Assembly (NCBI GenBank): GCA_028292405.1
Contig: JAQGMJ010000013.1
Span: forward strand, 32,237-96,236
DNA length: 64,000 nt
Direction: 5' to 3'
Source of the DNA: Betaproteobacteria bacterium
Lineage (GTDB): Bacteria; Pseudomonadota; Gammaproteobacteria; Burkholderiales; JAEUOS01
Each line of letters opens with the position of its first letter. Within the stretch, counting starts at the first letter, position 1. Shown piece after piece: positions 1 to 64,000 of this stretch. The position numbers and the translations under genes are program-made. The notes below the pieces were generated by a model. The model saw nothing but the letters and a program-made list of their open reading frames with translations. It was not told the DNA's origin and did no database searches.

Positions 1-30
1 GCAACTGCTGCCAGCGAGACCGACCCAGCC

Positions 31-2697
31 GTGAATCCACCGTCAGACCAGTTCGCCAAAGAAACCCTCCCGATCAGCCTTGAGGAGGAGATGCGCCGTT
101 CCTACCTCGATTACGCGATGAGCGTGATCGTGGGGCGGGCCTTGCCAGATGTGCGCGACGGGCTGAAACCCGTGCATCGCCGCGTGTTGTTCGCCATGCA
201 CGAGCTGAACAACGACTGGAACCGGGCCTACAAGAAGTCGGCGCGCGTGGTCGGCGACGTCATCGGCAAATACCATCCGCACGGCGATACGGCGGTGTAT
301 GACACCATCGTGCGCATGGCGCAGAATTTTTCGCTGCGCTACATGCTGGTCGACGGCCAGGGCAACTTCGGCTCGGTGGACGGCGACAATCCGGCGGCGA
401 TGCGCTACACCGAAATCCGCATGGCGAAGATCGGCCATGAGCTGCTCGCCGACCTGGATAAAGAGACGGTGGATTTCGGGCCGAACTACGACGGCAGCGA
501 AAAAGAACCGTTGATCCTGCCGGCGCGCATTCCCAATCTGCTGATCAACGGCAGCTCGGGCATCGCCGTGGGCATGGCGACCAATATTCCGCCGCACAAC
601 CTGACCGACGTGGTCGATGCCTGCCTGCTGCTGCTGAAGCGCCCGGAAACCACCATCGACGAGCTGATCGAAGTGGTGAAGGCGCCGGACTTTCCTACCG
701 CCGGCATCATCTATGGCGTAGGCGGGGTGCGCGAGGGTTACCGTACCGGCCGCGGCCGGGTGGTGATGCGGGCCAAGACGCATTTCGAGGACATCGGCAA
801 GGGCGATAGCCAGGCGATCATCGTCGACGAGCTGCCTTACCAGGTCAACAAGAAGACCCTGCTGGAAAAGATCGCCGAGCTGGTCAACGACAAGAAGATC
901 GAGGGCATCAGGCACCTGCAGGACGAGTCCGACAAGGACGGCATGCGCGTGGTGATCGAACTCAAGCGCGGCGAAGTGCCCGAAGTGGTGCTGAACAATC
1001 TGTACAAGCAGACCCAGCTGCAGGATACTTTTGGCATGAACATGGTGGCGCTGGTCGATGGCCAGCCGCGCCTGCTCAACCTGTGGCAGATGCTCGACCA
1101 GTTCCTGCAGCACCGCCGCGAGGTGGTAACGCGGCGCACCGTGTTCGAGCTGCGCAAGGCGCGCGAGCGTGGCCATGTGCTGGAAGGCCTGGCGGTGGCG
1201 CTGGCCAACGTCGACGAGATGATCGAGCTGATCAAGGCCGCGCCGACCCCGCCGGTGGCCAAGGAAGCCTTGATGGGCCGCTCCTGGGTTTCGCCGGTGG
1301 TGAAGGAAATGCTGGTGCGCGCGGCCTCCGACGCTTCGCGCCCGGACGGACTGCTCGAGGCCTACGGCATGAAGGAGGACGGTTACTACCTGTCCGACGT
1401 GCAGGCCACCGAAATCCTGCAAATGCGGCTGCAGCGCCTGACGGGACTGGAGCAGGACAAGATTGTCGGCGAGTACAAGGATGTGATGGATGTGATCGCC
1501 GACCTGATCGACATCCTGGCCAAGCCGGAGCGCATCACCTCGATCATCGCCGAAGAACTGGCGAAGGTGAAGGACGAGTTCGGCGACGCGCGGCGTTCGG
1601 TGATCGAGATGAATGCCTTCGATATCGACATCGAAGACCTGATCACGCCGATGGACATGGTGGTGACGCTTTCGCACTCGGGCTACATCAAATCGCAACC
1701 GCTGTCCGAATACCGCGCGCAAAAGCGCGGCGGGCGCGGCAAGCAGGCGGCGGCGACCAAGGAAGACGACTGGATCGACCAACTGTTCGTCGCCAACACG
1801 CACGACTACATACTCTGTTTCTCGAATCGCGGCCGGGTGTACTGGCTCAAGGTTTACGAGGCGCCGCAGGGCAACCGCGGCGCGCGCGGCCGGCCGATCG
1901 TCAACCTGTTCCCGCTGGCTGAAGGCGAGAAGGTCAACGTGGTGCTGCCGGTAAAGAGTTTTGTCGAGGACAAGTTCATATTCATGGCGACCCGCCAGGG
2001 CACGGTGAAAAAGACCAGCCTGGACGCGTTCTCGCGTCCGACCAAGCGCGGCATCATCGCGGTCAACCTGGAAGAGGGCGATTACCTGATCGGCGCGGCG
2101 GTTACCGACGGCAAGCACGACGTGATGCTGTTTTCGGATGCCGGCAAGGCGGTGCGCTTCGACGAAAACGACGTGCGCCCGATGGGCCGCGACACCACCG
2201 GCGTGCGCGGCATGCAACTGGAAAACGGCCAGCAGGTAATCTGCATGCTGGTGGCGCCGCAGGAAGGCGAAGTGGTGGGCGAGGGCTCGCATGCGCAGTC
2301 CGTGCTGACGGCTACCGAAAACGGTTACGGCAAGCGCACGCCGATCGCCGAGTACACCCGCCATGGCCGCGGCACCAAGGGGATGATCGCCATTTCCACT
2401 TCCGAGCGTAACGGCAAGGTGGTGGCGGCGACCCTGGTGGACGTGAAGGACGAGATCATGCTGATCACCACCGGTGGCGTGCTGATCCGCACCCGCGTGT
2501 CGGAGATCCGCGAGATGGGCCGCGCCACCCAGGGCGTGACCCTGATCAACGTGGATGAAGGCACCAAGCTCTCCGGCCTTCAGCGTGTGGTCGAGTCCGA
2601 TGTCGATGTGGAAAACGGCAACGGCAATGGCGCGGAGGCTGAGGGCGGCGAAGGCAGCGGCGCCGCCGGTACGGCGGACGACTCTCCGGAAAAATAG
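31..2697 (+). CDS. gyrA: DNA gyrase subunit A
   Basis: Protein has [26 protein letters not shown], the catalytic/QRDR segment [17 protein letters not shown] and the GyrA box QKRGGRG. Start may be the GTG at 31 or slightly internal. Confidence 0.97.
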
Positions 2698-2699
2698 CC

Positions 2700-3785
2700 A
2701 TGGCACGCGCGATCAACTTCTCCGCCGGCCCGGCGGCTCTTCCCGAGCCGGTGCTGAAGCAGGCGGCGGAGGAGATGCTGGACTGGCACGGCTCGGGCAT
2801 GAGCGTGATGGAAATGAGCCATCGCGGGTCCGAGTTCATCTCGATCTACGAAGAGGCGATCGCGCTGCTGCGCGAACTGCTGGCGGTGCCGGACAATTAC
2901 AAGATATTGTTCATGCAGGGCGGGGCGCTGGCGGAAAACGCGCTGATCCCGATGAACCTGCTGGGGCCGACAGCCAAGGCCGATTACGTGATTACCGGCT
3001 CCTGGTCGAAAAAGTCGTACAAGGAAGCGCAGCGCTACGGCAGCATCAATCTGGCCGCCGATGCGGCGCAGGATGGAAAGTACCGCGGCATTCCGCCCGT
3101 GGCGCAGTGGAAGCTGACGCCGGATGCAGGCTATGTGCATGTCTGCACTAACGAGACCATCGATGGTGTGGAGTTCTTTTTCACGCCGGACACCGGCAAG
3201 GTTCCGCTCGTTGCCGACATCTCCTCGCATTTCATGTCGCGACCGATGGACATTATTAACTATGGCGCGGTGTACGGCGGCGCGCAAAAGAACATCGGGC
3301 CGGCGGGGCTGACGATCGTGATCGTGCGCGAAGACCTGCTGGGGCGCGCGCACCCGCTCACCCCTACCGCCTTCGATTTCAAGACCGTCGCCGAGAGCGA
3401 CTCCATGTACAACACCCCGCCGACTTACGCGATCTATATCGCCGGCCTGGTGTTCAAGTGGATGAAGGCGCAGGGCGGCCTGGCCGGCATCGAACAGCGC
3501 AATATCGAGAAGGCCAAGCTTTTGTACGACACGATCGACGCCAGCGGCTTTTACAGCAACACGGTGGACAAGGATGCGCGCTCGCGGATGAATGTGCCGT
3601 TTTTCCTGAAGGACGAGGCGCTGAACGCCGACTTTCTCAAGGGCGCAAAGGAACGCGGCATGGTGCAATTGAGGGGCCACCGCTCGGTCGGCGGCATGCG
3701 TGCTTCGATCTACAACGCCATGCCCATTGAGGGTGTGCGTGCGTTGGTGGAGTACATGCGGGATTTTGAAAAGGCGCACGCATGA
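2700..3785 (+). CDS. serC: phosphoserine aminotransferase
   Basis: [22 protein letters not shown]...; [29 protein letters not shown]. Follows gyrA in the known supraoperon order. Confidence 0.97.
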
Positions 3786-4870
3786 GCGACCTGAACCAGC
3801 TGCGGCTGGACATCGACCGGCTCGATGACGAACTGGTCAAGCTGCTGAACCAGCGCGCGGAAATTTCGCGCAAGGTAGGCGCGGCCAAGCGCGCCGAAGA
3901 CCCGAACCCGGCGATCTACCGCCCGGAGCGTGAAGCCCATGTGCTGCGCCGTCTGCGCGACAGCAATCCCGGTCCCTTGCCCGCCGAAGCGCTGAGCAAG
4001 ATTTATCACGAGATCATGTCCGCCTCGTCCGCGTTGCAGCGGCCGATCCGCGTCGCCTATCTTGGGCCCGCGGGAACGTTTTCCGAATCGGCGGTGGTCA
4101 AGCAGTTCGGCCGCTCCTGCGATGCCGTGGCTTGCGCGAATTTCGACGAGGTGTTTCGCCGAACCGAGACCGGCGACACCGATTTTTCGATGGTGCCGGT
4201 TGAAAATTCGACCGAAGGCATGGTGCCGCGCGCGCTCGACCTGTTGCTGAACAGTCCGTTGCGGGCTTGCGCGGAAGTGGTGCTGCGCGTGCACCAGAAC
4301 CTGATGCGCAAGCGTGCCGGCCTGGACGGGATCACCAAGGTGTATTCGCACGCGCAGTCCCTGGCGCAAACCCAGGGCTGGCTGGCGCGCAACCTGCCGG
4401 GCGTGGACCGGGTGACGGTGGAGTCGAACGCCGAGGCCGCGCGCCTGGCGAGCCTCGACGAAAGCACAGCGGCGATTGCCGGCGAGAACGCGGCGGAGAA
4501 TTACGGCCTGACCATCCTGGCGCCGAAAATCGAGGACGACGCCACCAACCGCACCCGCTTCATTGTCGCCGGTAACTACGACGCCGCGCCTTCCGGGCGC
4601 GATCGCACCTGGCTGGTAATGTCGGCGCCGAACAAGCCGGGGGCGGTGCACGCGCTGCTGACGCCTTTCGCCAAGCATGGCGTGTCGATGACCAAGCTGG
4701 AGTCGCGGCCGTCGAAAATCGCCTCCATGCCGGGCTCCTGGGAATACCTGTTCTACGTCGATATTGAAGGCCACCAGCAAGATCGCGTGGTCGCCAGCGC
4801 GCTGGCGGAATTGAAGGCCATCGCGCCTTACCTGAAGATCTTTGGCTCCTACCCGGTCGGCGACTATTGA
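3782..4870 (+). CDS. pheA: bifunctional chorismate mutase / prephenate dehydratase (P-protein)
   Basis: N-terminal chorismate mutase ([27 protein letters not shown]), prephenate dehydratase ([13 protein letters not shown]) and ACT domain ([25 protein letters not shown]). ATGA overlap with serC. Confidence 0.96.
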
Positions 4871-4918
4871 TCTGTTTGCCGGCGCGCTGCGCCCTATTCA
4901 CTTGTTGAGCCCATTGCC

Positions 4919-6028
4919 ATGAACTACACCGAACTCGCTCCCGCCTATGTGCGCGCCATCGCGCCGTATCTGCCCGGCAAGCCGATCTCCGAAGTCGCGC
5001 GTGAATTGGGCTTGAAGGAATCGGACATCATCAAGCTGGCGTCGAACGAAAACCCGCTGGGCACCGGCGAAAAGGCCAAGGCGGCGATGTTGAAGGCGAT
5101 GCAGGAAGTGCACCTGTATCCGGATGGCGCCGGCTTCGAGCTCAAGCAGGCGATCGCAAAGAAATTCGGCGTGGCGATTGAGGAAATCGTCATCGGCAAC
5201 GGCTCCAACGACCTCCTCGACTACATCGCCATGGCCTACCTGGCGCCGGGCACCAGCGCGGTGTACGGACAGCATTGCTTCGCGGTCTATCCGATCACCA
5301 CCAAGGCGCGCGGCGCCGTCGGTATCGAGGTGCCGGCGAAGGCCTACGGCAGCGACCTCGACGGCATGCTGGCAGCGGTGCGCCCGGACACCCGTTTGAT
5401 TTTTGTCGCCAATCCGAACAACCCGACCGGCGCGTTTTCGCCTTACGACGAACTCAAGGCCTTCATGAAGAAGGTGCCGGCGAACGTGATCGTGGTGCTG
5501 GACGAGGCTTACAACGACTTCCTGCCACACGAATTGCGCGCGGACACCGTGGCCTGGCTGAAGGAGTTTCCGAACCTGGTGCTGACCCGCACCTTCTGCA
5601 AGATCTACGGCCTGGCGGGCCTGCGCGTCGGCTACATGCTGGGCAACCCGCAAATCTGCGACATGGTCAACCGCGTGCGCGCGCCCTTCAACGTCAACTC
5701 GATTGCCCAGGCCGCCGCCGTGGCCGCGCTGGGTGACGACGAGTTCGTCGCCAAGGGCTACGCCAACAACCGCGCCGGCATGGCGCAGATCGAGGCGGGC
5801 ATCAGGGCGCTCGGCCTCTCGTACATTCCGTCGTACGCCAACTTCGTCACCATGGACGTGGGCAACGGCGTGGGCGTGTTCCAGGCCCTGCTCAAGCGCG
5901 GCATGATCGTGCGGCCGATTGCCAATTATGGTCTGCCGCGCCATGTACGCGTGACCATCGGCCTGCCGGAAGAGAATGCGCGCTTCCTGGGGGCGCTGAA
6001 GGAAGCGCTCACCGAAGTGAAAGCCTGA
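4919..6028 (+). CDS. hisC: histidinol-phosphate aminotransferase
   Basis: KLASNENPLG, NPNNPTGAF, RTFCKIYGLAGLRVGYM; class-II aminotransferase signatures. Confidence 0.95.
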   Translation: MNYTELAPAYVRAIAPYLPGKPISEVARELGLKESDIIKLASNENPLGTGEKAKAAMLKAMQEVHLYPDGAGFELKQAIAKKFGVAIEEIVIGNGSNDLLDYIAMAYLAPGTSAVYGQHCFAVYPITTKARGAVGIEVPAKAYGSDLDGMLAAVRPDTRLIFVANPNNPTGAFSPYDELKAFMKKVPANVIVVLDEAYNDFLPHELRADTVAWLKEFPNLVLTRTFCKIYGLAGLRVGYMLGNPQICDMVNRVRAPFNVNSIAQAAAVAALGDDEFVAKGYANNRAGMAQIEAGIRALGLSYIPSYANFVTMDVGNGVGVFQALLKRGMIVRPIANYGLPRHVRVTIGLPEENARFLGALKEALTEVKA

Positions 6029-6029
6029 G

Positions 6030-6929
6030 TTGTTCAAGCATGTCGTCATCGTCGGCGTCGGACTGATCGGTGGATCGTTCGCACTGGGGCTGAAGGCGGC
6101 CGGGCTGGCGCAGCGCATCACCGGCGTGGGGCGCGGCGCGGCCAACCTCAAGCGGGCTGTGGAGCTGGGCGTGATCGACGATATCGCTGCCGATGAAAGT
6201 ATCTACGGCGAGGCCGATTTCATCCTGATCGCCACGCCGGTCGGGCAAATGGCGAAGGTGATGGCGCAGGTGGCGCCGCTGCTCAAAAGCGGCGCGGTGA
6301 TCACCGATGGCGGCAGCACCAAGGTGGATGTGACCGGGCTGGCGCGCGCGCATTTCGGCGAAAAGCTGGCTCAATTCGTTCCCGCGCATCCGATTGCCGG
6401 TGCCGAGTTGTCCGGGGTCGAGGCGGCGCGCGTCGGCTTGTACCAGGGCAAGAAAGTGGTGATCGCCGCCTTGCCGGAAACGGCGCCCGAGGGGGTGGAA
6501 AAAGTGCGCGCGGCTTGGGCAGCCTGCGGCGCGAAAATCTTCGAAATGACGCCGGCGCAGCATGATGCTACCTTCGCGGCCGTGAGCCATTTGCCGCACC
6601 TGCTGGCTTTTGCGCTGGTGGACGATATCGCCGAGCGGCCCGAAGCCGATCTGCTGTTCCAGTACGCCGCCAGCGGCTTTCGCGATTTCACCCGGATTGC
6701 AGCCTCCAGCGTCGAGATGTGGCGCGACATCGCGGTAGCCAATCGCGAGGCGCTGCTCACCGAAATGGATGCTTATATGGCGGCGCTGACGCGCATGCGC
6801 CGCATGCTGGCGGCGGGCGACGGCGAGGCGCTGGCGGCGGTGTTCGCCAATGCGCGCCATGCGCGCGAAGCCTGGCTGGCCTCGATCGAAAAAAACGAGC
6901 CGCCGGCACCCAAGGACCACGAGGCTTGA
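6030..6929 (+). CDS. tyrA: prephenate dehydrogenase family protein
   Basis: Rossmann [35 protein letters not shown] start immediately after hisC. Confidence 0.92.
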
Positions 6930-6930
6930 G

Positions 6931-8223
6931 ATGCAGACCCTGACCCTGGCTCCGGCCAAGACCGCGCGCGGCAATGTTGTGCTGCCCGGCTCGAAAAGCA
7001 TTTCCAACCGCACGTTGTTGCTGGCGGCCTTGAGCCGTGGCACCACGCGCCTGGCCGGCTTGCTGGACTCGGACGACACCCGCGTGATGCTCAAGGCCCT
7101 GGGCGATTTGCGCGTGCCGATCGCGCGCGATGCTGCTACCGGCGAATACCTGGTGACCGGCGTCGGTGGCCAGTTCGCCAACAAGTCAGCCGAACTTTTC
7201 ATGGGCAATGCCGGCACCGCGATCCGCCCGCTGACGGCGGCGCTGGCGCTGCAGGGCGGCACCTACAAGCTTGCCGGCGTGCCGCGCATGCATGAGCGGC
7301 CGATCGGCGATCTGGTGGACGGCTTGCGCGCGGTCGGCGCGAACATCAGCTACCTCGGCAACGAGGGCTTTCCGCCGCTGAAAATTTCTCCGGCGGCGAT
7401 CAAACTAAAGGGGCCGGTGCAAGTGCGGGGCGACGTGTCGAGCCAATTTTTGACGGCGTTGCTGATGGCCCTGCCGCTGACCGGCGCCTCCGCCGCCATC
7501 GAAGTGGTGGGCGAACTGATTTCCAAACCCTATGTGGACATCACCCTGAACCTGATGCAGCGCTTCGGCGTGGCGGTGAAGCGCGACGAGTGGCGCGCGT
7601 TTCATCTGCCGGAGAAGGCGCAGTACGCGAGTCCTGGAAAGCTGCGCGTGGAAGGCGATGCATCGTCAGCCTCCTACTTTCTTGCGGCGGGCGCGCTGGG
7701 CGGCGGGCCAGTGCGGGTCGAAGGTGTGGGGCGGACCAGCATCCAGGGCGACGTGCGCTTTGCCGAGTCGCTGAACCAGATGGGCGTCAACCTGATGGCA
7801 GGCGACACGTGGATCGAAGTGCGCGGGCATGAAGAGGCAAAACTGCGCGCCATCGACGCCGACTTTAACCACATCCCGGATGCGGCAATGACCATCGCCG
7901 TGCTCGCCCTGTTTGCCGATGGGCCCAGCACCCTGCGCAACATCGGCTCCTGGCGGGTGAAGGAAACCGACCGCATTTCCGCCATGGCAACCGAGCTGAC
8001 CAAGCTGGGCGCCGAGGTGGAAGCCGGCGCCGACTACCTGCGCGTCATGCCGCCGAAGGTGTTCAAATCCGCCGCCATCGATACCTACGACGACCACCGC
8101 ATGGCCATGTGTTTTTCGCTGGCCTGCTTCGGCGGCGTGCCGGTGACCATCAACGACCCGCAGTGCGTGAACAAGACCTTCCCGGAATATTTTTCCGAGT
8201 TCGCACGCGTCGTGCAGGCATAG
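6931..8223 (+). CDS. aroA: 3-phosphoshikimate 1-carboxyvinyltransferase (EPSP synthase)
   Basis: [45 protein letters not shown]. Start set at ATG 6931 ([11 protein letters not shown]), not the longer ORF start at 6850. Confidence 0.96.
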
Positions 8224-8234
8224 GAGCCAGCGGC

Positions 8235-9032
8235 ATGCACGTCAACCCGGTGACCGTGGACGTTATCGCCATCGACGGGCCTTCGGCCTCCGGCAAGGGC
8301 ACCGTGGCCCAGATGGTGGCCGAGCGCCTCGGCTTTCATTACCTGGACAGCGGGGCAATCTACCGTGCTGCCGCCCATGCCGCGCAGCAGGCCGGGCTCG
8401 ATCTGGAGAATGCGCCGGCGCTGGAACAGGAAATTGCCGCGGTGGCGGGGGCGATGGAATTGCGCTTTGCCGACGGCCTTATCTTGCTTGCAAACCGGGA
8501 CGTCGGCTCGCAATTGAGAACCGAGGGCTGTGGGCGGGAAGCATCGAAAATTGCCGCCCTGCCGGCGGTGCGCGCGGCGCTGTTGCAGCGCCAGCGTGAC
8601 TTTCGCCAGGCGCCTGGGCTGGTGGCTGACGGCCGCGATATGGGCTCGGTGGTGTTTCCCGATGCGGCGCTGAAGGTCTTTCTGACTGCGGGCGTTGAAG
8701 AACGGGCGCGCCGGCGTGCCCTCCAGCTTGCCGCCGCGGCCCGGCCGGACGATCCTAAGAGATTGATCGGCAAAGAAAATAGTGGTAATATTGATGCCCT
8801 TTTCGCTGCCGTGCTGGATGACCTCCGCGCGCGCGACGAGCGCGATTCGAAGCGGGCGGTAGCGCCCCTGGCGCAGTTGCGGGATGCGAGGCTGTTGGAC
8901 ACGAGCGGTTTGTCGATCCAGCAGGCGGTGCAGCAGGTATTGGCCTGGACCAGGGAAGTACAAAGTGGGGAAGCGCAGAGCGGAAATCCGCAAAACGGAA
9001 ATCCGCAGAACGCTATCTCACACGGCAGGTAA
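8235..9032 (+). CDS. cmk: cytidylate kinase
   Basis: DVIAIDGPSASGKGTVAQMVAERLGFHYLDSGAIYRAAA; VADGRDMGSVVFPDAALKVFLTA. Start at ATG 8235. Confidence 0.95.
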   Translation: MHVNPVTVDVIAIDGPSASGKGTVAQMVAERLGFHYLDSGAIYRAAAHAAQQAGLDLENAPALEQEIAAVAGAMELRFADGLILLANRDVGSQLRTEGCGREASKIAALPAVRAALLQRQRDFRQAPGLVADGRDMGSVVFPDAALKVFLTAGVEERARRRALQLAAAARPDDPKRLIGKENSGNIDALFAAVLDDLRARDERDSKRAVAPLAQLRDARLLDTSGLSIQQAVQQVLAWTREVQSGEAQSGNPQNGNPQNAISHGR

Positions 9033-9173
9033 AAGCAGTCGAAGCAGTCGAAGCAGTTGGTAGTTGCAGCAAAGGTGGCATGCCTCCCCGAGGATGCCGG
9101 TGTTTAATCAACCCCGCGGACGCACGCACGTTTCTCTCCCATTAAGCGTCGCGGATTTTTAGGTCCTTCTCCA

Positions 9174-10883
9174 ATGTCCGTTACCCAACAAGCCGCCGAA
9201 ATGGCGACTGAAAGCTTTGCCGCCCTGTTTGAGGAATCCCTCAATCATCAGGAAATGCGCGCAGGCGAAGTCATCACTGCCGAAGTGGTGCGCGTCGACT
9301 ACAACTTCGTGGTCGTCAATGCTGGACTCAAGTCGGAAAGCTACATTCCGATCGAAGAATTCAAGGCCGACAACGGCGAACTCACCGTCAAGATCGGTGA
9401 TTTCGTCTCGGTCGCCATCGACTCGCTGGAAAACGGTTTCGGCGAAACGCTGCTGTCGCGCGACAAGGCCAAGCGCCTGTCCGCCTGGATGGACCTGGAA
9501 AAGGCCCTGGAATCGGGCGAACTGGTCTCCGGCGTGATCACCGGCAAGGTCAAGGGCGGCCTGACCGTCATGACCAACGGCATCCGCGCCTTCCTGCCCG
9601 GCTCGCTGGTCGACATCCGCCCGGTCAAGGACACGACTCCGTTTGAAGGCAAGACGATGGAGTTCAAGGTCATCAAGCTGGACAAGAAGCGCAACAACGT
9701 TGTCGTTTCGCGCCGCGCCGTGCTGGAAGCCAGCCAGGGCGAAGAGCGCGCCAAGCTGATGGAAACCCTGTCCGAAGGCGCGATCGTCAAGGGCATCGTC
9801 AAGAACATCACCGACTACGGCGCATTCGTCGACCTCGGCGGCATCGATGGCCTGCTGCACATCACCGACCTGGCCTGGCGCCGTGTCCGTCACCCGTCCG
9901 AAGTGCTGACGGTGGGCGATGAAATCACCGCCAAGATCCTGAAGTTCGATCAAGAGAAGAACCGCGTCTCCCTGGGCGTCAAGCAACTGGGCGAAGATCC
10001 GTGGGTGGGCATCAGCCGCCGTTACCCGCAGGGCACCCGCCTGTTCGGCAAGGTGACCAACCTCACCGACTACGGCGCATTTGTCGAAGTCGAAGCGGGC
10101 ATCGAAGGCCTGGTACACGTCTCCGAAATGGACTGGACCAACAAGAACGTACATCCTTCGAAGGTCGTGGCCCTCGGCGACGAAGTCGAAGTGATGATCC
10201 TGGAAATCGACGAAGACCGCCGCCGCATCTCGCTGGGCATGAAGCAGTGCATGCCCAACCCGTGGGAAGATTTCTCGATGAACCACAAGAAGGGCGACCG
10301 TGTGAAGGGCGCGATCAAGTCGATCACCGACTTCGGCGTGTTCATTGGCCTGCCTGGCGGCATCGACGGCCTGGTGCACCTGTCGGACCTGTCCTGGTCG
10401 CAAGCCGGCGAAGAAGCGGTCAAGAATTTCAAGAAGGGCGATGAAGTCGAAGCTACCGTGCTGGCGATCGACGTCGAGCGCGAACGCATTTCGCTCGGCA
10501 TCAAGCAGATGGATGGAGACCCCTGGTCCAACTTTGTCGCTACCAACGACAAGGGCGCGCTGGTGACCGGCAAGGTCAAGAGCGTGGACGCCAAGGGCGC
10601 CGTTGTGATGATCGGCGACGAAGTCGAAGCCTATCTGCGCGCTTCCGAAATCTCGCGCGACCGCGTGCAGGATGCTTCCACCCTGCTCAAGGAAGGTGAA
10701 GAGATCGAAGCCGTGATCATCAACGTCGACCGCAAGAACCGCAATATCAACCTGTCGATCAAGGCCAAGGACAACGTCGAAGAGCGTGAAGCGCTGACGC
10801 GCAACACGGCGGACGCGGGCAACGCCGCGACCGGCACCACCAACCTTGGTGCGCTGCTCAAGGCGAAGATGGATCAAAAATAA
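9174..10883 (+). CDS. rpsA: 30S ribosomal protein S1
   Basis: Multiple S1 repeats ([74 protein letters not shown]). Confidence 0.98.
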
Positions 10884-10913
10884 GTCCGACTTAAGCCTAC
10901 AAGCTCTGTACGC

Positions 10914-11264
10914 ATGACCAAATCGGATCTCATTGCGAGACTCGCGGCGCGCTATCCGCAGCTCGTCGCCAAGGACGCCGACTTCGCCGTCAAGACCATT
11001 CTTGACGCGATGGGCGAGTCTTTGGCGCGCGGGCAGCGCATCGAAATTCGCGGCTTCGGCAGCTTCGGCCTGAACTACCGGCCGCCGCGGGTGGGCCGTA
11101 ACCCGAAGTCGGGCGAGAAGGTGCACGTGCCGGAAAAGCATGTGCCGCACTTCAAGGCCGGCAAGGAGTTGCGCGACCGCGTCGATGCAAAGCTGAACGA
11201 GGAAGAGAATGCCAAGGCGGCTTCGACCACCCGTGGTCCGGTGGTTGCGGCGGCGGGCGGTTGA
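10914..11264 (+). CDS. ihfB: integration host factor subunit beta
   Basis: [17 protein letters not shown]...[54 protein letters not shown] family, follows rpsA. Confidence 0.96.
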
Positions 11265-11293
11265 GCGCAGGCGCGGAAAGCATAGGCAAGATG

Positions 11294-11323
11294 AAAAAGC
11301 GGCACGCAAGTGCCGCTTTTTTT
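11294..11323 (+). terminator. Rho-independent terminator after ihfB
   Basis: AAAAAGCGGCAC-GCAA-GTGCCGCTTTTTTT: 12-bp perfect stem, 4-nt loop, T-run. Confidence 0.9.
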
Positions 11324-11469
11324 ATGAAGGCGTGGCCGTCGGCGTGGATAGCCGGGCGCAACCCGCCGCTCGGCCCGCAGCAGGGACTTTGCGGCGATAA
11401 TGCGGGCTGGCGCGACAGCGGTCTGGGGCGTGCCGAAATTCGAGAAATCACTCCGGCCTGGAGGCGAGG

Positions 11470-11787
11470 ATGCGGTACATAGCCTGGATTCTGCGGGTGT
11501 TACTGTTTCTGGTGCTGTTTTTGTTTGCCCTGAAAAATTACGAGGTGGTACCGCTCAAGTTTTATTTCGACTTCGAGTGGCGCGCGCCCCTGGTGTTGCT
11601 GTTGCTGATTTTTTTCGCCGGCGGCATGGCGCTGGGCGTGCTGGCCTGCCTGCCGCGCCTGTTCCGCCAGCGGCGCGAGCTTTCCGCGGCCCTGGCGGCG
11701 GCGAAAAAGCGTCCCGTGGTGCCGGTGCTGCCGCAGGCGCCGGCCGACGCGGTGGCGCTGCCCGAAAGCGTCGCCTCGGGCATTTGA
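11470..11787 (+). CDS. lapA: lipopolysaccharide assembly protein LapA-like (DUF1049)
   Basis: Two hydrophobic segments (ILRVLLFLVLFLFALKNYE, APLVLLLLIFFAGGMALGVLACLPRL); directly upstream of lapB. Confidence 0.85.
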   Translation: MRYIAWILRVLLFLVLFLFALKNYEVVPLKFYFDFEWRAPLVLLLLIFFAGGMALGVLACLPRLFRQRRELSAALAAAKKRPVVPVLPQAPADAVALPESVASGI

Positions 11788-11815
11788 GCGGGATAGGAAC
11801 GGAGAACTGACGCGG

Positions 11816-12991
11816 ATGGAAATCGAACTCTGGTGGCTGCTGGCATTGCCGCTGTTTTTCGGCCTCGGCTGGGCCGCGGCGCGGGTCGACATCCGCCATC
11901 TGGTCAGCGAATCCAGGGCGCTGCCGCGCTCCTATTTCAAGGGCCTGAATTTCCTGCTCAACGAGCAGCCGGACAAGGCGATCGATGCCTTTATCGAGGT
12001 CGTCAGCGTCGACCCGGAAACCATCGAGCTGCATTTCGCGCTGGGCAACCTGTTTCGCCGCCGCGGCGAGATCGAGCGCGCCATCCGCATGCACACCAGC
12101 CTGGTTAGCCGTAGCGACCTGAACGAAGAGCAGCGCCTGCATGCCCTGTACGAATTGGGCCAGGACTACCTCAAGTCCGGCCTGCTGGACCGTGCCGAAG
12201 ACGCGCTGACCAAGCTGGCCGGCACCAGCTACGGGGGCCGCGCGGAAGTGTTTTTGCTGGAAATCTTCCAGCTGGAAAAGGACTGGGACAAGGCGGTGGC
12301 CGTGGCCACCCGGATCGAGGCCGAGACCGGCATTTCCAGGCAAAAGGAGATCGCCCAGTTTCATTGCGAACACGCGGTCAGCCTGATGGCGCAGTCCAAA
12401 CCGGAAGAAGCGCGCGCCCAGGCCGAGGCGGCGCTCAAGGCCAACCGTAAGGCGGTGCGCGCGCAAATGATCCTGGGCGACATCGCCGCCCAGGCTGGCC
12501 GCCATGAAGAGGCGATCGAAGCCTGGCAAAAGGTCGAGTCGCAAGACCCGATGTATCTTTCCCTGGTGGCGGCCAAGCTGATCGAGAGCTACACCAAGGT
12601 CGGGCGCCAGAAGGAGTGCCTGACCCTGCTGCGCGGCTACCTGGAGCGCTACCCGTCGCTGGACCTGCTCGACGTCGCCTTCCAGCTCTGCCTGGAGCTC
12701 GAAGGCATGGACGCCGCCTACAAGCTGGTACGCGATGAACTGAAACGCAGCCCGACTTTGCTCGGCCTGGACCGGCTGCTGGAGGCGCGGGTGATGATGG
12801 AGCCGCCTGAGCGCCAGGCCGACCTGCAACTGGTGAAAAACCTGATCCATCGCCACACCCACCGGGTGGCCCGCTATGCGTGCGAAAATTGCGGTTTCAA
12901 GGCGCGCCAGTTCTTTTGGCGCTGCCCGGGCTGCGGCGGCTGGGAAACCTATCCGCCGCGGCGCGCGGAGGAATTTGACCTGAGCCCGTGA
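11816..12991 (+). CDS. lapB: lipopolysaccharide assembly protein LapB (TPR protein with rubredoxin-like C-terminus)
   Basis: N-terminal TM, TPR repeats (YFKGLNFLLNEQPDKAIDAFIEVV), C-terminal CENCGFKARQFFWRCPGCGGWETYPP metal-binding motif. Confidence 0.92.
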   Translation: MEIELWWLLALPLFFGLGWAAARVDIRHLVSESRALPRSYFKGLNFLLNEQPDKAIDAFIEVVSVDPETIELHFALGNLFRRRGEIERAIRMHTSLVSRSDLNEEQRLHALYELGQDYLKSGLLDRAEDALTKLAGTSYGGRAEVFLLEIFQLEKDWDKAVAVATRIEAETGISRQKEIAQFHCEHAVSLMAQSKPEEARAQAEAALKANRKAVRAQMILGDIAAQAGRHEEAIEAWQKVESQDPMYLSLVAAKLIESYTKVGRQKECLTLLRGYLERYPSLDLLDVAFQLCLELEGMDAAYKLVRDELKRSPTLLGLDRLLEARVMMEPPERQADLQLVKNLIHRHTHRVARYACENCGFKARQFFWRCPGCGGWETYPPRRAEEFDLSP

Positions 12992-13106
12992 CGCTCGATG
13001 CGCCGTTCGGGCCAGGTGCGGCGGCAGGCGATTCGACGCTTTTTCATAATGACGTGTTGCTGCTGCGCTAGCGTCGCAAGCTTTTAACTTTCTGGATAAA
13101 TCAGTC

Positions 13107-14453
13107 GTGAAAATCACCATGATCGGCACCGGGTACGTGGGTCTAGTCACCGGGGCATGTTTTGCGGAAGTCGGCAACGAAGTGCTCTGCCTGGACCTGG
13201 ATGCGAACAAGATTCGCATCCTCAACGAGGGCGGCATCCCGATTTTCGAGCCGGGCTTAAAGGAAATGGTGGAGCGCAACCGCGCCGCGGGGCGCATCCG
13301 CTTCACCACCGACATCGAGCAGGCGGTGGCGCATGGCGACATCCAGTTCATCGCCGTCGGTACCCCGCCGGATGAGGATGGCTCGGCCGATCTGAAGTAC
13401 GTCACCGCGGCGGCACGCAACGTTGGCAAGTACATGACCGGGCACAAGGTGGTGGTCGACAAGTCCACAGTGCCGGTGGGCACGGCCGACAAGGTGCGCG
13501 CGGCGATTACCGAAGAGCTTTCCAAGCGCGGCGCGAAAATCGACTTCGCCGTGGTCTCCAACCCGGAGTTCCTGAAGGAAGGTGCGGCGGTGGACGACTT
13601 CATGAAGCCGGACCGCGTGGTGGTGGGCGTCGACAGCGACCGCGCGCGCGAAATGATGCGCGCCCTCTACGCGCCGTTCCAGCGCAACCACGAACGGATG
13701 ATTTTCATGGACATCCGCTCTGCTGAACTGACCAAGTACGCCGCCAACGCCATGCTGGCCACGCGCATCTCCTTCATGAACGAAATCGCCAACCTGGCCG
13801 AAAAGCTGGGGGCGGACGTCGAACTGGTGCGCCAGGGCATCGGCTCGGACCCGCGTATTGGTTACCACTTTCTCTATGCCGGTTGCGGCTACGGCGGCTC
13901 CTGCTTCCCGAAGGACGTGCAGGCGCTGCTGCAGACGGCGAACGAAACCGGATTGGGCTCGAAGATTCTCGATGCTGTGGAAGCCGCCAATGCCGCGCAA
14001 AAGAAAGTCGTCGGCGACAAGATCGTCAAGCATTTCGGCGCCGACCTGAAGGGCCGCCACTTCGCCGTCTGGGGGCTGGCCTTCAAGCCGAATACCGACG
14101 ACATGCGCGAAGCGCCCTCGCTGGAATTGATCCGCGAGCTGGCCGGGCGCGGCGCCACCATCACTGCCTACGACCCGGTCGCCATGCACGAGGCGGGACG
14201 CATGCTGCAGGATGTGCCCGGCGTCAAGTTCGCCGACAGCCCGATGGCCGCCCTCGACGGCGCCGACGCCCTGGCGATCGTCACCGAGTGGAAGGAATTC
14301 CGCAGCCCGGACTTTGCCGCCATCAAGGCCAAGCTCAAGCAGGCGACGATTTTCGACGGCCGCAATCTCTACGACCCGCGCATGGTGCGCGACCTCGGCT
14401 TCGCCTACTTCCCGATCGGCCGCCCGGACCTGCGCCAGAAGGCGACCGCATGA
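13107..14453 (+). CDS. ugd: UDP-glucose 6-dehydrogenase
   Basis: [68 protein letters not shown]. Confidence 0.95.
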
Positions 14454-15400
14454 GCCAGGCAGCCTCCTTGCAGACCTATCGCGAGGCGGCCGGCCGTGGC
14501 CGCGTGCTGGTGGTGGGCGACGTGATGCTCGACCGCTACTGGTTCGGCGATGTGCATCGCATCTCGCCGGAAGCGCCGGTGCCGATAGTCAAGGTCGAAA
14601 GAAGCGAGGAGCGCCTGGGCGGCGCCGCCAACGTGGCGCGCAATGCCGCCGCGCTGCGCGCCAATACCACGCTGCTTTCGGTGGTCGGTGACGACGAGCC
14701 TGGCGTGACCTTGAAGCGCATGCTGGAAGAGGCGAACATCCGCGCCGTGCTGCATGTGGACAAGCAGTTCAAGACCACCGTCAAGCTGCGCGTGATCGGA
14801 CGCCAGCAGCAACTGCTGCGCATCGACTTTGAGGAGTGGCCCAGCCACGAGGTGCTGCACGGCAAGCTCGCCGATTTCAAGGGCTACCTCGACGCCACCG
14901 ACGTGGTGATCCTCTCCGATTACGGCAAGGGCGGCCTGACGCATATCGCGGAGATGATCGCGGCGGCGCGTGCCGCCGGCAAGATTGTGCTGGTCGATCC
15001 CAAAGGGGAAGAATACGAGCGCTATGCAGGCGCGACCGTGCTCACGCCCAATCGCAGCGAACTCAAGCAGGTGATCGGCGCCTGGAAGTCGGAAGCGGAC
15101 CTGGCCGAGCGCACCGAGGCCCTGCGCAAGAAACTCAAGCTCGAAGCCCTGCTGCTGACCCGCTCCGAAGAAGGCATGACGCTGTTCACCGCCGCCGGCA
15201 CACTCAACATTCCGGCGCAGGCGCGCGAGGTCTACGACGTTTCCGGCGCCGGCGACACCGTGATCGCCACCCTGGGCGCGCTGCTGGGCGGCGGCATCCC
15301 GCTGGACGAGGCGGTTAAAATGGCCAATCGCGCCGGCGGAATCGTCGTCGGCAAACTGGGCACCGCGGTGGTGTCGCCGGACGAGCTGTTTACCGAATGA
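14450..15400 (+). CDS. rfaE1: D-glycero-beta-D-manno-heptose-7-phosphate kinase (single-domain HldE N-terminal / RfaE1 type)
   Basis: [66 protein letters not shown] PfkB signature. ATGA overlap with ugd. No cytidylyltransferase domain. Confidence 0.92.
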
Positions 15401-15418
15401 TTCACTGAAGCCCCAAGC

Positions 15419-16417
15419 ATGAGCTACTACATTGTCACTGGCGCGGCCGGCTTCATCGGCGCCAATCTGGTCAAGGGCCTGAACGACCGCGGCATCACCG
15501 ACATCATCGCGGTGGACAACCTGACGTGTGCGGACAAGTTTCCCAATCTCGTTGACTGCGAGATCGCCGATTACTTCGACAAGAACGAATTCCTCGATCT
15601 GCTCCAGGACGGACATTTCGACGGCGGCGTCGAGGCCCTGTTGCACCAGGGCGCCTGCTCCGACACCATGGAAACCGACGGCCGCTACATGATGGAGAAC
15701 AACTACCGTTACTCCATCGCCATGCTGGATTTCTGCCAGGAAGAGGAAGTACCACTGATCTACGCTTCCTCCGCTGCGGTCTATGGCGCTTCGCCCACGT
15801 TCAAGGAAGAGCGCGGCTTCGAGAAGCCGCTCAACGTCTACGGCTATTCCAAATTCCTGTTCGACCAGGTGGTGCGCCGGCGCATGGATGACGCCAGTGC
15901 GCAGATCGCCGGCTTTCGCTACTTCAACGTCTACGGCTCGCGCGAAGCCCACAAGGGACGCATGGCCTCGGTGGCCTTTCACAACTTCAACCAGTTTCGC
16001 GCCGAGGGCAAAGTAAAACTGTTCGAAGGCTATGGCGGCTACGCCGCCGGGCAGCAGTCGCGCGACTTCGTTTCGGTCGAGGACGTGGTGGCCGTGAACC
16101 TTTATTTCCTGGAAAACCCCGACCGCTCCGGCATTTTCAACCTTGGCACCGGCCGTGCCCAGCCCTTCAACGACGTCGCGCGCGCAGTGGTCAATGCCTG
16201 CCGCCAGGCCGAAGGCAAGGGTGCCTTGAGCCTGGAAGAGTGCATCGCGCAGGGCCTGCTCGAATACATTCCATTCCCCGAGGCGCTCAAGGGAAAATAC
16301 CAGAGCTATACCCAGGCTGACGTCGGCTTGTTGCGCGAGGCTGGTTACGACGTGCCTTTCCTGACGGTCGAGCAGGGCGTCGGGCGTTACGTGCAGAGCC
16401 TGCTGCGGTCGGCTTGA
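15419..16417 (+). CDS. hldD: ADP-L-glycero-D-manno-heptose 6-epimerase
   Basis: [71 protein letters not shown]. Confidence 0.96.
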
Positions 16418-16533
16418 CCGCTCCAGTCAACGCAGCGGGTGTTATGGCGTTATAGCAAGTACCGCCGTGCGGTAGTCGTCGCGTGTCGGATCAAACCAGG
16501 CAAGTTGCCGCGTAAACTCAAAGGGGAAGAGAA

Positions 16534-16959
16534 ATGCATAAACTGATACTCGCCTTCATCGGCTTTTTCATGGCCATGGGCATGGCCTTCGCCGCCGTCG
16601 ACCTGAACACCGCCGACCAGGCGGCGCTGGATGGCCTCAAGGGCATCGGCCCGGTCAAGGCCAAGGCGATTGCCGACGAGCGCGCGAAAAACGGCCCCTT
16701 CAAGAATCTCGACGACGTGCAGGCGCGCGTCAAGGGTATCGGCCCGGCCACCGTTGCCGGCTGGAAAAAAGATGGTTCGGCTGTTGTTGGTGGCGGCGGT
16801 GCTGCTGCGCCCAAGTCTGATGCAAAGGCGGATGCGAAGGCGGATAAAAAGAGCGATAAAAAGGTCGACAAAAAAGCGGACAAAAAAGCCGCCAAGGCTG
16901 ATGCAAAAGCAGATAGCAAGGCCGACGCAAAAACCGACGCCAAGAGCGAAAAGAAATAA
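16534..16959 (+). CDS. ComEA-like helix-hairpin-helix DNA-binding protein with Lys/Ala/Asp-rich C-terminal tail
   Basis: Signal-like N-terminus, VDLNTADQAALDGLKGIGPVKAKAIADERAKNGPF HhH motif, then low-complexity KSDAKADAKADKKSDKKVDKK... tail. Confidence 0.88.
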   Translation: MHKLILAFIGFFMAMGMAFAAVDLNTADQAALDGLKGIGPVKAKAIADERAKNGPFKNLDDVQARVKGIGPATVAGWKKDGSAVVGGGGAAAPKSDAKADAKADKKSDKKVDKKADKKAAKADAKADSKADAKTDAKSEKK

Positions 16960-16978
16960 TTCCGTCGCCGGCTTCCTG

Positions 16979-17010
16979 AACCCCCGCCGCTGGTGGGGGT
17001 TTTGTTTTTT
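16979..17010 (+). terminator. Rho-independent terminator after the HhH gene
   Basis: AACCCCC-GCCGCTGGT-GGGGGTT followed by TTGTTTTTT. Confidence 0.8.
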
Positions 17011-17056
17011 GGCCCGCGGGTACAATCTGTTCGATCGTAACGCGCCACTCACTCCC

Positions 17057-17959
17057 ATGTACCCTACTGTCGAAGCCGCCATCGGCAACACGCCCCTGGT
17101 GCGCCTGCAGCGCCTGCCGGGCGCCGCTAACGCGAAGCGCAACAACGTCATCCTCGGCAAGCTCGAGGGCAACAACCCCGCTGGTTCGGTGAAAGACCGG
17201 CCGGCGCTGTCGATGATCGCGCATGCCGAGGCGCGCGGCGAGATCAAGCCGGGCGACACCCTGATCGAGGCGACTTCCGGCAACACGGGTATCGCCCTGG
17301 CGATGGTGGCGGCGATGCGTGGCTACAAAATGATCCTGATCATGCCGGACAACCTGTCGCTGGAACGGCGCCAGAGCATGACGGCCTACGGCGCGCAGCT
17401 TATCCTTACCCCGGCGAAGGAGGGCGGCATGGAATACGCCCGCGACCTCGCCGAGAAAATGCAGCGCGAGGGCAAGGGGCGCATCCTCGACCAGTTCGCC
17501 AACCCGGACAATCCGCGCGCGCATTACGAAGGCACCGGGCCGGAAATCTGGCGCGATACCAAGGGCGGCATCACCCATTTCGTCTCGGCGATGGGCACCA
17601 CCGGCACCATCATGGGCGTGTCGCAATACCTGAAGGAACAAAGCGAAACTGTGCAGATCGTCGGCTGCCAGCCCAGCGAAGGCTCGCAGATTCCCGGCAT
17701 CCGCAAATGGCCGGAAGCCTATTTGCCGAAGATCTACGACAAGGCGCGGGTCGACCGCATCGACTATGTGAGCCAGGCCGACGCCGAAGAGATGTGCCGC
17801 AAGCTCGCCGCCGTCGAGGGTATCTGCTGCGGCATCTCGGCGGCGGGCGCCTGCCAGGTAGCGCTGCGCCTGGCCGAAGAAGTGGAGAACGCGACCATCG
17901 TGTTCATCGTCTGCGACCGCGGCGACCGCTATTTGTCGACCGGGATTTTCCCGGCCTGA
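17057..17959 (+). CDS. cysM: cysteine synthase B
   Basis: MYPTVEAAIGNTPLVRLQRLPG; LEGNNPAGSVKDRPALSMI; EATSGNTGIALAMVAA; VSAMGTTGTIMGVSQYLKE. Start at ATG 17057. Confidence 0.94.
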   Translation: MYPTVEAAIGNTPLVRLQRLPGAANAKRNNVILGKLEGNNPAGSVKDRPALSMIAHAEARGEIKPGDTLIEATSGNTGIALAMVAAMRGYKMILIMPDNLSLERRQSMTAYGAQLILTPAKEGGMEYARDLAEKMQREGKGRILDQFANPDNPRAHYEGTGPEIWRDTKGGITHFVSAMGTTGTIMGVSQYLKEQSETVQIVGCQPSEGSQIPGIRKWPEAYLPKIYDKARVDRIDYVSQADAEEMCRKLAAVEGICCGISAAGACQVALRLAEEVENATIVFIVCDRGDRYLSTGIFPA

Positions 17960-17983
17960 GCACGGGCGCCGGCAGCGGCTAGC

Positions 17984-19048
17984 TCAAATCCCGCGGGCCT
18001 GCTTGATCGCCCGCGCCAGTTCCATCACGCTCATCGCGTAAAAGCTGGAGCGGTTGTAGCGCGTGATGACGTAAAAATTCTGCAGGCCGACCCAGTACTC
18101 GGTCGGCGCATCCGGTGTCACCAGATCGACCAGGGCGCCCAAGGTGTCTTCGGGTAGATTCTGGCGAATCAGCGACTCCGAAGTGACGCCGAATTTGGGC
18201 AGTTCGGCCACCTTGACCGAAGGCAGGATGTCGCGGTCAAGCAACTCACGCCAGGCGCTGCCATCGACACGCGCCGGAAACGCGATCGGTGCGCCGGCCA
18301 CCCAGCCATGACCCTTGAGGAAGTTGGCGACGCTGCCGATGGCGTCCTCAAAACTGTTGCGCAGGTCGATCTTGCCGTCGCCATCGAAATCAACAGCCCA
18401 CTTGCGCCAGGAGGAAGGCATGAACTGCGGGATGCCGATGGCCCCCGCATAGGAACCCTTGAGGGTGAAAATGTCGATGTTTTCGTCGCGGGCGAACAGC
18501 AGGTAGTTCTCCAGCTCGTCGCGGAAAAAGTCGCCGCGCCGCGGGTAGTCGAAGGCCAGCGTGGTGAGCGCATCGATCACCCGAAAGCCGCCGGTGTTGC
18601 GTCCGTACACGGTTTCCACGCCGATGATGGCGATGATGATCTCGGCCGGCACGCCGTATTCCTTTTCCGCTCGCGCCAGCGCGCGGCCATGGCTGCGCCA
18701 CAGCGCCGCCCCGCCTTCGATGCGCACGGAATCGAGAAAGCGCGAGCGGTAGGCCTGCCAGGAGCGCACGCGCGGATTGGTCGGCGGCGCCATCAGGTCG
18801 ACGATGCCGGGGTAAAAGCGGGCGCGCGCAAAGAGGAACTTCAGCTCGGTTTCGACAAAGCCGTGCTTTTGCGCCATGTCGGCGATGAAGGCCTGCACCT
18901 CGGGGCGGGTCTGGTATTGCACCACGCTGCCGCCGGCGGGTTCCGCGGCGGGCTTGACGGTCTTTTTGCGCGCTTCGGCCCAGCCGGGCGCCGCTGCCAG
19001 GGTGAGCGCCAGCAAGAGCAGGGCTGCGCGCAGCGGGGCGAGTTTCAA
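17984..19048 (-). CDS. mltB: lytic murein transglycosylase B
   Basis: Signal peptide, AEKEYGVPAEIIIAIIGVETVYGRNTGGFRVIDALTTLAFDYPRR, GSYAGAIGIPQFMPSSWRKWAVDFDGDGKIDL. No obvious lipobox. Confidence 0.93.
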   Translation of the reverse strand: MKLAPLRAALLLLALTLAAAPGWAEARKKTVKPAAEPAGGSVVQYQTRPEVQAFIADMAQKHGFVETELKFLFARARFYPGIVDLMAPPTNPRVRSWQAYRSRFLDSVRIEGGAALWRSHGRALARAEKEYGVPAEIIIAIIGVETVYGRNTGGFRVIDALTTLAFDYPRRGDFFRDELENYLLFARDENIDIFTLKGSYAGAIGIPQFMPSSWRKWAVDFDGDGKIDLRNSFEDAIGSVANFLKGHGWVAGAPIAFPARVDGSAWRELLDRDILPSVKVAELPKFGVTSESLIRQNLPEDTLGALVDLVTPDAPTEYWVGLQNFYVITRYNRSSFYAMSVMELARAIKQARGI

Positions 19049-21078
19049 ATCTGAAAGTTCCGGACGAGTTGGGTGAATTGGCGCACCCGGACTTTATCCG
19101 GTTTCGGCCCGTAGCGCAGGGCGGCGTAGGCAGCAGCGGCGGCTTCGATGGCGCCGGGAGTATCGGCCGTGCCTGTCCGAAGCTGGCCGGCGGCGCGGCG
19201 TGCGTAGTCCAGCGGCCCCTCGGAGGGCTCGCGCGGCGCGCCGGCGCGCGCCAGGCGCTTGCAAAACGCCCGCCAGGCGCGCTCCACCGGGTCGTGCTCG
19301 CGCACCGTGCGCAGCATCCAGCCGGTGACTGCCAGGCAGATCAGGCCGACGCCGGTGACCATGGCGATGGCCATGTCGCGCCAGTCCGGCGTTTTCATGC
19401 CCAGGCGCTCCAGGGTCTCGCGCTGGCGGTCCGGGCTGTAGTTGAGCACCAGCTGGTTCCAGCGGTTGGATAGGGCTTCCCAGTCGAAGCGCACGCGGTC
19501 CAGCCAGGCCGCGCTCCAGGCGCCGGTAAAGCGGGTGATCAGCGGCGGGGCGAAACGCTGCGGCAAGGCGCCATGCATGCCGAAGGAAATGCGCGCCGGC
19601 GACACCGCTGCTGTCGGGTCGACCCGGGTCCAGCCGCGGCCGCGCAGCCATACTTCGGCCCAGGCATGGGCGTCGGACTGGCGCACGGTGAAGACGCCAT
19701 CGACCGGATTGATTTCGCCGCCCTGGTAGCCCGTCACCACCCGCGCGGGAATGCCGGCCGAGCGCATCATCACCACGAAGGCGGAGGAGTAGTGCTCGCA
19801 AAAACCGCGCTTGCTGATGAACAGGAATTGGTCGATCGGGTTGTTGTCCAGCAGCGGCGGTTCCAGCGTGTAGAAAAACTCCTCGGTGCGAAAGTAGTTC
19901 AGCGCCATGTCGACGATCTGCGCCGGCCCTCGGCCCTGGAAGAGCCAGCCGGCCATCAGGTTGCGGGTGCGCGGGTTGCTGCCTTCGGGCAGGGCGAGAT
20001 AGGGCGCCAAATCTTCCTGCGTCTCGGTGGCGACCGATTTGTATTGCGGCGCGGACTGTGCGTCGTAGCGGCGGCGGCTGGTTATCGGCTTGTCGACCAC
20101 CGGCTGCAGGTCCGGCGTCAGGTGGGCGTCGGCGGGCAGCTTGGTCGGCATCTCCAGGGCGAAAATCCAGGGCCGGCTCGACGGCTCCAGGGTTACCGAA
20201 TAGTCGAAGGTGGCGCCCCCGGGTTCGAAGCGCGAAGGCCGCTTCGGGTCCGGCAACTGGATGCGCCAGTTGCGGCCATCGAAGGCCGACAACACCGGGC
20301 CGCGCCAGTACAAATCGGCGGGGCGCGGCTCGGCGCCGTTGAAGGTGACGCGAAAGGCGATGCCGTCCGAGAGCGAAAGCGAAGTGATCATCCCCGGCGA
20401 CATATTGTCCGACAGCCCGGTGACGCCGGCGTTCGCATCCGCCGGCAGGCCCCACAGCGGCCCCGGCACGCGCGGGAACAGCACGAACAGCACCAGCATC
20501 ATCGGGAAAGCCTGCAGGATTACCACTCCGGCTAAGCGCGTCTGCCTCATGAACGGCATGGCGTCGGCGTCGCGGTTGGCGGCGATCAGCGCGGAGGTGA
20601 TCAGTACCAGGGCCACCAGCATCAGCGCGGCCACCGCGATCGACTGCGAATAGAAAAAGTTGGTAAGAATGAGAAAGTAGGAAAGCGAAATCGCCACCAC
20701 GATATCGCGCTTGGTGCGGGTTTCCAGCAGCTTGAGCGACACCAGGATGGTGAGGAAGGTGACGCCGGCATCGCGGCCGAACAGGGTGCGGTGCGTATAC
20801 AGCGTCGCGGCCAGGGTGATCACCAGCAGAACCATCAGCAGCCAGGTTTTCGGCAGCGGGGTCGGGCGTTTGACTTCGCGCCAGGTGATGTAGCCGCGCC
20901 AGGCGAACATCAGCGCGGCGAAGGCCGAACACCAGGCCGGCAGATGCGCCACATGCGGCCCCAGTACCGGCACCAGGGCCATCAGCAGGGTGAGAATGGC
21001 GGTGCGCCCGGCTGGCAAGCTTTGCGCCTGGCGGTCCGAAGTCAGGGACTCGCGCGTCATCCTGAAAAACTGCGGCAT
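19045..21078 (-). CDS. DUF3488/transglutaminase-like membrane protein (TgpA family)
   Basis: Multiple N-terminal TM segments; transglutaminase core RGFCEHYSSAFVVMMRSAGIPARVVTGYQGGEIN...VRQSDAHAWAEVWLRGRGWTRVDPTAAVSPAR. Start set at ATG 21078. Confidence 0.92.
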   Translation of the reverse strand: MPQFFRMTRESLTSDRQAQSLPAGRTAILTLLMALVPVLGPHVAHLPAWCSAFAALMFAWRGYITWREVKRPTPLPKTWLLMVLLVITLAATLYTHRTLFGRDAGVTFLTILVSLKLLETRTKRDIVVAISLSYFLILTNFFYSQSIAVAALMLVALVLITSALIAANRDADAMPFMRQTRLAGVVILQAFPMMLVLFVLFPRVPGPLWGLPADANAGVTGLSDNMSPGMITSLSLSDGIAFRVTFNGAEPRPADLYWRGPVLSAFDGRNWRIQLPDPKRPSRFEPGGATFDYSVTLEPSSRPWIFALEMPTKLPADAHLTPDLQPVVDKPITSRRRYDAQSAPQYKSVATETQEDLAPYLALPEGSNPRTRNLMAGWLFQGRGPAQIVDMALNYFRTEEFFYTLEPPLLDNNPIDQFLFISKRGFCEHYSSAFVVMMRSAGIPARVVTGYQGGEINPVDGVFTVRQSDAHAWAEVWLRGRGWTRVDPTAAVSPARISFGMHGALPQRFAPPLITRFTGAWSAAWLDRVRFDWEALSNRWNQLVLNYSPDRQRETLERLGMKTPDWRDMAIAMVTGVGLICLAVTGWMLRTVREHDPVERAWRAFCKRLARAGAPREPSEGPLDYARRAAGQLRTGTADTPGAIEAAAAAYAALRYGPKPDKVRVRQFTQLVRNFQI

Positions 21079-21080
21079 TT

Positions 21081-22067
21081 TCACGGCGCCACCCCGAACA
21101 GTGCAAGAGCACGCAGGCACGACAGGCGCTGTGGGTCGCCACCGGCCGGGCCCAGCACCGTTTCTTGCAGCTTCAGGGCATAGGTGAACTTGAGCGCATC
21201 GGCGTCCAGCACCCAACGCGTCAACAGCGAGAGCCTTTGCTCCATGTCCATGGCCGGCGGCAAGGTGTCGTAGTCGAGCACTACTTCGCTGGAAGCGGCG
21301 CCGTGGAAATGTTTGACCAGCAACGGCATGCCCGTTTCCATCGCCAGGATAGCGTTCTTCCACGCGATATGCCGTGGGCTGTCGGTCACCTGGTGTTCAC
21401 GCAGGCCGGCGAAATCTTCCGCGCCCGGGCCGGTGGGCGCGCCTTCGCCGCTACCTTCGGGGGCATCGGGAAAGCGCATGCCGGTGGGTGCCGGCTTGGG
21501 GTAGACCAGGCAAGGCAGGTCGGGCTGCCAGTAGCTCCAGCTGCGCAGCAGGCCCAGGGGATAGCGTGTCTCCACCGTGATGCGCGGCAGGGTGAGCCAG
21601 CCGCGCTTCACCGCCGGTGCCGTCAAGGTGACGTTGACGCTTTGATATGGCGCAATGTCGGTGACGGTCTCGGCATCAACCGTCTTCAGCCAGATGGCGG
21701 CGCGCTCATAGCCCTTGCGGTTTTCCAGCAGCAGGTCGAAGCTGGCCTCGCTGCCGGCGAATACCGGCTCGGCCTTCAGCGGCTTGAGATACAGGTGCAA
21801 CTGGTTGCGAAAAGTGTGCAGCATCGCCACCAGGCCGGCGGCGCCCAGGAAAAACGTCAGCACGAAGCCCAGAGAGAGATCGTAGTTGATCGACGAGGCG
21901 AGAAATCCGAGTAGGGAAAACGCGAAGAAAAAGCCGTAGCGCGTGGGGAAAATGAACACCCGCCGCTGATGCAAAAAGATCTCGCCGGTCTCCGGTCCGC
22001 GCGGCTGGAAGATCCAGTTGTAGATCATCGAGAAGCGGAACAGCTTGCTGGCGGTGGTGGCTTCCAT
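21081..22067 (-). CDS. DUF58 domain-containing protein
   Basis: Two N-terminal TM segments, central beta-rich region and GLREHQVTDSPRHIAWKNAILAMETGMPLLVKHF; next to MoxR and TgpA genes. Confidence 0.88.
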   Translation of the reverse strand: MEATTASKLFRFSMIYNWIFQPRGPETGEIFLHQRRVFIFPTRYGFFFAFSLLGFLASSINYDLSLGFVLTFFLGAAGLVAMLHTFRNQLHLYLKPLKAEPVFAGSEASFDLLLENRKGYERAAIWLKTVDAETVTDIAPYQSVNVTLTAPAVKRGWLTLPRITVETRYPLGLLRSWSYWQPDLPCLVYPKPAPTGMRFPDAPEGSGEGAPTGPGAEDFAGLREHQVTDSPRHIAWKNAILAMETGMPLLVKHFHGAASSEVVLDYDTLPPAMDMEQRLSLLTRWVLDADALKFTYALKLQETVLGPAGGDPQRLSCLRALALFGVAP

Positions 22068-22100
22068 GAGGTGCGGAGCGTGGGCTATGCCGATGTCGCT

Positions 22101-23042
22101 TTAGGGAATGGCGACCGACTTGATCCATTCGTTATGCAATTCCTGGGCGGCGGCGCGCGAAACGTTTTGCGCCGGCTTCAGGCGGTGGCCGGCGACCGAA
22201 GGCAATACCGCCTGCACGTCTTCCGGCAGCACGGCTTCGCGTCCGGCGACAAAGGCCCAGGCGCGCGCCGCGGCGATTAGGCCGAGGCCGGCGCGCGGGC
22301 TTAAGCCGCTGACGAATTGCGGGGCGCGGCGCGAAGACTCCACCAGCGCCTGGATGTAATCGAGCAGGGCCGGCGCCACATGCATGCCGCCAGCCTGTGC
22401 CTGCAGGTCGGAAAAGTCGGCCACACTCATCACCGGCTGCAGTTGCGCGGTCATCACGCGGCGGTCGGCGCCCGCCAAAAGCGCGCGCTCGGCGGCGCGG
22501 TCGGGGTAGCCGATTTCCATGCGCATCAGGAAGCGGTCGAGCTGCGATTCCGGCAGCGGAAAAGTGCCCACCTGGGTCGACGGGTTCTGCGTGGCGATGA
22601 CGAAAAACGGCCTGGGCAGCGGGTGGGTTTCCGAGTCCATGGTCACCTGTTGCTCTTCCATCGCCTCCAGCAGCGCACTCTGGGTTTTCGGCGTGGCGCG
22701 GTTGACCTCGTCGGCCAGCAGGAATTGCGAAAAGATCGGCCCCGGGTGGAATTTGAACTTGCCGGTTTCGCGGTCGTAGATCGATACCCCCAGCACGTCG
22801 GCGGGCAGCAGGTCGCTGGTGAACTGCACGCGCTGGAATTGCAGGCCGAGTGACTTGGCCAGGGCGTGCGCCAGGGTGGTCTTGCCGACCCCCGGCACAT
22901 CCTCGATCAGCAGGTGGCCGTGGGCCAGCATGCACGAGACTGCCAGGCGGATCTGCCGGTCCTTGCCGAGGATGATCTGGTTGAGTTGGGCAATCAGGGA
23001 ATGCAGCTTGGGATGCGCGCTGGCGATGGGGAGGGCGGCCAT
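22101..23042 (-). CDS. MoxR-family AAA+ ATPase
   Basis: LLIEDVPGVGKTTLAHALAKSLGLQFQRVQFTSDLLPADVLGVSIYD; FSQFLLADEVNRATPKTQSALLEAMEEQQVT; FFVIATQNPSTQVGTFPLPESQLDRFLMR. Confidence 0.95.
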   Translation of the reverse strand: MAALPIASAHPKLHSLIAQLNQIILGKDRQIRLAVSCMLAHGHLLIEDVPGVGKTTLAHALAKSLGLQFQRVQFTSDLLPADVLGVSIYDRETGKFKFHPGPIFSQFLLADEVNRATPKTQSALLEAMEEQQVTMDSETHPLPRPFFVIATQNPSTQVGTFPLPESQLDRFLMRMEIGYPDRAAERALLAGADRRVMTAQLQPVMSVADFSDLQAQAGGMHVAPALLDYIQALVESSRRAPQFVSGLSPRAGLGLIAAARAWAFVAGREAVLPEDVQAVLPSVAGHRLKPAQNVSRAAAQELHNEWIKSVAIP

Positions 23043-23230
23043 TGTTCGTTCGAGGTCAAAACCGGCAGACCGGCAAATGCTTAATGTTTCGGATGTCCAC
23101 AGTTGTTACGGCCGGCGCAGGCGCCGGGTTGCACTGCGGCATGAAAAAGTCGATCATAGCAATAACCAGCCCCCATATAGGGGAAGAGGCTCCGCATCGT
23201 GCCGGGCGCCAAACCGCTTCCAGGAATTCC

Positions 23231-24172
23231 ATGACCACGGCCTATATCACCCACGCCGATTGCCTGCGCCACGAAATGGGCGAAGGCCACCCAGAATGCC
23301 CAGACCGCCTGGCCGCCGTCAACGACCAAATGCGCGCTTCCGGCCTGTTCGACCACCTGGCGTGCCTGGAGGCGCCGCTGGCCGATGCCGACGACCTCAA
23401 GCGTGTGCATCGCGCCAATTACGTCGACCTGATTTTCGAGAGCGCGCCGCAGCACGGCCACTCCGGCTACATGCAGCTCGACCCCGATACGGCAATGAAC
23501 CAGTACAGCCTGGATGCCGCGCGGCGCGCCGCCGGCGCCGGCCTGCTGGCGGTCGACGAGGTGGTGGCGGGCGCGGTGGAAAATGCCTTTTGCGCGGTGC
23601 GCCCCTGCGGCCACCATGCGACCCAGGGCCGCTCGATGGGCTTTTGCATTTTCAACAACATCGCCGTTGCCGCCGCATACGCGCTGGAGGAGAAGGGCAT
23701 GGAGCGGGTCGCGGTGGTCGACTTCGACGTGCACCACGGCAACGGCACCGAAGACATGTTCGGCCAGCCGCAATGGCAGGACCGCGTGCTGATGGCGGGT
23801 TTTTTCCAGCACCCCTTCTACCCTTACAGCGGCACCGACGGGCCGGCGCCCAACATGGTCAACGTGCCGCTGCGCGCCGGCAGCGATGGCAAGGCAGCGC
23901 GCAAGGCGTTCGAGGAGTTTTGCCTGCCGGCGCTTGAGGACTTCCGGCCGGAGATGATTCTGATCTCGGCAGGCTTCGACGCCCATCGCGAAGACCTGCT
24001 CGGTGGCCTGGCGCTGGTCGAGGCCGACTATGCCTGGATGACCGCCGAATTGATGAAAGTGGCGGCGCGGCATTCGCAAAAGCGCATCGTCTCGATGCTC
24101 GAAGGCGGCTACAACCTGTCGGCGCTGGGGCGCAGCGCGGTGGCGCACGTCAAGACCCTGGCGGAACTTTGA
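23231..24172 (+). CDS. histone deacetylase / acetoin-utilisation (AcuC-like) family protein
   Basis: HPECPDRLAAVNDQM; AVRPCGHHATQGRSMGFCIFNNIAVAAAYAL; VAVVDFDVHHGNGTEDMF; ILISAGFDAHREDLLGG. Start at ATG 23231. Confidence 0.93.
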   Translation: MTTAYITHADCLRHEMGEGHPECPDRLAAVNDQMRASGLFDHLACLEAPLADADDLKRVHRANYVDLIFESAPQHGHSGYMQLDPDTAMNQYSLDAARRAAGAGLLAVDEVVAGAVENAFCAVRPCGHHATQGRSMGFCIFNNIAVAAAYALEEKGMERVAVVDFDVHHGNGTEDMFGQPQWQDRVLMAGFFQHPFYPYSGTDGPAPNMVNVPLRAGSDGKAARKAFEEFCLPALEDFRPEMILISAGFDAHREDLLGGLALVEADYAWMTAELMKVAARHSQKRIVSMLEGGYNLSALGRSAVAHVKTLAEL

Positions 24173-24177
24173 AGGCG

Positions 24178-24194
24178 GGCCGGCGTTGCCGGCC
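24178..24194. terminator. short GC hairpin between convergent genes (possible bidirectional terminator)
   Basis: GGCCGGC-GTT-GCCGGCC perfect 7-bp stem in the 24-bp convergent gap; no clear T-run. Confidence 0.35.
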
Positions 24195-24196
24195 GA

Positions 24197-24685
24197 TTAG
24201 GGCGGCCGCTGGTCGTTCTCGCGCCGCGCGGCGATTTCTTCGCTCACCGCCTGCGCCACGGTTTCGCGAATGATGTCGCGGGTGCTCAGTTTCAGTTCGG
24301 CGGTCATTTCCGCCAATACCTTTTCCAGCAGTTCGGAGAGGTTTTCCTTCAGGCGCGCTTCGACCACCGGTTCGATGCGTGGCAACAGCCGGTCCAGCAC
24401 CGCGGTCCGCACACGCTCGGCGAAGGCTTCGGCCGAATTGGGATGCGGAGCAAAGGACTCGTGCGGTTCGGCGCCGAAGCCGGAAAATTCCGAGAGAGAG
24501 GGCGGGCCGGCGCGCGTCAGCGGCACCGCGCCGGGGATGGGCCCGGGGCCGAAGCCCGACATCGGGCCGGAGTTTTGCGCGGGGCCGTAGGGCGCGCCCG
24601 GGCGCGTCAACGGCGGAAGCTGAATCTTCGAATCGACAATGTCGGTGAGCACCGGAATGCCGTCGTCGGGCAGGGCCTCGCTCAT
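24197..24685 (-). CDS. DUF2486-like hypothetical protein downstream of holC
   Basis: MSEALPDDGIPVLTDIVDSKIQLPPLTRPG... with Pro-rich linker and amphipathic C-terminus; ATGA overlap with holC. Confidence 0.7.
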   Translation of the reverse strand: MSEALPDDGIPVLTDIVDSKIQLPPLTRPGAPYGPAQNSGPMSGFGPGPIPGAVPLTRAGPPSLSEFSGFGAEPHESFAPHPNSAEAFAERVRTAVLDRLLPRIEPVVEARLKENLSELLEKVLAEMTAELKLSTRDIIRETVAQAVSEEIAARRENDQRPP

Positions 24686-25116
24686 GCGCCGGCCTCCTTC
24701 GCTAGGTCGTTGCTCTTGATCTCGTAGCCGCGGTCCTTGTAGAACTTGAAGCGCGCGCGGGCGCGGGCGCGGTCGTCTTCGTCGTCGCGACTCACCACTT
24801 CGAGAACGCGCTCGAAACGGCTGAAATTGGCGTGGCGCTCGTCGTCCAGATTGAGCAGAACGTCGTGGTGCGGCAGGGCTTCCGGGTCGCTGGTCAGCAA
24901 CACCGGCGTTTCGGGCGCATTGGGGTCGCTGGCGCGGCAATGCGGCAAAAAACCGGTGGCGGGAATCTCCCACAGCTTGCGATCGAGCGCGCCCATCACC
25001 TGCGCATCGCGCGAGAAAATCAGCAGCCTGGCCCGCGTCGCGTAGGCTTTTTGCGCCAGACGCGCGGCTACCGCCAGTTTGTCCGGCGCATTGAAGTAAA
25101 AATCGATCCGGGTCAT
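24682..25116 (-). CDS. holC: DNA polymerase III subunit chi
   Basis: MTRIDFYFNAPDKLAVAARLAQKAYATRARLLIFSRDAQVMGALDRKLWEIPATGFLPH; downstream of pepA as in many proteobacteria. Confidence 0.92.
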   Translation of the reverse strand: MTRIDFYFNAPDKLAVAARLAQKAYATRARLLIFSRDAQVMGALDRKLWEIPATGFLPHCRASDPNAPETPVLLTSDPEALPHHDVLLNLDDERHANFSRFERVLEVVSRDDEDDRARARARFKFYKDRGYEIKSNDLAKEAGA

Positions 25117-25218
25117 GGCGGGCAGGATGGGGTCGGGAATGGATCGCGGCTAAAACGCGGGTGGCGGCGGAGTACGGATACGCTTACTACCTGCATTCAC
25201 AGACCGGCGCCGTCCGCC

Positions 25219-26706
25219 TCAGTTCACCCGGCCGAGCAAAAATTGCGTCAGCAGCGGCACCGGGCGCCCGGTCGAACCCTTGGCGGCGCCGCTTTTCCAG
25301 GCGACACCGGCGATATCCAGATGCGCCCAGTCGTACTTGCGCGCGTAGCGCGAGAGAAAGCAGGCGGCGGTGACGCTGCCGGCGGGGCGGCCGCCGATGT
25401 TGGCCATGTCGGCGAAGTTGGACTTCAGCTGTTCCTGGTACTCGTCCCACAGGGGCATGTGCCAGGCGCGGTCGTAGGCGTCCTCGCCGGCATGGAACAG
25501 TTCCTTGGCCAGCGTATCGTTGTTGCTATAGAGGCCGGCGGCGACGTGGCCCAGGGCGATGACGCAGGCACCGGTCAGCGTGGCGACGTCGACCACGCAG
25601 GCGGGCTCGTAGCGCTCGGCATAGGTTAAGGCATCGCACAGGATCAGCCGGCCTTCGGCGTCGGTATTGAGCACCTCGATGGTCTGGCCGGACATGCTGG
25701 TGACAATGTCGCCAGGCTTGGTGGCCATGCCGTCGGGCATGTTTTCGGTGGCCGGCACCAGGCCGACGATGTTCAGCGGCAGCTTCAGGTCCGCCGCTAC
25801 CTGCATGGTGGCGATCACCGAGGCGCCGCCACACATGTCGAACTTCATCTCGTCCATGCCCTCGCCGCCCTTGATCGAAATGCCGCCGGTGTCGAAGGTG
25901 ATGCCCTTGCCGACCAGCACGATGGGCTTGTCTTCCGGTTTGCCGCCCTTGTGTTCCATGATGATGAACTTGGGCGGCTGGCGCGAACCGGCGGCCACCG
26001 ACAGGAAGGAGCCCATTTTCAGCTCTTCGCAGTCCTTGCGGTCCAGCACCTTGCACTCCAGGCCATACTCCTTGCACATCGCCACCGCGCGCTCGGCCAG
26101 GTAGGTGGGGGTGCAGATGTTGCCGGGCAGATTGCCCAGGTCTTTGGCCAATGCCATGCCGTGGGCGATGGCCTGGCCTTCGGCGGCGGCGCGCTCGGCC
26201 AGGTGGAGTTCGTTGCGGCGTTCTACCGTCAGGGTGAGCTTGCGCAAGGGGCGGCGCACTTCGTCTTTTTTGCTTTTGGTCTGGTCGTAGCGGTAGACCG
26301 CGTCCTGCGCCACCAGGGCGGCCTGGCGCACGCGCCAGCCCGCATCGCGCTTTTTCACCGGCACTTCGGTGAGGTAGACGGCGCCATCGAAGGCGCCGGT
26401 TTCGTTCAGGGTAGTGACGGCGGCGCGGATCGATTCGCGGTATTCGCGCTCGCGGAAGTCCTTTTCGCGGCCCAGGCCGACCAGCAGCACGCGGTCGCCC
26501 AGCAGGCCCGGGACGTTGTGCAGCAGGAGGGTGCGGCCGGCCTTGCCCTCCATGTCGCCGCGGCGGATGATGTCGGACAAATAGCCCTTGCTGGCCTGGT
26601 CGACCAGTTCGCCGGGAGCGGTCAGCTTGCGTGGCTCGAACACGCCGATGACGATGCAGGCGCTGCGCTGCTTTTCGGGACTGCCGCTCTTTATGCTAAA
26701 TTCCAT
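25219..26706 (-). CDS. pepA: cytosol (leucyl) aminopeptidase
   Basis: LVGKGITFDTGGISIKGGEGMDEMKFDMCGGA; NTDAEGRLILCDALTYAE. Start at ATG 26706. Confidence 0.97.
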   Translation of the reverse strand: MEFSIKSGSPEKQRSACIVIGVFEPRKLTAPGELVDQASKGYLSDIIRRGDMEGKAGRTLLLHNVPGLLGDRVLLVGLGREKDFREREYRESIRAAVTTLNETGAFDGAVYLTEVPVKKRDAGWRVRQAALVAQDAVYRYDQTKSKKDEVRRPLRKLTLTVERRNELHLAERAAAEGQAIAHGMALAKDLGNLPGNICTPTYLAERAVAMCKEYGLECKVLDRKDCEELKMGSFLSVAAGSRQPPKFIIMEHKGGKPEDKPIVLVGKGITFDTGGISIKGGEGMDEMKFDMCGGASVIATMQVAADLKLPLNIVGLVPATENMPDGMATKPGDIVTSMSGQTIEVLNTDAEGRLILCDALTYAERYEPACVVDVATLTGACVIALGHVAAGLYSNNDTLAKELFHAGEDAYDRAWHMPLWDEYQEQLKSNFADMANIGGRPAGSVTAACFLSRYARKYDWAHLDIAGVAWKSGAAKGSTGRPVPLLTQFLLGRVN

Positions 26707-26743
26707 GGTTCGCGTCTCCGGCACATACGAGGTATGAATTTGA

Positions 26744-26773
26744 ATTATGACTCGATTTCGGGACAAATTTCAA
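26744..26773 (-). promoter_or_regulatory. candidate sigma70 promoter for pepA
   Basis: On the minus strand: -35 TTGAAA (26768-26773), 18-bp spacer, -10 CATAAT (26744-26749), about 38 bp upstream of the pepA ATG. Confidence 0.5.
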
Positions 26774-26926
26774 ATTTTGCTGAATTTTGACGGTTTTCTT
26801 CCCGGCCGCATGGCATTTTATACTCCTGGTCCCCTCCGTTTTGGCGGCGTCGGCCGCCCAACCGTGCTGCGCCGGGCGCTGTTTTATGCCGCGATGACGG
26901 CGTAACCGGATTTTTCCTCCATATCC

Positions 26927-28012
26927 ATGATTTTCCGTCGCGCCTTGCAGCGCGAGTTCGCCGAGTCCGCGGGCGCCGTGTTCGTCACCCTGTTCACCGT
27001 CATGGTGACCACGCAGTCGATCCGACTGCTCGGTCTGGCCGCCGGCGGTCGCCTGGCTTCCGAGGCGGTGCTGGCGCTGATCGGCTTTGCCGCGCTCAAT
27101 TACCTGCCGGTATTGCTGTCGCTGACGGTGTTCGTCTCCGTGCTGCTGACCATCTCGCGGCAGTACAAGGACTCGGAAATGGTGGTCTGGTTTGCCAGCG
27201 GCCTATCGCTGACCGCCTGGATCCGCCCGGTGCTGGGCTTCGCCCTGCCTTTCGTGGTGATGATCGGCGGCCTCTCCCTGCTGGTCTCGCCCTGGGCGGT
27301 GGAGCAGAGCGACCGCTATCGCGAACGCCTGGAAGGGCAGGACGATGCCTCGCATGTCAGCCCCGGCGCGTTCCAGGAATCGAGCCATGGCGAGCGGGTA
27401 TTTTTCGTCGAGGGCCAGATCGGCGAAACCGCCAGTGTGCAAAACGTGTTCGTCAACACCGTGCAGGCGGGGCGGGTGAGCATCATCGTCAGCCGGCGCG
27501 GCTACACCGAAACGGCGCCTAACGGCGACAAATTCCTGGTCCTGGTCAATGGCCGGCGCTACGAAGGCCAGCCGGGCCAGCTCGACTACCGGGTGATGGA
27601 TTTCGAAAAATATGCCGTGCGCATCGACTCGAAGAGCGAAAGGGTAGTGGCCGGCGGCAGCCCGAAACAGACGCCGACCTTCGATTTGCTGAAAAACCCC
27701 AATAATCCAAACAAGGGCGAATTCCTTTGGCGCATCGGCCTGCCGCTGTCGGCTTTCACCCTGGCGCTGCTGGCGATCCCGCTTTCCTTCATCAATCCGC
27801 GCGCCGGGCGCTCGGCCAACCTGCTGCTGGCCCTGCTTACCTACATGGTCTACAGCAATGCAATGAGCATCACCCAGGCCTGGGTGGCGCAGGGGCGTAT
27901 CAGCTTTCACCTCGGCTGGTGGGTGGTGCACGTGGCGATGTTCGCCGTGCTGATCCTGCTGTTCTGCCACCGCTTGGCGGTGACCTCGGTGTTCCGGATG
28001 CTGCGCCGCTAA
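26927..28012 (+). CDS. lptF: LPS export ABC transporter permease LptF
   Basis: MIFRRALQREFAESAGAVFVTLFTVMVTTQSIRLLG; YjgP/YjgQ family architecture; paired with lptG, divergent from pepA. Confidence 0.95.
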   Translation: MIFRRALQREFAESAGAVFVTLFTVMVTTQSIRLLGLAAGGRLASEAVLALIGFAALNYLPVLLSLTVFVSVLLTISRQYKDSEMVVWFASGLSLTAWIRPVLGFALPFVVMIGGLSLLVSPWAVEQSDRYRERLEGQDDASHVSPGAFQESSHGERVFFVEGQIGETASVQNVFVNTVQAGRVSIIVSRRGYTETAPNGDKFLVLVNGRRYEGQPGQLDYRVMDFEKYAVRIDSKSERVVAGGSPKQTPTFDLLKNPNNPNKGEFLWRIGLPLSAFTLALLAIPLSFINPRAGRSANLLLALLTYMVYSNAMSITQAWVAQGRISFHLGWWVVHVAMFAVLILLFCHRLAVTSVFRMLRR

Positions 28013-28036
28013 GCCGCTAAACCCCCCCCGCCTGCC

Positions 28037-29110
28037 ATGAAAATCATCCGCCGCTACCTCGCCCGCGAAATCTACGCTTCCACCACCCTGGTGCTGGTGG
28101 CCTTTCTCGGCCTGTTCGCGTTTTTCGACCTGATCCACGAATTGGGCGACATCGGCAAGGGCTCATACCAGTTGCGGCATGCTGCGCTGTTCGTGCTGCT
28201 CACCGTGCCCGGCCATGTCTACGAGCTGATGCCGATCGCTGCCCTGATCGGTACGGTCTACGCCCTGGCGCAGTTGGCCTCGCACTCCGAGATCACCGTG
28301 ATGCGGGTCTCGGGTCTCTCCACCCCGCTCGCGTTGCGCGCGGTGGCGATCATCGGGCTGAGCTTCGTGGCCATCACCTTTCTTTTCGGCGAACTGGTGG
28401 CGCCGATTAGCGAGCGCAAGGCCCAGTCGCTGCGCCTGCTGGCCACCAGTTCTTCGATCGCCCAGGAGTTCCGTTCCGGCCTGTGGGTGCGCGACGAGGG
28501 GCGCTTTGTCAACGTCGGCGAAGTGCGTCCCGACACCAAGCTGCTGCGCGTCAAGATCTACGACTTCGACAAGGATGACCGCCTGCTTTCTATCAGCTAC
28601 GCCGCCGAAGGTGAATACCTTCCGCCCAGCAAATGGCGCCTGACCAAGGTGCAGCGCACGGTATTCACATCGGTGGGCACGCGCCTGGAAGAGGTGCCGG
28701 AGATGGAATGGTCTTCCGAGCTGAACCCGGACATTCTCGGCGTGCTGCTGGTGCAGCCGGACAAGATGTCCATCGTCAATCTCTACCTCTATATCCGCCA
28801 TCTCAGCGAAAACCGGCAAAAGGTCGAGCGCTACGAGATCGCGCTGTGGAAAAAAGCGGTCTATCCGATGGCCGTGCTGGTGATGATGATGCTGGCCCTG
28901 CCGTTTGCCTACATGCACGTGCGCGCCGGCGGCATTTCTCTGAAAATCTTTGCCGGCATCATGCTCGGGCTGTTGTTCCACCTGCTTAACAACCTGTTCG
29001 CCCATTTGGGGGCGATCAACACCTGGCCGCCGTTTCTCTCGGCGGTGGTGCCGTCGGCGCTGTTCCTGCTGCTGGCGGGGTTCATGATGTGGCGCGCCGA
29101 GCGCGCCTGA
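28037..29110 (+). CDS. lptG: LPS export ABC transporter permease LptG
   Basis: MKIIRRYLAREIYASTTLVLVAFLGLFAFFDLIHELGDIGKG; ...SLKIFAGIMLGLLFHLLNNLFAHLG. Confidence 0.95.
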   Translation: MKIIRRYLAREIYASTTLVLVAFLGLFAFFDLIHELGDIGKGSYQLRHAALFVLLTVPGHVYELMPIAALIGTVYALAQLASHSEITVMRVSGLSTPLALRAVAIIGLSFVAITFLFGELVAPISERKAQSLRLLATSSSIAQEFRSGLWVRDEGRFVNVGEVRPDTKLLRVKIYDFDKDDRLLSISYAAEGEYLPPSKWRLTKVQRTVFTSVGTRLEEVPEMEWSSELNPDILGVLLVQPDKMSIVNLYLYIRHLSENRQKVERYEIALWKKAVYPMAVLVMMMLALPFAYMHVRAGGISLKIFAGIMLGLLFHLLNNLFAHLGAINTWPPFLSAVVPSALFLLLAGFMMWRAERA

Positions 29111-29127
29111 GGCCGGACGGAACGCTT

Positions 29128-29562
29128 TCAGCCCAGCGCGTGCTCGCGGATGCGCTCCAGCATGTCGATCAGCTGACGGCGTTCTTCCACGCTGAGCGCC
29201 TGCTCGAGAAATTTCTGCCGCCGGCGCGAAAGCTCCTCCGAGCGCTCCAGCAGGGCACGCCCCTTCGCGGTCAGGCGGATGGTTTTGTTGCGGCCGCTGG
29301 CCGGGTCCGGTGATACCCGGATCCAGCGGCTGGCCTGCATGCCCTGGGCCATGCGCGTCACTGCACCCTTGTCCTGGTTGTTGGCGCGCGCCAGTTCGGA
29401 GAGGCTCCAGTCGTCGCGGCGCGCCAGCAGGGCCAGCAGGGTGAGCTGCTCCGGCGTGATGTCGATTTCAGCGGCGGCATAGGTCTGCAGAAAGTGGCGC
29501 CGCAGCACGATGCCGGTGATGCGGATCTGGTAGCCAAAGGCATCCTGCAGAAGGTAGTCCAT
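29128..29562 (-). CDS. MarR-family transcriptional regulator
   Basis: ITPEQLTLLALLARRDDWSLSELARANNQDKGAVTRMAQGMQASRWIRVSPDPASGRNKTIRLTAKGRALLE winged-helix. Confidence 0.92.
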   Translation of the reverse strand: MDYLLQDAFGYQIRITGIVLRRHFLQTYAAAEIDITPEQLTLLALLARRDDWSLSELARANNQDKGAVTRMAQGMQASRWIRVSPDPASGRNKTIRLTAKGRALLERSEELSRRRQKFLEQALSVEERRQLIDMLERIREHALG

Positions 29563-29620
29563 GATTTTGCTTTTCTTGCCGCGGCGCCTGGTGCGCAGGC
29601 AGGGTGGCTTGGGCGCGATG

Positions 29621-30604
29621 CTAGGCGGTCATGCTCGCGCGTATTTTCGCCATCAAATGATCGTGCGCGATTATAGGAGCATATTTGGCGGGGTTGGCCG
29701 GTCCCTGGCAGCTTGGCAGGCATTCGATGCGCGCATCCGCGTTCGGCCCGGTGAACAGCACGATGGACAGTCGGCGCGTCGAGCCGGTGAGGCTTTTCGG
29801 CGGGTTGATCACGCGGTGCACATTGGATTTCCAGCGGTCGTTGGTCCAGCGCGCCAGCAGGTCGCCGGCATTGACTACCAGGGCGCCGCGCACTGGCGGC
29901 ACGTCGACCCATGACCCATCCGGCGACAGCACCTGCAGGCCGCCTGGTGCGTTGTCCTGCCGCAGCAGGGTGAAACCGGTGTAGTCGGTATGCGCGCCGT
30001 AGCGCAGCTGGCCCGGCAGGGGATCTTGCGCCTGGTCCGGGTAGTGCACCAGGCGCAGCGAGCTGGCCATGCGGTCGTAGTAGCTGTCGAAGAATCCATC
30101 GGGCAATTCCAGCGCCGGTGCGGAAAGGCGCATCAGGGTCTGCCCCAGTGCATAGACGCGGTCGAAATATTCGTTCAGGCGCTTGCGGAATTGCGGCGGC
30201 GTGTCCGGCCACCGGTTGGCGCGAAACAGCGCCTGGTCCACCGCGTTGTGCGGTGGGCGTCTTTCCCATTCCACGCCGGTGAAGGTCAGCGCCTCGCAGA
30301 TGTCCGGCGGCGCCGCCTCATCGTTCAGGGTGCGCGCCACCGCCTCGATGCCCAGCGGCACGTAACCCTGGCCGGTTTTTTCCGGGCGAAAGCTGCTGCG
30401 CATTTTTTCTTCCAGCGGGCGGTCGAAAAAATCCAGCGCCAGACTGTGGATCTCATCCAGCAGGTCTTCGGGAATGCCGTGCCCCACCAGCGTGGCGAAG
30501 CCGATGGTCTCGAAGGCATGGGCCCATTGCCGTGCCAGCGTGGCGCGTGCCTGCTCGTCACCGCCGTGGAAGGCGGCAATGTCGATTACCGGTACCTGCA
30601 TCAC
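29621..30604 (-). CDS. 2-oxoglutarate/Fe(II)-dependent oxygenase, isopenicillin N synthase family
   Basis: N-terminal VPVIDIAAFHGG; HTDYTGFTLLRQDNAPGGLQVL (HxD), NVHRVINPP (distal His), RLSIVLF (RxS). Confidence 0.93.
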   Translation of the reverse strand: MMQVPVIDIAAFHGGDEQARATLARQWAHAFETIGFATLVGHGIPEDLLDEIHSLALDFFDRPLEEKMRSSFRPEKTGQGYVPLGIEAVARTLNDEAAPPDICEALTFTGVEWERRPPHNAVDQALFRANRWPDTPPQFRKRLNEYFDRVYALGQTLMRLSAPALELPDGFFDSYYDRMASSLRLVHYPDQAQDPLPGQLRYGAHTDYTGFTLLRQDNAPGGLQVLSPDGSWVDVPPVRGALVVNAGDLLARWTNDRWKSNVHRVINPPKSLTGSTRRLSIVLFTGPNADARIECLPSCQGPANPAKYAPIIAHDHLMAKIRASMTA

Positions 30605-30623
30605 TTATTTCCCTTGGACTCGC

Positions 30624-31694
30624 CTACTTGCCCGGCATCTGGCCGTTCACGCCTTCGACCAGCCAGTTGATGCTGCCCAGTTCGTCGTCGCTCATGTTAC
30701 GCCCTGCGGGAACTTTGACCGTGCCGTCCTGTGCCTTCACCGGACCGGCAAAGACATTGAAGCTGCCGGCGGCGAGATCAGCCTTCAGCTTGGCCACCTT
30801 TGCGGTGACGGCCGCGGGCACGGCGGAATTGATGCCGACCACGTCGACCATGCCAAGCTCGAAACCGCCGAACACCGGCGCCTGCAGGGGCTTGCCGTCG
30901 AGGGTGGCCTGGATCACCTTCTCGTAGTAAGGGCCCCACACCGGCACGGTGGAAGCGAGGATCGCCTTGGGCGCCAGCTTGCTGCGGTCCGAATCGATGC
31001 CGAAGGCGTACAGGCCCTTGTCTTCCGCGGCCTTGATCACGGCCGAAGACGAGGTGTTTTGCATCAGCACGTCGGCGCCCTGGCCGATCAGCACCTCGGC
31101 GGCCTGCTTTTCCTTGCTGACGTCGAACCAGGTGTTGACCCAGATCACCTGGGTGGTGATCTTCGGGTTGACGCTCCTGGCGCCGGCCTCGAAGGCGTTG
31201 ATGTTGCGCACGATTTCGGGAATCGGGAACGGCGCGACATAGCCCAGCTTGCCGCTCTTGCTCATGTGCCCGGCGATCACGCCGGAGAGGTAGACCGCCT
31301 GGTACATGCGCGTGTTGTACACAGAAAGGTTGGGGGCGGTTTTGTAGCCGGAGCAATGGTAGAAGGTGACCTTGGGCATATTGCCCGCGACTTTCACGGT
31401 GCTGTCCATGAAGCCGAAAGAGGTGGTGAAAATCAGCTTGTTGCCGGTGCTGACGAATTCACGCAGGGCGCGCTCGGCGTCGGCGCCCGCCTCGATATTG
31501 TCGACGTTGGTGACCTTGATCTTGTCGCCGAATTTCTTTTCCACGTACTGGCGGCCGAGATCGTGGGCGTAGGTCCAGCCGCCGCTGGAAATCGCGGTGT
31601 TGTGCAGGAAGGCGACTTTCAGCGGCTCTGCCGCGATCGCGCCGGTGCAGCCCAGGGCCGCCAATACCGCCGCCAGTTTCTTGAGGATTTGCAT
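30624..31694 (-). CDS. BMP (PnrA/Med-type) family substrate-binding protein
   Basis: Signal peptide MQILKKLAAVLAALGCTGAIAAEPLKVAFLHN; KLIFTTSFGFMDSTVKVA; HCSGYKTAPNLSVYNTRMYQAVYLSGVIAGHMSKSGKLGYVAPFPIPEIVRNINAF. Start at ATG 31694. Confidence 0.9.
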   Translation of the reverse strand: MQILKKLAAVLAALGCTGAIAAEPLKVAFLHNTAISSGGWTYAHDLGRQYVEKKFGDKIKVTNVDNIEAGADAERALREFVSTGNKLIFTTSFGFMDSTVKVAGNMPKVTFYHCSGYKTAPNLSVYNTRMYQAVYLSGVIAGHMSKSGKLGYVAPFPIPEIVRNINAFEAGARSVNPKITTQVIWVNTWFDVSKEKQAAEVLIGQGADVLMQNTSSSAVIKAAEDKGLYAFGIDSDRSKLAPKAILASTVPVWGPYYEKVIQATLDGKPLQAPVFGGFELGMVDVVGINSAVPAAVTAKVAKLKADLAAGSFNVFAGPVKAQDGTVKVPAGRNMSDDELGSINWLVEGVNGQMPGK

Positions 31695-31822
31695 GGTCCG
31701 CCTTTCGTTAGTCGTGAGCAGGTGCGCGGCGCCGAAGGCTTCTTCAGCCGCCGCGGGATGAGTGCACATCTGCAAGGCACGTGCCAGGGAAAGCGCCGAG
31801 CCATCCGGCTCCGGATGAAACT

Positions 31823-31856
31823 GTTGATGTATCAACTAAATGGTTGATGCATCAAC
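31823..31856. promoter_or_regulatory. tandem palindromic operator upstream of the BMP-2OG-MarR operon
   Basis: GTTGATGTATCAAC (31823-31836) and perfect palindrome GTTGATGCATCAAC (31843-31856), centres 20 bp apart; TTGAT-N2-ATCAA resembles MarR-type operators. Confidence 0.75.
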
Positions 31857-31925
31857 AGGTTTTCTGTGCAGAACGTTGGCACGGCCTGCGGGCGGCTGGA
31901 AACCGGCCAGCCGGGGCAGCAAATG

Positions 31926-31949
31926 AAAAACGGCCCGCGAACGGGCCAT
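31926..31949 (-). terminator. Rho-independent terminator downstream of the AhpD-like gene
   Basis: Minus strand reads GGCCCG-TTCG-CGGGCC-GTTTTTCATTT. Confidence 0.7.
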
Positions 31950-31990
31950 TTGCATGCATCCGGCCTGACGCCGGCACCAAAAACGGGCGG

Positions 31991-32578
31991 CTACTTTTTC
32001 TCTTTCGGCACCCGGCCCATCAGGTAAAACTCGTCGTTTGGGCGCATGCCGATCATGTTGGCCATGCGGTTGGAAAGACCAAAAAACGCCGCGATCGCAC
32101 CGATATCCCAGACGTCCTCATCGGAGAAGCCGTGGCCACGCAGGGTGGCGAAATCCTCGTCGCCGATGCGGTAGGACTCCTCGGTGACCTTCACCGCGAA
32201 ATCGCACATCGCCCGCTGGCGCGGCGTGATGTCCGCCTTCAGGTGATTGGTCGCCACCTGGTCGGCCACCAGCGGCTTCTTTTCGTAGATGCGCAGGATG
32301 GCGCCGTGCGCCACCACGCAGTAGATGCAGTGGTTGCGCCCCGATACCGCCACCACGATCATCTCGCGGTCGCCCTTGGTGAGACCGCTGTTTTCCTTCA
32401 GCATCAGCGCATCGTGATAAGCGAAAAACGCGCGCCACTCGGCCGGCCGGTGCGCCAGCGTAAGAAATACATTGGGCACGAAGCCGGCCTTTTCCTGGGT
32501 CTCGAGAATGCGCGCGCGGATGTCTTCCGGGAGATCCTTCAGTTCAGGCACCGGGTAACGGCTGATCGGGTGGCTCAT
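31991..32578 (-). CDS. peroxidase-related / AhpD-like (carboxymuconolactone decarboxylase fold) protein
   Basis: GLTKGDREMIVVAVSGRNHCIYCVVAHGAILR with CxxC-xxxH motif. Confidence 0.88.
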   Translation of the reverse strand: MSHPISRYPVPELKDLPEDIRARILETQEKAGFVPNVFLTLAHRPAEWRAFFAYHDALMLKENSGLTKGDREMIVVAVSGRNHCIYCVVAHGAILRIYEKKPLVADQVATNHLKADITPRQRAMCDFAVKVTEESYRIGDEDFATLRGHGFSDEDVWDIGAIAAFFGLSNRMANMIGMRPNDEFYLMGRVPKEKK

Positions 32579-32611
32579 GATTTGTCTCTCATTTATGAGT
32601 ATGGATGCAGT

Positions 32612-33754
32612 TTACAGCGCGCCGCGCGCGCTCTCCATCATGCGGCCGACGCGCGCGGTGAAGGCCTCGCGGGAAAAGCGCGCCAGGTGCGCGGTGGCTA
32701 CGCGCGGGTCCGGGCGCGGTCCGTCGAGGGCGCGCACTAGCACGCGGCGAAAATCGGCGCCGTCGTCCTCGCGCGGGTCGCGGTACAAAAAGCCGGTGGC
32801 GCCGTCGGCGACCGTCTCGGTGAAGGGGGGCGCATTCACCGCCAGCACCGGCGTGCCCAGGGCTTGCGCCTCGAGCAGATTCAAGCCCAGCGCTTCTTTT
32901 TCCGGCAGGCCGGAAAGCAGATAGTCGAACTGCGGGTAAAGGCGTTGCGGCTGCTCCTGATAACCCCAGAAGCGCGCTCGCGCCCCCAGCGGTTTGAGCG
33001 CGGCCCGCAGGTCGGCCACCGAGCGATAGCCGCCCCAGCCGAAAATCTCCAGCGACACCTCGGGCCTCGCCGCGAGGATAGTCGCGATGCGCTGGAACAA
33101 CAGGTCGAACTGCTTGATCGGGCCGATGCCGGATACCAGCCCCAGGGTGCGCCCAGGCCGCTTTACGAAGGGCCGCGGCGGGCGCAGCAGGGCGAGCAGC
33201 GGGCGCGTCACGTTTTCCAGCAATCCGTAAGTGGCGTCGCGGAATTTGCGGCGGTCCCAGGTGTAGAGCTGGCCCGGCATGATCGGGGCATCGTTGCTGC
33301 AGCCGGCGAATCGTTCGAAATCGACCATGCCATAACATGGCTCGGGATCGAGATTGTCCAGGCCGGCGCTGCGCGCGGTTTCCAGCACATAGTTCGACAC
33401 GCCGAACACCCGGTGGTATTGCGCCAGCACGCCAGCGCGCCGGCCCGCCAGCGGCATGTGGCAAAAGCCGGTCAGCAGGTGCTTCTCGCGCGCGAAAGCG
33501 GCGAATCCGCTCGAGATCGGCGCGTGGGTGACGATCCATTGCCGCTGTGCCGGCAGGTGGCCGATCAGGGCGTCGCTGTCGGCAGCTGCTTCGATGCACA
33601 GGCGCGGGTGGATCAGGGTCTCCCAATGCCGCGCCTGCGGGTGGGTGTAGAGGGTCACTTCGCAGCCGAGGTCGAGCAGCGCACGGGTGAAAAAAATCGT
33701 GTACACCTCGGCGCCGCCAAGGAACGCCTGCTGGTTCAGAACGTGGCAATGCAT
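32612..33754 (-). CDS. glycosyltransferase family 4-like protein
   Basis: MHCHVLNQQAFLGGAEVYTIFFTRALLDLG...; EIFGWGGYRSVADLR; EKEALGLNLLEAQALGTPVLAVNAPPFTETV. Start set at ATG 33754. Confidence 0.85.
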   Translation of the reverse strand: MHCHVLNQQAFLGGAEVYTIFFTRALLDLGCEVTLYTHPQARHWETLIHPRLCIEAAADSDALIGHLPAQRQWIVTHAPISSGFAAFAREKHLLTGFCHMPLAGRRAGVLAQYHRVFGVSNYVLETARSAGLDNLDPEPCYGMVDFERFAGCSNDAPIMPGQLYTWDRRKFRDATYGLLENVTRPLLALLRPPRPFVKRPGRTLGLVSGIGPIKQFDLLFQRIATILAARPEVSLEIFGWGGYRSVADLRAALKPLGARARFWGYQEQPQRLYPQFDYLLSGLPEKEALGLNLLEAQALGTPVLAVNAPPFTETVADGATGFLYRDPREDDGADFRRVLVRALDGPRPDPRVATAHLARFSREAFTARVGRMMESARGAL

Positions 33755-33755
33755 G

Positions 33756-34853
33756 TTAGGCCCTGGCGTCGAGAACCCGCGCGCAGGCGGCGTACACCTG
33801 CTCCAGCCCCAGGGCGTGCATGCAGGCCGGCGCGGCGCAGCGGTCGGTACCACGCTGGCAGCGCCGCACCCATTCGAGTTCACGCTTGAACAGGCTCTTC
33901 TGGTCGCGGCAGGGAAAGTCGGCGACGATGGCGGCGGCAAAACGGTGCGCACGCCAGAACCTGCCGGCACCGAACAGCACGTCCGAACCCGGCCCATACA
34001 GGCATACCGTCGGCGTGGCGGTGAGCTTGGCGAGGTGGGAAATGCCTGTGTCCGGTACCACCAGCAGGCTTGCGCCGGCAAGCAGATGCCAGAGTTGCGT
34101 CAGGTCGAGCCGGCCGGCCAGCGAGGCATAGCGCCGCTGCGGGTCGATACTTTCCAGTAGATGGGTTTCCTGTGGTCCCGCGGACCACACCGCCGCCAGG
34201 CCGCGCGTCGCCAGATGGTCGGCCAGCGCCAGCCAGCGCTCGGCGGGCCAATGCCGCAATACCGAGCCGGCGCCGACGTGCAGCACGGCATAGGGTGCGG
34301 TGGGTCGCTCGAAGGCTGCATAGGGTGGGGCCGGCCACTGCGCGGGGTCGTAGGCCTCGCTGCCCTCGCCACCGAGCGAGGCGAAGATGTCGGCGAGATT
34401 GGCGGACGTCGAGGGCCAGGGCAGCAGCGCATCGGCGGCGCGATTTTTCCAGCCCGGCGTGTCATTGACGAGAGCGACGACCCAGCGCGCCGCAGCGGCG
34501 CGCGCCAGCACGCAAAAACGATTGTCGCCCGGCACCAGCGCCAGGTCATAGGGACCGCGGCGCGTCAGCGCGCGCGTCAGGCCGGGCTGGTGCGGTTCGA
34601 AGGGTACGGCGTCGATGCCGTAGGGGCGTTGCGCATACAGCGGCAAAAAAGCCGGCGCCACGGTGAAGTCGATGGCGGCGCGCGGGTGCAGGCGGCGCAG
34701 GCGCGCCAGCAGCGCGGTGAGCATCAGGGTGTCACCCAGCAGCAGGTCATGCACGACCAGGATGCGTTTTACCTCGGTGGGGCGCACGCGCCTGGCGCCG
34801 CCGCGCAGCAGTGCGCGCGGCAGTACATGCAGGCGCGTCGCCAGGCGGCTCAT
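33756..34853 (-). CDS. glycosyltransferase family 9 (heptosyltransferase-like)
   Basis: RILVVHDLLLGDTLMLTALLARLRRLHPRAAIDFTV; HVGAGSVLRHWPAERWLALADHL; LLVVPDTGISHLAKLTATPTVCLYGPG. Confidence 0.88.
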   Translation of the reverse strand: MSRLATRLHVLPRALLRGGARRVRPTEVKRILVVHDLLLGDTLMLTALLARLRRLHPRAAIDFTVAPAFLPLYAQRPYGIDAVPFEPHQPGLTRALTRRGPYDLALVPGDNRFCVLARAAAARWVVALVNDTPGWKNRAADALLPWPSTSANLADIFASLGGEGSEAYDPAQWPAPPYAAFERPTAPYAVLHVGAGSVLRHWPAERWLALADHLATRGLAAVWSAGPQETHLLESIDPQRRYASLAGRLDLTQLWHLLAGASLLVVPDTGISHLAKLTATPTVCLYGPGSDVLFGAGRFWRAHRFAAAIVADFPCRDQKSLFKRELEWVRRCQRGTDRCAAPACMHALGLEQVYAACARVLDARA

Positions 34854-35956
34854 GCGGGGGCTTCAAGGGCGGCGCGAAACACCGTTTCCATGCGGTCGAG
34901 CATGGCGTCGATGCCGTGATGCGTGCGCGCCTGCGCCAGTGCGTTGGCGGACAGGCGCGACCGCAGCGCCGCATCGTCGAGCAGGCGCCGCAGCGCCGCG
35001 CCCAGGGCAGCGGCATCCTGCATTGCCACCACCAGCGCCGTGTCTTCATGCCGCGCCACTTCGGGAATCGCACCGGCCGCGGTGGTGACCACCGGCAGGC
35101 CGCAGGCGAATGCCTGCAGGATGGCTTGCGGCACGCCTTCATTGGCATAGGAGGGCAGGGCGAACAGGTCGAGCGCCTGCAGCCAGGGCACGACGTCGGA
35201 CTGGTTGCCGGCCAGCGTGACCTGGTCCTTCAGTCCGTCCCCGGCGATCAGTTGTTCCAGCGCCGCGCGTTGCGGGCCATCGCCGACGATCAACAGGTGC
35301 GTATCGGCACGCGCCAATCGCGCGAAAGCTTCGATCAGGTAGCGGTGCCCCTTCCAGCTGCGCAGGGTGGCGACGATGCCGATCAGCATCTTGTTCCGCG
35401 GCAAGCCGAGGCGTGCGCGCAATGCCGCGCGTGCTTCGTCGATGGCCACCGGCGTGTAAAGCGCCAGATCGATGCCGGTCGGCACCGAGACGATATTGGC
35501 GGCGGGAAAGCCGTTATCGCGCACCAGCTGCGTCTTCAGCGCTTCGCCGGTGGTGACGATGCTGCGGGTGGCGCGGGTGTAGAGCCAGCGTGTCGCCGCG
35601 TTGTCGGGCACCGGCGCGGAGATGTGACGCGTGCGCACCAGCACCGGCGCGCGCGGCAGGCTGGCGCAGGCCAGGGCGGAAAGCCAGCTGTCGGTGGAAC
35701 TGTGGCTATTGATCACGTCGGCCGGGTGTTCGGCCAGCCAGCGGCGGATCGCCAGCAGCCCGCCTGGGCGCTTTTTCGCCATCGGCAGCGCGGTGACCGG
35801 AATGCCGCGCTGGCGCGCCACTTCGTAGATGCGCGCTTCCGGCGGGCACAGCAGGTGCAATTGGTGGCCGCGGGCGATCATGCCCGCCATCTCGTTGAGG
35901 ATGCGGATTTCCTGGCCGCCCCAGCCGCAGGAATTTTCGGTATGGACAATGTTCAT
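34850..35956 (-). CDS. glycosyltransferase family 4
   Basis: MNIVHTENSCGWGGQEIRILNEMAGMIARGHQLHLLCPP; IVATLRSWKGHRYLIEAFARL; PSYANEGVPQAILQAFACGLPVVTTAAGAIPEV. Overlaps the next gene. Confidence 0.9.
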   Translation of the reverse strand: MNIVHTENSCGWGGQEIRILNEMAGMIARGHQLHLLCPPEARIYEVARQRGIPVTALPMAKKRPGGLLAIRRWLAEHPADVINSHSSTDSWLSALACASLPRAPVLVRTRHISAPVPDNAATRWLYTRATRSIVTTGEALKTQLVRDNGFPAANIVSVPTGIDLALYTPVAIDEARAALRARLGLPRNKMLIGIVATLRSWKGHRYLIEAFARLARADTHLLIVGDGPQRAALEQLIAGDGLKDQVTLAGNQSDVVPWLQALDLFALPSYANEGVPQAILQAFACGLPVVTTAAGAIPEVARHEDTALVVAMQDAAALGAALRRLLDDAALRSRLSANALAQARTHHGIDAMLDRMETVFRAALEAPA

Positions 35957-35990
35957 GCGGCCGCCTGAGCCGCCCGCGAAGGCGTGCCGC

Positions 35991-37811
35991 TCATGCCGCC
36001 GCGCCGTCCAGGCTGGGGCTTTTCTCAACCTCGGCGAGATGCGCCTGGGCATCGGTCAGCCGGTGCAGGCCGGAATAGATGCCGTTGTGCGCCATCAGCT
36101 CCGCATGCGTGCCTGCCTCGACCACGTGGCCGCGATCGATCACCAGGATACGGTCGGCCTTCTCGATGGTGGACAGCCGGTGAGCGATGACGATGGTGGT
36201 GCGGTTTTGCATCAGCACGTTGAGTGCTGCCTGCACGGTGCGCTCGGTCTCGGTGTCCAGCGCGGAGGTGGCTTCGTCGAGGATCAGCACCGGCGCGTCT
36301 TTCAGCAACGCGCGCGCGATCGACAGGCGCTGGCGCTGGCCGCCGGAGAGGCGCACGCCGTTTTCGCCGATCAGCGTGTCCAGCCCCTGCGGCTGCTCGT
36401 TGATGAACTTCATCGCGTCGGCGTCGGTCGCCGCCTTGACGATCTCTTCGCGGCTGACGTGGCGCCTCAAGCCATAAGCGATGTTGGCGGCGATGCTGTC
36501 GTTGAACAACACCACGTCCTGCGATACCAGGGCGAGGTTGGCGCGCAGCGATTCCAGGGTCAAATCCTCGATGTTGATGCCATCGAGCGAGATGCTGCCC
36601 GACTGCGGCCGGTAGAAGCGCGGGATCAGGTTCGCCACCGTGGTCTTGCCGCCGCCCGAGGTGCCGACCAGCGCGATGGTCTCGCCGGGCGCGATGTCGA
36701 AGGAGAGGCGGTCGATCGCGGCGCGCTCGGCATTCGGATAGCTGAACACCACAGTGTCGAAACGCAGCGCGCCTTGGGCACGCGCGATGGTCTTGGTGCC
36801 CTTGTCTTCTTCCTCCTGCTCGTCCAGCAGCAGGAATACCGATTCAGCCGCCGCCAGCCCGCGCTGCAACGGCGCATTCACATCCGCCAGGCGCTTGAGC
36901 GGCTGCAGCAGCATGCCCATCGCGGTGATGAAGGCGACGAAGCCGCCCACCGTGGTCTGGCCGCCGGCAGCCTGGTAGATGGCGATACTGATCACCACTG
37001 CCATCGCGGTGGAACCGAAGAACTGGGTGATCGGTACGGTGGCGGACGCCGCTACCGTCTGGCGCATGTTCATGCCGCGCAGGCGCGCGTTGGCCTGGTG
37101 GAAGCGGTTCTTCTCGTACTCCTGTCCGCCGTAGACCTTGACGACCTTGTGTGCCTCGATGGTTTCGCCCAGCACGTGGGTGATGTCCCCCATCGCGTGC
37201 TGCGCGCCGCGGCTGACGCGGCGCAGGCGGCCGGAGAAGACGCGAATCACCATCGCCGTACAAGGCACGATGGCCAGCGCCACCAGGGTCAGGGCCCAAC
37301 TTTCGTAGAACAGGTAAGCGAACAGGCCGATCACGGTGACGGTGTCGCCCACCAGCGCCGTCAGCACCGTGGTGGCCGCGCTGGTGACGTTGTTCACATC
37401 AAAGGTGATGCGCGAAATCAGCACCCCTGAGGTGCTGTTGTTGTAGAAAGTGGTGGGCAGCTTGACCATGCGCGAGAACATCTCGTCGCGCATGTCGAGC
37501 AGGATGCGGTTGGAGACCCAGGCAAGCGCGTAGGAAGTGCAGAAGTTGATCGCGCCGCGGAGCACAAAGACGCCGACCAGGGCCGCCGGCAGCCAGTAAA
37601 GGCTGGAGTGGAAGCTCTTGCCGCTGAAGCCGTCGTCGAGCAGCGGCTTCATGATTGCGGGAAACAGCGGCTCCGTAAGCGACGCCAGGGCCATGCCGAG
37701 AATACCCAACGCAAAGACCATGCGATAGGGACGCACATAGCCCAGCAGGCGCAGGTACAGGCGGGCGCTGTCTAACGGCGCACTTTGGTCACCCTTGGGG
37801 TTTTCTGCCAT
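35991..37811 (-). CDS. msbA: lipid A export ATP-binding/permease protein MsbA
   Basis: ABC exporter: six-TM half, Walker A ALVGTSGGGKTTVANLIPRFY, signature VRLSGGQRQRLSIARALLKDAPVLILDEATSALD. Start at ATG 37811. Confidence 0.93.
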   Translation of the reverse strand: MAENPKGDQSAPLDSARLYLRLLGYVRPYRMVFALGILGMALASLTEPLFPAIMKPLLDDGFSGKSFHSSLYWLPAALVGVFVLRGAINFCTSYALAWVSNRILLDMRDEMFSRMVKLPTTFYNNSTSGVLISRITFDVNNVTSAATTVLTALVGDTVTVIGLFAYLFYESWALTLVALAIVPCTAMVIRVFSGRLRRVSRGAQHAMGDITHVLGETIEAHKVVKVYGGQEYEKNRFHQANARLRGMNMRQTVAASATVPITQFFGSTAMAVVISIAIYQAAGGQTTVGGFVAFITAMGMLLQPLKRLADVNAPLQRGLAAAESVFLLLDEQEEEDKGTKTIARAQGALRFDTVVFSYPNAERAAIDRLSFDIAPGETIALVGTSGGGKTTVANLIPRFYRPQSGSISLDGINIEDLTLESLRANLALVSQDVVLFNDSIAANIAYGLRRHVSREEIVKAATDADAMKFINEQPQGLDTLIGENGVRLSGGQRQRLSIARALLKDAPVLILDEATSALDTETERTVQAALNVLMQNRTTIVIAHRLSTIEKADRILVIDRGHVVEAGTHAELMAHNGIYSGLHRLTDAQAHLAEVEKSPSLDGAAA

Positions 37812-37855
37812 CGATGTTTTACTGCGGGCCGAAGCCGCGCGCAAAGCCTTGTTTT

Positions 37856-39010
37856 CTAAACCGAAATTTTAACATTCGGCGGCGGCGCCGCGAGTTCGCG
37901 GTAAAGCGCCAGCAGTTGCCCGGCCATCGCGTCGAGCGAGAGGTGGGCAACGCTGGCGCGCGCGGCCTCGCGCATGCCCGCGGCGCGGCCTGGCGCGGCC
38001 AGCACACCCATCACCTGCGACAAGCCGGCGACATCAAGCGCATCCAGCACATAGCCATTCTCGCCCTCGCGGATGAACTCGCGTGCGCCGCATTGCCGGG
38101 TAGTGACCACCGGCAGGCCGCTGGCCAGCGCCTCCAGCGCGGCGTTGGGCATTGGGTCGTACAGGGTGGGCAGGACGAAAGCATCCGCTGCGCCGTAGAG
38201 CATGGGCAGGTCCTCGCGCGGGCCGAGGAAATGCGCACGACCTTCAAGGCCAAGTCGTTTGGCCTGCGCCTGGTAGGCAGCGGCGTTCTTGTCCGCACCG
38301 ACGATCGCGGCGGCAGCCGGCGCAGCGGTGCCGGCCAGGGCTTCGAGCAGTCGCGCCACGCCCTTGCGTTCGAAGCCGGAGCCGACGTAGAGAAACAGCG
38401 GCGCGTCCTGTGCGATGCCGAGGGCGGCACGCACATTCGCGCGCTGCTCCGCCTGGCGCGGATTGAAGGCGTCGAGATCGACGCCGTTGTAGATCACGTG
38501 CAATTTGGATGCAGGAGTGCGGAAGCGCGCCGCAATGTCGTCGCGCACCATGGTGGAATTGCAGATCACCGCGCGCAGGGCGCGATGGGTGAACATCAGG
38601 CGCTCCTGCTTCAGCACGTACGGGTGGTAGGGGTTGATCCACACGTTGAAGCGCTGCCAGCGCGTCTGCGCCCGCGCGCGCAGCCCCAGCCAGGTGGCGT
38701 GCACGCCGTCGCCGGCGCGGTAGATCGCGATGCCGGGGATGCGTTCGTGGCTTTGCACCAGGTCGAAACGATCGCCGGTGGTCGCCAGCGCACGGCGGAT
38801 CGCCGAGGAAAAGCTGCGGTCGCGGGTCAGCGAGCCGCGATAGGGCGGATTGACGCGCCAGAAGGTATAGCCCGGCGCCTCTTTCCACTCGCGCGCCAGC
38901 AGCGTGACTTCGACGCCTTCATGCGCGCGCAAGGCGCCGATGGCGCGCTCGATGAAGCGTTCGGCACCGCCGTAGGGATTGTATTTTTGCCGGACGATGG
39001 CGAGTTTCAT
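37856..39010 (-). CDS. glycosyltransferase family 4 (WaaG-like)
   Basis: MKLAIVRQKYNPYGGAERFIERAIGAL; FLYVGSGFERKGVARLLEAL; PTLYDPMPNAALEALASGLPVVTTRQCGAREFIREGENGYV. Confidence 0.88.
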   Translation of the reverse strand: MKLAIVRQKYNPYGGAERFIERAIGALRAHEGVEVTLLAREWKEAPGYTFWRVNPPYRGSLTRDRSFSSAIRRALATTGDRFDLVQSHERIPGIAIYRAGDGVHATWLGLRARAQTRWQRFNVWINPYHPYVLKQERLMFTHRALRAVICNSTMVRDDIAARFRTPASKLHVIYNGVDLDAFNPRQAEQRANVRAALGIAQDAPLFLYVGSGFERKGVARLLEALAGTAAPAAAAIVGADKNAAAYQAQAKRLGLEGRAHFLGPREDLPMLYGAADAFVLPTLYDPMPNAALEALASGLPVVTTRQCGAREFIREGENGYVLDALDVAGLSQVMGVLAAPGRAAGMREAARASVAHLSLDAMAGQLLALYRELAAPPPNVKISV

Positions 39011-39046
39011 TTGAACGGCATCGCCTTCACAGTTGCGAACATCAAA

Positions 39047-40168
39047 TCAATCAGCCTCATTCAACAGCGCCTGCGCCGCTTCCAGCACGCGCTCCACCGG
39101 CAGGGTGGTCAGGCATTCGCTTACCTTGCTGCCGCCGCAGCCGTCGTTGCCGCAGGGCCGGCATGGGTGGATCTGCGAAGCGACGATGCGGTGTACCACC
39201 CGCCAGGGCGCCCACTCGACATCGCCCGAAGGCCCGAACAGCGCCACCGTCGGTGTGCCCTGGCTGGCGGCGATATGCATGGGCGCGGAATCGACGCCGA
39301 TAAAAAGCATTGCGCGCGCCGTCAGCGCCGCCAGTTCCTTCAGCGACAGCTTGCCGGCGAGGTTCACCGGCGTGGCCTGCGTGCAGGCGAGGATGCGCTG
39401 GATCATCGCCATCTCCATCTGCGCCGGCGCGGCCGACAGCACCACGCGGTGCCCGAGCTCGGCCAGCCGGTCGATCAAGGCGCCGACCCGCTCGGCCGGC
39501 CAGGTCTTGAACATCCAGCGCGAAGTGGGGTGCAGGTGAATAAAACCCAGCTCGCTCAACTCGTGCTTTGCCAGATGCGCGGCAACGCTTTGTTCGGCTG
39601 CCGGCCCGGCGATCAGGGTGAGATGCTTTTCGTCTTCCGCCGGCATCAGGCCGATGCGCCGCAGCGCGTCGAGATTGACTTCGGCGGTATGCCGGCTGTT
39701 GCCGACGCGCGGCAAGGCATAGAAGTGGGTGAAGCTTTCGTCCCACAGCGAATCGGCTTCGTTCAACTTGGGCGCGACCGCTATCTTCGGACGCAGGGTC
39801 TTGGCCCACCACAGGCCACGCCGGTTTTCGGTCAGGTGCAGAAGCAAGTCGTAGCGCCGCGCGCGCAGCTTGCGCCACAGGCCGAGTTCGGCTGCAACGT
39901 GACCCAGCGCCCCGCGCTTTTTCCATTGCCGGTCGACGCCATGCACCTGCGCAATGGCCGGATGCAGGCTGAGCATCTCGGCGGTATCGCTGTAGACCAC
40001 CGCGTCGATCTCGATGTGCGGCGCACGGTGCTTGAGCAGGTCGAACACCGGCGAAGTCAGCAGCACGTCGCCATGGTGGCGCAGCTTGACGACAAGCGCG
40101 CGTCTGACCTGCGAAAGATCGGGAGCATCAGCCGGCAGGGTCAAGCCGTCCGCTTGCGCGCCGGCCAT
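39047..40168 (-). CDS. glycosyltransferase family 9 (heptosyltransferase III / RfaQ-like)
   Basis: RRALVVKLRHHGDVLLTSPVFDLLKHRAPHIEIDAVVYSDTAEMLS; IHLHPTSRWMFKTWPAERVGALIDRLAELG; FIGVDSAPMHIAASQGTPTVALFGPSGDVEWAPW. TGATG stop/start overlap with dnaE. Confidence 0.9.
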   Translation of the reverse strand: MAGAQADGLTLPADAPDLSQVRRALVVKLRHHGDVLLTSPVFDLLKHRAPHIEIDAVVYSDTAEMLSLHPAIAQVHGVDRQWKKRGALGHVAAELGLWRKLRARRYDLLLHLTENRRGLWWAKTLRPKIAVAPKLNEADSLWDESFTHFYALPRVGNSRHTAEVNLDALRRIGLMPAEDEKHLTLIAGPAAEQSVAAHLAKHELSELGFIHLHPTSRWMFKTWPAERVGALIDRLAELGHRVVLSAAPAQMEMAMIQRILACTQATPVNLAGKLSLKELAALTARAMLFIGVDSAPMHIAASQGTPTVALFGPSGDVEWAPWRVVHRIVASQIHPCRPCGNDGCGGSKVSECLTTLPVERVLEAAQALLNEAD

Positions 40169-43100
40169 CAATACAAGACCTCGACGCCGGCGGGAGTGAG
40201 CCAGTCGCGCAGACCCTGCAGCAACTCTTCGCGCGGCGTGACGCGCCATTCTTCGCCCATCGGGATTTCGCAGGAGGCATCGCCATTGTGGTAATCGATC
40301 ACCACCGGGCAGGAGCCGCCGCCGCGATAAGGCGCCAGCAACTCCATCAGCTTTTTCGCGTTCGCCTGGCCGTTCATCGATACCTTCAGCGTCCGTGCAT
40401 AGGCGCGGCGCAGGTCGACCATGCCGTAGAGCTTTTCCGCGGAAATGCGCATACCGCCGGAAAACTGGTCTTCACGAACCTTGCCGGAAATCACCAGCAA
40501 CTCGTCGGGCTTGAGCAGGTCGCGGTGCGCATCCACCAGTTCCTGGAATACGGTGACTTCCAGCTTGGCGGTGCCGTCGTCGATTTCCAGAATGTTCATT
40601 TTGCCGCGCCGGGTCATCGCGGTGCGCATCTGCGTCACCACCCCCGCCAGCAACTGCGGCTCGCCGCGCGCCTTGACGTCGCTCAAGCGGGCGCGCACCA
40701 GCTTGCGTACCTCGACGGCATAAGCGTCGAACAAATGGCCGGAGAGGTAGTAACCCAGCGCCAGCTTTTCGTTCAGCAGGCGGTCGCGCGTCGACCACTT
40801 GAGGTTGCGCAGCAATTCGGGCTTGTGTTCCTGGTTGCCCTCGTCGGTGCCGCCGAACAGGCTTACCTGGTCGGCGCTTTGCTCGGCCTGCTCGGCCCCT
40901 TCCATCGCGATGCCGACGGAGGCGAACAGCGCCGCGCGGTCCGGCTCCAGCGCGTCGAAGGCGCCGGCGCGCACCAGGGCCTCGATGGCACGGCGGTTCA
41001 CCAGGCGCTTGTCAACCCGCATGCAAAAGTCGAACAGGTCGGTGAAGGGCTTCTCCGCGCGCGCCGCGATGATGCTTTCGATCGCGCCTTCGCCCATGCC
41101 CTTGATGCCGCCCAGGCCGTAGCGCACCGCACTGATCTTGCCGTCCTTGCCCGGCACCGGCTCGAAGCGGTAAGCAGACAGGTTGACCTCGGGCAGCATC
41201 ACCTCGATGCCGTTCTCGCGCGCGTCCATGGCGTAGATCTGCACCTTGTCGGTGTCGCTCATCGCGCAGGACATGTTGGCCGCGTAGAATTCGGCGGGGT
41301 AGTGCTGCTTAAGGTAAGCCGTGTGATAGGCGAGCAGGGCGTAGGCGGCGGCGTGCGACTTGTTGAAGCCGTAGCCGGCGAACTTTTCCATCAGGTCGAA
41401 GATTTCGTCGGCCTTGGGCGTGCTCAAACCATTTTTCGCCGCACCGTCGCGGAAAATCTGCCGGTGCTCGGCCATTTCCTCGGCCTTTTTCTTGCCCATC
41501 GCGCGGCGCAGCAGGTCGGCGCCGCCGAGCGAATAGCCGCCCATGATCTGCGCCATCTGCATCACCTGCTCCTGGTAGACCATGATGCCGTAGGTCTCGG
41601 AGAGGATGGGCTCGACGCGCGCGTCGGGATACACCACCTGCTGGCGGCCGTGCTTGCGCTCGATGAAGTCGGGGATCAGGTCCATCGGCCCCGGGCGGTA
41701 CAGCGCCACCAGGGCGATGATGTCCTCGAAGCGGTCGGGCTTGGCGCCCAGCAGCATGTCGCGCATGCCGCGGGACTCGAACTGGAAAATCGCCACCGTG
41801 TTGGCCTTCTTGAACACGGTGTAGGCCCGGGCGTCGTCCAGCGGCAATTTCGAGCAGCTGAAGTCCGGCAACTCGGGGTGGCAGCGGCGGATGTAGCGCT
41901 CGGCCCAGTCGAGAACGGTGAGCGTGGTCAGGCCCAGAAAGTCGAACTTCACCAGGCCGACGGCTTCGACGTCGTCCTTGTCGTACTGGCTGACCGCGCC
42001 GTCGCCCATGCCTTGCGCGTACAGCGGTGTGAAGTCGGTGAGCTTGCCGGGGGCGATCAGTACGCCACCCGCATGCTTGCCCACCGAACGCGTCAGGCCT
42101 TCGACCTGCTCCGCCAGGCTAAGCAGCCCCGCCACTTCTTCCTCGGCCTTTTCGCGCGCCACCAGCTGCGGCTCCATCTCCCGCGCATTGGCAATCGTGA
42201 TCAGCTTGCCCGGGGCAAAGGGAATCAGCTTGGCGATGCCGTCGCAAAAGTTGTAGCCGAGGTCGAGCACGCGGCCGATGTCGCGGATCGCCGCTTTCGC
42301 CGCCATGGTGCCGAAGGTGGCGATTTGCGAAACGCAATGTTCGCCGTACTTCTGGCGCACGTACTGGATGACGCGGTCGCGGCCGTTTTCGCAAAAGTCG
42401 ATATCGAAGTCGGGCATCGACACCCGCTCCGGATTGAGGAAGCGCTCGAACAGCAGGTTGTAGGCCAGCGGATCGAGGTCGGTGATGCCCAGCGAGTACG
42501 CCACCAGCGAGCCGGCGCCCGAGCCGCGGCCCGGGCCCACCGGCACGCCGTTGTTCTTCGCCCAGTTGATGAAGTCCGCGACGATCAGGAAGTAGCCCGG
42601 GAAGCCCATCTTGATGATGGTGTCCACCTCGAACTCCAGCCTGTCCTCATAGCGCTTGCGCACCTCTTCGCGCTTGCCTGCGTCCGGAAACAGCGCCTGC
42701 AGACGCACTTCCAGGCGTTCCTGCGAGAGCTTGCGCAGGTAGTCGTCGATGGTCAGGCCCGCCGGCACCGGGAAGTCGGGCAGGCTGGGCTTGCCGAGTT
42801 TCAGCGAAATGTTGCAGCGCTTGGCGATTTCCACCGAATTGGCCAGCGCGTCCGGCAGGTCCTTGAACAATTCGGCCATCTCGGCCTGGGTCTTGAAGTA
42901 CTGGTCTTCGCTGTACAAGCGCGGGCGGCGCTGGTCGCCCAGCACAAAGCCTTCGGCGATGCATACGCGCGCCTCGTGGGCGCGAAACTCGTCGGTGGAG
43001 GAAAATTCGATCGGATGAGTCGCCACCACCGGCAGCTTGACCCGGTTGGCCAGCGCGACAATGCGCCGCAGTTGCGGCTCGACCGCTGCCGACTTGGTGC

Positions 43101-43641
43101 TGCCGGCCTGGCTGCGCTGCACCTCGATGTAAAAGCGGTTCGGAAACAGCATCGCCCATTCGTTGGCCAGCGTCTCGGCCATGCCGGGGTTGCCGGCGGC
43201 CAGCGCCTGCGCAATGTCGCCGGCGCCCGGGCCCAGCAGCAGGCCTGACAAGGCAATCAACCCGCCCGTGCCTTCGCGCAGCCAGGTCTTGTCGATTTCC
43301 GCGCGGCCGCGATGCTGGTTGGTCAGCCAGGCGCGCGACAGCAGTTCGCACAGCTTCAGGTAACCGTCGTTGCTGGCGGCCAGCAGGATCACCCGCGAAG
43401 GCTTGTCGCGCTCCTCGGGGTTGGTGATCCACACGTCGGTGCCGATCACCGGTTTCACACCCTTGCCGCGCGCCGCCTTGTAGAACTTGACCATGCCGAA
43501 CAGGTTGGCCAGGTCGGTCAGTGCCAGCGCGCCCATGCCGTCGCCCTGCGCCTGCGCCACCGCGGCGTCGACACGGGTCAGCCCGTCGGTGACCGAGTAT
43601 TCCGAGTGCAGGCGAAGGTGGACGTAGGCCGGTTGTGGCAT
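40168..43641 (-). CDS. dnaE: DNA polymerase III subunit alpha
   Basis: YVHLRLHSEYSVTDGLTRV PHP domain; GPGRGSGAGSLVAYSLGITDLDPLAYNLLFERFLNPERVSMPDFDIDFCENGRDRVIQYV. Confidence 0.98.
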   Translation of the reverse strand: MPQPAYVHLRLHSEYSVTDGLTRVDAAVAQAQGDGMGALALTDLANLFGMVKFYKAARGKGVKPVIGTDVWITNPEERDKPSRVILLAASNDGYLKLCELLSRAWLTNQHRGRAEIDKTWLREGTGGLIALSGLLLGPGAGDIAQALAAGNPGMAETLANEWAMLFPNRFYIEVQRSQAGSTKSAAVEPQLRRIVALANRVKLPVVATHPIEFSSTDEFRAHEARVCIAEGFVLGDQRRPRLYSEDQYFKTQAEMAELFKDLPDALANSVEIAKRCNISLKLGKPSLPDFPVPAGLTIDDYLRKLSQERLEVRLQALFPDAGKREEVRKRYEDRLEFEVDTIIKMGFPGYFLIVADFINWAKNNGVPVGPGRGSGAGSLVAYSLGITDLDPLAYNLLFERFLNPERVSMPDFDIDFCENGRDRVIQYVRQKYGEHCVSQIATFGTMAAKAAIRDIGRVLDLGYNFCDGIAKLIPFAPGKLITIANAREMEPQLVAREKAEEEVAGLLSLAEQVEGLTRSVGKHAGGVLIAPGKLTDFTPLYAQGMGDGAVSQYDKDDVEAVGLVKFDFLGLTTLTVLDWAERYIRRCHPELPDFSCSKLPLDDARAYTVFKKANTVAIFQFESRGMRDMLLGAKPDRFEDIIALVALYRPGPMDLIPDFIERKHGRQQVVYPDARVEPILSETYGIMVYQEQVMQMAQIMGGYSLGGADLLRRAMGKKKAEEMAEHRQIFRDGAAKNGLSTPKADEIFDLMEKFAGYGFNKSHAAAYALLAYHTAYLKQHYPAEFYAANMSCAMSDTDKVQIYAMDARENGIEVMLPEVNLSAYRFEPVPGKDGKISAVRYGLGGIKGMGEGAIESIIAARAEKPFTDLFDFCMRVDKRLVNRRAIEALVRAGAFDALEPDRAALFASVGIAMEGAEQAEQSADQVSLFGGTDEGNQEHKPELLRNLKWSTRDRLLNEKLALGYYLSGHLFDAYAVEVRKLVRARLSDVKARGEPQLLAGVVTQMRTAMTRRGKMNILEIDDGTAKLEVTVFQELVDAHRDLLKPDELLVISGKVREDQFSGGMRISAEKLYGMVDLRRAYARTLKVSMNGQANAKKLMELLAPYRGGGSCPVVIDYHNGDASCEIPMGEEWRVTPREELLQGLRDWLTPAGVEVLY

Positions 43642-43700
43642 GGCAGGATTTTACTCGACAGCGGGGCGCAAGGGAGCCTTAAAACGGGGTCTTCAGACAG

Positions 43701-43706
43701 TATAAT
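43701..43706 (+). promoter_or_regulatory. candidate -10 element for trhO
   Basis: Perfect TATAAT 27 bp before the ATG in the dnaE/trhO divergent gap; the -35 is poor. Confidence 0.4.
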
Positions 43707-43732
43707 TTGCTCGTGCCGCTTGACATTGCCCG

Positions 43733-44596
43733 ATGAATTACCTCAACGTTTCCGCCTACAAGTTCGTCGAACTGGGCAGCCTGGAGAGCCTGCGCGCGGA
43801 CTTGCGCCAACGCTGCGTTGCGGCAGGGCTCAAAGGAACGGTTTTGCTGTCCCCGGAAGGCATCAATCTTTTCCTCGCCGGGGTCGAGGCCGGCCTGCGC
43901 GGCGTGATGGCCTGGCTGGCCGCCGACGCCCGCTTTGCCGGCCTGCCGGTGAAGGAGTCCTGGTCGGCCGAGCAGCCCTTCAACCGCATGCTGGTGAAGA
44001 TCAAGCGCGAGATCATCACCATGAAAAAGCCGCAAATCCGGCCGATCGAGGAACGCGCTCCGCACGTGGACGCCGCCACCCTCAAGCGCTGGCTCGACGC
44101 CGGCCATGACGACGCCGGGCGCGCCGTCACCCTGCTGGACACGCGCAATGCCTTCGAGGTGGAAGTCGGCACCTTCACCGACGCCATCGACCCGCAAATC
44201 CGCTCCTTCAGCGAATTCCCCGCCACCCTGGAAAAACTGGCGCCCGAGTTGCAGGGGCGCACGGTGGTGACTTTTTGCACCGGCGGCATCCGCTGCGAAA
44301 AAGCGGTGCTGTACATGCAGGGTCAGGGTTACGAAAACGTCTACCAGCTCGACGGCGGCATCCTGAAGTATTTCGAGGAAGTGGGCGGCGCGCACTACAG
44401 CGGCAACTGCTTTGTGTTCGACCGCCGCGTCGCGTTGACACCCGAGCTGCGGGAAACCGGCCATGCCGAATGCTTCAATTGCCGCGCCGTGGTCTCGCCG
44501 ATGCAGCAGCGCTTGGCTGCTTACGTGGTCGGTGTTTCCTGCCCGGCCTGCCTGGCTTCGCCCTTGCCTTCACCCTCTTCCTCGACCGCGACATAG
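43733..44596 (+). CDS. trhO: tRNA uridine(34) hydroxylase (rhodanese-domain, UPF0176)
   Basis: LSPEGINLFLAGVEAGLRGVMAWL; LLDTRNAFEVEVGTFTDAIDPQIRSFSEFP; VVTFCTGGIRCEKAVLYMQGQGYENVYQLDGGILKYFEE; CFNCRAVVSP...SCPAC. Confidence 0.93.
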   Translation: MNYLNVSAYKFVELGSLESLRADLRQRCVAAGLKGTVLLSPEGINLFLAGVEAGLRGVMAWLAADARFAGLPVKESWSAEQPFNRMLVKIKREIITMKKPQIRPIEERAPHVDAATLKRWLDAGHDDAGRAVTLLDTRNAFEVEVGTFTDAIDPQIRSFSEFPATLEKLAPELQGRTVVTFCTGGIRCEKAVLYMQGQGYENVYQLDGGILKYFEEVGGAHYSGNCFVFDRRVALTPELRETGHAECFNCRAVVSPMQQRLAAYVVGVSCPACLASPLPSPSSSTAT

Positions 44597-46389
44597 TCGC
44601 GTTCCGGCGTGGCTTCGCTGGCGTCCTCGCGGTCGCCTTCGAGCAGGGCGTCGAGTTCGGCGCGCACGTCGTTCGACGTCTGGATCAGCTTGGCCTCGTC
44701 CTGATAAACGGCATACTGCCGCTTCAGCAACTGGATGTCGTGGTCGCGGAATCGCGCCACCGTCATCGCCGCCTCGGACTGAGGAATCGCCAGGCGCAGC
44801 AGCGCCGTGTGCGCCAGCTCCAGGCTCATGTGCCAGGTCTCGCGGTAGATCTTGGTGATCCCCAGGTCCATCAGCTTGTAGGCATGCTGGCGATTACGCG
44901 CCCGCGCCAGGATCGGCAGGCCGGGGAAATGGCGCCGCACCAGTTCGGCGGTCTTGTAGGAAGCCTCGGGGTCGTCGATGGCGAGAATGAACAGGCGCGC
45001 CTCGCCTGCCTTGGCCGCTTCCAGCATGTCGAGGCGGCTGGCGTCGCCGTAATACACCTTGATGCCGAACTTGCGCAGGCTGTCCACCTGCGCGGCGTCG
45101 ACGTCGAGCACCGTCAGCGGGATCTTTTTCATGTTCAGCACCCGCGCCACCACCTGGCCGACGCGGCCCATGCCGGCGATCACCACGTGGTTGCCGTCTG
45201 CCTCGATGGTGTCGAATTCGCGTTCCTGCTTGCGGTCCAGCCAGGGGCCGAGCACCTTTTCCTCGAGGATGAACAGCAGGGGCGAAAGCAGCATCGAGAC
45301 GGTGACCACCACCACCAGCAACTGCGCCTGCGCCTCGGTGAAAATGCCGAAGCCGCCGGCCACGCCGAACAGCACAAAGGCGAATTCGCCGCCCTGCGCC
45401 AGGGACAACGCCAGCTTGCGCGTGCTGGAGGTCGGGGCCTTGAAAGCGGCGCCCAGTCCCATCACGACCACGGCCTTGATTCCCAGCAGGCCGAGCGTCA
45501 GCGCCAGCAGCAGCAGCGGCTGCTTGAGGATCAGCGCCAGATTGGCCGACATGCCCACAGCGATAAAGAACAGCCCCAGCAGCAGGCCCTTGAAGGGCTC
45601 GATGTCGGCCTCCAGCTCGTGGCGATATTCAGAGTCGGCCAACAGCACGCCCGCGAGAAAGGCGCCCAGCGAAGCCGACAGGCCCACCAGTTCCATCAGC
45701 AGCGTGACGCCGATGACAATCAACAGCGCAGCCGAGGTGAACACTTCGCGGCTGCCGAAGCGCGCAATCGCGCTAAACAGCGGCCGCGTCAGGTAGCGCC
45801 CGCCGATCACCACGCCGACGATCATGCCCACCGCCTTGAGCGCATCCATCCAGCCGCCGCCGTCATGGGCGGCGCCGCCGCTGCCCAGGAAGGGCAGGGC
45901 GGCAAGAATCGGGATCACCGCCAGATCCTGGAACAGCAGGATGGCAAAGGCGTTGCGTCCATGGCGCGTGGTCAATTGCTGCTTCTCGGCCAGGGTTTGC
46001 AGCACCAGGGCGGTGGAAGACATCGCCAGGCCAAGTCCCGCCACCAGCGCGGCCTGCCATTTCAGGCCGAAGCCCCAGGCGACGGCGCCCATCGCCAGCC
46101 CGGTGCCCAGCACCTGCAGCAGGCCCAGGCCGAACACCTGCTTGCGCAGCACCCACAGGCGCGAAGGCTGCAGCTCCAGGCCGATGATGAACAGCAGCAG
46201 CACGACGCCGAATTCGGAAAATTCGTAGATCGCCTGCACATCGTCGATCAGCTTCAGGCCGTAGGGCCCGATCAGCATGCCGGCGAACAAATAGCCCAGC
46301 ACCGCCCCCAAGCCAAGCTTGCGCGACAGCGGCACCGCCAGCACGGCGCAGGCGAGAAAAATGGCGGCTTGGACGAGCATCTGGGCCAT
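44521..46389 (-). CDS. monovalent cation:proton antiporter-2 (CPA2, KefB/KefC-type) with TrkA-N domain
   Basis: N-terminal antiporter TMs (RKLGLGAVLGYLFAGMLIGPYGL; LLLFIIGLELQPSRLWVLRKQVFGLG), then HVVIAGMGRVGQVVARVLNMKKIPLTVLDVDAAQVD Rossmann domain. Confidence 0.92.
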   Translation of the reverse strand: MAQMLVQAAIFLACAVLAVPLSRKLGLGAVLGYLFAGMLIGPYGLKLIDDVQAIYEFSEFGVVLLLFIIGLELQPSRLWVLRKQVFGLGLLQVLGTGLAMGAVAWGFGLKWQAALVAGLGLAMSSTALVLQTLAEKQQLTTRHGRNAFAILLFQDLAVIPILAALPFLGSGGAAHDGGGWMDALKAVGMIVGVVIGGRYLTRPLFSAIARFGSREVFTSAALLIVIGVTLLMELVGLSASLGAFLAGVLLADSEYRHELEADIEPFKGLLLGLFFIAVGMSANLALILKQPLLLLALTLGLLGIKAVVVMGLGAAFKAPTSSTRKLALSLAQGGEFAFVLFGVAGGFGIFTEAQAQLLVVVVTVSMLLSPLLFILEEKVLGPWLDRKQEREFDTIEADGNHVVIAGMGRVGQVVARVLNMKKIPLTVLDVDAAQVDSLRKFGIKVYYGDASRLDMLEAAKAGEARLFILAIDDPEASYKTAELVRRHFPGLPILARARNRQHAYKLMDLGITKIYRETWHMSLELAHTALLRLAIPQSEAAMTVARFRDHDIQLLKRQYAVYQDEAKLIQTSNDVRAELDALLEGDREDASEATPERDYVAVEEEGEGKGEARQAGQETPTT

Positions 46390-46412
46390 GGGAACCGGAT
46401 CGCAGGAAGAGG

Positions 46413-46446
46413 AAAAATAAAACGGGCGCCCGCAAGGGCGCCCGCC
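46413..46446 (-). terminator. Rho-independent terminator downstream of pirin
   Basis: Minus strand reads CGGGCGCCC-TTGC-CGGGCGCCCG-class 9-bp stem followed by TTTTATTTTT. Confidence 0.75.
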
Positions 46447-46487
46447 GATTGTAAGGCAGTAAGCCGCGCTTGCGGCCTTGCCCTGCT

Positions 46488-47186
<699 letters not shown>

Positions 47187-47338
47187 GATGTTCTCCTTGT
47201 TGCGGTGCTTGTTGTAGGCGTTTGCCGATGTGCACAATATAAGGCCGAAGGCATGAATTAAAAAGCCGCCGTTTGGAACGGATTGTTCGTCAGGGCCGCA
47301 CAATCAGGGATGCCTCCCAGGGCACGGCGGCAAGAGAG

Positions 47339-49639
47339 CTAGGAAGCCGCGTTCGGCGCCGGCGCGTGAAACACCAGGCAGCCGCGGCCGCGCGATTTCG
47401 CCACGTACATTGCCGCGTCGGCGCAGCGGATCAGCCCGTCCGGCTGGGTCGAATCCTGCGGGAACATGGCGATGCCCACGCTACAGCCGATCTGCACCTC
47501 GGTGGCGCGGCGCCCGTGCTGGCTCACCCAAAGCGCGGGAATTGGCTCGGCTAAGGCGGCGATGATCTTTTCCGCCACCAGGCCGGCGTCGCGCGGCCGG
47601 TTCACCGACGACAGCACCACCACGAACTCGTCGCCGCCGTAGCGCGCCACCGTGTCGACCTCGCGCACGCACTCCTTCAGGCGCAGGGCGACGATCCGCA
47701 GCACCTCGTCGCCGGCGCGGTGGCCATGCGCGTCGTTGACGGGTTTGAAGTCATCCAGGTCGATCAGCAAAAGGCCGACCAGTTCCTGGTTGCGCCTGGC
47801 CTGGGCGATGGCCTGCGCCAGGCGGTCGTTCATCAGGCGCCGGTTCGGCAGGCCGGTGAGCGCGTCGTGCTGCGCCAGCACGCGCACCGCCTCCTCCGAG
47901 CGCTTCATCTGCGTGATGTCGGTATAGATGCCGACCACGCTGCCGTCGGCGGTGCGGCGCTTGATGATCTGCAGCCAGCGGTTGTCGCCGGTTTCGTAGA
48001 CATAGGGGTGGCCATTGGCTTCGCGATGGCGGCGCATGCGCTCGCGCGCCCAGGCTTCGGCGTCGCCGAGAAATTCGGGCGGAATCTGCTCGGTGCGCTG
48101 GCCGGCGAGCAACTGCAGTTCGGAAACGTGCCGGCCGATGATTTCCTCGACCTGCTGGCCGGTGCCGTAAAGCTCGACGTAGCGGCTGTTGCACATCGAC
48201 ACCCGGTCGTCGCGGTCGAACAGGATGAAGCCGTCGCTCATCGCCTCGATCGCGCTGTGCAGGAGGTCGCGGGTGCGCTGCAGTTCCGACTCGCGCCGCT
48301 TGCGGTCGCTAACGTCGACCGCGGTGCCGGTGATGCCGACGATGTGCCCGCTGGCATCGCGCAGGGGCTGCACCGTCACGCTGACGGTGATCAGGCGGCC
48401 GTCGCGGTGCCGCACCCGGCTTTCCAGGCCCACCATGGTGTCGCCGGCGAGCACCTTGCGGAACAGGGCCAGGTTGCGCTCGTGCTCCTCCGGCGGGGTG
48501 AAGTCGGTGAAACGGCGGCCGAATACCTGGGTCACCGGCACGCCGGCGATCTGCCGCACACCGGCGTCGTTGGCGAAGGAAAAGCGGGCGTCGGCGTCGA
48601 GCGAAAAAATCACGCTGGGCACGGTTTCGACCAGGCGCCGGTAGGCGTCTTCGCTGGCCGCCAGCGCCAGCTCCACCTCCTTGCGCGCGGTGATGTCCAT
48701 CAGCACCCAGATCGTGCCCTTGGCCGGGTCCTTGCGGTCGAAGCGGTGCCCCTGGGCCAGCAGGTGGCGCGCCTGCCCGTCGGGCCGGGTATACCTGGCC
48801 TCATAGACCGCCTCGCCCTGGTCGCGCAGGGAGTCGCGTACCGAGAGCGCAATGCGCTCGCCGTCGTCCATGGCGGCGAAAAACGGCATCACCGAAGTGC
48901 CGGGCAACTGTTCCGCCGGTACGCCGTAGATGCGCGCGCACTCGGCGTTGACGGTGACGAATTGGCGATTGCGCACATGGGAGATGCCGACCAGGGTATT
49001 GTCGAACATGGCGCGCAACTCGCGCGTCAGCACCTGCATCTCCTCCTGCTGCAGGATGCCCGGCATCACCGAGCGCCGGTAGGACAGCAGGGCGACGAAA
49101 ATCGCCACCGGCAGCAATAGCAGGACCACCGCCGGCATCTGCTGTCCGATGCTGGTATGCCCGGTGAAAACCACGCCTTCGGCGACCACGATCGGCGTCA
49201 CCAGCGCGAAGTAGTTTTTCAGGCTGGTGCCGATGGTGATGATGCAGGAATACATGATCGCCAGTACGGTGACCACCAGCGCCATTTGCAGCGCCTCGCT
49301 CCTCGGCATCACGTTCAGCAGCAGGCCGGCCCAGGCCAGGCCGACAGCCAGCGCGGCCAGGGCATAGAGGTTTTCATTGCGCAGCGTAAGCGCCGGGTCG
49401 CTGAGTTGTCCGCGAAAGCGCACCACCAGGCCGAGGCGCACCAGGTTCAGGCCGGCGACCAGGGCAAACCAGCCCCCGATCAACGCGGCCGGCGCCTCAT
49501 CGCGCAGCAGAAAGGCGGTAAGCGCCGACACCCCGAGCATCGCCAGCATCGACTGCGGCGCGATCCGATAGCACTCGCGCATGCGCGCGGTTTCGACCGC
49601 GATGGCGAGATTGGCTGAGCTGGAGTATTCCCGGGACAT
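47339..49639 (-). CDS. PAS-domain diguanylate cyclase (GGDEF)
   Basis: N-terminal TM region, several PAS segments (IFSLDADARFSFANDAGVRQIAG; GFILFDRDDRVSMCNSRYVELYG), GGDEF with upstream I-site: REVDTVARYGGDEFVVVLSS. Confidence 0.93.
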   Translation of the reverse strand: MSREYSSSANLAIAVETARMRECYRIAPQSMLAMLGVSALTAFLLRDEAPAALIGGWFALVAGLNLVRLGLVVRFRGQLSDPALTLRNENLYALAALAVGLAWAGLLLNVMPRSEALQMALVVTVLAIMYSCIITIGTSLKNYFALVTPIVVAEGVVFTGHTSIGQQMPAVVLLLLPVAIFVALLSYRRSVMPGILQQEEMQVLTRELRAMFDNTLVGISHVRNRQFVTVNAECARIYGVPAEQLPGTSVMPFFAAMDDGERIALSVRDSLRDQGEAVYEARYTRPDGQARHLLAQGHRFDRKDPAKGTIWVLMDITARKEVELALAASEDAYRRLVETVPSVIFSLDADARFSFANDAGVRQIAGVPVTQVFGRRFTDFTPPEEHERNLALFRKVLAGDTMVGLESRVRHRDGRLITVSVTVQPLRDASGHIVGITGTAVDVSDRKRRESELQRTRDLLHSAIEAMSDGFILFDRDDRVSMCNSRYVELYGTGQQVEEIIGRHVSELQLLAGQRTEQIPPEFLGDAEAWARERMRRHREANGHPYVYETGDNRWLQIIKRRTADGSVVGIYTDITQMKRSEEAVRVLAQHDALTGLPNRRLMNDRLAQAIAQARRNQELVGLLLIDLDDFKPVNDAHGHRAGDEVLRIVALRLKECVREVDTVARYGGDEFVVVLSSVNRPRDAGLVAEKIIAALAEPIPALWVSQHGRRATEVQIGCSVGIAMFPQDSTQPDGLIRCADAAMYVAKSRGRGCLVFHAPAPNAAS

Positions 49640-49810
49640 GTTGTTCTTTTATGGGGCGGCCATGACGGTCCTGGGCGGCAACGCTGCGCGCGCCACGGGC
49701 CGCCTTTCCGCAGCGGTTTTGCGGCCGGCAAGTTTAGCAGTCTGCACCATGCGCACCTCCGATGACCGGCCGGCGAGTTTTCCCTGCCTCGCATGCACCA
49801 TAATACGTCC

Positions 49811-50692
49811 ATGCCGGAAGACTGGATTGCCGCCTGGAAACAGCGCCACGCCGCCCGCATCGCCGCCTGGCGGGCCGGCGGCCAGCCCTACGTCGGGCGC
49901 TTCGCCCCTTCTCCTACCGGGCCGCTGCACCAGGGCTCCCTGGTGGCCGCGCTGGCCAGCTACCTGGACGCGCGCGCCCATGACGGGCGCTGGCTGATCC
50001 GCATGGAAGATCTGGACCCGCCGCGCGAAATGCCGGGGGCGGCGCAGGCTATTCTGGAAACCCTGGCAGCCTGTGGTTTCGAGCCGGAGGGCGAAGTGGT
50101 GTGGCAAAGCCGGCGCAATGAGGCTTACCAGGCGGCATTCGATGGTCTTGTCGCCCGCGGCCTGGTTTACCCCTGCGCCTGCACCCGCAAGGAAGTGGCT
50201 GATTCCCTGCTCAATCAGCGCGAGCGCGCCTTCGGCCGCGAGCTGGTCTACCCCGGCACCTGCCGGCAAGGCCTGGCGCCGGGGCGCCAGGCGCGCGCCT
50301 GGCGGCTGCGCGTGCCCGACGACGAGGTCGTGGTTTTCGACGATGTGCTGCAGGGCCCGCAGCGCCAGGACCTGGTGCGCGAAGTCGGCGATTTCGTCAT
50401 CAAGCGCGCCGACGGTCCCTGGGCCTACCAGCTGGCGGTGGTGGTGGACGACGGCGCTGCCGGCGTCAGCCACGTGGTGCGCGGGGCCGATCTGCTGGAC
50501 TCGACCCCGCGGCAGATACTGCTGCAGCGCCTGCTCGGCCTGCCGACGCCGGTTTACGCTCATGTCGACGTGCTGACCAATGCGCAGGGCGAAAAACTTT
50601 CCAAGCAGACCGGGGCGCCGGCGGTGGGTGCGGCCGATGCGCCCGCCGCCCTGGCGCAAGCAGCGCAAATCCTGCTTGGCCGCGGCGGCTGA
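49811..50692 (+). CDS. gluQ: glutamyl-Q tRNA(Asp) synthetase
   Basis: [38 protein letters not shown]...[16 protein letters not shown]. Short GluRS paralogue without an anticodon domain. Confidence 0.93.
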
Positions 50693-50777
50693 GCCGTCCG
50701 CGCCGGCCACGTATGTGTGCAAGAGAGGGGTAGAGGCGGTGTTACACTCGCGCAGGTTTTTATTCCGAAAGACGTCG

Positions 50778-51251
50778 ATGGCCGACGACATTCCGTCACT
50801 GCGCCGCATCCTCGCCGAGAACCATGTGATCGCCGTGGTCGGCCTGTCCGCCGATTGGTTTCGTCCGAGCTACTTCGCCGCCAAGTACATGCAGGCGCAT
50901 CACTATCGCATCATCCCGGTGAACCCGCGCTACGAGCAAATCCTCGGCGAGAAATGCTACAAGTCGCTGCGCGACATCCCGGAAAAGGTGGACATCGTCG
51001 ACTGCTTTCGCAAGACCGAAGACATCGAGCCGATCGCCCGCGACGCGGTCGCCGTCGGCGCCAAGGTGCTGTGGCAGCAGCTCGGGGTGAAGAACGCGGA
51101 GGCAGCGCGCGTCGCCGAGGAAGCCGGCCTGGACGCGGTGATGGACCGCTGCGTGAAAATCGAGCATGCGCGCTTGTTCGGCGGCCTCAACTGGGTGGGC
51201 GTCAACACCCACGTGATCTCGGCCAAGCGACCCAGATACATCGCCAACTAG
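50778..51251 (+). CDS. CoA-binding (YccU-type) protein
   Basis: HVIAVVGLSADWFRPSYFAAKYMQAHHYRIIPVNPRYEQILGEKCYKSLRDIPEKVDIVDCFRKTEDI. Confidence 0.9.
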   Translation: MADDIPSLRRILAENHVIAVVGLSADWFRPSYFAAKYMQAHHYRIIPVNPRYEQILGEKCYKSLRDIPEKVDIVDCFRKTEDIEPIARDAVAVGAKVLWQQLGVKNAEAARVAEEAGLDAVMDRCVKIEHARLFGGLNWVGVNTHVISAKRPRYIAN

Positions 51252-51268
51252 CAGCGTCCGCAATATCC

Positions 51269-52558
51269 ATGGCCGACAGAAAATTCTCGTTCGAGACGCT
51301 TGCCCTGCACGCCGGGCAGATTCCCGACCCCGCCACCGGCGCGCGCGCCGTGCCGCTGTACCAGACCACCTCCTTCGTCTTCGACTCCGCCGAGCACGCC
51401 GCCAGCTTGTTCAACCTGCAGACCTTCGGCAACGTCTATACGCGCCTGTCCAATCCCACCACGGCGGTGTTCGAGGAGCGTGTCGCCGCGCTGGAGAACG
51501 GCCGTGCGGCGCTTGCCACCGCCAGCGGCCTGGCGGCGCAGATGACGGCCATCCTCGCCATCCTGAAAGAAGGCGACGAGATCGTCTCGGCCAGCACGCT
51601 CTACGGCGGCACCATCGGCCAGTTCGGCGCCGGCTTCGAGCGCATGGGCATCCGCACGACATTCGTCGATCCGGAAGATCCCGAGAACTTCCGCCGCGCG
51701 CTCACGTCCAAAACCAAGCTGCTGTACGCCGAGACTCTCGGCAACCCCTTGATCAACGTGCTGGACATCGAGGCGGTGGCGAAAATCGCCCACGATGCCG
51801 GGCTGCCGTTGATGATCGACAACACCATTCCCTCCCCCTACCTGTGCCGCCCCTTCGACTTCGGCGCCGACATCGTGGTGCACTCGGCTACCAAGTACAT
51901 GGGCGGCCACGGCACCTCGATGGGCGGGGTGATCGTCGAATCGGGCAAGTTCAACTGGGCCAACGGCAACTTCCCGGAGATGACCGAGCCCTCGCGCGGC
52001 TATCACGGCGTGCGCTTTTACGAAACCTTCGGCGACTTCGGCTACACCATGAAGGCGCGCATGGAAGTGCTGCGCACCTTCGGCCCGGCGATCGCGCCGT
52101 TCAACGCCTGGATGCTGCTGCAAGGCCTTGAAACGCTGCACGTGCGGATGGACCGCCATGTGGAAAACGCGCAAAAGGTGGCGGAGTTTCTCGAGGCGCA
52201 CCCGCTGGTGTCCTGGGTCAGCTATCCCGGCTTGAAGTCGAACAAGTACCACCAGTTGGCAAAGAAATACCTGCCGCGCGGCGCTTCCGCCGTCATGGCC
52301 TTCGGCGTCAAGGGCGGGCTTGCCGCGGGCGAAAAATTCATCGAGGCGGCGCAGTTCATGAGCCACCTCGCCAACATCGGCGACGCCAAGACCCTGATCA
52401 TCCACCCCGGCTCGACCACCCACCGCCAGCTGTCGGAAGAAGAGCAGGTGAAGGCCGGGGTCTCGCCGGACATGATTCGCCTTTCCGTCGGCATCGAAAA
52501 TGTGGACGACATCCTCTGGGACCTGGACCAGGCCCTGGCGGCTTCGCAAAAGAAGTAG
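51269..52558 (+). CDS. O-acetylhomoserine aminocarboxypropyltransferase/sulfhydrylase
   Basis: FETLALHAGQIPDPATGARAVPLYQTTSFVFDSAEHAASLFNLQ; HSATKYMGGHGTSMGG; IHPGSTTHRQLSEEEQ. Confidence 0.94.
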   Translation: MADRKFSFETLALHAGQIPDPATGARAVPLYQTTSFVFDSAEHAASLFNLQTFGNVYTRLSNPTTAVFEERVAALENGRAALATASGLAAQMTAILAILKEGDEIVSASTLYGGTIGQFGAGFERMGIRTTFVDPEDPENFRRALTSKTKLLYAETLGNPLINVLDIEAVAKIAHDAGLPLMIDNTIPSPYLCRPFDFGADIVVHSATKYMGGHGTSMGGVIVESGKFNWANGNFPEMTEPSRGYHGVRFYETFGDFGYTMKARMEVLRTFGPAIAPFNAWMLLQGLETLHVRMDRHVENAQKVAEFLEAHPLVSWVSYPGLKSNKYHQLAKKYLPRGASAVMAFGVKGGLAAGEKFIEAAQFMSHLANIGDAKTLIIHPGSTTHRQLSEEEQVKAGVSPDMIRLSVGIENVDDILWDLDQALAASQKK

Positions 52559-52593
52559 CCGGTCCACACGGGCCGGCAAGCAAGGAGAGTTAC

Positions 52594-53139
52594 ATGCAAC
52601 TCGCAGACAGCGAGCAGTTGATCACCGAAGTGCCGCTGGGTCCGGTGGCTTTCAGCGGCACCCTGGCGCTGACCGACCGGCGCCTGCTGGCCAGCGCCCC
52701 CGGCTATGAGGAAAGCATTCCGCTCAAGGCAGTCGCCTCGGTGCGCAGCGCCTATTTGCGCGATTTCACTGCCATCATCGTCGGCGTGATCCTGCTGGTG
52801 GTGGGATTGGGCTTCGGCTCGGCCTACAAATCGCTGGAGACGGCGGTCAATGGCCTGGCTTATTCCGCGCAGCGCCGGCTCTCCGACAAGGGGCCGCCCA
52901 CCGCCGACCAGGGCGACAGCGAAATGATTTACGGCCGCTACATCAACATCCCGGCAGGGCTGATCTGGGTGCTGATGCTGCCGCTGCTCGGCTGGGGCGG
53001 CTACAAGGTCTATCGCGGCGTGGTCGGCGAAACCGAACTGGTGGTCGGTACGGCGGCGGGCGAATTTCGCCGCGTGCGCGACGGCAAGCGCGCCGATTTT
53101 CAGGACTTTGTTGAAGAGGTCGGCAGGCGGCTGCCTTAG
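52594..53139 (+). CDS. hypothetical membrane protein, two TM segments flanked by PH-like soluble parts
   Basis: ORF with good start context (aaggagagttacATG); TM segments TAIIVGVILLVVGLGFGSAY and GLIWVLMLPLLGWGGYKVY. Confidence 0.75.
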   Translation: MQLADSEQLITEVPLGPVAFSGTLALTDRRLLASAPGYEESIPLKAVASVRSAYLRDFTAIIVGVILLVVGLGFGSAYKSLETAVNGLAYSAQRRLSDKGPPTADQGDSEMIYGRYINIPAGLIWVLMLPLLGWGGYKVYRGVVGETELVVGTAAGEFRRVRDGKRADFQDFVEEVGRRLP

Positions 53140-53211
53140 GGAGGTCGGCAGGCGAGAGGTCAGGCGACTGACCCGGCAGGCGGCGTGGCCACCTGCATTA
53201 CCTGCGGACGT

Positions 53212-54603
53212 TCAGGCGCCGGGCTTGCGGCCCAGGCCGCCCAGCAGGGCGGCAACAGCGGGCTTTTTCGCGCCCGTAGCCGGCTTGGGCGCTTCGGCGG
53301 CGGACTTGCCTTCGGCCGCTGCTGCCGCCGAAGGCTCGTAAGGCTTGAGGAACCAGGGGTCGACCTGCACCTTGTTCTTTTGCTGCCGCGAGGAATGGTC
53401 GCGGTCGAAGCGGCCGTGGCGGCGCTCGTGGGCGGCGGCATGGAATGCCGGCTCTGCGGCGGCGGCCTCGAAACCCTTGGCGCTGACCCGCTCGATATCT
53501 TTCTTGATCAGCTTTTCGATGTCGATCAGGTACTTTTCTTCATCCGGGGCAAACAGCGAAATCGCGTCGCCCTCGGCGCCGGCGCGGCCGGTGCGGCCGA
53601 TGCGGTGCACATAATCTTCCGGCGCATGCGGCAGGTCGTAATTGATCACGCAAGGCATTTCCTGGATGTCCAGGCCGCGCGCGGCCACGTCGGTGGCCAC
53701 CAGCAGCGTGATCTCGCCGCTCTTGAAGCGGTTCAGCGCCAGGATGCGCTCGCCCTGCGACTTGTCGCCATGGATGGCGTCGGCTTTCAGGCCCTTTTGT
53801 TCCAGGTAGCGCGCCAGGCGCGCGGTGCCCAGCTTGGTGTTGGAGAAGATGATCGCCTGGCTGATCTTCTTCTCCTCCACCAGGTGCACCAGCAAGGTCT
53901 TTTTCTCGTCGTCGGCCACCGCGTAGGCAACCTGGCGCACGGTGTCGGCGGTCTGGTTGCGCCGCGCCACCTCGATGGTCTGCGGATTGCGCAGAATGCC
54001 GCCGGCCAGGCGCTTGATTTCTTCGGAGAATGTCGCCGAGAACAGCAGGTTCTGGCGTTTTTGCGGCAGCAGGGCGACGATGCGCTTGATATCCGGCATG
54101 AAGCCCATGTCGAGCATGCGGTCGGCTTCGTCCAGCACCAGCATCTGCACCTGGCCCAGGTTCACGCTCTTTTGCTCGATGTGATCGAGCAGGCGGCCCG
54201 GCGTGGCGATCAACACCTCGACCCCGGCGCGCACGATCTTCAGCTGCGGGGCAATGTCCACGCCGCCGTAGACGCAGGTGGAGCGGATCTGCAAATATTT
54301 GCCGTAAGTGGCGACCGATTCGGCCACCTGCAGCGCCAGTTCGCGGGTCGGCAGCAGGATCAGCGCGCGCACCGGATGCCGCGCCGGCGAAGGCGAGACG
54401 TTCTGATTGGGTTTCAGCAGTTGGAGGATCGGCAGGGTAAAGCCGGCTGTCTTGCCGGTGCCGGTCTGCGCCGCGCCCATCACGTCGCCGCCTTGCAGCA
54501 CCACGGGAATGGCCTGCGCCTGGATCGGCGTGGGTTCGGTATAGCCTTCTTCGGCAATGGCGCGCAGCAGCTCCGGCGCCAGGCCGAAGGAATCAAAAGA
54601 CAT
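53212..54603 (-). CDS. DEAD-box RNA helicase (RhlE-like)
   Basis: Q-motif [80 protein letters not shown]. Start at ATG 54603. Confidence 0.95.
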
Positions 54604-54722
54604 GGATAACTCTCGAATCGAAGGCGCTAGGCCGGATGGGCTGGGGGCGGGCCGCAATGGCGACAACCCGGGCGCGGTGGGTGAGACAACGTATCATCAA
54701 ACCCTACATTGTACTCCTGTGC

Positions 54723-54744
54723 GCCGCTCCCCGCCGGGAGCGGC
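54723..54744 (-). terminator. hairpin downstream of the SDR gene (possible terminator, no T-run)
   Basis: GCCGCTCCC-CGCC-GGGAGCGGC perfect 9-bp stem. Confidence 0.4.
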
Positions 54745-54777
54745 CCGGGTCACAAATCCGAGGGCAGAAGCCCAGGC

Positions 54778-55536
54778 TCAAGAACCGAGGTAGGCGCCGC
54801 CGTTGACGTGGATGGTCTGACCGGTGGTGTATTGCCCGCCGGGCCCCACCAGCCAGAGCACGGCCGACGCGATATCGTCCGGCGCGCCGCGCCGCGCCAG
54901 CAGGTTATGCGGCGTGCCCTGGTGGCGCGCCTGCGGCTTGGAAGACCCGCCGCCGCGCACCGTGGCGATCATCCCCGGCACCACGCAGTTGATGGTGACG
55001 CCGACCGGCGCGCCTTCGTGCGCCAGCCCGCGGGTGAAGCCCACCAGCGCCGCTTTCGCGGCCGTCACGTGGGCGCGCTCGGCCGCGCCGATGTGCGCGG
55101 TCAGCCCGCCCAGGTTGATCACGCTGCCGCCCGCCTTGGCCAGCCAGGGCCAGGCCGCCTGAGTGCAATGGAAGGCGCCGTCCACGCTGGCCTCGAAGGC
55201 GCCGCGCCAGTCGGCATAGGTCAGCTCGGGAAAGGGCGCTTCCAGGCGGGTGGCCGCATTGTTGACCAAAATTTCCAGCCCGCCGAACTGCGCGGCTACC
55301 TGCGCGACCATCGCATCGACGGCCGGGCGGTCGGTAATGTCGGCCTGCACGAGCAGGCTGCGGCCGCCGGCAGCGGTGATTTCCTCGACGACGGCGCGGC
55401 CGTCATCGACGCTGCCGCGCACGTGCACGGCCACTGCGGCGCCGGCATCGGCCAGCATCAGGGCAATGGCGCGGCCGATGTTGCGGCCGGCGCCGGTGAT
55501 GAGCGCGGTCTTGCCCGCGAGCGGTTTTGCGTTCAT
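54778..55536 (-). CDS. SDR family oxidoreductase
   Basis: KTALITGAGRNIGRAIALMLADAGAAVAVHVRG; ILVNNAATR; Rossmann/SDR fold. Confidence 0.9.
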   Translation of the reverse strand: MNAKPLAGKTALITGAGRNIGRAIALMLADAGAAVAVHVRGSVDDGRAVVEEITAAGGRSLLVQADITDRPAVDAMVAQVAAQFGGLEILVNNAATRLEAPFPELTYADWRGAFEASVDGAFHCTQAAWPWLAKAGGSVINLGGLTAHIGAAERAHVTAAKAALVGFTRGLAHEGAPVGVTINCVVPGMIATVRGGGSSKPQARHQGTPHNLLARRGAPDDIASAVLWLVGPGGQYTTGQTIHVNGGAYLGS

Positions 55537-55539
55537 GAC

Positions 55540-56910
55540 TTAGTGCCTGAGTGCTGAAAGATCAACCTGCTTGGTCGCCGGCACGCCGCGCAGCACCTGC
55601 AGCGCGGCCCCTGCCTCGGGTGCCGACCAGCCGCCATAGACACAATTGGCGCGGAATTTCGCTTCGAGTGCCGCCGGCGTCATCGGCTCCTCGACGCCGC
55701 CGCGGAAATGCCCCTGGCGCGCCTCGCGCACGCTGCCGTCCTTCAGCGTTACCTTCACATGTCCGGTGAAACGCGCCGGATACGGATTGGCCGGATCGAC
55801 CACGTAATGCACCTTGGCAGCCAGCGCGCGCACTTTCGCATCGTGCACCACGCTCTCTTCGTAATCGGCCAGGCCGGCGTCGTTGCGCAGCATGCCCACG
55901 GCGATCGCATAGGGAATGCTGAACTTGGCGGAGTAGCCGTTCACCGGCGCCTGCTTGGACGCCAGCGGCTCCCACAGGCGGTGCAAAATGCCCTCGGCGG
56001 TCTCGCATTCGATACGGGCGATGTCCTCAACCTTCAGCCCCTCGTGCACCAGCCTGCGCGCACAGTCGATGTAGGGATGCGCCATGGTGCCGCAAGCGTA
56101 AGGCTTGAAAGCGATACCTGATGATATCCAGTGTTCCCCCACGCCCTGCATCATGCCTTCGATGTTGCCTTCATTCGTATTGGCGAAGGCGTGGAAAAAA
56201 CTGTGCTCGCCCTCGAACAGGGTGCGCGGCCCGGTGAAACCAGCCTGCGCCATGCGCGCCGCGCGATAACCCGACTGCGCCGCCCAGCCGGGATGCATGC
56301 GCTTGGTCCATGCGCCTTCGGCCAGGTACTCGATGATCCCGGCGGACATGCTGCCGGCGATGCCCAGCGCATTGACCCACTGCTCTTTCGACAGCTTCAG
56401 CGCGGTGGCCACGCCCGCGGCCGCGCCCAGCGCCCCGAACACCGCAGTGGGATGAAAGCCCGCCTTGTGGGTGCGCGTCGGCGCCACGATAGGCAGGCGG
56501 CAGGTCAACTCGCAGCCGACGGCGATGCCGCGCATCATGTCGCTGCCTGAAAGCTGGTGTTGCTCGGCCGCGGCCAGCAGTGCGGGAATGATCACCGCGC
56601 CCGCATGCACCGGGCCGCCCTCGAAGGTGTCGTCGTAGTCCTCGCCGTGCGAGGCGGTGCCGTTGCACAGCGCCGCAGTGGCCAGGTTCCATGCGCCGGC
56701 GTGGCCGATCATGGTGCAGGTGCCGGCCTCGCTGGTGGCGGCGACGGTGGCCTTGACGTAGTCGGCATTGCGCGCGGCCACGCACAGGCCGGCGATGTCG
56801 GTCATCACCGCCTCGCACATGGCGGCGAGCTTGGGCGGTAGCGCGGCGGGCGTGCCGGCGAAGGCCTCCGCCAGTTGTTCGGAAACGGAGACTTGGGGCA
56901 GGTTTTTCAT
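55540..56910 (-). CDS. MmgE/PrpD family protein
   Basis: ATAALCNGTASHGEDYDDTFEGGPVHAGAVIIPALLAAAEQ; FHPTAVFGALGAAAGVATALKLS; start at ATG 56910. Confidence 0.92.
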   Translation of the reverse strand: MKNLPQVSVSEQLAEAFAGTPAALPPKLAAMCEAVMTDIAGLCVAARNADYVKATVAATSEAGTCTMIGHAGAWNLATAALCNGTASHGEDYDDTFEGGPVHAGAVIIPALLAAAEQHQLSGSDMMRGIAVGCELTCRLPIVAPTRTHKAGFHPTAVFGALGAAAGVATALKLSKEQWVNALGIAGSMSAGIIEYLAEGAWTKRMHPGWAAQSGYRAARMAQAGFTGPRTLFEGEHSFFHAFANTNEGNIEGMMQGVGEHWISSGIAFKPYACGTMAHPYIDCARRLVHEGLKVEDIARIECETAEGILHRLWEPLASKQAPVNGYSAKFSIPYAIAVGMLRNDAGLADYEESVVHDAKVRALAAKVHYVVDPANPYPARFTGHVKVTLKDGSVREARQGHFRGGVEEPMTPAALEAKFRANCVYGGWSAPEAGAALQVLRGVPATKQVDLSALRH

Positions 56911-56969
56911 CGGAAGCTCGGAAATGTCGCAAGGCTGCCGGCGCGCTGCGCCGGCAAGGTTTGGTCGGG

Positions 56970-57974
56970 TCAGTCGGTCAGCTGGATCTTGTTGGCGCGC
57001 GCCACCTTGGTCCAATGCGCGACTTCCGCGCTGATGTACTTGCCGAACTGGTCCGGGCTCATCGGCATGGTGTCGAGCGCCTCGGCCGAAAGCTTCTCCT
57101 TGAAGTCCGGCTGGGCGAGGATCTTGTTGATTTCGGTATTGAGCTTGGTGATGATCGGCTGCGGCAGCTTGGCCGGGCCGACGATGCCGTACCAGGTCAG
57201 GCCCTCGAAATCCTCGTAGCCCAGCTCCTTGAAGGTCGGCACATCGGGCAGGATCGGGTGACGCTTGGCCCCGGTGACGGCCAGCGGCCGCGCGGCGCCC
57301 GAGCGCACATGCGGCATGCCCGCGGCCAGGCCGGGGAAAATCGACATCACCTGGCCGCCCATCAGGTCGATGAAGGCCTGGCCGATGCTGCGGTAGGGCA
57401 CCGACAGGCTGGGGAAATTCGCAGCTGCCTTGAACTGCTCCATCACCAGGTGGTTCAGCGTGCCCTTGCCCGAGGTGCCATAGTTCATATCGCCGGCATG
57501 GGCGCGCGCATAGGCGACGAATTCCTTCACGGTCTTCACCGGCAACGAGGAGCGCACGATCAACAGGTTGGGGGTGCCGCCGATCATCCCGATCGGCGAA
57601 AAATCCTTCACCGGGTCATACGGCACCTTCTTTACCGCCGGGTTGGTGGCATGGGTGGCGACGTAGCCGATCTCCAGGGTATAGCCGTCCGCCGGCGCAT
57701 GCGCCGCGGTTTCGGTAGCGATTGCCCCGCCGGCGCCGGCAATGTTGTCGATCACCACCGGCTGGCCCAGGACCTTGCCCAGGCGGTCGGCGAGAATGCG
57801 TCCGATCAGGTCGACGCCGCCGCCCGGTGCCTGCGGCGCGATCAGGCGGATCGCATGGTTCGGATAGTTGTCCTGTGCGGCGGCCGGCAGGCTAGCGGCG
57901 GCGATGGCCATTCCGGCTGCGCCCAGGGCGCACCGCATCCAGTGCATGGGAAAACGAATAGGGGCATTTTTCAT
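56970..57974 (-). CDS. tripartite tricarboxylate transporter substrate-binding protein (Bug family)
   Basis: Signal peptide; YPNHAIRLIAPQAPGGGVDLIGRILADRLGKVLGQPVVIDNIAGAGGAIATETAAHAPADGYTL. Confidence 0.95.
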   Translation of the reverse strand: MKNAPIRFPMHWMRCALGAAGMAIAAASLPAAAQDNYPNHAIRLIAPQAPGGGVDLIGRILADRLGKVLGQPVVIDNIAGAGGAIATETAAHAPADGYTLEIGYVATHATNPAVKKVPYDPVKDFSPIGMIGGTPNLLIVRSSLPVKTVKEFVAYARAHAGDMNYGTSGKGTLNHLVMEQFKAAANFPSLSVPYRSIGQAFIDLMGGQVMSIFPGLAAGMPHVRSGAARPLAVTGAKRHPILPDVPTFKELGYEDFEGLTWYGIVGPAKLPQPIITKLNTEINKILAQPDFKEKLSAEALDTMPMSPDQFGKYISAEVAHWTKVARANKIQLTD

Positions 57975-58181
57975 GGGGCGCGATTATGGCATGCGTCAGC
58001 GGGGCGGCGCTGCGCAAATGCAGCAAATGGAGCATAAGAAAATCCGAGCGCGTTCGCTCTACGGCAGGCGCTGCGGCCGGCAATCGAGGTAGGCCGGTGG
58101 CCTTCGCCCGAGCGGATTAAAGCTTATTAATTTCCGCGTCGACGAGCACGGTTGCCGTTGCCGGCAATGCTGCCTGCGGCT

Positions 58182-58523
58182 TCAGCGCGAACGCTTTTGT
58201 GCGCCGTCAAGCTCACGCAGGGCGCGGTTTTCCGCATTGCGCGCGGCCGACAGGCGTTGCTGCGCGGCAAGGACTTCCCGATGCGAAGTATCGATCTCGA
58301 CCTGCGCGGCCTTCAGGTTGTCTTCGGCGCGCTTCAGGCGGCGGTCCGCCTGCTGGGCCGCGGACTCCGCGCGCCGTGTTTCATGGCCGGCGGCATCGGC
58401 GGCGCGGCGTGCCCGATCCGCCTCGCTCACCGGCTGGGCCTGGCCGCAGACTGGCGCCAGGAATAGCGCCAACAATAAAGCCTGCAGCCAGGGGAAAATG
58501 GTGTGGGAAGACGCGATTCGCAT
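58182..58523 (-). CDS. small secreted coiled-coil hypothetical protein
   Basis: Signal peptide-like MRIASSHTIFPWLQALLLALFLAPVCGQAQP then Ala/Arg/Glu-rich heptad-like helix. Confidence 0.6.
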   Translation of the reverse strand: MRIASSHTIFPWLQALLLALFLAPVCGQAQPVSEADRARRAADAAGHETRRAESAAQQADRRLKRAEDNLKAAQVEIDTSHREVLAAQQRLSAARNAENRALRELDGAQKRSR

Positions 58524-58627
58524 GGGAAGGAATTATTGCACGGCCAAATTCGCCGGCTCTGCTAATGGCGAAAATTTGAGCTTGCAGCTTCAGTGGGACA
58601 GCAGTTTGGCCGGCGGCAAAACTGCTG

Positions 58628-58642
58628 GCACCACAAAGGTGC
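58628..58642. promoter_or_regulatory. NtrC-type enhancer site 1 upstream of glnA
   Basis: Perfect dyad GCACC-ACAAA-GGTGC, matching the NtrC GCACC-N5-GGTGC pattern. Confidence 0.8.
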
Positions 58643-58657
58643 GGAAATTTTCTCAAT

Positions 58658-58672
58658 GCACCATAAAGGTGT
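58658..58672. promoter_or_regulatory. NtrC-type enhancer site 2 upstream of glnA
   Basis: GCACC-ATAAA-GGTGT, centre 30 bp from site 1. Confidence 0.75.
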
Positions 58673-58828
58673 GATGCCGGCGAGCCGATTTGGTGCGCCT
58701 TTGTGGCACAATGCGCGGCGGCTTTTGCGGCCCGATTTTGTGCGGCGTTTTTCGAAAAACCGGCTTGCCCCAGCCAGCCGACGGAAGCAAAGAAGGGCAA
58801 GTGCGCGCTCTGTGCCCGGTCAATTGCG

Positions 58829-58844
58829 TGGCACAAAAAGTGCT
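58829..58844 (+). promoter_or_regulatory. sigma54 (-24/-12) promoter of glnA
   Basis: TGGCACAAAAAGTGCT: GG-N10-GC spacing, close to TGGCACG-N4-TTGCW; glnA ATG at 58910. Confidence 0.8.
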
Positions 58845-58909
58845 TTTCCCTCTCGGCGCTTGAACGACCCCCGTGACTCGCTACTATCGAACTACCAGGA
58901 GATATAAAA

Positions 58910-60328
58910 ATGGCAACGACTGCCAAAGATGTCTTGAAAATGGCCAAAGACAACGAAGTCAAGTTCGTTGACTTTCGTTTTACCGACACCAAGGGCAAGG
59001 AACAACACGTTTCCGTGCCGGTGAAGGCTTTCGACGAGGACAAATTCATCGGCGGCCACGCCTTCGACGGCTCGTCGATTGCCGGCTGGAAGGGCATTGA
59101 AGCGTCGGACATGCTGCTCATGCCCGATCCCAACACCGCCCACATGGACCCGTTCACCGACGAGAACACGCTGATCCTGACCTGCGACGTGCTCGAGCCC
59201 TCGACCGGCAAAGGCTATGACCGCGACCCGCGCTCGCTGGGCAACCGCGCCGAAGCCTACCTGAAGGCGAGCGGCATCGGCGACGTCTCCTACTTTGGTC
59301 CGGAACCCGAATTCTTCATTTTTGACTCCGTCGCGTGGTCGGTCGACATGTCCGGCTCCTCCTGCAAGGTGTGGTCCTCCGAAGCCGGCTGGGACACCGA
59401 TGCGCGCATCGAAGGCCAGGGCAACGTCGGCCACCGTCCCGCGGTCAAGGGCGGCTACTTCCCGGTGGCCCCGATCGACCAGCTGCAGGACATGCGTTCC
59501 GAAATGTGCCTGTTGCTCGAGCAACAGGGCGTCGAAGTCGAAGTGCACCACCACGAAGTGGCGACCGCCGGCCAGTGCGAAATCGGCACCAAGTTCGCTT
59601 CGCTGGTGCAGCGCGCCGACTGGAACCAGATCCTCAAGTACACGGTAGCCAACGTCGCCCACGCCTACGGCAAGACCGCGACCTTCATGCCCAAGCCGAT
59701 CGTCGGCGACAACGGCTCCGGCATGCACGTGCACCAGTCGGTCTGGAAGGACGGCAAGAACCTGTTCGCCGGCGACGGCTATGCCGGCCTGTCCGAGTTC
59801 GCGCTGTACTACATCGGCGGCATCATCAAGCATGCCCGCGCGCTCAACGCCATCACCAACTCGACCACCAACTCGTACAAGCGCCTGGTCCCCGGCTTCG
59901 AAGCCCCGGTCAAGCTGGCCTACTCGGCCCGCAACCGTTCCGCCTCGATCCGCATTCCATACGTGCCGAACCCGAAGGGCCGCCGCATCGAAGTGCGCTT
60001 CCCGGACCCCCTGTCGAACCCGTACCTGGCCTTCTCGGCCATGCTGATGGCGGGCCTGGACGGCGTGCAGAACAAGATCCACCCGGGCGAGCCGTCCGAC
60101 AAGAACCTCTACGACCTTCCGCCGGAAGAAGACGCGAAGATCCCGACCGTCTGCTCCAGCCTGGAACAGGCCCTCGAGTATCTGGACCGCGACCGCGAGT
60201 TCCTGACCCGCGGCGGTGTGTTCTCCAACGAAGCGATCGACGCCTACATCGAACTGAAGATGAACGACGTCACCCGCTTCCGCATGACCACCCACCCGGT
60301 GGAATACGACATGTACTACAGCATGTAA
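58910..60328 (+). CDS. glnA: glutamine synthetase type I
   Basis: [54 protein letters not shown]; adenylylation-loop NLYDLPPEE. Confidence 0.98.
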
Positions 60329-60347
60329 AGATTTTTAACGCATGCGG

Positions 60348-60377
60348 ACGGCGCGCCCTCGGGCGCGCCGTTTTTTT
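60348..60377 (+). terminator. Rho-independent terminator after glnA
   Basis: ACGGCGCGCCC-TC-GGGCGCGCCGT followed by TTTTTT. Confidence 0.9.
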
Positions 60378-60611
60378 GGCAGGCATCGGCGAGCCGCAAG
60401 GCCCTGGCTTGCCGAAAGTTTTAATATGTAAAATCATGCAGTTGGAGCTGGATTTTCATGTAGACTTCAATTGCTGTGTCCGCCGATGGCGCGGTTCGGC
60501 AATGCGCGGCACCAGATTGGCGACGAGAGCAGGTTCAACCAATGACCGGCCTCGTGCATTATATTTGTCATCCTTGCATGAGTGGCAAGCAGCAACCAAA
60601 GGGAGGCGCTT

Positions 60612-61121
60612 ATGTCGCGCAAACTAATACTGATCGCGGTCCTGACCGCAGCCGGCCTGGCGCTGGCGGCGCCTGCGCAGGCGCAAAAAGCCAAGGCGGA
60701 GAAGGCGGAAATGGCCGGCGGCGGCCTGTTCAAGTGCACCGACGCCGACGGCAGCGTCACCTATACCAACGTCGGTTCGGTCAAGGGCTGCAAGAAGGTG
60801 GAGGGCGAAATCAATTCGGTTTCCGTCGTCAAGTCCGTCCCCGCCGCGCCGCGCGCCGCCGGCGAATCCAGGGTAGACAGCAATTCGCAAAAAGCGCGCG
60901 ACACCGACCGCCGCCGTATCCTGCAGGAAGAGCTGGCTGCCGAGCAAAAGCGCTTGGCCGACCTGCAAAAGGAATACAACAACGGCGAGCCCGAGCGTCA
61001 GGGTGGCGAGCGCAACTACCAGAAATACATGGACCGCAGCCAGCAGTTGAAAGACGACGTCGCGCGCAGCCAGTCGAACGTCGACTCCCTCAATCGCGAA
61101 CTCGGCGGCCTGAAAAACTAG
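60612..61121 (+). CDS. DUF4124-like secreted protein between glnA and ntrB
   Basis: Signal peptide MSRKLILIAVLTAAGLALAAPAQAQ; FKCTDADGSVTYTNVGSVKGCKKVEGE DUF4124-like core; C-terminal coiled coil. Confidence 0.82.
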   Translation: MSRKLILIAVLTAAGLALAAPAQAQKAKAEKAEMAGGGLFKCTDADGSVTYTNVGSVKGCKKVEGEINSVSVVKSVPAAPRAAGESRVDSNSQKARDTDRRRILQEELAAEQKRLADLQKEYNNGEPERQGGERNYQKYMDRSQQLKDDVARSQSNVDSLNRELGGLKN

Positions 61122-61221
61122 GCTGGGTTGCTCGGCAACGTCGCTTAAGCACCGTCTTTCGACACCTCATTTCCAGGCCGGCCGCGACTGCGCGCCGGCC
61201 TGTCGTTTTCCGGAGCCCGAT

Positions 61222-62319
61222 TTGCCTGCAAAGCGTTTGCGTCCACTCGCCCCGCCGCCGGCCCCGGTAGTGCGGGAGAGCCCCTATCCGGGCCTGGATC
61301 TGCTGCCTTCCGCGATCCTCCTGCTGGACGTCGAATTCCGCATCAACCACGCCAATCCGGCGGCCGAGGCCTTGTTCGAGTCGTCCCTGCGCAACCTGCG
61401 CGGCCAGCCGGTGGACCGCCAGACCCAGTCGGAAGAACTCGGCCTGTTGCTCGAGGAGGCGCTGCGGGGCAAATGGAGCCATCGCAGCCAGGAACTGGAG
61501 CTTTCCTTCGCCGGCCGCGAGCGGGTCTCGATGGCCTGCGTGCTGACGCCGATCGAGCAGGGCGACAATCGCGTGCTACTGGAATTGCGCGCCATCGACC
61601 AGCAGCTCAAGGTCGAACGCGAGGAGCGCTTAAACGAGCAGGCCGAGGCGAACCGCGAACTGATCCGCAACCTGGCGCACGAGATCAAAAATCCCCTGGG
61701 CGGCATCCGCGGCGCCGCGCAACTGCTGGAATTCGAGCTGCCGGACAAGCGCCTGCGCGAATACACCCAGGTGATCGTCAAGGAATCCGACCGCCTGCAG
61801 TCCCTGATGGACCGCATGCTGACGCCACACCGCCCGCCGCACATCACTTCGGTCAACATCCACGAGGTGCTGGAACGGGTGCGCAGCCTCCTGGCGGCGG
61901 AATTCCCGCGCAAAATCAGCCTGGTACGCGATTACGACGCTTCCCTCCCGGAACTGCGGGGCGACAAGGAACAGCTGATCCAGGTGGCGCTCAACGTCGC
62001 GCGCAACGCCGCCCAGGCGCTGCTCGGCGCCGGCACCAAAAATCCGGAGATCGTTCTGAAGACCCGGGTGGTGCGCAACATCACCCTGCACAAGGAACGC
62101 TGCCGGCTGGCACTGGACTTGCATATAGAGGATAACGGACCGGGTATCCCGGAAAGCATCCGCGATCGCGTGTTCTACCCCCTGGTATCGGGGCGGGACG
62201 GCGGCAGCGGATTGGGCCTGACACTGGCGCAAACATTCGTGCAGCAGCATCGCGGCACGATAGAGTGCGAGAGCAGGCCGGGATACACCTGTTTCAAAAT
62301 TCTCTTGCCATTTTCGTAA
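61222..62319 (+). CDS. glnL: nitrogen regulation sensor histidine kinase NtrB
   Basis: PAS domain LPSAILLLDVEFRINHANPAAEALFESS; H-box LIRNLAHEIKNPLGGIRGAAQLLEFEL; DNGPGIPESIRDRVFYPLVSGRDGGSGLGLTLAQTFVQQH. TTG start. Confidence 0.95.
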   Translation: MPAKRLRPLAPPPAPVVRESPYPGLDLLPSAILLLDVEFRINHANPAAEALFESSLRNLRGQPVDRQTQSEELGLLLEEALRGKWSHRSQELELSFAGRERVSMACVLTPIEQGDNRVLLELRAIDQQLKVEREERLNEQAEANRELIRNLAHEIKNPLGGIRGAAQLLEFELPDKRLREYTQVIVKESDRLQSLMDRMLTPHRPPHITSVNIHEVLERVRSLLAAEFPRKISLVRDYDASLPELRGDKEQLIQVALNVARNAAQALLGAGTKNPEIVLKTRVVRNITLHKERCRLALDLHIEDNGPGIPESIRDRVFYPLVSGRDGGSGLGLTLAQTFVQQHRGTIECESRPGYTCFKILLPFS

Positions 62320-62454
62320 AGGGTGAAAATGTGAGGCGTGGGAACTGGGTTTTGTGGATTCCGTAGGCTTCACAGCGGTTTCAAGACGGCCGAAAGGCTG
62401 CTCTGAAAGCCGCGCCACAAAAAACTGTCTCGTGTCGCGCATAATTCACGAGCC

Positions 62455-63933
62455 ATGAAGCCGATCTGGATCGTAGACGACGACAAGTCCATCCGCTGGG
62501 TGCTGGAGAAGGCACTCACGCGCGAAAATATCGCCTGCAAGCTGTTTTCTTCCGCCCGCGAGGCGCTGCAGGCGCTGGAAGAGGAGGCGCCGCAAGTCCT
62601 GGTGTCCGACATCCGCATGCCCGGCGCCTCCGGCCTGGAACTGCTGCAAGCGATCAAGGAAAAGCATCCCGGCCTGCCGGTGATCATCATGACGGCTTAC
62701 TCCGACCTGGAGTCTGCCGTGGCTGCCTTCCAGGGAGGTGCTTTTGAATACCTGCCCAAACCCTTCGATGTCGAAAACGCGATCGAGCTGATCCTCCGCG
62801 CCGTCGAGGAGAGCATGCGCGAGACCGCCGCCGAAGAGACGGTGGAGGAGTCGCCGGAAATCCTCGGCGCCGCGCCCTCGATGCAGGAGGTATTCCGCGC
62901 CATCGGCCGCCTGTCGCAGTCGCATGCGACGGTGCTGATCAACGGCGAGTCGGGCTCCGGCAAGGAACTGGTGGCGCGTGCATTACATCGCCACAGCCCG
63001 CGCGCGGCCAAGGCCTTCATCGCCATCAACACCGCGGCGATTCCAAAGGACCTGCTGGAGTCCGAACTGTTCGGCCACGAGCGCGGCGCCTTCACCGGCG
63101 CGCAGACCATGCGGCGCGGCCGCTTCGAACAGGCCGAGGGCGGCACGCTCTTCCTCGACGAAATCGGTGATATGCCCTTCGACCTGCAGACCCGTTTGCT
63201 GCGCGTGCTGTCGGACGGGCATTTCTACCGCGTCGGCGGGCACAACGCCGTGAAGGCGAATGTGCGCGTGATCGCGGCGACCCACCAGGACCTGGAGCAG
63301 CGCGTGAAGGAAGGGGCCTTTCGCGAAGACCTGTTCCACCGCCTGAACGTGATTCGCCTGCGGCTGCCCGCGCTGCGCGAGCGCCTCGACGACATTCCGA
63401 TGCTGGCCCGGTACTTCCTGCAGCAAAGCGCGAAGCAGCTCGGCGTCGAGCCCAAGCGCATTTCCGATGCGGCGCTCGTGCGGCTGTCGACGTTCGGCTT
63501 TCCCGGCAACGTCCGCCAGCTCGAAAACATCTGTCACTGGCTGACGGTGATGGCGCCGGCGCAGCTGATCGAGCCCAAGGACCTGCCGCCCGAAGTGGCG
63601 CCGCATCCGGCCGAGGTGGCCCGCAGCGCCGTGCCGGCGAACGAGCCGAAAGGCGTGGAAGCGGCGCCGGCCGAGCCGGTCGCCGGCATCGCGCCGCTGG
63701 CCGTCCGGGTCGCAGGCCCGCAGGCGTGGGAGGCAGGGCTGGAAGCGGAGGCGCTGGAGCTGCTGGCCAGTGGCCGGCACGATGTGTGGGAAGCGCTGAC
63801 CAGGCGCTTCGAATCCAAGCTGATTCTCACCGCGCTGTCCATCACCCGTGGCCGCCGTTTCGAGGCCGCGCAAAAGCTCGGCATCGGCCGCAACACCATC
63901 ACTCGCAAGATCCAGGAACTGGGGCTCGAGTAA
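62455..63933 (+). CDS. glnG: nitrogen regulation response regulator NtrC
   Basis: Receiver WIVDDDKSIRWVLEKAL; GESGSGKELVARALHRHSPRAAKAF; GAFTGAQ; C-terminal Fis-type HTH AAQKLGIGRNTITRKIQELGLE. Confidence 0.97.
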   Translation: MKPIWIVDDDKSIRWVLEKALTRENIACKLFSSAREALQALEEEAPQVLVSDIRMPGASGLELLQAIKEKHPGLPVIIMTAYSDLESAVAAFQGGAFEYLPKPFDVENAIELILRAVEESMRETAAEETVEESPEILGAAPSMQEVFRAIGRLSQSHATVLINGESGSGKELVARALHRHSPRAAKAFIAINTAAIPKDLLESELFGHERGAFTGAQTMRRGRFEQAEGGTLFLDEIGDMPFDLQTRLLRVLSDGHFYRVGGHNAVKANVRVIAATHQDLEQRVKEGAFREDLFHRLNVIRLRLPALRERLDDIPMLARYFLQQSAKQLGVEPKRISDAALVRLSTFGFPGNVRQLENICHWLTVMAPAQLIEPKDLPPEVAPHPAEVARSAVPANEPKGVEAAPAEPVAGIAPLAVRVAGPQAWEAGLEAEALELLASGRHDVWEALTRRFESKLILTALSITRGRRFEAAQKLGIGRNTITRKIQELGLE

Positions 63934-64000
63934 ATCAAATACGGGTGGGCAGCCGGACGCGGAGGACGCGACGAATTCGCAGAGGACGCAAAAGAAACCG

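Follow-up and report, generated by a model that had tools for sequence, protein, structure and literature searches.

Tandem palindromes in front of a binding protein, 2OG oxygenase and MarR operon as probable operators of the operon's own regulator

The locus lies within a 64-kb window, by which we mean the whole stretch of DNA analysed (64,000 nucleotides), and consists of three genes carried by the minus strand. The first encodes a periplasmic binding protein of the BMP family which resembles AtzT, the second a 2OG-Fe(II) oxygenase and the last a MarR-family regulator (Table 1). They are closely spaced, about 22 bp separating the BMP and 2OG genes and about 58 bp the 2OG and MarR genes. Read along the minus strand, a peroxidase-related (CMD) gene comes first, followed by a terminator-like hairpin and two palindromes; a leader of about 125 nt separates these from BMP, 2OG and MarR. 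The hairpin would separate the peroxidase-related gene from the operon. Between lptG and the CMD gene, MarR is the only regulator gene that was recognised, and the operon includes neither a permease nor an ATPase gene.

Table 1. Coordinates of the features discussed, numbered from the first letter of the window
Feature	Coordinates	Strand	Sequence or remark
Peroxidase-related (CMD) gene, upstream of the operon	31991-32578	-	
Rho-independent terminator-like hairpin, behind the peroxidase-related gene	31928-31951	-	
Palindrome 2, operator-like, perfect	31843-31856		GTTGATGCATCAAC
Palindrome 1, operator-like	31823-31836		GTTGATGTATCAAC
Direct repeat, 19 nt, period 20	31818-31836 and 31838-31856		AAACTGTTGATGTATCAAC / AAATGGTTGATGCATCAAC, 84%
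Inverted repeat, 19 nt, imperfect	31818-31836 / 31843-31861		89%
Candidate promoter (putative)	31826-31855	-	TTGATG (31855-31850), 18-nt spacer, TACATC (31831-31826)
BMP-family periplasmic binding protein, AtzT-like, first operon gene	30624-31694	-	
2OG-Fe(II) oxygenase, second operon gene	29621-30601	-	
MarR-family regulator, third and last operon gene	29128-29562	-	144 aa
Block of regulator, oxygenase, binding protein and operators	29111-31990		about 2.9 kb

Both palindromes are found exactly where the first-pass annotation had placed them. Palindrome 2 is perfect as announced, all 14 bp being symmetric, and palindrome 1 is made of two perfect 6-nt arms around the 2-nt centre GT. Their centres, at 31829.5 and 31849.5, are indeed 20 bp apart. 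This spacing amounts to about 1.9 helical turns, some 34 degrees below two full turns, so that the proposed location of both sites on the same DNA face is approximately right. The symmetry which the flanks were said to extend across the pair is present as an imperfect inverted repeat; together with a direct repeat of period 20, it spans positions 31818 to 31861 and takes in both palindromes. They agree with MarR sites in their 5-2-5 geometry and their TTG..CAA ends; the form TTGAT-N-ATCAA given earlier for such sites has to be corrected to TTGAT-N2-ATCAA.

Another inverted repeat, CATCCGG-CT-CCGGATG, can be read directly in the sequence at 31802-31817. Its centre (31809.5) is exactly 20 bp from that of palindrome 1, hence a series 31809.5, 31829.5, 31849.5, and its half-sites are unrelated to those of the palindromes. 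It is located near the predicted mRNA 5′ end, belongs also to direct-repeat family D2, and is possibly a hairpin of the mRNA 5′ region, or else a coincidence.

The exact sequence GTTGATNNATCAAC occurs twice in the window, both occurrences being the palindrome pair. The window holds 46 palindromes of the 6-2-6 type, among which palindromes 1 and 2 are the sole identical pair separated by no more than 60 bp, and such a pair never arose in 60 simulated first-order Markov windows: the pair is far beyond chance. Throughout the 5.53-Mb genome the 12-bp core TTGATNNATCAA is present only at these two palindromes. The genome scan which had been proposed for defining a regulon thus leads, with the exact motif, to this single operon. 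Allowing one mismatch to GTTGATNNATCAAC adds only two genome sites, C4:131878 and C38:11416, the latter probably inside a coding region, and neither displays a link to purine or oxygenase genes. With two mismatches the 14-mer is found at 58 genome sites against 31 for the reversed control pattern, and these sites therefore mean little. A search for the tandem motif among 369 genomes of the class retrieved this genome only.

The regulator carries two Pfam domains, PF12802 (40.8 bits for a cut-off of 27) and PF01047 (35.1 for 24.6), and its winged-helix core was modelled with a pLDDT of about 90. Its recognition helix reads DKGAVTRM, compared with DLGALTRM in E. coli MarR. Characterised proteins are only distantly related to it. 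The best NCBIfam model is that of the Saro_0803 family (1.8e-17), but membership was rejected, the score of 63.3 bits being below the curated cut-off of 200. The sequence contains no cysteine, and a redox-sensing MarR of the OhrR/MexR type, which relies on a reactive cysteine, was likewise rejected. Searches at E values of 1e-13 to 1e-15 or below gave no ortholog, either in the order, sampled with 300 and with 399 genomes, or in the phylum, sampled with 399; since these samples overlap and cover a small part of known species, this is not proof of absence. No close ortholog was found among the five genomes of the family, the contig collection yielded only distant matches and the plasmids none.

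In two family genomes (G052 C197 and G137 C35) lptG and the peroxidase-related gene, which flank the operon here, are adjacent, about 30 bp apart; in a third (G097) 5.6 kb of other sequence occupies this junction, and in a fourth the two genes are on separate contigs. Given the adjacency in the first two, MarR, oxygenase, BMP and operators look like one block of about 2.9 kb, gained or lost together. The GC content of the block (61-67%) is similar to that of its flanks and so does not support a recent acquisition from an AT-rich source. With its regulator, genes and operators, the block resembles a self-contained regulated cassette. In the same genome five other BMP genes score above the cut-off; none of these loci has such a MarR gene nearby, and none has the motif.

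That the palindromes are operators of the MarR protein encoded by the operon, as the first-pass annotation proposed, is well supported by their position, their uniqueness in the genome, the 5-2-5 geometry and the likeness of the recognition helix to that of E. coli MarR. The joint absence of MarR and motif at the five other BMP loci argues further for it. We consider it very likely that the two palindromes are tandem operators through which MarR represses its own operon until a ligand releases it. Each palindrome would take one MarR dimer, and the two dimers, about two helical turns apart, would sit over the -35/-10 region and bar RNA polymerase from the promoter. BMP, oxygenase and MarR would be repressed together, amounting to negative autoregulation. 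Binding of the inducer, either a small aromatic heterocycle imported via the AtzT-like protein or its hydroxylated product, would then make MarR release the DNA. Such regulation is probably of a known, textbook kind, an ordinary self-regulating switch. Taken as a whole, the earlier interpretation, autoregulation by MarR with dimers that may bind cooperatively, is partly supported.

The candidate promoter, whose -35 would be within palindrome 2 and -10 within palindrome 1, is the best of the intergenic region and a weak match. As its score is within the window background and a stricter scan found no promoter, its position can be proposed only tentatively. The leader was also considered as a riboswitch and rejected: no Rfam family matched it above the gathering score, and it folds no better than shuffled sequences (z -0.75).

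Other proteins, or no protein at all, could account for the repeat. The FNR box is TTGAT-N4-ATCAA, and the letters of the half-sites are the same here, so that a different, trans-encoded regulator of the FNR/CRP type might bind the pair. Yet the spacer is 2 nt at both palindromes instead of 4, on which ground an FNR box was rejected, and TTGATNNNNATCAA is present at five other places of the genome and absent from this locus. A global regulator should also have many sites and is unlikely with TTGATNNATCAA restricted to one operon; in the stretch from lptG to the CMD gene, for its part, no second regulator gene could be recognised. We regard a trans-acting regulator as quite improbable. Still less credit can be given to a transcription terminator or attenuator hairpin in place of a protein-binding site. 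The segment 31821-31858 can form 17 pairs with a 4-nt loop, followed on the plus strand by GTTTTCTG, and was flagged as terminator-like. However, no gene of the plus strand leads into the repeat, the minus strand continues with TTTC only, and G-C pairs make up 6 of the 17. The peroxidase-related gene already has a better hairpin at 31951-31928, Rfam yields no match at the gathering score in the repeat, and a hairpin needs no two separate palindromes.

Within a MarR-based scheme, the protein could activate rather than repress, as some MarR proteins do, or one palindrome could be functional and the other the effectless product of a 20-bp tandem duplication. A duplication is suggested by the direct repeat of period 20, in which even the preceding AAA is included. 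On the other hand, the two copies diverge at other bases of the repeat yet each keeps all 12 palindromic positions, and both palindromes overlap the best promoter candidate. This variant appears unlikely to us, and we retain repression by MarR from both sites as the preferred reading.

The genes under this proposed control, a nucleobase-type binding protein and a 2OG oxygenase, are more interesting than their regulation. The operon BMP shares about 50% identity with AtzT (PDB 6pi5, pADP-1), whose KD is near 110 nM for guanine and near 2 uM for 2-hydroxyatrazine (PMC6834077). Out of the nine guanine-site residues named in that study, six are identical in the operon BMP (Ser97, Phe98, Glu165, Asn169, Trp194 and Asn218) and three are changed (Tyr45 to Trp, Thr139 to Val, Asn220 to Ser). 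For the oxygenase, the closest solved structure is thymine-7-hydroxylase (PDB 5c3p, 3e-51). The operon enzyme has kept the Fe ligands, most of the 2OG ligands and the base-sandwiching Phe292 and Tyr217. In the hydroxylase, Asn87 and Asn294 make direct or water-mediated contacts with the pyrimidine (PMC4787775); both are Gly in the operon enzyme, and Tyr324 and Arg328 are changed too. With these two of the four pyrimidine-recognising residues replaced, its assignment as a thymine-7-hydroxylase was rejected; its substrate is probably not thymine.

The likeness to AtzT and thymine-7-hydroxylase makes a nucleobase-like aromatic heterocycle our best guess, by analogy, for both substrate and inducer; the operon would take up such a compound and probably oxidise it. 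AtzT differs in this comparison by the absence of permease and ATPase genes from the operon of the window, and the BMP may therefore share a transporter encoded elsewhere, such as that of contig C87. There, a BMP 59% identical to the operon BMP is found in a cluster with an ABC permease and an 8-oxoguanine deaminase above its curated cut-off. A relative of the 2OG oxygenase is also present in two of the five other BMP clusters of the genome, that of C87 and that of C65, which further encodes an ABC ATPase and a Rieske oxygenase. A BMP gene adjoins a 2OG oxygenase gene in Tistrella pTM3 and in an Acinetobacter junii plasmid (pA) as well, there too without this MarR. BMP genes recur in the neighbourhood of 2OG oxygenases belonging to one family, in settings that include genes for a purine deaminase, a Rieske oxygenase or ABC transporters. 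In the A. junii plasmid, the region 9843-18840 contains several 2OG-oxygenase-like stretches among many IS elements, and the BMP gene is annotated there as two pieces.

The recurring BMP-2OG pair is possibly an undescribed gene pair for nucleobase oxidation. A more specific proposal, that the cassette represents a bacterial route not yet described, by which an AtzT-type BMP takes up a purine-like compound, a 2OG oxygenase hydroxylates it and a dedicated MarR senses it, is speculative and, in our opinion, rather doubtful. Our literature search found no description of a BMP-2OG-MarR operon. A putative repressor-operator pair as clean as this one, with one motif present twice and nowhere else in the genome, could reveal the ligand of an uncharacterised MarR. 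This ligand could in turn identify the substrate of the recurring pair of BMP and 2OG oxygenase, which seems linked to purine-like compounds.

The proposed arrangement echoes those of several known MarR systems, although the literature search brought up no paper that reports this exact motif for a MarR protein. In E. coli, the half-site recognised by a MarR subunit is TTGCC, arranged as inverted repeats, and marO comprises two dimer sites (PMC6158253). Inverted-repeat pentanucleotide sites, two dimer sites per operator and autorepression (PMC6158253) are what is proposed here as well, and the pattern D-GA-TRM of the recognition helix is common to both proteins. The half-site is nevertheless TTGCC against TTGAT here, overall identity between the two MarR proteins is low and the operon is a different one. 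Two adjacent sites have been described as common for MarR proteins, and MexR sites are paired GTTGA half-sites overlapping the promoter, with GTTGACCTTATCAAC as native PII (PMC9892617). The PI and PII sites of mexR-mexAB-oprM in Pseudomonas aeruginosa are, like the present ones, two sites that each consist of a pair of inverted GTTGA half-sites; they overlap promoters of the regulator's own region (PMC9892617), as is tentatively proposed for the palindromes. Their half-sites are separated by 5 bp, whereas the gap is 4 bp here (GTTGA-TGTA-TCAAC). MexR moreover is redox-sensitive through its cysteines (PMC11211675), which the operon MarR lacks, and its target is an efflux pump instead of a binding-protein/oxygenase operon. 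SCO3205, for its part, recognises TTnAAnnnTCAA (PMC3737563). Saro_0803 of Novosphingobium aromaticivorans, whose family model was the best match of the operon MarR, represses the catabolic gene nov1 from a site over the -10 box and is released by an aromatic substrate (PMC10046596). Its site is single, GCAATA-N6-TATTGC, in contrast to the two palindromes described here. Finally, BpsR is a MarR protein that senses 6-hydroxynicotinate, a hydroxylated N-heterocycle (PMC6837509).
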